From assembly GCA_903933805.1 (NCBI GenBank), contig CAIZLM010000168.1, forward strand, positions 1 through 32,308: DNA of 32,308 nucleotides. The letters are read 5' to 3'. The notes under the pieces were generated by a model. It saw only the letters and a list, made by a program, of their open reading frames with translations. It was not told the DNA's origin and made no database searches. This stretch comes from an uncultured Bacteroidota bacterium. GTDB lineage: Bacteria; Bacteroidota; Bacteroidia; Chitinophagales; Saprospiraceae. A program made the position numbers and the translations under genes. This document shows positions 1 through 32,308 of this stretch, piece after piece (position 1 is the first letter of the stretch; every line of letters begins with the position of its first letter).

Positions 1-63
1 GTCACGCAAAAGTAAACAAAAATACATTTAGGACAAAATTATCTTAAATAAAAAAAGATACCA

Positions 64-71
64 TACATTTG
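64..71 (+). promoter_or_regulatory. Candidate -7 promoter element for ric
   Basis: TACATTTG matches the Bacteroidota sigma-A -7 consensus TAnnTTTG and lies 59 nt before the ATG of the ric gene, the same leader length seen at other promoters in this window. No clear TTTG -33 element is visible at the usual distance. No inverted repeat typical of an FNR or NO-responsive regulator was seen. Confidence 0.5.
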
Positions 72-130
72 CTGCTGAAAGATCTCAATGGGGTTTATAA
101 AATTTCCGATCCGTCTAAATTCAATTATGT

Positions 131-883
131 ATGACTATCAATGAAGTGGGTATAATGCACTTGCAAGTTGCCGAAAGGCCGATCACCATTGGAGAAATGG
201 TTGTAGCCGACTACAGAAAAGCGGCTATATTCAGAAAATTTGAACTCGATTACTGTTGTGGTGGGAAAAGGTCGTTGGAAGAAGCTTGCCAAAAAAAGGG
301 GCTTGACGCTCAATTGGTTAAATTGGAATTGGATGCCGTAATTACCTCAAGGGAGGAAACCAGCCATGATTACGGGGAGTGGACTTTGGATGCCCTCGCT
401 GCCTATATTGTGGCACACCACCACTTATATGTTGTCGAGTCTTTGCCCATGTTGTACGAACTCACGGCGAAGGTGGCGAGGGTTCATGGCGAAAGACATC
501 CTGAATTGGTAAAAATCCATCAAATTTTTAATGCTGTAGCGGCCGAACTCGATGCCCACATGCGCAAAGAGGAGCACATGCTCTTTCCCTATATTACGCG
601 CATGGCCATCGCGCAGGCTTCAGGGAGTTCTATGCCTGCCCAGATTTTTGGGTCGGTGAAGCATCCCATTCAGATGATGGAGTCTGAACATGTTTCTGCA
701 GGAGATGGTATGGCCAACATACGTTTTCTGAGCCGTCAATATACACCGCCTGCAGATGCTTGTACTTCTTATCGTGTCTTGTACGCTAAGTTACAGGAAT
801 TCGAGCGGGATCTTCACCAACATGTACACTTGGAGAACAACATACTTTTTCCCAAAGCCATTGCAATGGAGGAATCAAAATGA
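131..883 (+). CDS. ric: RIC/ScdA/YtfE-type iron-sulfur cluster repair di-iron protein
   Basis: This is a cytosolic hemerythrin-like di-iron protein of the family that repairs Fe-S clusters damaged by nitric oxide or oxidants. The N-terminal ScdA_N domain shows the hallmark DYCCGGKRSLEEAC, which carries the family's CC pair. The C-terminal hemerythrin-like part supplies the iron ligands: AHHHLY, MRKEEHMLFPYI, VKHPIQMMESEH and QHVHLENNILFP. At 250 residues it is slightly longer than YtfE or ScdA (about 220). A second ATG at 155 (MHLQVAERPITIGEM) begins nearer the usual family start, so the first eight residues are uncertain. The gene stands alone, with its own -7 element, and its 3' end faces the permease gene 12 bp away. 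Family assignment is firm; the NO role comes from the family, not from this sequence. Confidence 0.92.
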   Translation: MTINEVGIMHLQVAERPITIGEMVVADYRKAAIFRKFELDYCCGGKRSLEEACQKKGLDAQLVKLELDAVITSREETSHDYGEWTLDALAAYIVAHHHLYVVESLPMLYELTAKVARVHGERHPELVKIHQIFNAVAAELDAHMRKEEHMLFPYITRMAIAQASGSSMPAQIFGSVKHPIQMMESEHVSAGDGMANIRFLSRQYTPPADACTSYRVLYAKLQEFERDLHQHVHLENNILFPKAIAMEESK

Positions 884-895
884 TGCTCCATTGGG

Positions 896-3490
896 TTACA
901 TTTCATTCCGCAATACCTCCAGTGGGGGCTTTCTGACGACATCACGGCTGTTCAATAGTCCAATGATGACGGTGAGGGTCGTAATGACAAAAAATATTGT
1001 CAAGAGGGGCCACCATTCTACTTCAAACGGAATTTTGAAGGTCCATTTAGCCAATGCCCAAGCACCGGCAACGGAGAGCCCCACGCCTGCAAGGCAAGAG
1101 AGTGCGCCCAACAGAAAGTACTCCAACACATTGATGCTCAATATTTGTCGGCGGCTGGCGCCCAATGTGCGGAGTAAAACGCTCTCGCGGATTCTGGCGT
1201 ATTTCCCTTGGTAAATAGAGGAGATCAGCACGAGCAAACCGGTGAGAATACTAAAAAGTGCCATAAATCGGATGACAAAAGACACTTTACGCAACACTTC
1301 ATCCACGGAACGCAGAATTTGTGTCAGGTCAATGGCTGAAACACTCGGGTATCGTTGAACCAGGTCACTTTGAAATTGTACGGATTGGGCGGCGTCCACT
1401 GCTTTGGATACGATGACGTGAAATTGTGGTGCGCTTTCCAGTACGCCGGTGGGGAATACGACAAGGAAGTTGGTTTGGACGCGGTTAAAATCAACTTTTC
1501 GGATACTGCCGACAACGCATTCCATGCGGGTCCCCTGTACATTGAATGTAATACGCGTGCCAATTTTGGCCTTCATGCCCCGCTGAAGCCCATCAGAAAT
1601 GGATATTTTGATGGGCTGGCCAGCTTCATGGGTGCCCGTCCACACGCCGTCCACAATTTTTTCTGTCTCGATTAAGGTGTCCCGGAATGTGACTCGGTAT
1701 TCGCGGTCCCACACCCAATCACTGATCTGATCGTCCTCTGCTGCTCTGCCGGCGTCGCGGCCCCTGCGGCCGGCTGTCTGAGCCAAGGTGTCCTTTTCAG
1801 GGTCGGGGTATAAGACGTCGTATTGTGCTTTGGTGACGTCATCAATGGATTCAATACGGGTGGTAACCACCGCAACTTGTTGCATCACGGGCATTCCGTG
1901 TGCGCGCACCAACGCGGCAACACGGTCTTTGTCTGCGGCCTGTATGTCGAATAAAATCATGTTGGGCTGTGTGCCGCTGCCGGAAAACTCAACCTGTTTC
2001 AGGAGGAGGTTTTGGGTTAAAAACAGCGTAGAGAGCAACATGGTTCCCAGCCCGATGGTGACGACGAGGAGCACTGTCTGGTTTTCAGGGCGAAATAAAT
2101 TGGCAATGCCTTGCCGCACCACATAGCTCCATTTCTTTGGGAAAAAACGCCGCAGCAAAAAGGTGAGTGTGCGGGCAATGCCCCACAATACCAAAAAGGC
2201 TGCTGCTATACCCCCCATGAAATACGATGTCTGCTTCCAATCCCTGATAAGCCACCATGTAAAGACATAAATGGCGGCTGCAATAATCGTGTACACAAGC
2301 CAACGCAGTGGCCGGCCAGTGTTTTCCTGCTCGTCAAAGGACGCGCGCAGGGTGCGCAACGGCGAGGTTTTTAATATGCCCGACAAAGGCAGTAAAGCGA
2401 ACAAAATCGCCACAGACAGTCCCATTGCGATCCCTTGCACCAATGCGATCCAGGAAATATTGGTGGTCACATTTTCGATCGGCAACAGGTCTTTGAGCAG
2501 CCAAGGCAACATTTTTTGAATGAGTGCCCCCGCTATAGCGCCCGTCACAGCACCCAGCAAGCCTATTCCGGCCACTTGTACGAGGTAAACGTAAAAAGCT
2601 TTTTTTCCGCTCGCGCCAAGGCATCGGAGTATGGCAACGGTGGGTAACTTGTCCTTGATGTAGAGGTGTACGGCGCCGGCCACGCCGATACAGCCCAACA
2701 GCAGGGCAATGAATCCAACAAGGTTTAGAAAGGTGCCAAAACTGCCAAACGCAGATCCAATGCCCTGTTTCCGGCTCTCTACCGTGTCCCAGTTCAGGTT
2801 TGCTTTTTTAAGTTGCTGCTCAAGGGGTTTTACGATGGTTTCGGGCTTGATATTATCCGGTATTTTGTAGTAATACTGATAATCGACGCGGCTGCCGCGC
2901 TGTACAAGCCCAGTTGCCGCCAGCCATTGCGCCGGGATGAATACCACGGGGGCAACGCTGCTGGCGATGCCCGCACGACCGGGTGAAGACAACAAGTCTC
3001 CCGCTACACAGAAGGTTGTGTTGCCGATTTGGATGCTGTCGCCGGGATGAATACCAAATTGTAACATCAGGGCATGGTCTATCAAGGCGTTTTTTCCCGT
3101 CCGAAAAGTGCGCCAGGAATCTTCCGGCATACTTTTCCATGTTCCATAAAAGGGGTAGTTCCCCTCGAGTGTGCGAATGAGTGAGAGCCTGGTGCCACCG
3201 TTTTTGGGAAATCGAACCATGCTGGCAAAGTTCAATACCTGCGCTTTTTCAAGGCCGGGCAGGTCCAGTTTTGCCAACAATGAATCAGGTGCCGGCTGTG
3301 AAGCATCCAGCAATAGGTCGGCCCCCAATAGGGTTTTTGCCTCGCGGTCTATGTCGGACAACAGGTTGATGGAAAAGGAACGAACGGCGGTTAAGGCCGC
3401 AATTCCAACAGTGATGGCAGAAATAAACAACAACAGTCTGGCGCGGTTGCGGCGACTGTCGCGCCAAGCCATTTTCAGTATAAAGCGCAT
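896..3490 (-). CDS. FtsX-like ABC transporter permease, YbbP type (COG3127-like)
   Basis: The product (864 residues from this start) is an inner-membrane permease with two FtsX-type modules. One hydrophobic helix near the N terminus (LLLFISAITVGIAALTAV) is followed by a large extracytoplasmic domain, then three helices, two further helices in the middle (around VYTIIAAAIYVFTWWLI), another helix, a second soluble domain, and three C-terminal helices ending in LLNSRDVVRKPPLEVLRNEM. Length and layout match E. coli YbbP (about 800 residues). I chose the ATG giving MRFILKMAWRDSRRNRARL, the usual opening of the family; the frame also extends to a TTG at 3526. Such permeases pair with a LolD/YbbA-type ATPase, but none lies in this window, so the partner must be elsewhere. 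The substrate is unknown, with lipids or lipoproteins plausible from the family. Confidence 0.85.
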   Translation of the reverse strand: MRFILKMAWRDSRRNRARLLLFISAITVGIAALTAVRSFSINLLSDIDREAKTLLGADLLLDASQPAPDSLLAKLDLPGLEKAQVLNFASMVRFPKNGGTRLSLIRTLEGNYPFYGTWKSMPEDSWRTFRTGKNALIDHALMLQFGIHPGDSIQIGNTTFCVAGDLLSSPGRAGIASSVAPVVFIPAQWLAATGLVQRGSRVDYQYYYKIPDNIKPETIVKPLEQQLKKANLNWDTVESRKQGIGSAFGSFGTFLNLVGFIALLLGCIGVAGAVHLYIKDKLPTVAILRCLGASGKKAFYVYLVQVAGIGLLGAVTGAIAGALIQKMLPWLLKDLLPIENVTTNISWIALVQGIAMGLSVAILFALLPLSGILKTSPLRTLRASFDEQENTGRPLRWLVYTIIAAAIYVFTWWLIRDWKQTSYFMGGIAAAFLVLWGIARTLTFLLRRFFPKKWSYVVRQGIANLFRPENQTVLLVVTIGLGTMLLSTLFLTQNLLLKQVEFSGSGTQPNMILFDIQAADKDRVAALVRAHGMPVMQQVAVVTTRIESIDDVTKAQYDVLYPDPEKDTLAQTAGRRGRDAGRAAEDDQISDWVWDREYRVTFRDTLIETEKIVDGVWTGTHEAGQPIKISISDGLQRGMKAKIGTRITFNVQGTRMECVVGSIRKVDFNRVQTNFLVVFPTGVLESAPQFHVIVSKAVDAAQSVQFQSDLVQRYPSVSAIDLTQILRSVDEVLRKVSFVIRFMALFSILTGLLVLISSIYQGKYARIRESVLLRTLGASRRQILSINVLEYFLLGALSCLAGVGLSVAGAWALAKWTFKIPFEVEWWPLLTIFFVITTLTVIIGLLNSRDVVRKPPLEVLRNEM

Positions 3491-3631
3491 GGGAACAGCA
3501 AGTATAAGGTGCTTGGGTTGATTCAAGGAACATATATCAAACCAATGGATGCTTTCCTATAACGGAAAAAACCTCCAAGGGTTGAGTCAATGCCCCAAAA
3601 AAGGGATGAAAGGGGCCAAACATCGGATGAA

Positions 3632-6034
3632 TCAACGCAGCAGGGTAATGTCTCCTTGCAGCCGTACCAGCAGTCCGGGTTCGTATTCAACCTCGGCCAT
3701 GAAAACAAATACGGACGGCGTCAGGGGGCTGCCTCGGAAGCTGCCGTCCCAACCTGATGCGAGGTCGTTTGTCAGAAATCCGCGGTTTTCAAACACCAAT
3801 TCACCCCAACGGTCGTAAATCCGCAGCCAGTTTACCGGGAGATTGTCTTTGCTGAAAAGGGTGAAACGCTCGTTGCCATTGCTGGAAGTTGGCGAAAATA
3901 TGTTGGGTGCAAAAATACTGGGTTCCAAAATGATGCGCACCATATCGGTGGCGGTGCATCCCGCAGCATCGGTAACCACCACGCTGAAGTTGGTCGTTTC
4001 GGTGGGGGTGGCGGTGAAACGCAGAAAATTGGGGATCCCCTTACCTGCCGGCAACCATTGAACATCCTCCACGCTCCTGCTCGGCGTTGCGTCAAGCAAG
4101 ACATAGTCGCCAATTTTTACCGGCTCGTCTATTTTGACGATGTTTAACTGTACCGAAAGACTGTCTGGCTGCCCAATACTTACCTCAAGGGGGCGGTTGT
4201 AACAACCGGTAACATCCCGCACCACCAACTGATAGGTGCCAGCGTGTAAACCTTGCGCACTGGAGTTTTGAGAAAAACTTTGACCCTGATTCACAGAATA
4301 TTGGTACGGAGCAAGTCCGCCCATGGGCGTCCCAAACAAAATTTGCCCGTCAGAATAGTCATAGCAGGAAGGATCAACGGTGCTGTAGGGGAATACTGGA
4401 GAGTTGAAAACAGCGGTAGTCGTATCTTCTGCAAAATCAGCGCGCCGACATACCCCCAAATAGCCCCGGGCCGTGTAAAGCCCTGGCGCGTACGCCACAA
4501 AAAATGAGTCTGGCCCGTAGGTGAGCAGGGAGTCTGCATAATACCATTGAACGCCGTCAAAGCGCCCGCTGGCCACCAAGGTGTCGGGACAAACCCCGTC
4601 ACCGATGATGCGAAGGCTGATGTCTGCTTTGGCTGTTTTGCTGAAACCTGAATAGAAGGCGCCAAAACCTGCCGCGCCATTGCGCCCAAACATGGCCACT
4701 TGCACAGCGCCCTTGGCGATCACGCTGGTCGTGTTGATGGGGTTGCTCTCGCTGAACAGGCTCAACCGTCGATAGGTTACAAAATCGGGGTTGCCCATCA
4801 CCGCATCGGCTGCCCCCAATGCAACAAGGGTGTTGTTCACGCGTACCTCTACGGTGGAGTCTTTCATGGCAACGATCATCAGACCGCCATCGTACGTGAC
4901 TACACCAATTTGATTGGGCTGGTAAATGTTGTTGACGGCGTTGGGAATGGCACAGGAGATGGGTGGAACAAAAATTAGCCCAGCTGTGCGCTTGGCATCA
5001 TCGCCAGAGGGTACACCTCCGATGATCTGATAGACAAATGTCGGTTGAGAACAGAGAATGTACATATTTCCCGCACTGGAATATCGACTGGTGGGGATAC
5101 GATAATATTCGCCGGCATTGAGTACCACTGTTGGGGAAGTCTCTCCATTGAGCCACACACTGGTATTGTCCACGTGGGCAATCACCAAGGGGGTCTCCAG
5201 CTCGTCGGAGCCATTGCCTTCGCACAGGATATACTCTTGCCCCACCTGGTCGAATGGCGCGATTTGGTCGAGCCCTACATCGTTGGAGTTGTCAACCGGT
5301 GAGCCTGTCCAAGAACCGCAGTTGATGGCCACCGGTTTGGTGGAAATTACTTTCGAGCCGATGAGGCCATTGGGGGGTTGACTGCTGCTGGCGCCCACAT
5401 AATGCCCGAATACCACAGTCTCGCCAGCCTGAAGAGTTATCGTCTGAAGGCCTGATACTGCGGTGAGCACACCGCCGATTTGGAAATCAGTTCCGGGGTC
5501 AAAATCGGAGAGGGTCACAACGGTGCTGTCTTCTGTGGCCATTACGCCTACAAAATTGCAGCGCTGGCTGTTGCTGGAATAACTTTGGAAAACATGTCCA
5601 ATTCGAAAAGCGGTGCCCAGTGCACTTCGGCCTTTGCAGGTTAGGTCTGCCGCCTGAAATTGCGAATCGCTGTGAAACCTGAAATTTACATAGAATTTTT
5701 TTTCTCCAACCAACACCAATCCCTTGTTTTGCAGCGGCTTGTGTAGGTCGCTTTCCAAGACCATCACGGCGGTATTGCCCGAACTGCCAATGCTCCAACG
5801 CCCCGGCAGGGCATTGGAAATGACGACCGTCCCGAGTACATTGCCCCCGCCATCTCGAATTGTAATGGGAAAGGGGTCTTGTTCAGGGGTGGAAAGGTAG
5901 AGGTATTGTGGCCCCAATTCAGACCGGCCGTGCATGGGCGGAAGCCAGTGTATGGAGTCAAGTTGGGCGTGGACATTGTTGGGCAGGCAAAGAACCGCCA
6001 GCAACAGACAGGGAAAACAGAATAATCGCATCAC
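3632..6034 (-). CDS. Secreted IgGFc-binding-like / SprB-repeat protein with type B T9SS (CHU_C) tail
   Basis: This is an 800-residue exported protein. Residues 1-23 form a signal peptide ending NNVHA, with cleavage before Gln. Residues about 40-460 resemble the IgGFc-binding-like N-terminal domain of Bacteroidota surface proteins, with repeated hydrophobic strands such as SKVISTKPVAINCGSW. Residues about 550-625 look like an SprB repeat (SDGQILFGTPMGGLAPYQYS ... YQLVVRDVTGC), and about 630-700 like a PKD-type domain (FSVVVTDAAGCTATD). The last 90 residues are the gliding-motility-associated type B sorting domain (APNIFSPTSSNGNERF, LRIYDRWGELVFEN, GWDGS), which directs type IX secretion to the surface. 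MM at the start leaves a one-codon ambiguity. Its specific ligand cannot be inferred. The gene diverges from the serine hydrolase gene and has a hairpin in its 5' leader. Confidence 0.85.
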   Translation of the reverse strand: MMRLFCFPCLLLAVLCLPNNVHAQLDSIHWLPPMHGRSELGPQYLYLSTPEQDPFPITIRDGGGNVLGTVVISNALPGRWSIGSSGNTAVMVLESDLHKPLQNKGLVLVGEKKFYVNFRFHSDSQFQAADLTCKGRSALGTAFRIGHVFQSYSSNSQRCNFVGVMATEDSTVVTLSDFDPGTDFQIGGVLTAVSGLQTITLQAGETVVFGHYVGASSSQPPNGLIGSKVISTKPVAINCGSWTGSPVDNSNDVGLDQIAPFDQVGQEYILCEGNGSDELETPLVIAHVDNTSVWLNGETSPTVVLNAGEYYRIPTSRYSSAGNMYILCSQPTFVYQIIGGVPSGDDAKRTAGLIFVPPISCAIPNAVNNIYQPNQIGVVTYDGGLMIVAMKDSTVEVRVNNTLVALGAADAVMGNPDFVTYRRLSLFSESNPINTTSVIAKGAVQVAMFGRNGAAGFGAFYSGFSKTAKADISLRIIGDGVCPDTLVASGRFDGVQWYYADSLLTYGPDSFFVAYAPGLYTARGYLGVCRRADFAEDTTTAVFNSPVFPYSTVDPSCYDYSDGQILFGTPMGGLAPYQYSVNQGQSFSQNSSAQGLHAGTYQLVVRDVTGCYNRPLEVSIGQPDSLSVQLNIVKIDEPVKIGDYVLLDATPSRSVEDVQWLPAGKGIPNFLRFTATPTETTNFSVVVTDAAGCTATDMVRIILEPSIFAPNIFSPTSSNGNERFTLFSKDNLPVNWLRIYDRWGELVFENRGFLTNDLASGWDGSFRGSPLTPSVFVFMAEVEYEPGLLVRLQGDITLLR

Positions 6035-6055
6035 ATGGAAACGGTTGAGTATCGA

Positions 6056-6082
6056 AAAATGGCCGCTAAATTAGGCCATTTT
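6056..6082. other. Perfect 9-bp hairpin in the leader of the CHU_C gene
   Basis: AAAATGGCC (6056-6064) and GGCCATTTT (6074-6082) are perfect inverted copies around a 9-nt loop. The hairpin lies between the candidate -7 element at 6092-6099 and the start codon at 6034, so it would be in the 5' leader of the minus-strand mRNA. On that strand the second arm runs straight into T residues, so it could act as an attenuator or a stabilising 5' structure. Confidence 0.5.
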
Positions 6083-6091
6083 AGAGTTACC

Positions 6092-6099
6092 CAATTTAT
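6092..6099 (-). promoter_or_regulatory. Possible -7 element for the CHU_C gene
   Basis: On the minus strand this reads TAAATTGG, one mismatch from TAnnTTTG, and lies 57 nt before the start codon at 6034. The spacing matches the better elements in the window; the mismatch keeps confidence low. Confidence 0.3.
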
Positions 6100-6204
6100 T
6101 TATACCAGTACGCACTTATTCGGCAGTGTAGTTGCGTTGTTATAATAAACATGTTGTTGCTGTCGCTGTTCAATTGGCGATTGTTTCATATCTACAAGCT
6201 GACC

Positions 6205-7548
6205 ATGACCCATCGATGCCTTATTTTCTCATTTCTCTTGTTTTTTAACTTGCGCAGTGTTTCATCTCAAAACGCAGACTTGTATTTTCCACCCAATATT
6301 GGCGCCAATTGGCAGTCGCTCACGCCAGCCAGTCAGCAATTTTGTCCGGATCGAATAGACAGTTTGTACCATTTTCTGGAAGAGCGTCACACCAAGTCAT
6401 TCATGCTGTTGAAAGACGGGAAAATCATCTTGGAAAAATATTTTGGAACCTTTGTGCCGGATTCTGTCTGGTATTGGGCTTCTGCGGGCAAATCACTCAC
6501 TGCCTTTCTGGTAGGGCAGGCCCAAGAGGATGGATTGCTCGATATTCAGGATAAAACCAGCAATTATCTCGGGGTTGGATGGACGTCAGCGCCGCCCGAA
6601 AAAGAGGCTTTGATTACCCTCCGACACCAACTCACCATGACGAGCGGGCTCGATGATGCATTTGAACCGACGCCGCCACAGCCCGACCCCAATTATTGTA
6701 CAGCGCCCGCTTGTCTTCAGTACCTCGCTGATGCCGGTACCCGATGGGCCTATCATACGGGCCCCTACCGACTGTTGCAAGATGTCATCGCAGGAGCGAG
6801 CGGACAAACGATCAACCAGTTTACGAAGTCACACATTCTCGACCGTACAGGCATGAAAGGATTGTGGTTTCAAGATGTTTTTTACAGTAAAACCAGGGAT
6901 ATGGCGCGTTTTGGGCTACTTATACTGGCAAAAGGTGTGTGGGATGGAGACACCTTGTTACACGATGACGCCTATTTTCAAGCGATGACCCATGTTTCCC
7001 AAAACATCAACAAGGGTTACGGCTATCTATGGTGGTTGAACGGGCAGCCAAATTTTATGCTTCCGGGTTTGCAGTGGACGATTCCAGGGAGCTTGATTCC
7101 CAATGCCCCCCATGATCTCGTGGCCGCCTTGGGCAAAAACGACCAAAAAATTCACGTAGTTCCTTCCAAAGGCTGGGTGGTGGTTCGAATGGGCGATGAC
7201 GCCGGCGTTGGTGGTACCGGTGGCAACGACGTGCCCATTTTGTTTGACAACGCCTTGTGGGGGTATCTGAACCAGCTCGTCTGCAACACCACAGTTTCCG
7301 TCGAACGGGAAGTGGATCAACTGAAAATAGCGCCCAATCCCGGGTCGGCAGGATGGCAGGTAGCGTGTATGGAGGCCATCAACCAAGTGGAAATAGTGAA
7401 TATGCAGGGCGTGATATTGCGAAAAGTAACCGGAAATCAAGTCGGATCACTTTGGATTGATGGGCAGGGATTGCCTGAGGGGATGCTGACACTTCGAGTT
7501 GGCACCGCCGGAAAGGTGTATCGAACCAAGGTGTTAAAGGTGAATTGA
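6205..7548 (+). CDS. Secreted beta-lactamase-family serine hydrolase with type A T9SS tail
   Basis: This 447-residue exported enzyme belongs to the serine beta-lactamase/penicillin-binding-protein-like superfamily (class C type, COG1680). The start was set at the ATG giving MTHRCLIFSFLLFFNLRSVS, a clean signal peptide; an upstream in-frame ATG at 6151 would add 18 residues before it. The nucleophile motif SxxK is Ser93-Ala-Gly-Lys96. The second motif, normally Tyr-x-Asn, reads Tyr183-His-Thr185, so the Asn is replaced. The fold continues through GYGYLWWLNG. The last 75 residues (LKIAPNPGSAGW ... VEIVNMQGVILRKV ... YRTKVLKVN) are a Por_Secre_tail-like type A sorting domain, so the protein is expected on the surface or outside. 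Substrate is unknown; esterase or peptidase is more likely than beta-lactamase. Confidence 0.87.
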   Translation: MTHRCLIFSFLLFFNLRSVSSQNADLYFPPNIGANWQSLTPASQQFCPDRIDSLYHFLEERHTKSFMLLKDGKIILEKYFGTFVPDSVWYWASAGKSLTAFLVGQAQEDGLLDIQDKTSNYLGVGWTSAPPEKEALITLRHQLTMTSGLDDAFEPTPPQPDPNYCTAPACLQYLADAGTRWAYHTGPYRLLQDVIAGASGQTINQFTKSHILDRTGMKGLWFQDVFYSKTRDMARFGLLILAKGVWDGDTLLHDDAYFQAMTHVSQNINKGYGYLWWLNGQPNFMLPGLQWTIPGSLIPNAPHDLVAALGKNDQKIHVVPSKGWVVVRMGDDAGVGGTGGNDVPILFDNALWGYLNQLVCNTTVSVEREVDQLKIAPNPGSAGWQVACMEAINQVEIVNMQGVILRKVTGNQVGSLWIDGQGLPEGMLTLRVGTAGKVYRTKVLKVN

Positions 7549-7572
7549 GGCGGATTAATTGGTGAATTGCGC

Positions 7573-7580
7573 TACTTTTG
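7573..7580 (+). promoter_or_regulatory. -7 promoter element for lysS
   Basis: TACTTTTG matches TAnnTTTG exactly and lies 25 nt after the hydrolase stop codon and 66 nt before the lysS ATG, indicating that lysS has its own promoter. A -33 TTTG at canonical distance is not obvious. Confidence 0.55.
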
Positions 7581-7646
7581 CAGCTTCATTTCATTCAATA
7601 TGTCGCTTCAAACAATCTGAAGCGAAGCGACAGCCTCTTAATAAAT

Positions 7647-9179
7647 ATGACCGAACAAGAACTTTTGCGCCGCGAGTCGCTCGCCAAGTTGCGCGAAATG
7701 GGCGTGGAGCCTTATCCAGCCGAGGCGTATGTGGTATCGGCATTTGCAGCCGATGTTGCTGCCAATTACCGGGAAGAGGTGCTCGAAGATGGCACCAAAA
7801 ACCGATTGAATTACCAGGAAATTTCCCTTGCGGGCCGTGTGATGGCCAGCCGTGAGGCTGGAAAGGCGCTTTTCATGAACTTGCAGGATTCCAGTGGGCG
7901 TATCCAGCTATACCTGCGTCGCGACGACTTTTTGGTGGGAGAAGACGCATCTATGTTTGATACGGTGATCAAGAAGCTGCTTGATTTGGGCGACTATATT
8001 GGGGTGAAGGGTTTTGCTTTTCGAACCAAGACTGGCGAAGTGAGCGTTCATGTGCGTGAATTCAAATTTTTGGCCAAAAGCCTGCGACCGCTTCCGGTGG
8101 TCAAAAAAGATGCGGACGGTCATATTTTTGATGCGTTCACCGATCCGGAGCAACGCTATAGAATGCGGTATGTTGACCTGACGGTGAACCCCTCGTTTCG
8201 CGATATTTTCCTGAAAAGGTCGAAACTGATCAAAACCATGCGGGCATATTTGGATGAATTGGGACTCCTTGAGGTGGAAACGCCCATTCTGCAGCCCATT
8301 CACGGCGGCGCAGCGGCCCGGCCGTTTACCACCCACCACAATACGCTGGATATGCAGTTGTACCTCCGTATTGCCAACGAACTTTACCTGAAAAGGCTTA
8401 TTGTGGCCGGTTTTGACGGTGTTTATGAATTTGCCAAAATGTTCCGCAATGAGGGTATGGACCGCACCCACAACCCGGAATTTACCGCACTAGAATTCTA
8501 TGTGGCCTACAAAGATTACCACTGGATGATGGATGTGACCGAGCAGATGCTGGAGCGTGTTGCCCGAGCGGTGAACGCGGATGGCGTTACCACGGTGAAA
8601 GTAGGGGAGCAGGACATTGAATTTGCCGGGCCCTACCGCCGCTTAACCATGTTTGAGGCCATTCGACAGTACACCGGCATCAATGTGGAAACTGCCGACG
8701 AAACCGAATTGCGCAACTATTGCAAGCAAGAACACATCGAAATGGATGCGTCCATGGGAAAAGCCAAGTTGATTGATGAGATATTTGGTGAAAAGGTAGA
8801 GGAACACCTCATTCAACCCACTTTTTTGATTGATTATCCGGTTGAAATGTCACCGTTGACCAAAATGCACCGCTCCAAACCAGGGCTTGTGGAGCGTTTT
8901 GAACTGTTTGTCAACGGCAAGGAAGTCGCCAATGCTTATTCTGAGCTCAACGACCCCATCGAACAGCGGGAGCGATTTGAGGAGCAATTGCGCCTCGCAG
9001 CCCGCGGCGACGAGGAAGCCATGGCGATGGACGAAGATTTTCTCCGTGCCCTCGAATACGGCATGCCTCCTACCGCCGGTATTGGCTTTGGAATTGACCG
9101 CTTGGCGATGTTGTTCACCGGGCAAAGTTCCATCCAAGAAGTGCTGTTTTTCCCGCAAATGCGGGCGGAGCAAAGTTGA
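7647..9179 (+). CDS. lysS: Lysyl-tRNA synthetase, class II
   Basis: LysS charges tRNA-Lys with lysine in the cytosol. The 510-residue product has the family's usual length (about 500). The N-terminal OB-fold anticodon-binding domain spans roughly residues 55-150 ([19 protein letters not shown]). The class II catalytic core carries motif 1 near [16 protein letters not shown], motif 2 as [20 protein letters not shown] and motif 3 as [15 protein letters not shown]. The lysine-pocket region [19 protein letters not shown] is present. The frame extends upstream to 7578, but that would put the start inside the -7 element; the ATG giving [19 protein letters not shown] matches the family N terminus. 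The gene is monocistronic, closed by the hairpin at 9200-9240. Confidence 0.97.
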
Positions 9180-9199
9180 TCTACAACTTACCCAACCAT

Positions 9200-9241
9200 A
9201 AAAGCGGGGCTTGCTCATACCTTGAGCAAGCCCCGCTTTTT
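9200..9241. terminator. Strong bidirectional intrinsic terminator between lysS and the trans-sulfuration gene
   Basis: An 18-bp perfect stem (9200-9217 with 9223-9240) closes a 5-nt loop. The GC-rich core GCGGGGCTTGCTCA is flanked by A residues on the left and T residues on the right, so it gives a U-tract on both strands. It lies 20 bp after the lysS stop and 16 bp from the stop of the convergent gene, and serves both. Confidence 0.92.
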
Positions 9242-9256
9242 TATGGCAACAACCTG

Positions 9257-10399
9257 TTATTTCCCCAATGCCGCTTCTAGGTCTTGGACCAAATCTTCCA
9301 CATCTTCCACCCCGACACTGAGGCGAATCAGGGAATCTGTGAGGCCGACTTTCAGCCGTTCTTCCCGTGGAATACTGGCATGGGTCATGCTGGCGGGGTG
9401 CCCGATGAGCGATTCTACACCACCCAGCGATTCAGCAAGGGTGAATAAGTGGGTGCTGCTGAGTATTTTAGTGGCATTTTCCAGGGTATTTTCCTGTAAA
9501 TCGAAAGATACCATGGCGCCAAACATGCGCATCTGCTTTTTGGCAACGGCGTGGTTGGGGTGGGTTTCAAACCCGGGCCAGTACACTTTTCCGACTTTGG
9601 GGTGGTTCGAAAGGTAATTGGCTATGACTGCCGCGTTTTCACAAGCCCGTTGAACACGCAGGTGCAGCGTTTTGATTCCCCGCAAAATGAGAAAGCAATC
9701 CTGGGGCCCTGGTATGGCGCCAGAAGCATTTTGGATGAAATGCAGGCGTTGTGCCAGTTCCGCGTCCCGCACAATCAGACATCCGTGTACCACATCCGAG
9801 TGGCCGCCGATGTATTTGGTGGCAGAGTGGAGCACGATGTCGGCGCCCAAATCCAGCGGATTTTGGAGATAAGGAGACGCGAAGGTATTGTCCACGCAGG
9901 TCATGATACCGTGTTGCCGGGCAATGTCGCATACCGCCTGAATGTCCACGATGTTCAGCATGGGATTGGTGGGGGTCTCGATCCAAATGAGCTTGGTATC
10001 AGGACCAATTTCACGCGCCACTTGGTTGGCGTCGCACATATCTACGAACCTGCTTTTTAGTCCCCATTGGCCCCAAATCCGCACCATTTGGCGGTAAGAT
10101 CCACCGTATAAATCATTGACAGCCAGCACTTCATTGCCGGAGGAAAATAGTTTCATCACGGCATCCTGCGCGGCAAGTCCCGATCCGAAACAGATGGCAT
10201 CGGTCCCGTTTTCAAGGGCAGCCAGGTTGCGTTCGAGCGTTGATCGTGTTGGGTTTTGGGTGCGGGCGTACTCGTATCCTTGGTGGACACCCGGGGCTGA
10301 TTGCCGGTAGGTACTGGTTTGAAAAATCGGGGTCATCACCGCCCCGGTAGAAGGGTCTGGTTCAATGCCTGCATGTATTGCTTTGGTGGCAAATTTCAT
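9257..10399 (-). CDS. PLP-dependent trans-sulfuration enzyme (cystathionine gamma-synthase / gamma-lyase family)
   Basis: This 380-residue cytosolic enzyme belongs to the Cys/Met metabolism PLP family. The PLP lysine is Lys195 in LHSATKYIGGHSD. The cofactor-binding Asp is in VDNTFASPYLQ (Asp170), and GYEYARTQNPTR carries the Tyr and Arg that reach the phosphate of the neighbouring subunit. The C-terminal ESLGGVESLIGHPASMTHA and LIRLSVGVED are typical of both cystathionine gamma-synthase (MetB) and cystathionine gamma-lyase. Those two activities cannot be separated reliably by eye, so no symbol is given. The gene is monocistronic with a -7 element 61 nt upstream. I saw no riboswitch in the short leader. 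Confidence 0.9.
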   Translation of the reverse strand: MKFATKAIHAGIEPDPSTGAVMTPIFQTSTYRQSAPGVHQGYEYARTQNPTRSTLERNLAALENGTDAICFGSGLAAQDAVMKLFSSGNEVLAVNDLYGGSYRQMVRIWGQWGLKSRFVDMCDANQVAREIGPDTKLIWIETPTNPMLNIVDIQAVCDIARQHGIMTCVDNTFASPYLQNPLDLGADIVLHSATKYIGGHSDVVHGCLIVRDAELAQRLHFIQNASGAIPGPQDCFLILRGIKTLHLRVQRACENAAVIANYLSNHPKVGKVYWPGFETHPNHAVAKKQMRMFGAMVSFDLQENTLENATKILSSTHLFTLAESLGGVESLIGHPASMTHASIPREERLKVGLTDSLIRLSVGVEDVEDLVQDLEAALGK

Positions 10400-10460
10400 G
10401 GTAAAATAGAGATAATTGAAGAATGATGATACTTGGTTGGTCTCCCTGAGAATGGACGGT

Positions 10461-10468
10461 CAAAGATA
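10461..10468 (-). promoter_or_regulatory. -7 promoter element for the trans-sulfuration gene
   Basis: On the minus strand this reads TATCTTTG, an exact TAnnTTTG match, 61 nt before the start codon at 10399. The implied leader of roughly 55 nt is too short for a SAM riboswitch. Confidence 0.55.
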
Positions 10469-10506
10469 GTTGTTGGGTTGCTATTTGGCGCATATCCCGG
10501 CAGAAC

Positions 10507-10550
10507 AAAGGGTTTCGAAGCGATCATGCTTTCGAAGCCCTTTTTCTTTT
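10507..10550 (+). terminator. Terminator-like hairpin with T-tract, no obvious upstream gene
   Basis: AAAGGGTTTCGAAG (10507-10520) pairs with CTTTCGAAGCCCTTT (ends 10543), with a few G-T pairs or bulges. It is followed by TTTTTCTTTT. The T-tract is only on the plus strand. The nearest plus-strand gene to the left, lysS, already ends at its own terminator 1.2 kb earlier, so this may end a small or antisense transcript starting near 10.45 kb, or be a relic. Confidence 0.5.
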
Positions 10551-10844
10551 TCGAGTGAAAAACCGAATCAGGAGCATAAAAAAATCAGGAGTACACTTTT
10601 TGGGAGACGGGAGAAGACGGTTGATAAGGCCTTGAAAAGGCCTTACAAGCCATAAAACGCGTCAAAAAAACAAGCAAAAAAATAGCCTTAAATAATTGAT
10701 AATCAATATTTTATATAAAAAAACATCAAAAATTCAAAAAAAGTGGCGGGCGACGACACCCTGCTTTGTGTCCTATGCTACCCCTTCGTTCCGCGTGACC
10801 TTTGCTTTGTCAAAAGGAATAAGAAACAATAAAAACATTGTCAC
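10551..10844. other. AT-rich non-coding leader before the peptide cassette
   Basis: No convincing gene lies here. Two AAGGCCTT palindromes sit four bases apart near 10625-10645 and can fold on each other. A run of A/T with A-tracts follows (about 10660-10740), containing a perfect 13-bp inverted repeat ATTGATAATCAAT at 10695-10707. Further on is a possible weak -7 element, GACCTTTG (10797-10804), about 40 nt before the peptide ATG. The make-up is that of a regulated promoter region with a possible operator. Confidence 0.45.
10695..10707. promoter_or_regulatory. 13-bp perfect inverted repeat, possible operator
   Basis: ATTGAT-A-ATCAAT is fully symmetrical and lies in an A/T-rich stretch about 140 bp before the repeat-peptide gene. 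Its arms resemble CRP/FNR half-sites, but the 1-nt spacer is wrong for that family, so the binding protein is unknown. Confidence 0.3.
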
Positions 10845-10997
10845 ATGAAAAGCGCACGGATACTCCCAACCACGACCAATCAGCTAGAAAATCAGGGTCC
10901 TTCTAACATCACAGGACTTGATCTGATCGGCGCCTGCATCACCGGCTTAGACATGATCGGAGATGGTATCACAGGTTTGGATTTAATCGGTGTATAA
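10845..10997 (+). CDS. 50-residue repeat peptide (three ITGLDxIG repeats), unknown function
   Basis: A short open frame from ATG to TAA encodes 50 residues. Residues 1-21 form a polar leader (MKSARILPTTTNQLENQGPS, then N), and residues 22-50 are three tandem units of ITGLDLIG or ITGLDMIG separated by AC and DG, the last ending in V. Across the three copies, T, G, L, D and the final G use different synonymous codons, which is the pattern expected when the amino acids rather than the DNA are conserved. There is no signal peptide and one Cys (31). It is the first gene of a same-strand cassette, 99 bp before the next gene and separated from it by a hairpin. I do not recognise a family. A modified-peptide precursor, a signalling peptide or a small structural repeat peptide are all possible, but no modifying enzyme is adjacent. 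Confidence 0.72.
   Translation: MKSARILPTTTNQLENQGPSNITGLDLIGACITGLDMIGDGITGLDLIGV
10908..10994 (+). repeat. Three tandem 30-nt coding repeats (last one 27 nt)
   Basis: Units run 10908-10937, 10938-10967 and 10968-10994. They encode ITGLDLIGAC, ITGLDMIGDG and ITGLDLIGV. The DNA copies have diverged mostly at third positions (for example Leu25/35/45 as CTT, TTA, TTG), so they are old repeats kept by protein-level selection rather than a recent slippage product. Confidence 0.8.
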
Positions 10998-11029
10998 GGT
11001 TGTGACAAGCAACACATACAACAACAGTA

Positions 11030-11048
11030 ACGGAGGCCCCCCTTCCGT
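11030..11048 (+). other. GC-rich hairpin between the peptide gene and the next gene
   Basis: ACGGAGG pairs with CCTTCCGT around a CCCC loop with one bulged T. No T-tract follows directly, so it is not a classic terminator. It may protect the 3' end of a short peptide mRNA or set the ratio between the peptide and the downstream genes. Confidence 0.45.
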
Positions 11049-11096
11049 GGTAAAACAACTCTTTTAATAATAATAATTTTTCAACCAGGACTCATT

Positions 11097-11561
11097 ATGG
11101 GAAATTTCATCAACACAAACCACCCCATGGGTAGCCAAGCCAAGGCGCCGATGATTCGATCGGTATTTGGTTTGCGGCAACTTTCCAGTGGGATGCAACA
11201 GTTGAGTTGCGACGTGGTTTTTGGCTCACCCAGGGCCGATTGCTTGGGCACCGGTGTATGCAAAATATCTGCCTTGGGTTCTATGCCCAAGACCAATGGT
11301 GTGACCCGCAATTGCCAAAGTGCACCGGGTATCCTACTCCCGCTCGAGGGTGGCAAAGGTGTTTCACTGGTAATACTGCGTGAAATGATGTGCATCAAAT
11401 TGTTGCGTACCCAGTTTCGCACCGGCGTTTTGACCTTAACAGAACCTTGTCGCTTACCCCTTGATATCATCAACGCCTTGTCGTTAAAATTCCAGGAATT
11501 AAAGCCTGGAAGCTACCGATTGGAAGAGGCGAACGGTTTTTTTAGAATTAATTTTATTTAA
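11097..11561 (+). CDS. Uncharacterised 154-residue protein with six cysteines
   Basis: The protein has no signal peptide or membrane segment and is probably cytosolic. Cysteines are at 38, 49, 55, 73, 99 and 118. Cys49 and Cys55 sit in FGSPRADCLGTGVCKI, the most motif-like stretch. The middle is hydrophobic (LVILREMMCIKLLRTQF) and the C terminus LKPGSYRLEEANGFFRINF has the look of a small beta domain. AGGA six bases before the ATG is an unusually good ribosome-binding site for this phylum and supports the start. It is the second gene of the same-strand cassette, with 99 bp before it and 82 bp after. I recognise no named family. Metal or cluster binding is conceivable from the Cys content but is not shown. 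Confidence 0.7.
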   Translation: MGNFINTNHPMGSQAKAPMIRSVFGLRQLSSGMQQLSCDVVFGSPRADCLGTGVCKISALGSMPKTNGVTRNCQSAPGILLPLEGGKGVSLVILREMMCIKLLRTQFRTGVLTLTEPCRLPLDIINALSLKFQELKPGSYRLEEANGFFRINFI

Positions 11562-11643
11562 CATATTTCCTGTAGCAAGCCCGTTTTGGGTTCGTGAAGG
11601 GGTTTTTTCTCACACTAATTTTTCATAATCAAAATTTTTTACC

Positions 11644-12069
11644 ATGAGTGAATTGAACAAAAGAGAATTTCCCGGAGGGATCTTTCTCGCAACGCTTTTC
11701 CTGCTATTGAGTCTCTTCTGTAGCAGCCGGGTAGAAGCCCAGTCCATACAGCCCAAAGTAAATGCGGCTACGTACAACTGGAAGCCAGCCCAAGATGTAT
11801 CCACCATTCTGCTTAGCCAAGTGCAGACGCTGAACCAGCAAATGCCAGGCTTGACAGAAGGAACCCCTCTTTACGATAATACCCTGCGTAGGATCGCCTT
11901 TTTCAAATCCATTGTGGTGGAAATTGGCAAAGGTGCTACGGTAGCGGAGTCGCTTGATCTGTCCCTGACGGCAGCAGCAACCCTGGGTTTTTCGAAAGAA
12001 GCCTCTTACACATCAAAACTTGCCTTGCGCGCGCTCCACACAGAAACGCGCATCATGTTAACCAATTAA
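11644..12069 (+). CDS. Small secreted protein of unknown function (141 residues)
   Basis: Residues 1-33 form a signal peptide: a charged start (MSELNKREFPGG), a hydrophobic core (IFLATLFLLLSLFC) and cleavage after VEA before Gln. The mature part of about 108 residues looks mainly helical (STILLSQVQTLNQQMPGL, IAFFKSIVVEIGKGATVAES, TSKLALRALHTETRIML) and has no Cys, no sorting tail and no lipobox. It would therefore be periplasmic or bound to a partner. It lies 89 bp before the giant surface protein gene on the same strand, which suggests a chaperone-like or accessory role for it, but that is inference. No family recognised. Confidence 0.7.
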   Translation: MSELNKREFPGGIFLATLFLLLSLFCSSRVEAQSIQPKVNAATYNWKPAQDVSTILLSQVQTLNQQMPGLTEGTPLYDNTLRRIAFFKSIVVEIGKGATVAESLDLSLTAAATLGFSKEASYTSKLALRALHTETRIMLTN

Positions 12070-12158
12070 ACTTACTGTTTCCATCAAGTAGGATGTCCTC
12101 TTACTTAAAAATTTCGGACACAGAACATTATTAAGTTTTTTCTTTCAATTCTCATCGC

Positions 12159-15100
12159 ATGAAAAAGAGCAACAGCAATCTAATTTTACTAATGGCCTTC
12201 TTTTGGGCGTTCATGTGCGGCAGCTTGCTGGCACAGACGAACCTGAACTTAGCGGCCAACGGTGTCACGCCGGGCAGCCCATTTACCATAGCGCCCCCAA
12301 CGACATGTTCCTTCAATTTCTTTGACAGTGGTGGTTCTACCTTGAATTACAACAACGGAGCCAACGCAAATGTCACTTTCCTGCCTTCAAACGCAGCGAC
12401 ACACCGCATTCAGGTGACTTTTACAACCTTCTCGCTTGAGCCTGGTTACGATGCATTCTACATCTACAACAGCAATACTGTTGGCACAAACCAAGTACCA
12501 GGTCCTCAGGGCGCTACTTTCGCAGGATTTCCCGCCGGCAACTGGCAGAACATCAGTCCTGGAACGATAACGGCAAGCAAAGATCTCGCCGACGTAGGTG
12601 TTAACCCTACAGAAGCCCTTACATTCCAATTCCGCTCAGACAACTCCATCTCGTATCCGGGCTGGACGGCTGTCGTACGCCAAGTGACAAAAGATCCTTG
12701 TGCCATGACAGCACCCGCAGCACAAACGGTCAACACCGGCTTGGGCGCATTGAGCTGTTTTGGAAATGTATCCACACCCATTCCTACTTTCGCGCCTGCT
12801 GGCTGCAACACCGGTTCTCAAATCAGATACCGCATCAATGGTGGTCTTCCAACCAATGTATCCGGTTCCGGCCCCGTTAATCTAACCGTTCCTGTTGGTT
12901 CCAACATTGTGACCTGGGAATTGGTTGATCCATGCGGCGGTGGCATCATTACCACAGGCAATCAATCTATAACAGTTATTGACAACACACCACCGACCAT
13001 CACTTGTCCGGGCAACGTTGTATTTAACCTCGATGGAGGCCAGTGCGAGCAATCGTACAACTACAGCGTTTCTTGCAGTGATATCTGTCCTTTTACCGTC
13101 ATTCAATCGGTTACGCACCCTTATGATGGTACTACCGGACAAGCGGGTGTCATGTTTGACGTTGTCAACTTGAGCGCAAACCCATTGACCATTTCCCAGT
13201 TTGGCCCATCCTTGGATGCCGGCACACATCCTATGGAAGTGTACTTTACCAACGCATCCTCTACTTGGGTGGGTAACGATCAAAATCCTGCAGCGTGGAC
13301 GCTTGCGGGTGCTATTTCTGTAACATCTTCCGGCCCGGGTTCCGGTACTGCTATCCCAGGATACGGTATTACCCTGGCTCCAGGCCAATCACTGGGTATT
13401 TATTTGACCAGCACAGCCGGCGCGCCAATGCGTTACACCAATGGTGTACGTCAAGTTGCTGATGCCAACCTGCGTGTTTCGTCCAATCCTGGTTCAGGTA
13501 AGGTGTATCCTTTCGCAACAACGTTCCAAAACCGCTCTTACAACGGTTTTGTAAGCTATTCAACAGTTGCCAACCAGGCGCCAGTTCAGTTGAGCGGCTT
13601 GCCTTCCGGTTCTTATTTCCCGATTGGCACCACCGTCAACGTATTCCGTTGCACAGACGCAACCGGTCTTTCCGCCACATGTTCTTTCTCCGTAACCGTG
13701 AAAGAGTATCCTAACCCAACATGGGTGTTGACTTGTAGCGACTTTATTACCGTTGCCTTGGCAGACAACACCTGCTCGGCCAAAATACACGCTGACGACA
13801 TCCTCGACGGAGGTCCATACCGCTGCTATGACAACTATGTAGTAGAAATCGACAAAATTGCACCATTCGGCAACGGCCCATGGGTGCCTGCCGATCTTAC
13901 GTCTGCCGACATTGGCAAGACCTACCGCGTGCGTATCACAGAGCCCATCAACGGCAATAAATGCTATTCTGATGTAAAAGTATTGGACAATGTGAAGCCT
14001 AAAATCAGTTGCAGGCCTTCAGAAGTAACGATTCCTTGCAATTACTCCACGGATCCAAGAGTTGCTTCTACGACGGCACTTTCTTTGAACTTCCCAACGG
14101 ACGTAGCATTGCCGGTACTCGTACACGACAAAGAAACGCGTGAGTTTTCAATTCCAGTTGCGGTATCTCCGGGTGCTGTGGTGAATGACGTAGATTTCAG
14201 AACAAAAATTTCCGGTGACGCATTCTTCAACAACCTGCGCATCCAAGTCATTAGCCCATCGGGTACCATCGTAACCGTTTGGAATGAATTTACGGGTTGC
14301 GCTCCTGCGCCAATCTTCACACGTTTCGACGACGAAGGTTCTGACTTGTTGGATTGTGCAACCTATACGACCGACATCAATGCAGAGATTCCACTTGGAC
14401 TGGGTTCATTGAGCAGTTTTGATGGAGAAGATGCCAATGGAACTTGGATTATACGGGTGACCGACACAAACGGTGGCTTGCCTTCTACGATTTCTTCTGT
14501 TGACATCGCAGAACTGCACATTACGGCACTTGGCACTTTTGGTGCAGGTTTCCCGAATGACTTGACGCCTCCACAGGTTACACCACTTGGCCTCAATGGC
14601 TACAATGTTCCTGCTGGTTTGTTGGATGAGTGTGCCTCTTCTACGCTCACGTACTTCGACCAAGTTGCACCACAGGGTTGCAATTCGATCTATACCAAGA
14701 TTATTACACGCCGCTGGACTGCAACCGACCTTTCGGGCAACAGCTCCACTTGTATTCAGACGATCAACTTGTTGCGCCCACGTTTTGACGATGTAGTGGC
14801 TCCACCAGATTATGATGATATCGACAAGCCCGCTTTTGAATGCGGAAGTGAGTACCCAACACCAAGTTGGATTCAGAACCAAGGTTTACAGGGTTTCCCT
14901 TATGTCTTCGGCTTGCCCGACATCTGCAACCTCAACACGGCATACCAAGATACACGGGTAGGCAATTGCGATGGTTCTTACGACATTTTGCGTACCTGGA
15001 CCGTGATCGATCCATGTGTAGCAATGGGTTCCATGCTGTATGAGCAAGTGATTCACGTACGTGACCAATCGGGTCCTACGTTTGTCGATTGCCCCGCAGA

Positions 15101-18100
15101 TATGGTTGAAACAACAGATCCATACACTTGCTGTGCGTCTTTCAACTTCCCAGACATCCTCGTGGAAGACAATTGTTCCCGCATCAACAATGTGTACGCA
15201 CTGGTATTGACCATTGATCCATTCACCGGTGATACGACTTCGTTCATCCCTGTAGATGGTGGACTGTACGATTTCCCAGGCAACCTGCCAAACTATTCCG
15301 ATACGCTGGCTTCCTTCGGCAATATGCCTTGTATTCCACTTGGCCGCCACATTGTTGTGTACTTTGCACAAGATGATTGTGGTAATGTTGGTACTTGTTC
15401 CTTCCGCTTAACGGTGGCTGACTACTCACCACCACAAGCTGCTTGTGACGAAACAACGGTTGTATCTGTAGGTGTTGATGATCCGCAAGATTGCTACTAC
15501 AAAAGCTCCAACGGTTGTGAATTCGCCGGGGTAACTTGGGTAAAATCGGAAACCTTCAACGATGGTTCTTACGACCAATGTAGTCCGATTAAATACACGG
15601 TTCGCCGTGCACCACCATACAGTGATTGTATCAAAGCACTCGACCAGTCTTCTTGCAATGGCAGTCCTTCCGGCTTGTCAGAGTATGAAATAGCAACTGC
15701 AGAATCTGATTCCATCAAGTTTTACTGCTGCGAAACGAATACAACACAGATGGTTATCCTTCGGGTTTATCAACTGAATTACAACGGAAATATCTCCAAC
15801 TATCCTGACGGCACGCCAGTGTACAATGAGTGCGAGATCGCGGTAACCGTTCAAGACAGGCTGAAACCAATATGTGAGTCGCCGCTCAATGTGACGGTAT
15901 CTTGTGAAAACTTCGATCCTTCCCTCTGGGTTTATGGAAAAGCAAAAGTGTACGACAACTGCTGCCTTGATCCTACCAAAGAATACCTGGGTCAGAAAGG
16001 ACTTTCGCACACGGTGAACTACAGCCAGTTTGACACCATTTGCAACAAAGGCACCATTGTACGCACGTTCAGGGCGTATGACTGCCAAGGCGCTACCAGC
16101 CAGTGCACACAGCGCATCGTTGTGAACTACGAACAAGATTACTTCATCAAATTCCCAGATGACAAAGTCATCAGTGTATGTGATGGAACAGGTGTATATG
16201 GAGAACCTACATTCTTCGGCGAAGATTGTGAATTGCTGGGTGTTTCTTACCAAGACCAAATATTCACCGTAGTGCCTGATGCATGTTTCAAAATTGAGCG
16301 CACTTGGAAAGTTATCAACTGGTGCACCTACAACCCACAGGTCGCTTGCGTCGCGGTACCGAATCCGAATCCAAATTCGAATTCGAGTTCCCCAACCAAC
16401 TTGCCAGGGCCAACCGTGTCTCCTGCCGGAACAGCCGGACCATGGTCGCCAACGGTGGTAAAAATTAACCCGAACGATGCACAAGCCACAAACTTCAGTA
16501 CGTTCTGGTATGCGGATGCAAACTGCTACACCTACAAACAGATCATCAAAGTCATTGACAACCAAGCTCCGGCCATTCAATGCCCACCTAGCCCGGTTGA
16601 ATACTGTGACCTGACCGACAACAACCCACGTCTGTGGAACGAATCTTACTGGTACGACCCAGTCATTCAATCACATGACCTCGCAGATGCACCCACAGAT
16701 TTGAGCATTGTAGCATCCGACCTTTGCTCAGGCTCTAACCTGACAGTACGTTACATCTTGATCCTGGATCTTGACAGCGACGGCATCATGGAAACAGTTG
16801 TCAGCAGTTCGAACCTGCCATTGGCTGGTACCGTTAACTTCGACAACGTTAGCACACCCAACTTCACCGGCGGCACGGTACGTACCTTCGATGAGCGTCA
16901 GGTGTCTGCTGCACAGAAATACCGATTCGCACTCCAAACGGTGGCAAATGGTACTTCCCTGACAGCCTCGGTACGTTGGAACTCACAAGCAGCGCAAAGC
17001 TCGTATGTAGTGCCTGAATTGCCTTACGGAACCCACAAAATCAAATGGGTTGTAGGAGATGGTTGCGGCAACGAAGCCGTGTGTGAATATACTTTCGTCG
17101 TGAAAGATTGCCACCCACCAGCCATTGTTTGTACCAACGGTTTGAGTGTTAACATGACAGCATGGGGTATGGCGGTGTTGTATGCCAGTGACTTCTTGGT
17201 GTACTCCAGCGACAACAATACACCAGATGATCAACTTGAATTTGGTATCATTAAGTCAGGTACCGGTGCAGGCTTCCCATTGGATGCAAATGGCAACCCA
17301 GTTGTTTCCTTACAGTTTAACTGCGATGAAATTGGTACGCAACCTGTTGAACTGTGGGTAAATGATGCGGCCGGAAACACAGACTACTGTGAAACGTACA
17401 TCATCATTCAGGACAACGGCGGAAACTGTGTCACCGACATGGCTACCGTATCAGGAGCACTGAAAACAGAAGGTGGTGAAGGCTTGGAAGAGAGTGACGT
17501 GGAGTTGTCGGGTCAAAATCCTGCCGGTCCGTCATTCGATCACTTCGACCTTACCGACCACAGCGGTGCGTATGACTTCATCCACGCCGTGCCTGTTTTC
17601 TCCAACTATGTGGTTACCCCAGCGCTGGACAACAACCCGCTCAATGGTGTAACAACGTATGACCTTGTCTTGATCAGCAAACACATCCTCGGTATTCAGC
17701 CGCTCGGATCGCCTTACAAAATGATTGCAGCCGACGCCAACATGTCGAACTCCATCACCACGTTTGACTTGGTTGAATTGCGCAAACTGATCTTGGGTAT
17801 CTACCAGGAGTTGCCTGCTAACACCAGCTGGAGGTTTGTTGACAAATCATTCAACTTCGCCAACCCAGCCAATCCATTCACTGCCGCTTTCCCTGAAAGC
17901 AAAACAGTGGCTGCTATTCAAGCCAATGCTATGGCCGACGATTTTGTCGCCATCAAAATTGGTGACGTGAACAACTCGGTTATCGCCAACTCGCTCATGA
18001 TCAACGAAGATCGCAGTGTAGGTACCCTGGTGTTCGATGTGGATGATCGTTCGGTGAAAGCAGACGAAGTATTCGAGGTAAAATTCAAGGCCGCTGAAAA

Positions 18101-18683
18101 AGTAACCGGCTACCAGTTTACCCTGAATTACAGCGACTTGGAACTCGTAGATGTGGTTACAACAGACAATATGAAGACGGATAACTTCGCAGTCTTTTCT
18201 GCTGAAAACGCTTTGACGACCTCTTGGAACGGTGACAATCAGGCAGAGTTTACCCTCAAATTCAGGGCAAAACGCACCGGTGAGCTCAGCAAAATGCTGT
18301 CCCTCTCCAGCCGAATCACCAAAGCAGAAGCCTACAAAGTAGCAGTAGAAAACCAACCAGCTGAGTCTTTGTCAATCGGATTGCGCTTCAATGGTAAAGA
18401 AGGTTCTGTCCTGACTGGTGTTGGGTTTGAACTTTACCAAAACGAACCCAACCCATTTGTCAACCGCACCAACATTGGCTTCCACTTGCCTGAAGCAACC
18501 ACCGCTCACCTTTCTGTGTACGATGAATCAGGTCGGATGGTTTACTCTCAAAAAGGAGATTTTTCTAAAGGCTACAACAGCTTTATGCTGGACAAAGCAA
18601 TGATCAAAACCACCGGTGTACTTTACTACACCCTGGAGACTGAAACAGATGCTGCCACCAAGAAAATGATTCAAGCAAAATAA
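12159..18683 (+). CDS. Giant secreted HYR-like/P-domain/dockerin- and cohesin-like protein with type A T9SS tail
   Basis: A 2174-residue surface or released protein. Residues 1-25 are a signal peptide (LILLMAFFWAFMCGSLLA, cleaved before Gln). Residues about 50-178 look CUB-like (HRIQVTFTTFSLEPGYDAFY). Repeated Cys-rich HYR-like units follow, marked by phrases such as IDNTPPTITCPGNVVF and IDNQAPAIQCPPSPVEYC. A proprotein-convertase P-like domain is at about 640-793 (LRIQVISPSGTIVTVWN, EDANGTWIIRVTD). A low-complexity linker NPNPNSNSSSP is near 1403-1413. A dockerin-like pair of calcium-loop repeats is at about 1825-1883 (TYDLVLISKHILGIQ, ADANMSNSITTFDLVELRKL), a cohesin-like domain at about 1955-2078, and the final 85 residues (FELYQNEPNPFVNRTNIGF) are a type A sorting domain. 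Adhesion or matrix scaffolding is the likely role. It ends the cassette at a terminator. Confidence 0.9.
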   Translation: MKKSNSNLILLMAFFWAFMCGSLLAQTNLNLAANGVTPGSPFTIAPPTTCSFNFFDSGGSTLNYNNGANANVTFLPSNAATHRIQVTFTTFSLEPGYDAFYIYNSNTVGTNQVPGPQGATFAGFPAGNWQNISPGTITASKDLADVGVNPTEALTFQFRSDNSISYPGWTAVVRQVTKDPCAMTAPAAQTVNTGLGALSCFGNVSTPIPTFAPAGCNTGSQIRYRINGGLPTNVSGSGPVNLTVPVGSNIVTWELVDPCGGGIITTGNQSITVIDNTPPTITCPGNVVFNLDGGQCEQSYNYSVSCSDICPFTVIQSVTHPYDGTTGQAGVMFDVVNLSANPLTISQFGPSLDAGTHPMEVYFTNASSTWVGNDQNPAAWTLAGAISVTSSGPGSGTAIPGYGITLAPGQSLGIYLTSTAGAPMRYTNGVRQVADANLRVSSNPGSGKVYPFATTFQNRSYNGFVSYSTVANQAPVQLSGLPSGSYFPIGTTVNVFRCTDATGLSATCSFSVTVKEYPNPTWVLTCSDFITVALADNTCSAKIHADDILDGGPYRCYDNYVVEIDKIAPFGNGPWVPADLTSADIGKTYRVRITEPINGNKCYSDVKVLDNVKPKISCRPSEVTIPCNYSTDPRVASTTALSLNFPTDVALPVLVHDKETREFSIPVAVSPGAVVNDVDFRTKISGDAFFNNLRIQVISPSGTIVTVWNEFTGCAPAPIFTRFDDEGSDLLDCATYTTDINAEIPLGLGSLSSFDGEDANGTWIIRVTDTNGGLPSTISSVDIAELHITALGTFGAGFPNDLTPPQVTPLGLNGYNVPAGLLDECASSTLTYFDQVAPQGCNSIYTKIITRRWTATDLSGNSSTCIQTINLLRPRFDDVVAPPDYDDIDKPAFECGSEYPTPSWIQNQGLQGFPYVFGLPDICNLNTAYQDTRVGNCDGSYDILRTWTVIDPCVAMGSMLYEQVIHVRDQSGPTFVDCPADMVETTDPYTCCASFNFPDILVEDNCSRINNVYALVLTIDPFTGDTTSFIPVDGGLYDFPGNLPNYSDTLASFGNMPCIPLGRHIVVYFAQDDCGNVGTCSFRLTVADYSPPQAACDETTVVSVGVDDPQDCYYKSSNGCEFAGVTWVKSETFNDGSYDQCSPIKYTVRRAPPYSDCIKALDQSSCNGSPSGLSEYEIATAESDSIKFYCCETNTTQMVILRVYQLNYNGNISNYPDGTPVYNECEIAVTVQDRLKPICESPLNVTVSCENFDPSLWVYGKAKVYDNCCLDPTKEYLGQKGLSHTVNYSQFDTICNKGTIVRTFRAYDCQGATSQCTQRIVVNYEQDYFIKFPDDKVISVCDGTGVYGEPTFFGEDCELLGVSYQDQIFTVVPDACFKIERTWKVINWCTYNPQVACVAVPNPNPNSNSSSPTNLPGPTVSPAGTAGPWSPTVVKINPNDAQATNFSTFWYADANCYTYKQIIKVIDNQAPAIQCPPSPVEYCDLTDNNPRLWNESYWYDPVIQSHDLADAPTDLSIVASDLCSGSNLTVRYILILDLDSDGIMETVVSSSNLPLAGTVNFDNVSTPNFTGGTVRTFDERQVSAAQKYRFALQTVANGTSLTASVRWNSQAAQSSYVVPELPYGTHKIKWVVGDGCGNEAVCEYTFVVKDCHPPAIVCTNGLSVNMTAWGMAVLYASDFLVYSSDNNTPDDQLEFGIIKSGTGAGFPLDANGNPVVSLQFNCDEIGTQPVELWVNDAAGNTDYCETYIIIQDNGGNCVTDMATVSGALKTEGGEGLEESDVELSGQNPAGPSFDHFDLTDHSGAYDFIHAVPVFSNYVVTPALDNNPLNGVTTYDLVLISKHILGIQPLGSPYKMIAADANMSNSITTFDLVELRKLILGIYQELPANTSWRFVDKSFNFANPANPFTAAFPESKTVAAIQANAMADDFVAIKIGDVNNSVIANSLMINEDRSVGTLVFDVDDRSVKADEVFEVKFKAAEKVTGYQFTLNYSDLELVDVVTTDNMKTDNFAVFSAENALTTSWNGDNQAEFTLKFRAKRTGELSKMLSLSSRITKAEAYKVAVENQPAESLSIGLRFNGKEGSVLTGVGFELYQNEPNPFVNRTNIGFHLPEATTAHLSVYDESGRMVYSQKGDFSKGYNSFMLDKAMIKTTGVLYYTLETETDAATKKMIQAK
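16359..16388 (+). repeat. Short degenerate hexanucleotide repeat encoding an Asn/Pro/Ser linker
   Basis: Five imperfect copies of CCGAAT-like hexamers (CCGAAT, CCGAAT, CCAAAT, TCGAAT, TCGAGT) encode PNPNPNSNSS between two folded domains of the giant protein. This looks like slippage-grown linker DNA in which copy changes stay in frame. Confidence 0.6.
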
Positions 18684-18693
18684 CTAATACAAG

Positions 18694-18779
18694 ATGTTGG
18701 GGGGGAGTGTTGAGACTGTGATGTACTGAAATCAGGTTCCATTACGCTCAAATAAAGCACTCTCCCCCCGACATTTTTT
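18694..18779 (+). terminator. Terminator of the giant-protein cassette
   Basis: An inverted repeat pairs 18694-18709 (ATGTTGGGGGGGAGTG) with 18758-18774 (CACTCTCCCCCCGACAT), with one bulge and G-T pairs, around a 48-nt loop. Six T residues follow (18774-18779). It begins 11 bp after the stop codon of the giant gene. Confidence 0.7.
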
Positions 18780-19036
18780 GAAACTCCAACAACGCCATTC
18801 TTATTTCAAGCAACACCAAAACGCCCATTGCCTTTTGTTTATAATTTAGGGGTCGAAGACCCTCTTCCAATGCCTTAATACCAAACAACACCAAAAAAAT
18901 ATTGCCATTGCCCCCAAAATAAAGAAATCCCCATTTAATCGCCAACCACCCCAGAATAAAGAATCTAGTCCATAATCGCCATGCCCTCGGCGTAACCACC
19001 ACAACCATAATAAGAAATTAGTTGCTCTTTTCACTC

Positions 19037-19082
19037 ACGGGCGTCAGCGCCTCGAAAAGTCGGGGCGCTCGCTCCCGCCCGT
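19037..19082. repeat. Strong palindromic element (REP-like or ncRNA hairpin)
   Basis: Outer arms ACGGGCG (19037-19043) and CGCCCGT (19076-19082) enclose inner arms AGCGCCTC (19046-19053) and GGGGCGCT (19062-19069), which pair with one T-G. The loop is about 8 nt. It is far more GC-rich than its surroundings, and lacks a T-tract. Confidence 0.6.
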
Positions 19083-19234
19083 TAGAAAAGAAAAAATCAT
19101 CACAAGCTCAGCACCAAGCTTTGCTAACCCGTCTTAATCGGCGAACACTACAACGACTCAAGCATAAGACACCGCTGTAGTATTTCCCTCGTCGGAAACG
19201 CCAAGTATTTTCTCGGTTTAATCTCATGAAATGG

Positions 19235-19268
19235 GCGGTCAGATGATTTCATCTGGCCGCTTTTGTTT
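19235..19268 (+). terminator. Intrinsic terminator in the intergenic region
   Basis: GCGGTCAGATG (19235-19245) pairs with CATCTGGCCGC (19250-19260) with one T-G pair and a 4-nt loop, followed by TTTTGTTT. The giant-protein cassette already has a terminator 460 bp upstream, so this one implies a separate plus-strand transcript ending here. Confidence 0.72.
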
Positions 19269-19372
19269 GTTGTTGCGGCTGAATGCTGTTCCGCCTGCTT
19301 GTCGCAACATTGCCCCAATATTATTCAATCATTACCGATCCGAAAATAATAGAAAATTAGCCCGTAACATCT

Positions 19373-19380
19373 TTTCTTTG
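19373..19380 (+). promoter_or_regulatory. Possible -7 element for the LysM gene
   Basis: TTTCTTTG is one mismatch from TAnnTTTG and ends 59 nt before the ATG at 19440, matching the leader length of the other genes here. Confidence 0.35.
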
Positions 19381-19439
19381 CACGTACAAAGGCTTCTTTG
19401 ACAATTTTTACCGCAACAATTCAATTAAAACACAAAAAA

Positions 19440-19823
19440 ATGACAGCAAAAGAAAAGTATGCAAGTGTATTGGCACTCGGAGAGCGCATGGGTGTTCAGA
19501 GTGGTAACGTGGAAGAAGGCGCAGATGGCGTACTCCGAGTTTGGGGTACGGTCAGCACCAATTTCGAAAAAGATCAAATTTGGGACGCAATCAAAGCCGT
19601 TGGTGGCGAAAGCCCCAGTGATATCGCAGCAGATATCCAGGTTGAAAATACCACCTACTATGCCAAACACACCGTGGTATCGGGTGAAAGCCTCAGCAAA
19701 ATTGCCAAACATTACTATGGCGACCTCATGCAGTACAAACATATTTTTGAGGCCAACCGCGACCAACTCAGCGATCCGGATGAAATTAAAGTAGGCCAGG
19801 TTCTGACCATCCCCAATCTGTAA
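19440..19823 (+). CDS. BON/LysM protein, Kbp (YgaU)-like
   Basis: This 127-residue protein without a signal peptide has an N-terminal BON-like domain (residues about 20-70, GADGVLRVWGTVSTNFEKDQ) and a C-terminal LysM domain (about 76-125: HTVVSGESLSKIAKHYYGD, YKHIFEANRDQL, IKVGQVLTIPNL). The order and length closely follow E. coli Kbp/YgaU (149 residues), a cytosolic potassium-binding protein. A role in potassium sensing is inferred from that family. The start is the ATG giving MTAKEKYASVLALGERMG; an upstream in-frame ATG at 19398 would add 14 residues with poor coding character. The gene is monocistronic, with its own terminator 21 bp after the stop. Confidence 0.88.
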   Translation: MTAKEKYASVLALGERMGVQSGNVEEGADGVLRVWGTVSTNFEKDQIWDAIKAVGGESPSDIAADIQVENTTYYAKHTVVSGESLSKIAKHYYGDLMQYKHIFEANRDQLSDPDEIKVGQVLTIPNL

Positions 19824-19844
19824 AAAATACCTGTCTCAACGATT

Positions 19845-19881
19845 AACGGCTGCTCTTCTCAAGAGACAGCCGTTTTTGTTT
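19845..19881 (+). terminator. Intrinsic terminator of the LysM gene
   Basis: AACGGCTG plus CTCTT pairs with AAGAG plus CAGCCGTT (one bulged A) around a CTC loop, giving a 13-bp stem, followed by a T-rich tract through 19881. Confidence 0.88.
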
Positions 19882-19891
19882 GCGCTTTTTC

Positions 19892-19899
19892 TACCTTTG
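19892..19899 (+). promoter_or_regulatory. -7 promoter element for the transketolase genes
   Basis: TACCTTTG matches TAnnTTTG exactly, directly after the LysM terminator and 56 nt before the ATG at 19956. It is the only clear promoter before the five-gene... plus-strand run of transketolase and glycan genes (four genes in all), so it may drive all of them. Confidence 0.6.
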
Positions 19900-19955
19900 C
19901 GGCGATTATTGACAGCACCCAATTATTATCACTTTTGACGCTTTTTTCCCTATAC

Positions 19956-20807
19956 ATGATTTCCATCAACCAATTAAAAGAACTTTCCACGCAAGTGCGC
20001 AGAGACATCGTGCGAATGGTTTTTAACTGCCAAAGTGGCCACCCCGGGGGCTCGCTTGGTTGTGTTGAATTTTTTGTCGCGCTTTACGCCCATGTTTTAA
20101 AACACAACGCAGAAAAATTCGACATGGAAGGCAAGGGACAGGATCTGTTTTTCCTTTCCAACGGGCATATTTCTCCTGTCTGGTACGCAACGCTCGCTCG
20201 AACGGGATACTTTGACGTACAGGAACTCAATACTTTTCGAAAACTCAACACGCGGCTGCAAGGCCACCCAGCTACCCACGAAGGCCTTCCAGGCATCCGT
20301 ATTGCCAGTGGCTCTTTGGGACAGGGCATGTCCGCAGCCATTGGCGCGGCGCTGGCCAAACGCCTCGATGGCGACGACCGTTGGGTTTTTTGCCTGACCG
20401 GTGACGGTGAGTTGGAAGAGGGCCAATGCTGGGAGGCTATGATGTTCGCAGCACATCATAAAGTGGACAATCTGATTGTCGCGGTTGATTGGAATGGTCA
20501 GCAAATAGATGGCCCAATCGACGAAGTGATGAGCCTCGGTAACTTACAGGCCAAATGGGAGGCTTTTGGATGGGATGTGCTTGTGCTCAACAACGGAAAT
20601 GACATGGAATCCATGATCAATATGCTCAACAACGCCAAGGAACACTCCAAACAGGGAAAACCTGTGGTGATATTGATGAAAACCGTTATGGGCTATGGGG
20701 TTGATTTTATGGCCGGAACCCACAAATGGCACGGCAAGGCCCCCAATCAGGAGCAAGTGGACCTTGCATTGGCGCAGCTCCATACGGAAACCCTTCAGGA
20801 CTTCTAG
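19956..20807 (+). CDS. Transketolase, N-terminal subunit (split enzyme)
   Basis: This is the TPP-binding half of a two-gene transketolase, which moves two-carbon units in the non-oxidative pentose phosphate pathway. The 283-residue product shows SGHPGGSLGCVEFFVALY near the N terminus and the TPP-pyrophosphate/Mg motif GDGELEEGQCWEA (residues 149-161) with the downstream Asn at 180 (VDWNGQQIDG). Active-site histidines appear in LQGHPATHEG. The start is the ATG giving MISINQLKEL; the frame extends to 19935 but adds only seven residues near the promoter. The C-terminal half follows 57 bp downstream, so the two are surely co-expressed and form one enzyme. Confidence 0.94.
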   Translation: MISINQLKELSTQVRRDIVRMVFNCQSGHPGGSLGCVEFFVALYAHVLKHNAEKFDMEGKGQDLFFLSNGHISPVWYATLARTGYFDVQELNTFRKLNTRLQGHPATHEGLPGIRIASGSLGQGMSAAIGAALAKRLDGDDRWVFCLTGDGELEEGQCWEAMMFAAHHKVDNLIVAVDWNGQQIDGPIDEVMSLGNLQAKWEAFGWDVLVLNNGNDMESMINMLNNAKEHSKQGKPVVILMKTVMGYGVDFMAGTHKWHGKAPNQEQVDLALAQLHTETLQDF

Positions 20808-20864
20808 GCGATTGTCCCAGTGTCCTGAACTTTTTCAAAACCATTTTATTTTGCCACTTCTACA

Positions 20865-21836
20865 ATGAACATCAACGATATTATTGCTACCGGAACAAAA
20901 GCTACCCGCGATGGATTCGGACAGGGGCTCCTCGAGTTGGGCCGCCAAAACCCCAATGTTGTCGGTCTCACCGCCGACCTCATGGAATCTTTGCAGATGC
21001 AACATTTCCAAAAAGAATTTCCGGAACGCTTTTTTCAGGTCGGTATCGCAGAAGCCAATATGATCGGTATCGCTGCGGGGCTTGCAACAGGCGGTAAAAT
21101 TCCCTTTACGGGCACTTTTGCGAATTTTTCCACCGGTCGTGTTTATGACCAAATTCGACAAAGTATTGCCTATTCCCATAAAAATGTCAAAATATGCGCA
21201 TCCCACGCGGGCCTTTCCCTCGGTGAAGATGGCGCCACACACCAAATCCTCGAAGACCTGGGCATGATGCGCATGCTCCCCGGGATGGTGGTGATCAATC
21301 CCTGTGATTACAGCCAGACAAAGGCTGCAACCATCGCCATCGCCGAATACAACGGTCCTGTTTACCTGCGTTTCGGTCGCCCAGCATGGCCGATGTTTAC
21401 CCTGGAAAACCAAAAATTTGAAATCGGAAAAGCCCTTCACCTGGCTTCTGGGACAGATGTCACCATCTTCGCCACAGGACACTTGGTTTGGTCAGCCATT
21501 GAGGCCGCCAAGGAGTTGCAAACCCAGGGTATTTCCTGCGAATTGATCAACATCCACACCATCAAACCCTTGGATGAGGCGGCGATCCTCGACTCTGTCA
21601 GCAAAACCCGCGCCGTGGTGGTCGCAGAGGAACACCAACGCAATGGCGGACTCGGTGATGCTATTGCCAACCTGCTGGTTCAGCGACTCCCGGTGCCCAT
21701 GGAGTACGTCGGTGTTAAAGATACCTTCGGAGAAAGTGGAAAACCCGCTGAACTGCTGGATAAATACGGTCTCTCCAAAAAAGACGTCGTCTGGGCGGTG
21801 AAAGATGTGCTGGATCGGAAGACTGGTTCAATGTAG
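20865..21836 (+). CDS. Transketolase, C-terminal subunit (split enzyme)
   Basis: The 323-residue partner of the preceding gene contains the pyrimidine-binding and C-terminal domains. The TPP-activating glutamate is Glu63 in VGIAEANMIGIAAG. The region IPFTGTFANFSTGRVYDQIR and HAGLSLGEDGATHQ is the usual pyrimidine-binding fold, and the last third (EEHQRNGGLGDAIANLL) is the transketolase C domain. A split transketolase is normal in many bacteria and archaea. Only 36 bp separate it from a glycosyltransferase gene on the same strand, so transcription probably continues into the glycan genes. Confidence 0.94.
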   Translation: MNINDIIATGTKATRDGFGQGLLELGRQNPNVVGLTADLMESLQMQHFQKEFPERFFQVGIAEANMIGIAAGLATGGKIPFTGTFANFSTGRVYDQIRQSIAYSHKNVKICASHAGLSLGEDGATHQILEDLGMMRMLPGMVVINPCDYSQTKAATIAIAEYNGPVYLRFGRPAWPMFTLENQKFEIGKALHLASGTDVTIFATGHLVWSAIEAAKELQTQGISCELINIHTIKPLDEAAILDSVSKTRAVVVAEEHQRNGGLGDAIANLLVQRLPVPMEYVGVKDTFGESGKPAELLDKYGLSKKDVVWAVKDVLDRKTGSM

Positions 21837-21872
21837 GAGGCTCCTGCTACAAAGCTTAAAGGAATCACCAAC

Positions 21873-22976
21873 ATGCGTATTGGAATCATTGGGTCTCGCG
21901 GAATCCCCAATTACTACGGCGGTTTTGAACAATTTGCGGCATATCTGGCGCCTGGACTGGTAGAGCAGGGATACGAATTGTCTGTGTACTGCCCGCACCA
22001 CCATCCCTGGACGGAATCGACCTACCAAGGTGTTCAGTTGATTCGCTGTTTCGATCCAGAACCCATGATCGGCAGCACAGGACAATTTGTGTATGACCTG
22101 AATTGTATTCTGGACAGTCGGACGCGCAACTTTGATATTCTGTACCAACTTGGCTATACCACCAATGGTATTTGGCAAAGGTTTATCCCAAAAAATGTCG
22201 TGTTGGTCAGCAATATGGACGGCCTAGAGTGGACCCGCGCCAAGTACCCACCGGTGGTGAAAAAATTTTTACGCTGGTCTGAAAAATTGGTTGTCCAGCG
22301 AAGTGATTTTCTCATTGCGGATGGCATCCCGATTCAGCAATACCTGCGCGATACCTATGGGGTTGAAGCAACCTACCTTGCCTATGGAGCCGATCTTTTT
22401 ACCGACCCCAGTCCCCTTGTACCACCAACACTTGGGTTGATACCACAGAGATATATGCTGTTGATCGCCAGAATGCAGCCCGACAATCACATTGAAATGA
22501 TCATCCAGGGCGTATTAAAATCAGGGAGCGAGATGCCCTTGATTGTGGTGGGCAATGCCTCCAATACTTATGGAAAGCAACTGGTAAAAATATATCAATC
22601 CTCTAATATCCGATTTCTGGGTGGTATATTTGACCCCATTCTGTTGGATAATTTGCGTCATTATGCCGCGCTCTATTTCCACGGCCATTCAGCCGGAGGC
22701 ACCAATCCATCGCTCCTGGAAGCCATGGCGGCCTCCGCCATGATTTGTGCCCACGATAACCGTTTCAATCGGTCAGTGCTCGGAGCAGGTGCTCTTTACT
22801 TCCAAAACAGTGTGGACCTCGCACAAATCATTGACCATGAAAAAGACAAAACAATGTGGCAAGCAAGGATCCAATTGAATCGGGACAATATTGAAAAAAA
22901 ATACGCCAAACAGCAGATCATAGACCAATACAGTCAATATTTCAACGGATTATCTCCAAAGTCTCGAATACAGTAA
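21873..22976 (+). CDS. DUF1972-type glycosyltransferase (rhamnosyltransferase-like, GT4 fold)
   Basis: This 367-residue cytosolic glycosyltransferase opens with MRIGIIGSRGIPNYYGGFEQ, the signature of the DUF1972 N-terminal domain, which precedes a GT4-like (GT-B fold) C-terminal half. In the C-terminal half, YMLLIARMQPDNHIEMIIQG begins the nucleotide-sugar domain and HGHSAGGTNPSLLEAMA carries the conserved Glu region that holds the donor. Homologues transfer rhamnose or related deoxysugars in surface-polysaccharide assembly; the donor here is not determined. It is placed between transketolase and the WcaJ-like gene, probably in one transcript. AAAGGA upstream of the ATG is a weak ribosome-binding site. 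Confidence 0.88.
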   Translation: MRIGIIGSRGIPNYYGGFEQFAAYLAPGLVEQGYELSVYCPHHHPWTESTYQGVQLIRCFDPEPMIGSTGQFVYDLNCILDSRTRNFDILYQLGYTTNGIWQRFIPKNVVLVSNMDGLEWTRAKYPPVVKKFLRWSEKLVVQRSDFLIADGIPIQQYLRDTYGVEATYLAYGADLFTDPSPLVPPTLGLIPQRYMLLIARMQPDNHIEMIIQGVLKSGSEMPLIVVGNASNTYGKQLVKIYQSSNIRFLGGIFDPILLDNLRHYAALYFHGHSAGGTNPSLLEAMAASAMICAHDNRFNRSVLGAGALYFQNSVDLAQIIDHEKDKTMWQARIQLNRDNIEKKYAKQQIIDQYSQYFNGLSPKSRIQ

Positions 22977-23029
22977 ACGGCCATCCTGAGCGGCTATTTG
23001 CAGTATCAGGAGCGCAAACATCAGGCAAT

Positions 23030-24424
23030 ATGCAGTCAGGAAACTCTAGATACAGCGCGATTATCGCCCATGCGGGAGACTACTTTTTGCTCAATTTGTT
23101 CTTTGTTGCCGGGTTTGCTGTGACGTCTGTTCCGACGGCACTCACCGCAAATCACATACTGTTTTTTTTCTATTTAAATATCGTCTGGTTTATCTTGAGT
23201 GCGATTTTTGGTTTATACCGCACCGGGCGCACCATCAACAGTGCCAATATATTATCCGCGTACACCAAAATCATTGTTTTTTTCTTTTTCCTGTTCCTGC
23301 TCTTTTTTCAGGTTTATTCACTGACGTATTATACCAGAGACAGCGTCAAAATGCTATTTCCGGTTTTCTTCGCAGCCCTTTTAGTGTGGGAGTTGGGTAT
23401 TTATTACACCTTCATTTACTATCAAAAAAAACAATACCTTTCTCGCGTAATCATATTGGGTCGTACTGAAACGGCCGAGAATATTTATCAATATTTTCAG
23501 AAAAACGCCTTGACAAACTACCAATGCCTTGGCTTTATTGACACCAAGCAGCCCAATGGGGCGTACAGTTTGGGTCATTTTTCTGATTTCAAGGCCATCG
23601 TGTCCCAGTATTCCGTGGATGAAATATTTGTCGCCATGGATGATATCCAAGCTGCTGAGAAAATTTTGTTGGCAGAGTGGCTGAACAACAATCCTGTAAA
23701 AGTCAGGTTGATCCCTGACTTGGGCAACTTTTCATTTCACAGCATTGAGATGCACTATTTTGGGAATATTCCCGTGGTGGCCTTGCATCCAGGACCGCTG
23801 AGCTACCGATACAATCAACTCTTGAAACGCAGTTTTGACTTGGCCTTTTCAGCGGTAATCATCCTTGTGGTGTTGAGTTGGATGACGGTACTACTGCTGT
23901 TGTTGGACTGGTTTTTTGAGCGAAAAGGCGTTTTTTATCGGCAACAGCGAACGTCCCTGAATGGTAAAACCTTTACCATCATGAAGTTCAGATCCATGGT
24001 CGCCAACGCTGAAGCGGATACGCGACAGGCGGGGTATCAAGACGAGCGCATCACCCCAATGGGGTCATTTTTGCGACGCAGCAGTTTGGACGAATTGCCA
24101 CAGTTCCTCAACGTATTCCTCGGGCAAATGTCGGTGGTCGGGCCACGCCCACACATGTTGAAACACACCGAGGAGTATCAGCAGGTTGTTAGGTCTTATT
24201 CGCTCAGGCACCTCATCAAACCGGGGATCACTGGCTTGGCACAGGTGAATGGTTTTCGAGGTGAGGTAAAGCAAATATCTGATATTCGGGGACGCGTAGC
24301 AATGGACATCGAATACATCCGCAACTGGACATTCAGCCTTGATTTTTACATCATCTTGAGGACTTGCCTGTTGATCGTTTATCCGGGGATGGGTGCGCGC
24401 ACCAGTGCCGTTGACCGTGAATAG
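23030..24424 (+). CDS. Polyprenyl-phosphate sugar-1-phosphate transferase (WcaJ type)
   Basis: This membrane enzyme starts a glycan by moving a sugar-1-phosphate from a nucleotide sugar to undecaprenyl phosphate. Of 464 residues, the first 130 hold four hydrophobic segments (for example IIVFFFFLFLLFFQVYSLTY). A Rossmann-like domain follows (RVIILGRTETAENIYQYF). A fifth hydrophobic helix (AFSAVIILVVLSWMTVLLLL) then leads into the catalytic domain with KFRSMVANAEADT, LRRSSLDELPQFLNVF, GQMSVVGPRPH and KPGITGLAQVNGFRGE. These are the complete hallmarks of the WcaJ/undecaprenyl-phosphate glucose phosphotransferase group. The gene ends the plus-strand run and faces the minus-strand glycan operon. 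The start after the 53-bp gap gives MQSGNSRYSAIIAHAGDYFL, as usual for the family. Confidence 0.93.
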   Translation: MQSGNSRYSAIIAHAGDYFLLNLFFVAGFAVTSVPTALTANHILFFFYLNIVWFILSAIFGLYRTGRTINSANILSAYTKIIVFFFFLFLLFFQVYSLTYYTRDSVKMLFPVFFAALLVWELGIYYTFIYYQKKQYLSRVIILGRTETAENIYQYFQKNALTNYQCLGFIDTKQPNGAYSLGHFSDFKAIVSQYSVDEIFVAMDDIQAAEKILLAEWLNNNPVKVRLIPDLGNFSFHSIEMHYFGNIPVVALHPGPLSYRYNQLLKRSFDLAFSAVIILVVLSWMTVLLLLLDWFFERKGVFYRQQRTSLNGKTFTIMKFRSMVANAEADTRQAGYQDERITPMGSFLRRSSLDELPQFLNVFLGQMSVVGPRPHMLKHTEEYQQVVRSYSLRHLIKPGITGLAQVNGFRGEVKQISDIRGRVAMDIEYIRNWTFSLDFYIILRTCLLIVYPGMGARTSAVDRE

Positions 24425-24588
24425 CATGGTCGTTGGCGAGGGGGTTTTTGTTTTGTGAAACTGCGCGGAAAGCCTTGTTGAAACCCTGTAAAAGGCTATT
24501 GATTAGCGTTCAAAAGGCAATTTAACCAATTATTTTTCCAAATAGCTTGTATGAGCTGCGTATAATTTTGACTAAACGGCATTGTAGT

Positions 24589-24623
24589 AACGCTGTCAAA
24601 GATGCGTTTTGACGTTATTTTTT
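24589..24623 (+). terminator. Possible terminator after the WcaJ-like gene
   Basis: GTCAAA (24595-24600) pairs with TTTGAC (24608-24613), extended by AAC/GTT across a 3-nt bulge, and is followed by ATTTTTT. It lies 165 nt after the WcaJ stop and overlaps the last codons of the convergent gene. The stem is weak. Nothing else is evident in 24425-24588. Confidence 0.35.
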
Positions 24624-25709
24624 GGTCAATGCGCTATAGTCATTTTTCAACGCGGTCAGTTCCCCTTCTTTGTGTTGCAACGCTTGTTGGTATTCAACAA
24701 TAGTGGAGTTTTTTTGCTTTAACAGGTCCAACGGGAGTTTAAATCCATCCTTAAGATAGTCAAGTTTAATGCTGACTTCGTTCAATTCAACAGGAGCATA
24801 GTCATCAAAATGTATGAATACTTGTGGGTCGTCGGTATCAAATATATATTCAGTAGCACTTTCAAACAGGGCGTTGGATGATAATTGGAGTGGAATATCG
24901 ATTTTTTGACCGTCTTGAAGTAAGGAAACGCTGTGTAACGCAATACTGGTATAGTTGTTTAGCGGATCAAATCTAAGTTGCGAGACAATGGTTGGGGATT
25001 TAAAGAAGAAGGATATCTCTGTGAATTGAGGCGTAATATTTACGATGATGGAATCAGTTTCATTAAATTCACGGGCATCAATTTTATAAAATAACTGAGC
25101 GACCTGTGGAACAGGTTGTTCAAAAAAAATATTGTTTTGGGTGATCAACGCGTTAAAATCGCCATCAGAGATTTTAGAAATCCATTTTTCAAATATTTTT
25201 CTACGACAGTGAAAGGAAAGGGCTGAATTGTTGAACACGCCGGATGATTGAACATTTCGGTAAATACCGCTTTTTTTTCTCACAAAAATGAAATCACCCA
25301 ATTGCGCCACCTGGAGTAGAAAATCCCAATCTTCAAACAATGGCAAATCTGTGTCAAATATGCAATACTGTTGCAAGATTTCACTTTTAAAAAGCAATGC
25401 TAGGTTGGGAATGAAATTCCCCAGCAATAATTGTTGGGAATGGTACTCCCGATCATAAATCATCCAGGTTTCAGCGTGTTCATTCACCATTTCGACGATG
25501 CCATATGCTGCGGGAGCGCTGCTTGTCGATAGAACACGGTATAAGTTTTCAATATTATGGGGCAGCATTAAATCATCCTCATCCAAAAAGCAAAAGTAAT
25601 CACCCCGAACAGTTTTTAGCCCAACATTGGCCGCTGAAGGCCGGTCAAGTGCGTATTCTGTCGAAACAATGCGCAAGGGAAAACCACCACAATGATCTCC
25701 TAACATCAT
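24615..25709 (-). CDS. Glycosyltransferase family 2, C-terminal part in a shifted frame (plus beta-rich and coiled-coil tail)
   Basis: This 364-residue frame begins inside a GT2 domain: PSAANVGLKTVRGDYFCFLDEDD carries the GT-A DXD-type motif, and PLFEDWDFLLQVAQ the catalytic ED motif. The first strands of the fold and the initial Asp are missing, but they are present at the end of the upstream gene (LISVIVRTMNRPELP ... EVIVVDALG). The two frames meet at an A8 run, and a -1 shift or one extra A would join them without loss. After the GT2 domain come a beta-rich region (LRFDPLNNYTSIALHSVSLL) and a short coiled coil (LQHKEGELTALKNDYSALTKK). Taken alone, the piece should be an inactive transferase. 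See the homopolymer entry. Confidence 0.75.
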   Translation of the reverse strand: MMLGDHCGGFPLRIVSTEYALDRPSAANVGLKTVRGDYFCFLDEDDLMLPHNIENLYRVLSTSSAPAAYGIVEMVNEHAETWMIYDREYHSQQLLLGNFIPNLALLFKSEILQQYCIFDTDLPLFEDWDFLLQVAQLGDFIFVRKKSGIYRNVQSSGVFNNSALSFHCRRKIFEKWISKISDGDFNALITQNNIFFEQPVPQVAQLFYKIDAREFNETDSIIVNITPQFTEISFFFKSPTIVSQLRFDPLNNYTSIALHSVSLLQDGQKIDIPLQLSSNALFESATEYIFDTDDPQVFIHFDDYAPVELNEVSIKLDYLKDGFKLPLDLLKQKNSTIVEYQQALQHKEGELTALKNDYSALTKK

Positions 25710-26608
25710 TTTTTTTCTCCTAGGGCATCCACGACAATTACCTCAATATTGGGATAGGTTTGTTTGGCCAACGATTGAAGAGCTTCCGGCAGCTCAGGGC
25801 GGTTCATCGTCCGGACGATAACAGAAATCAGTGGATAATTGGCTGGTGAATGAGGCGTAATAGCCACTTTTGCCCCCAATATTGGTCTTTGTTGCCAAAG
25901 GGTATCCCCTGATTTCAACCGATTGGAGCGTACTATTCTGAAAGCTTCAGCGAAGTATGTATCCCTAGGGAGGGTATATGTACGGTATGCATGTAAGGCA
26001 TTTATGTGGCGTTTATAATCTTGCACTTCTTGCTGGCTGACAAAGCAGTCCATTGCATGGTCTAAGATAGGATGAATATCGGTGATATCATGTAAGAAAT
26101 TGGGGTGTAAGGGTTGGCCTACTTCATAATATACCAGGTTGACATCGTCGTAGTACCGGATTGCTGCCTGGGTTCCGGCCTTGTGCAGTGCCAGGTGGTC
26201 TGGATGTATCTCTGATGCAGCAGGCAGGTAAATATTGGCAGGCTGAAAATTTGTTATAATATCAAGCAGTGTCCCTATCAGGCCCTCGTCTGCTGTTAAA
26301 CTTCTATCTGGATACCGCAGGAACACAGGCTGCCCGTAACCAAGTATGTCTGCTGCCGACAAAGTCTCTGTTTCTCGGATAGTGGCGTACTCGGTCGTGT
26401 TTTGATGGTCACGTACAGGAAAACCACCATCGGTTGCGATCACCACGAGGAGTACATCTTCTTGGGCAATATGGCGGATTATTGCACCTCCGCAACCAAA
26501 TACTTCGTCGTCGGGGTGGGGGGCAAAAATCAAAGTATTGCCGGAGGGCAATGTTTTTTCACATTGGTAGGGGATAATATCTATTTCAGAGCGACTATCG
26601 TGTGGCAT
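25706..26608 (-). CDS. PIG-L family deacetylase fused to the start of a GT2 glycosyltransferase (frame broken)
   Basis: Residues about 20-215 form a LmbE/PIG-L zinc-dependent deacetylase domain: the metal motif is FAPHPDDEVFGCGG, and the later histidine motif is EIHPDHLALHKAG. Such enzymes remove N-acetyl groups from sugars. From about residue 255 a GT2 domain begins (YPLISVIVRTMNRPELPEAL, then IEVIVVDALG) and stops after only 42 residues at a TGA following GAA AAA AAA. The rest of the GT2 domain continues in the next frame (24615-25709). The intact form would be a deacetylase-glycosyltransferase of about 665 residues. The deacetylase half should be active as it stands. It is the last unit of the minus-strand glycan operon, 150 bp after the gene before it. 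Confidence 0.85.
   Translation of the reverse strand: MPHDSRSEIDIIPYQCEKTLPSGNTLIFAPHPDDEVFGCGGAIIRHIAQEDVLLVVIATDGGFPVRDHQNTTEYATIRETETLSAADILGYGQPVFLRYPDRSLTADEGLIGTLLDIITNFQPANIYLPAASEIHPDHLALHKAGTQAAIRYYDDVNLVYYEVGQPLHPNFLHDITDIHPILDHAMDCFVSQQEVQDYKRHINALHAYRTYTLPRDTYFAEAFRIVRSNRLKSGDTLWQQRPILGAKVAITPHSPANYPLISVIVRTMNRPELPEALQSLAKQTYPNIEVIVVDALGEKK
25709..25716 (-). other. A8 homopolymer at the frame break of the PIG-L/GT2 gene
   Basis: On the minus strand the sequence is GGAGAAAAAAAATGATG. The upstream frame reads GAA AAA AAA TGA; shifting back one base gives AAA AAA ATG ATG and enters the rest of the GT2 domain. A AAA AAA is a classic -1 slippery heptamer, and A8-A9 runs also promote transcriptional slippage. 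The same GGAGAAAAAAAA context at 5696-5703 (minus strand) stays in frame in another gene. Confidence 0.8.
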
Positions 26609-26758
26609 GAATAACCGTTTTTAACTCGTTAGGTGGCACGCTGTCTGGGGAAACTGGCTTTTTTTGTCTCAGACGCGACCAGCTAATTATTAATACTCGG
26701 GTACTTCGTTTTTTGTATTCTACACCATCATTTTTCTGGGTAAATACGACGAAAACGC

Positions 26759-28756
26759 CTAAAATAAATCGCTGTCGCCCCAAGTAAAATAAAAATGCTC
26801 TTCAATGTCAACAGGTTTGATTTCGCCTGAATAGGGCACAATGCAGAGGTAAAGGTTGTTGACTTCACGGGTTTTTACGAACCCGGCAGTCCGTAATATT
26901 TCATTCCACCAGACCGGTGTTTCTGAAAACCAGCCCTCTGCATGTTGTATTTCGGGTAGGTCTTGCAACATCCTCGACAGCCCTGCCGCCATGGCTTTTG
27001 TCGCGGTATCGCGGCCAAACAACGCGTCTCCTATGCTTAACTGATCACCATCTTGCCGCACCAGCCACCACCCCACCGGTTTTCCCCAATGCTTGGTAAG
27101 GTAGAAGAAATACTGAAAGTCAGGATGTTGCTCATACCGCCAGCGCAGATAAGACTTGTCGCGCAGGGTGAGCCAGGGATAATCTTTCCGCACATGGTCA
27201 AATACTTGGTCTGCCCAATCGCCAACTTTTTCGTGCCTGCTGACCTGGTACCCACCCAAGTTGGTAAACAAAGAATTCGCCTTGCGGTATTTTTGGATGT
27301 GCGCTACCGATAATTGCCACATAAAGACAGGCTTGTCGGCCACATACCCCAAAAAAAGCTGGCCCAGCCGGCGGATATGACCGGTGCAAAAACCGTAAAT
27401 AAAATATACTTTTTGCTCAAAGTACACCCGCTCTATCAGCCGGAATACACGCGTCAGTAAACCGTTTTTGCCCCGTCCAATATCACGGTATGTGGGAACA
27501 ATGAAGGTGTCGCCAGCGTGCTGAACAAGTACGTTCCTATTCGCACCTATGCTTAAGGTCAGCGGATAGGTTGTGTACTGGCCAGCCAAGATACCTGCTT
27601 TCCATGCGGTACTGACGATCGGGCCACCATACGGTTGCTGTTTGAATTTCCATTGCCAATGCGCCATGGAGCGATTGATGTCAAAGGTTCTGTTGAATGC
27701 CGGTAAAATGAAGGATTCGTCGCCTTCCTGGTACGTTCTAATACATACATCGCTTTGGCGTAGTTTCGTGATTTCAAACCCCCTCGTACCCGTTTGATAA
27801 GCATCGGCCTGTCGCTGCATGACCGCAACATATTCGTCCAACGCAACGTGATCGAAGGGGAATATATCCATTACCTGAGACGGGTTCTCTTCCACGCGAC
27901 GAACAAGTTCGAGAAAAGTAGGCAGGACTGCTTTCCCTATTTTTCTGTTGTATTCCACATAATATCCAAGTGCAGAGAAAGATTGATACACTTCAGCCAC
28001 TGCTTTCACGGCTGACGGCTGATCGATTTGATGTGTATAAGTTGCTTCATGAAACAGCAGTATTGTACTTAAATCGTCTCTTAGCAGCGTTTTTATTTTT
28101 GTGAATAGCCTATGGTGGTCAGAAAACTGTTGCAACGATTCATGCAACAAGACTATATCGTAGCATTCGGGCGGTTGTAACAATGGGTGCTCCTCCAAGA
28201 AACCCCCGATGAGATAGGTAGGGCCAGGATACACCTCCTGTGCGTATTCTAGGCTCGTACTGTCTGTTGCGATTGCCACAACGTCATATCCTTTTTTGGC
28301 CAACGATGCGCTGATTGCCCCCAACGAGCAGCCAATATGCAGTATCCGGGAAGGTGGGGGCGGTAATTGTTCTACAAGCAGTAAGAAGGCGGCAGCTTGG
28401 GCTTGTTCCAACGTAAACATTTCAGACCCTGCTGGCCAATAACCGACATGAAACATATCACCGCCAAATAAGTATCGCTGAAAAGGAATGGGGTGTGGGA
28501 GATCCAGGGTTGTTCCTGCGGATCGTTTTTCCCATTTCCAAGTGGCCAATGTTTGATGGAATCTATTTCTTATCCGGCCATAGTACGTTCCCGGTTGCAT
28601 CCTTTCCCACACTTTTTCCGGTATGACGAAAGGAGAGGCCGATAACTCAACCGCAATAAATGGGATCATTAGGGGGCTTAAGCCCAGTTCGAAGGTTAAT
28701 TCCCCCCCCAATTGACGGGTCAACAGCAAAGGTAGGAGATGTCGTAACGCAGCCAC
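26759..28756 (-). CDS. SAM methyltransferase plus GNAT-like acyltransferase, probable C-terminal part of a GT2 fusion
   Basis: This 665-residue frame has three parts. Residues about 20-75 are a small beta-rich segment (MIPFIAVELSASPFVIPEKV). Residues about 95-290 are a class I SAM methyltransferase with motif I ILHIGCSLGAISAS and acidic strand VVAIATDSTSL. From about 345 to the end is a GNAT/Acetyltransf_9-like domain, with IVPTYRDIGRGKNGLLTRVF matching the acyl-CoA pyrophosphate loop. The longest start is a GTG at 28756 that lies within the preceding gene, only 12 nt after an in-frame stop; the first ATG is at 28669. No start looks natural. A one-base change in the G8 run at 28702-28709 would fuse it to the GT2 gene upstream. 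The role is probably glycan methylation and acylation. Confidence 0.72.
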   Translation of the reverse strand: MAALRHLLPLLLTRQLGGELTFELGLSPLMIPFIAVELSASPFVIPEKVWERMQPGTYYGRIRNRFHQTLATWKWEKRSAGTTLDLPHPIPFQRYLFGGDMFHVGYWPAGSEMFTLEQAQAAAFLLLVEQLPPPPSRILHIGCSLGAISASLAKKGYDVVAIATDSTSLEYAQEVYPGPTYLIGGFLEEHPLLQPPECYDIVLLHESLQQFSDHHRLFTKIKTLLRDDLSTILLFHEATYTHQIDQPSAVKAVAEVYQSFSALGYYVEYNRKIGKAVLPTFLELVRRVEENPSQVMDIFPFDHVALDEYVAVMQRQADAYQTGTRGFEITKLRQSDVCIRTYQEGDESFILPAFNRTFDINRSMAHWQWKFKQQPYGGPIVSTAWKAGILAGQYTTYPLTLSIGANRNVLVQHAGDTFIVPTYRDIGRGKNGLLTRVFRLIERVYFEQKVYFIYGFCTGHIRRLGQLFLGYVADKPVFMWQLSVAHIQKYRKANSLFTNLGGYQVSRHEKVGDWADQVFDHVRKDYPWLTLRDKSYLRWRYEQHPDFQYFFYLTKHWGKPVGWWLVRQDGDQLSIGDALFGRDTATKAMAAGLSRMLQDLPEIQHAEGWFSETPVWWNEILRTAGFVKTREVNNLYLCIVPYSGEIKPVDIEEHFYFTWGDSDLF

Positions 28757-29594
28757 AGTCTGTGATCACAATGCTGGGGACTTGGGAACGGCCGGAGTCG
28801 GTTTGGTGGAAGCCCGTGGAGCCAATATCCGTACCATAATACTTCTCCATATACTGTTGGTGTGCTTCACCCATATACGTTGCCTTGTGCTCCGTTGGTG
28901 ACTGATTCCAGTAATGTACAACGTGCGCATCTGGGATACAGACAACGGTTTTGCCAGCCAACACCGCATTTATACAGATATCCGTGTCTTCGTAGTACAT
29001 AAAAAAGCGCGGATCAAAGAGGTTGCCACCCTGAAAGTAGGAAGTATCGTTTTTGATAAGCAGGCACGCACCAGACAGAAAGGACTCCGTAAAAGGTGTC
29101 TCCGTCTTCCAGAATCGCTCGTGTCGGATGGTCCACTGTGCATCTAGCAATGTAGCGTCAACGGCGGACTGTTTGGCGATAGCCATGTTGTATTGGATAC
29201 TCCACGAATGCCCCAGTGCTGGTGGAAGCTTAAATAATTTGTTGTCATCCCAAAAAAATCGGGGACCGGCAATCAGTGCGTTGGTTTGTAGGGCGCCTTG
29301 CAACAATTGCTGTAGAAAACCGGCATCCGGCACGGTATCAGGGTTGATGACCAAAAACCAATCCGCCGGATACGCCTGTGCTGCCCGATTAACAGCCGCG
29401 CCGAATCCGATGTTTTTGCCAAATCGCATTACTTTGATGCGGTTGTCTTTTTTGGCGAGGGTCACGATGGCGTCTTCCCCGCTGTTGTCGGCAATAACGA
29501 CCAATCCCATCTCCGGCTCTCGGAGTAGAATATCTACCAGCAGTAGAATGAAATCTGCGGTGAAATAATTTACGACAATGGCATTGATCTGCAT
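28647..29594 (-). CDS. Glycosyltransferase family 2 (rhamnosyltransferase-like), probably truncated by frameshift
   Basis: This 315-residue product starts MQINAIVVNYFTADFILLLV, the usual opening of GT2 rhamnosyltransferase-like enzymes. It holds NIGFGAAVNRAAQ, the donor-site motif VINPDTVPD and the catalytic region DPRFFMYYEDTDICINAVLAG with the ED pair, followed by HVVHYWNQSPTEH. The catalytic domain is therefore complete. The last 19 residues after the G8 run (INLRTGLKPPNDPIYCG at the very end) look like out-of-frame translation, because the other frame here continues as a conserved-looking segment into the methyltransferase. It overlaps the next frame by 110 nt and follows the previous gene by 10 nt. 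Confidence 0.85.
   Translation of the reverse strand: MQINAIVVNYFTADFILLLVDILLREPEMGLVVIADNSGEDAIVTLAKKDNRIKVMRFGKNIGFGAAVNRAAQAYPADWFLVINPDTVPDAGFLQQLLQGALQTNALIAGPRFFWDDNKLFKLPPALGHSWSIQYNMAIAKQSAVDATLLDAQWTIRHERFWKTETPFTESFLSGACLLIKNDTSYFQGGNLFDPRFFMYYEDTDICINAVLAGKTVVCIPDAHVVHYWNQSPTEHKATYMGEAHQQYMEKYYGTDIGSTGFHQTDSGRSQVPSIVITDCGCVTTSPTFAVDPSIGGGINLRTGLKPPNDPIYCG
28702..28709 (-). other. G8 homopolymer at the GT2/methyltransferase frame junction
   Basis: On the minus strand ATT GGG GGG GGA ATT is read in the GT2 frame. Removing one G gives ATT GGG GGG GAA TTA, which continues into the methyltransferase frame as PSIGGELTFELGLSPL. G8 is the longest G/C run inside any coding region in this window. 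Confidence 0.8.
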
Positions 29595-29604
29595 GCTCCT
29601 CTAT

Positions 29605-30801
29605 TTAACTTATGCGTCGTCCTTCTGCCCTGCCATAGGCGATGAAGTGTAGTAGTGGGTTCATACCAGCACTTTTTACGTCCGGATAAGCGTTTAGGTA
29701 GTACGCACTGTCGAATATGGAACATGGTTTTCGGCCTTCAAAACCACCGAATTTTACGTAATGCATGACAGGGGACATCCCGCAAGCCGCTACGTCTGGG
29801 TTGTTTTGCAAGTAATACGATTTGTCAAACAGCCCGCTTTTGAGGACGGACGACTTCAAGCGGCGTTCATGCACCAATCTTGCCAATTTCCCGAACCCAA
29901 GGCTTCGAGGAGTGCTGTTGTGGGGTGTTTCGAGTTGGTGCTCCCGAGCAGGATGAACAATACTATTGGAGCTTTCTTGTAGGATGAAGTCATGGCGGGG
30001 TTCTACCCACAGTCCCGCGTTTTTTTCTTGCTGCAACGTTTGAACAAGGGCTAGCTGCTGGTTGAGTGCTGCTGTTTTTTCGCCCAGTTCCGCTTGTAAA
30101 TTGTTCAATTGGTACTCCAAGGATATTTTTTTTCCCAGCGAAGCAAATAAATGTTGGACAAAAGTATCACGCTGTTCATGCTCCAAAAAATCCAAAAAAT
30201 CTTTTGGGATGTCCCGCCCTATACAGACAACAGCAAGTCCATATCCATGTAAAAATTCAAAAGAAGGATAAAGATTTTTTATTTCCTCGAAAAGCTTCCA
30301 AACTCCAAAGCCATTTTCGCGTACGTTGGAATCATGAAAGATGATCACGCCCGAAGGGCTCATTTTAGGAAGCCAGGTATCGAAGTCATGCCGTACTGAA
30401 GCATAGTCGTGCATGCCATCTATGTGTAATAGATCTATCGTTTCATCATTGAAATAAACAAGGGCCTCATCAAAGGTCATCTGCAGTAAATTCGAAAAAT
30501 GCGCATAGTGTTGGTTGTTTATTTTCAGGGCGTATTGAAAAATATCAGTAGCCGTAGCCGTACCCAACCCAATATCCACACCATACCAAATATCCACACC
30601 ATAAGCTTTTGTAGAGAGCTTTAACTCAGATATGGCTTGACAAAAGGCAAAGTAAGAGGTGCCATACTGAGTGCCGAGTTCCACTAAGATTCGGGGCCTT
30701 AATTTTTCAATTAGGAAAAAAGCGAAGGGCGTATGTTCCGTCCATGCCGTTGTTTTTTCATTGAATCGAACTTCAGAAAATACTAAACTACTAATCTTCA
30801 T
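29605..30801 (-). CDS. Class I methyltransferase with coiled coil and C-terminal NPDV repeats
   Basis: Residues about 30-200 of 398 form a SAM-dependent methyltransferase of the Methyltransf_24/cephalosporin-hydroxylase-like group. Motif I is ILVELGTQYGTSYFAF, followed by DLLHIDGMHDYASVRHDFD and MSPSGVIIFHDSNVRENG. Residues about 225-265 form a coiled coil (LEYQLNNLQAELGEKTAALN). Residues 325-398 are two copies of a roughly 37-residue unit with YYLxxxPDVxxxGMxPxxHxxxxGxxEGR. Similar repeats occur at the ends of sugar-transfer proteins in polysaccharide loci and probably mediate protein or glycan contacts. Its ATG overlaps the end of the upstream gene by 11 nt, implying translational coupling. 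The glycan target is unknown. Confidence 0.83.
   Translation of the reverse strand: MKISSLVFSEVRFNEKTTAWTEHTPFAFFLIEKLRPRILVELGTQYGTSYFAFCQAISELKLSTKAYGVDIWYGVDIGLGTATATDIFQYALKINNQHYAHFSNLLQMTFDEALVYFNDETIDLLHIDGMHDYASVRHDFDTWLPKMSPSGVIIFHDSNVRENGFGVWKLFEEIKNLYPSFEFLHGYGLAVVCIGRDIPKDFLDFLEHEQRDTFVQHLFASLGKKISLEYQLNNLQAELGEKTAALNQQLALVQTLQQEKNAGLWVEPRHDFILQESSNSIVHPAREHQLETPHNSTPRSLGFGKLARLVHERRLKSSVLKSGLFDKSYYLQNNPDVAACGMSPVMHYVKFGGFEGRKPCSIFDSAYYLNAYPDVKSAGMNPLLHFIAYGRAEGRRIS
29608..29829 (-). repeat. Two tandem ~37-residue coding repeats
   Basis: Residues 325-362 (FDKSYYLQNNPDVAACGMSP onward) and 363-398 (FDSAYYLNAYPDVKSAGMNP onward) are clearly related. They share FD, YYL, PDV, G-M-P, H, G and EGR. 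The DNA has diverged well past slippage, so the duplication is old and kept. Confidence 0.8.
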
Positions 30802-32284
30802 TCTCTAGGGCTTTCAAGGCTTTAAAATAATCAGACTGTGACATCGTGGGTACGGCGACTTCTTTTTTCCAATAAATACCGGTCCAATCAATAAACTGAA
30901 TACGTTCGGTGATGGCCAACACCTTTCGGTAGTCTTCTACCGCTTTTCGGCAAGCTGGAACCGCCCCCCAATCGTCCACAATACAATAGCCGCCGATCGA
31001 CAACTTGGGATATAGGTGCATTAAAACATCGATGGTGGATTCATACATGTCGCCATCCAGCCTCAGCAATGAAAGTTGTGTGATGGGGGCTGTGGGCATG
31101 GTATCCTTAAACCATCCTTTCAGGAAAACAACCCGATCGTCCAACAGGCCATACTTGCTGAAATTTTGCTGTACATCCTCCAAGGAAACAGACAAGGCAG
31201 AATAGCTATGGTGTGTGTCGTTGCGGTCTGCGGGATATGCTAGGTCGTTTGGTTTTGGAAGCCCTTCAAAAGAGTCGGCTACCCACACTTTTTTATCAGG
31301 AACATCATAAGCATCCAGTATTTCGCGCATAAAAATACAGGCCCCGCCCCGCCAGGCCCCTGTTTCTATCACATCCCCCGCAACGCCCTTGGCGATAATA
31401 TCGAGTAAGCAATGTTCAATGTTACTCAATCGCTTGTAACCAATCATCGTTTCCCCGTTCTCTGGCCATATCGTACCGTCAAAAGTAGTACCTGCACAAC
31501 GCCGCAGTAAATTTGAATCATCAATGATGAGTATAGGATCCAGGTTGTCGGGCAAGTTTGCCCCCAACAAATTTATTTTCATTTTGAACAGCCTGACCTC
31601 TAGACTCCTGTCATGACCGACTTGGATGGGCGCTACAAGCCCCCTTTTTTCGTGCCAAGGTCTTTCGTGCTTCATTTTTTCGAACACCACAATGCTGTCA
31701 TAGAAATGGATCGCGTGCAGGTTGTGGGTAAACCGGGAATGGGGTAGGGCGTTGTTTCGTATATGCCAGGCATGGAGGTGGTCAACCAATGACTTGGCAT
31801 ACTCGATGAAACTATCCTGATTTTTATAGCCTCCACCATAATCTTCCCAATAGGACGTATGGGTGTCTTCACAGAGATAGATGCTGTTCTCGTTCATGTG
31901 ATCGAACAACATCTCCAGCGTGGTAATCTGTTCGTCCATTCGGTGGCCTCCGTCGTCAATCAGGATGTCAATGGTGGGGATTTTGGAGATTAAATCCTGT
32001 AGAAAAACCGGATCAGACTGTGAGCCTATGAAAATTTCTATATTTTCATCTTCGAATTGTTTGCATTCCTGACGTACATCCAGCCCATAAATACGCACAT
32101 TTGGTCCAAAATATGATTTCCACATTTGTAAACTGCCGCCTTGTGCAACGCCGATCTCCAAGACAACACAGTCTTTTCCGACATATTGTTCAAAATGCCG
32201 GTGATAGATATTAAAATAGTGTGGCCATTTGTGGATAACATTTCTTCTGTTGGTCTCAAAATACTGCTCAAGTGGGTTTCTCAT
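30791..32284 (-). CDS. Double methyltransferase: class I domain fused to a TylF-like O-methyltransferase
   Basis: Two SAM-dependent domains lie in 497 residues. The N-terminal one (about 35-190) has VVLEIGVAQGGSLQMW and TIDILIDDGGHRMDEQ, as in sugar or macrolide O-methyltransferases. The C-terminal one (about 250-480) matches TylF/macrocin O-methyltransferase: GDVIETGAWRGGACIF, VWVADSFEGLPKPND, LLRLDGDMYESTIDVLMHLY and GYCIVDDWGAVPACRKAVED. Both acidic metal sites look intact. The start at 32284 gives MRNPLEQYFETNRRN, the usual opening. The frame stays open to the window edge (GTG at 32308), so an extension cannot be excluded. It is the first visible gene of the minus-strand glycan operon, and more genes probably lie to the right. 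Confidence 0.85.
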   Translation of the reverse strand: MRNPLEQYFETNRRNVIHKWPHYFNIYHRHFEQYVGKDCVVLEIGVAQGGSLQMWKSYFGPNVRIYGLDVRQECKQFEDENIEIFIGSQSDPVFLQDLISKIPTIDILIDDGGHRMDEQITTLEMLFDHMNENSIYLCEDTHTSYWEDYGGGYKNQDSFIEYAKSLVDHLHAWHIRNNALPHSRFTHNLHAIHFYDSIVVFEKMKHERPWHEKRGLVAPIQVGHDRSLEVRLFKMKINLLGANLPDNLDPILIIDDSNLLRRCAGTTFDGTIWPENGETMIGYKRLSNIEHCLLDIIAKGVAGDVIETGAWRGGACIFMREILDAYDVPDKKVWVADSFEGLPKPNDLAYPADRNDTHHSYSALSVSLEDVQQNFSKYGLLDDRVVFLKGWFKDTMPTAPITQLSLLRLDGDMYESTIDVLMHLYPKLSIGGYCIVDDWGAVPACRKAVEDYRKVLAITERIQFIDWTGIYWKKEVAVPTMSQSDYFKALKALENED

Positions 32285-32308
32285 TCCGTGTAAATTTATG
32301 CCACGCAC

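Follow-up and report, generated by a model that had tools for sequence, protein, structure and literature searches.

A short repeat gene ending in a conserved nonapeptide in Saprospiraceae, a candidate peptide partner of the TPR-like protein p510

The window analysed here, a stretch of 32,308 nucleotides, represents contig C168 of a 4.2-Mb, 97% complete genome of an uncultured member of the Saprospiraceae (Bacteroidota). It contains a mini-ORF with three tandem ITG-type units, followed on the same strand by the genes for p154, p141 and a giant surface protein. The features of this region, together with one gene located elsewhere in the genome, are:

10696–10706, plus strand: palindrome TTGATAATCAA (TTGATnATCAA type), 5' of the promoter core; the aligned upstream regions of relatives show it in loosely conserved form
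10748–10753, plus strand: GGGCGA; relatives keep the first two G without exception and vary in the remainder (GGGCGA, GGGTGA, GGGATA, GGACTT)
10769–10804, plus strand: promoter-like core TGTCC-N24-ACCTTTG; its two boxes are the same in all 23 aligned loci
10805–10844, plus strand: A-rich leader preceding the ATG; a convincing conserved RNA structure was not found in it
10845–10997, plus strand: mini-ORF of 50 aa, ATG to stop, with three ITGLD[LM]IG units and the C-terminus ITGLDLIGV; homologues at 22 further loci in the genus
10908–10937, plus strand: unit 1, ITGLDLIGAC, residues 22–31 (translation; motif-pattern match at 10908–10930)
10938–10967, plus strand: unit 2, ITGLDMIGDG, residues 32–41 (translation)
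10968–10994, plus strand: unit 3, ITGLDLIGV, residues 42–50, the C-terminal nonapeptide (translation; pattern match at 10968–10990)
11097–11561, plus strand: p154, an orphan protein modelled as beta-rich (46-sequence alignment, structure model, neighbourhood comparison)
11644–12069, plus strand: p141, a small protein with an apparent signal peptide (reading; neighbourhood comparison)
12159–18683, plus strand: giant surface protein of 2174 aa with HYR, P-proprotein and a T9SS sorting tail
G000:C291:2636–4159, minus strand: p510 of the same genome (L218), on another contig and outside the window

The mini-ORF translates as MKSARILPTTTNQLENQGPSNITGLDLIGACITGLDMIGDGITGLDLIGV followed by a stop codon, which agrees with the 50-residue frame and three tandem units described in the initial annotation. 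Seven positions of the unit (I T G L D. I G) carry the same residue in all three copies, while the synonymous codons for T, G, L, D and the second G vary among them, again as first read. The Asp of unit 3 is the fifth residue from the C-terminus, and the L-to-M change in unit 2 is the only one of its kind among 46 units from 23 loci. The N-terminus is polar and, as had been noted before, a signal peptide is not visible by reading. A second copy of the mini-ORF was not found in the 4.2-Mb genome.

Homologues were collected by a protein search of 100 relatives, by degenerate-DNA searches of 398 family genomes and seven further ones, and from the flanks of p154 homologues; the DNA searches require exact motif codons, and diverged forms would escape them. 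Eight named relatives, all of them MAGs, bear the labels Saprospiraceae, Lewinellaceae, Saprospirales or Chitinophagales. Including the window, the ITG mini-ORF occurs at 23 loci in 23 genomes of a single genus. Outside this genus, the 398-genome search gave nothing beyond one ITGLDFIG match in another genus (G200), which lies inside a 65-residue open frame and was taken as chance. All 23 ORFs end with ITGLDLIG[AV]-stop, and the N-terminal part varies from locus to locus in sequence and in length, with a minimum of 10 residues. The unit is present once in ten ORFs, twice in seven, three times in two and four times in four. The residue that joins two copies is C, K or R everywhere but at the second junction of the window ORF. 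Outside the window locus the ORFs are 19–60 aa long, with four of only 19 aa. Start, frame and cassette are kept in these relatives without frameshift, the sequence-based points on which the initial annotation had proposed to judge the gene. The single-copy versions of 19 aa, the wider mini-ORF family and p510 had escaped it because they lie outside the window.

The 46 units are encoded by 44 DNA forms and yield two protein forms. Adjacent copies within the peptides differ by 104 synonymous versus 2 non-synonymous codon changes (23 loci, one genus), whereas the same differences placed randomly would give about 78 non-synonymous ones, the lowest of 2000 draws being 64. By codon position, the nucleotide differences between copies amount to 18, 0 and 100 for positions 1, 2 and 3. 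The units were collected via an eight-codon motif pattern that strongly diverged units could escape, but none were present in the full ORFs. Together, the unit forms and the codon ratio indicate that the ORF is translated, and the ratio further implies that every copy is maintained, the inner ones as well as the last. Judged by its codons, 10845–10997 is thus a genuine gene under selection as a protein, in agreement with the earlier proposal that the peptide is translated and selected. A non-coding repeated DNA or RNA element, which the 30-nt DNA period might recall, was ruled out by this codon test: 44 DNA forms collapse into two protein forms, and such an element is barely credible here.

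Among the ITG loci, p154 follows the mini-ORF in all 21 that have more than 200 nt of downstream sequence, two other contigs ending within 150 nt. Behind p154, p141 is present in 19 of the 21 (L121 has no p141 match and contig L113 ends after 535 nt), and the giant surface protein gene is present in 20. By this comparison of neighbourhoods the mini-ORF is the first gene of a same-strand operon, which extends to the relatives the leading position that the ORF layout of the window had already suggested. p154 is doubled in three ITG loci (L104, L108, L110) and also on contig L107 of G038. Across 46 aligned p154 sequences (alignment A1), G43, P45, C49, G51, G53, C55, C73 and G138 are invariant. 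The three cysteines sit in a G-P-C-G-G-C pattern, and metal or cluster binding by p154 is possible. Its model is beta-rich (pLDDT 77), and the idea of a known fold was discarded after structure searches of PDB and BFVD at E ≤ 0.001 and a Pfam search gave none, NCBIfam nothing below E 0.05 and the PDB sequences a single match at E 0.67. About 5 kb upstream of the operon, on the opposite strand, a second T9SS-type surface protein with IgGFc_binding and a CHU_C tail is encoded (3635–6031, minus strand).

The constant position of p154 behind the mini-ORF, and its beta-rich model for which a known fold was not found, would suit a structural role. In that case the peptide would join p154 or the giant surface protein in an assembly, as a strand-like or chaperone segment, with the repeats providing avidity and p510 serving as an assembly chaperone. 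The p154 homologues L124–L126 and L135–L137, however, lie where neither a kindred mini-ORF nor a p510 is seen, and this role appears quite unlikely.

The promoter-like core ends about 40 nt 5' of the ATG in the window, and its ACCTTTG box resembles the Bacteroidota -7 element. TGTCC-N-ACCTTTG was considered as a signal private to this operon and rejected, as it also stands 5' of other genes and of a probable RNA. The bare pattern is not in excess, with 261 matches versus 290 for the backward control in 37 same-genus genomes, and the sample of matches at other genes was picked by eye among the matches listed. This picked sample yielded further mini-ORFs. By reading, it also includes genes for small lipoprotein-like Cys-containing proteins (L178, L180, L194), in tandem at L178 and L180. 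At L170 (own genome, C198:7589–7624, minus strand), L174, L177, L188 and L190, this type of promoter is followed by a conserved stretch that lacks a proper ORF and shows a common 'MRLYKGN' or similar pseudo-frame. This stretch is perhaps a structured small RNA; searched against Rfam, it gave nothing up to E 0.1.

A 5' UTR hairpin noticed by eye in several species failed a comparison of folding with shuffled sequences. The mean z was -0.6 for 23 leaders and -0.8 for 21 gaps between the mini-ORF and p154 (measured up to the first ATG that opens a long frame), with z below -1.5 in 5 of the 23 leaders and 4 of the 21 gaps, and no RNA structure common to either set was found. An RNA attenuator was set aside, as leaders and gaps fold on average little better than shuffles. 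Rfam gave nothing at gathering scores for the window; in a search of eight loci its matches were two tRNAs, both in a single locus, and one below threshold.

These data bear on the possibility that the mini-ORF encodes a cis-acting leader peptide, with nascent ITGLDLIGA stalling the ribosome near the stop codon and so controlling how p154 and the remaining operon genes are translated or transcribed. Such a role would agree with the first position in the operon, the conserved C-terminus, the free N-terminus and the p154 gene downstream in every locus with enough sequence, and individual loci do have strong gap hairpins (e.g. L104, z -4.1). A structure common to the whole set was nevertheless not found, and the inner copies are kept as strictly as the last; a leader peptide is therefore considered unlikely.

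Graspetides and other multi-core RiPPs carry tandem core-like repeats, as the ITG ORF does, and the fixed Thr–Asp spacing of its units would allow a crosslinked multi-core precursor. In contrast to these systems, the ITG ORF has no conserved leader, and neither an ATP-grasp nor any other modifying enzyme was found in a Pfam scan of 13 of the 20 window ORFs of at least 120 aa (all but the seven at the two window ends). A NCBIfam match is likewise absent, and the Thr of the unit is not common to the sister mini-ORFs described below. A RiPP precursor is consequently regarded as highly improbable, and the Thr–Asp side-chain crosslinking once suggested for this peptide is not supported. The initial annotation had left the choice between a multi-core precursor and a repeat-built signalling peptide; the look of a repeat-built signalling peptide is supported, and the RiPP half has lost ground.

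The most probable partner of the ITG peptide is encoded apart from it in the window's genome. p510 (508 aa) is modelled as an all-helical protein (pLDDT 85, pTM 0.76), and several paralogous p510 are present per genome. Foldseek aligned the model to TPR proteins, with a probability near 1 for most and no match at E ≤ 0.001; these included LbcA, APC/C subunits, an eIF3a domain, KLC1 with cargo peptide, MalT domain III, the peptide-bound Rap of phi105 (rank 2), RapI (rank 10) and AimR (rank 16, TM 0.40/0.50). Generic TPR proteins match the model as well as pheromone receptors do. A profile search of the PDB sequences returned two weak chains, the better one a designed TPR domain (E 0.006), and no pheromone receptor. 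Pfam TPR matches are weak, the best among 34 p510 members reaching E 0.0013 and those of the first member lying under the cut-off; one of the 34 matches Las1 (7e-05). The 25 of 40 Pfam families listed for p510 include no DNA-binding family. A TPR-like fold of p510 is thus predicted, with support from the model, and the fold comparison does not single out a pheromone receptor. In RRNPP receptors, conserved Asn residues can contact the peptide backbone; p510 has four Asn kept at 82% or more.

In 42 same-genus genomes (G000–G041), an ITG-type p510 is present in 23 of 23 genomes with the ORF versus 1 of 19 without it, as raw counts that ignore kinship; all 19 ORF-less genomes were searched with the DNA pattern. 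The exception, G014, is a 77%-complete assembly. The ITG-type p510 of G001 and G015 are partial genes at contig edges, and the G013 match contains an in-frame TAG, with an open piece of 503 aa. Identity scarcely separates the two groups, as the lowest ITG genome (G032) has 60% and the highest ITG-less genome apart from G014 has 59%; the 60% line had been drawn after the values were seen and was superseded by the tree clade. A Fisher value of 1.3e-9 belongs to an earlier 20/0/1/16 table and is uncorrected for relatedness.

In a careful tree of 44 p510 rows, the ITG clade has a support of 99/94 and comprises 25 rows from 24 genomes: all 23 ITG genomes, whether linked or unlinked (G013 twice), and G014. 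L218 of the window's genome falls within it. p510 genes adjoining other peptide classes fall outside this clade, and those adjoining II-IDxxG peptides form the next one (100/100). A quick tree of 88 distinct p510 proteins, with long branches, excluded rows shorter than 380 aa as well as rows duplicated over their last 300 aa, and retained the near-identical rows L122/L123, L244/L245 and L234/L267; L236 was left out of alignment A2. On this tree the seven peptide classes need six changes, which is the minimum, whereas 500 label shuffles required at least 18 (mean 22.4). A class peptide lies within 900 nt downstream of 37 of the 88 genes; it is not seen there in the other 51, some of which have a divergent or upstream one and others none that was seen.

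Since linked genes have a common history, the match between class and clade is by itself not proof of contact. Among the 17 ITG loci with at least 1.5 kb of upstream sequence, p510 adjoins the mini-ORF in seven, 255–561 nt upstream on the same strand, and these are seven of the eight single-copy loci versus none of the nine multi-copy loci. Gain of unit copies accompanied loss of linkage, perhaps in a single event. In the window's genome p510 is not adjacent to the mini-ORF. As judged from the genome comparison, the ITG ORF and its p510 clade are kept together after linkage is lost.

Many kindred mini-ORFs have a p510 of about 510 aa as their upstream gene. Several p154 paralogues without an ITG ORF have other mini-ORFs 5' of them behind the same promoter, with ends such as IIVIDVMGV, IIIIDMNGV and IIIVDLNGA. 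By p510 searches and reading of the flanks, the following classes were collected: ITGLDLIG[AV], II[IV]DI[AST]G[VA], II-IDxxG[AV], [IV]DTT.., IDV[IT]G. and VDII.P. The patterns were written after the peptides had been seen and were revised once to take in L224 and the IDVxG class. Asp is the fifth residue from the C-terminus in 34 of 37 class peptides, partly by construction, as three classes (18 peptides) are end-anchored; in the ITG and DTT classes, both large and unanchored, it has this position in 16 of 16 peptides. In three order-level relatives (G062, G065, G073) sister mini-ORFs adjoin p510 where p154 is unmatched, which argues against both a cis-acting leader of the p154 operon and a structural partner of p154.

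A hydrophobic-run motif (three or more hydrophobic residues among the four that precede an Asp at the fifth position from the end), fixed before counting but after most peptides had been seen, occurs in 25 of 304 sense small ORFs downstream of p510 versus 0 of 327 antisense ones, although at least one of the 25 (L270) looks like chance. An earlier pattern had given 33 of 277 sense versus 3 of 283 antisense. Upstream of p510 the motif is found in 12 of 340 sense ORFs, five of which are the same ORFs recounted between tandem p510 genes, and in 6 of 351 divergent ones, where three look like chance and three belong to order-level relatives. The order-level divergent ORFs (L272, L274, L275) have a common D..EL or D..DL end. 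In loci without p510 or p154 the count is 10 of 1821, and two of these (L181, L192) adjoin a p510. The ITG unit itself fails this motif, as Thr and Gly occupy the run; what places it in the wider family is context (promoter type, p154, p510), together with its final G-[AV] and the Asp at the fifth position from the C-terminus.

Some of these loci show further features. At L224, in another genus (g15), two consecutive mini-ORFs lie downstream of p510, one with VIVVDIIAPSA and the second with a double-glycine-like leader (KLEQKDVKGG) immediately 5' of VIVVDIIAPL, which suggests C39-type export. The mini-ORFs at L241, L242, L192, L181, L274 and L275, some in other families of the order, are divergent from p510 and combine an N-terminal hydrophobic signal-like stretch with a short hydrophobic-acidic end. 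Taken with the L224 leader, such N-terminal stretches in homologues would suit secretion. Tandem p510 pairs at L244–L248 and L252 have a VIIIDITG-type mini-ORF behind the first p510; the second p510 forms a separate clade, and its own mini-ORF was not seen.

The reading favoured here, with a rough probability of 0.55, is that the ORF encodes the peptide half of a peptide–receptor pair with p510, RRNPP-like in its working. It builds on a gene, a protein-level selection, an operon and a lasting class–clade pairing, all established by sequence comparison. A fixed C-terminal peptide paired with one p510 clade, and sister peptides with sister clades, is what ligand–receptor co-divergence would look like. 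For the remaining steps, i.e. binding, switching and the regulatory target, we infer the following. The active part would most likely be the C-terminal nonapeptide ITGLDLIG[AV], and tandem copies would add further ligand units. Binding would take place at the concave face of the TPR-like helical p510 and would switch the action of p510, probably on the operon led by the mini-ORF (p154, p141 and the giant T9SS surface protein). It may act inside the producing cell or after export and uptake; both routes are considered because the ITG peptide has no visible secretion signal. The fixed distance between Asp and the C-terminus fits internal copies awkwardly unless the copies are cleaved.

RRNPP(A) pairs are described as a small propeptide beside a TPR receptor of 250–500 aa, and RRNPP_detector as applied to Firmicutes and viruses (excerpt of PMC10075063). 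Mature pheromones are given as 5–10 aa, typically C-terminal, some with 1–4 repeats (excerpt of PMC11343458), and the portions of PMC10075063, PMC11343458 and PMC9765709 drawn on here treat these systems in Bacillota and their phages or plasmids. For Bacteroidota, the open-access literature yielded no published pairing with a TPR-bound peptide pheromone. The ITG/p510 pair resembles Rap–Phr, AimR–AimP, Rgg–SHP and PlcR–PapR in its small ORF, at part of the loci beside a protein of TPR-like fold, and in its conserved C-terminal residues behind a variable N-terminal part. The 1–4 tandem ligand copies, the several p510 paralogues per genome, a p510 fold weakly similar to those of Rap and AimR, and the lengths of 50 aa here and 19–60 aa at other ITG loci, within the propeptide criterion of 10–100 aa, are further likenesses. 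In RRNPP(A) systems the propeptide leaves the cell by Sec, or by PptAB for SHP and PrgQ, and the mature peptide binds in the TPR groove. In contrast to RRNPP(A), the host belongs to the Bacteroidota, p510 is slightly longer than 250–500 aa, the peptide lacks a visible secretion signal, the pair can be unlinked, and the peptide has its own promoter with the p154/giant surface-protein operon behind it. p510 also has no sequence match to a solved RRNPP receptor (Rap, Rgg, NprR, PlcR, PrgX, AimR); because receptor homology was tested at the sequence level and not found, the pair is not classed as an RRNPP member.

Streptococcal SHP pheromones end in a short hydrophobic stretch that includes glycine and an acidic residue, as the ITG peptide does, but their acid stands at the start, whereas that of the ITG peptide is inside the motif, fifth from the end. 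According to an excerpt of PMC10075063, SHP and PrgQ have no Sec signals and SHP is not Sec-exported, which adds to the likeness. Phr105 and Phr3T also contain identical or near-identical tandem ligand units in one precursor, although Phr propeptides are exported and cut by extracellular proteases (excerpt of PMC11343458).

With lengths down to 19 aa, as in four genomes, these peptides will probably be overlooked in annotation, and looking beside p510-like genes may expose many more mini-ORFs. A broader picture is put forward tentatively and remains doubtful: a large undescribed Bacteroidota family of p510 TPR receptors would exist, with several members per genome, and each receptor would have a dedicated mini-ORF. 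The C-terminal peptide of that mini-ORF, with Asp at the fifth position from the end, would be exported, taken up and sensed, controlling giant T9SS surface proteins and other targets by cell density. If true, it would represent RRNPP-like quorum sensing of separate origin in a two-membrane phylum. In the papers drawn on here, TPR-receptor peptide signalling is described from Bacillota and their phages and plasmids, and a case in the Bacteroidota would open the cell–cell communication of this phylum to direct test, with a named ligand and receptor as a testable entry. The link to a giant T9SS surface protein suggests a role in the adhesion or the floc and biofilm life of Saprospiraceae.
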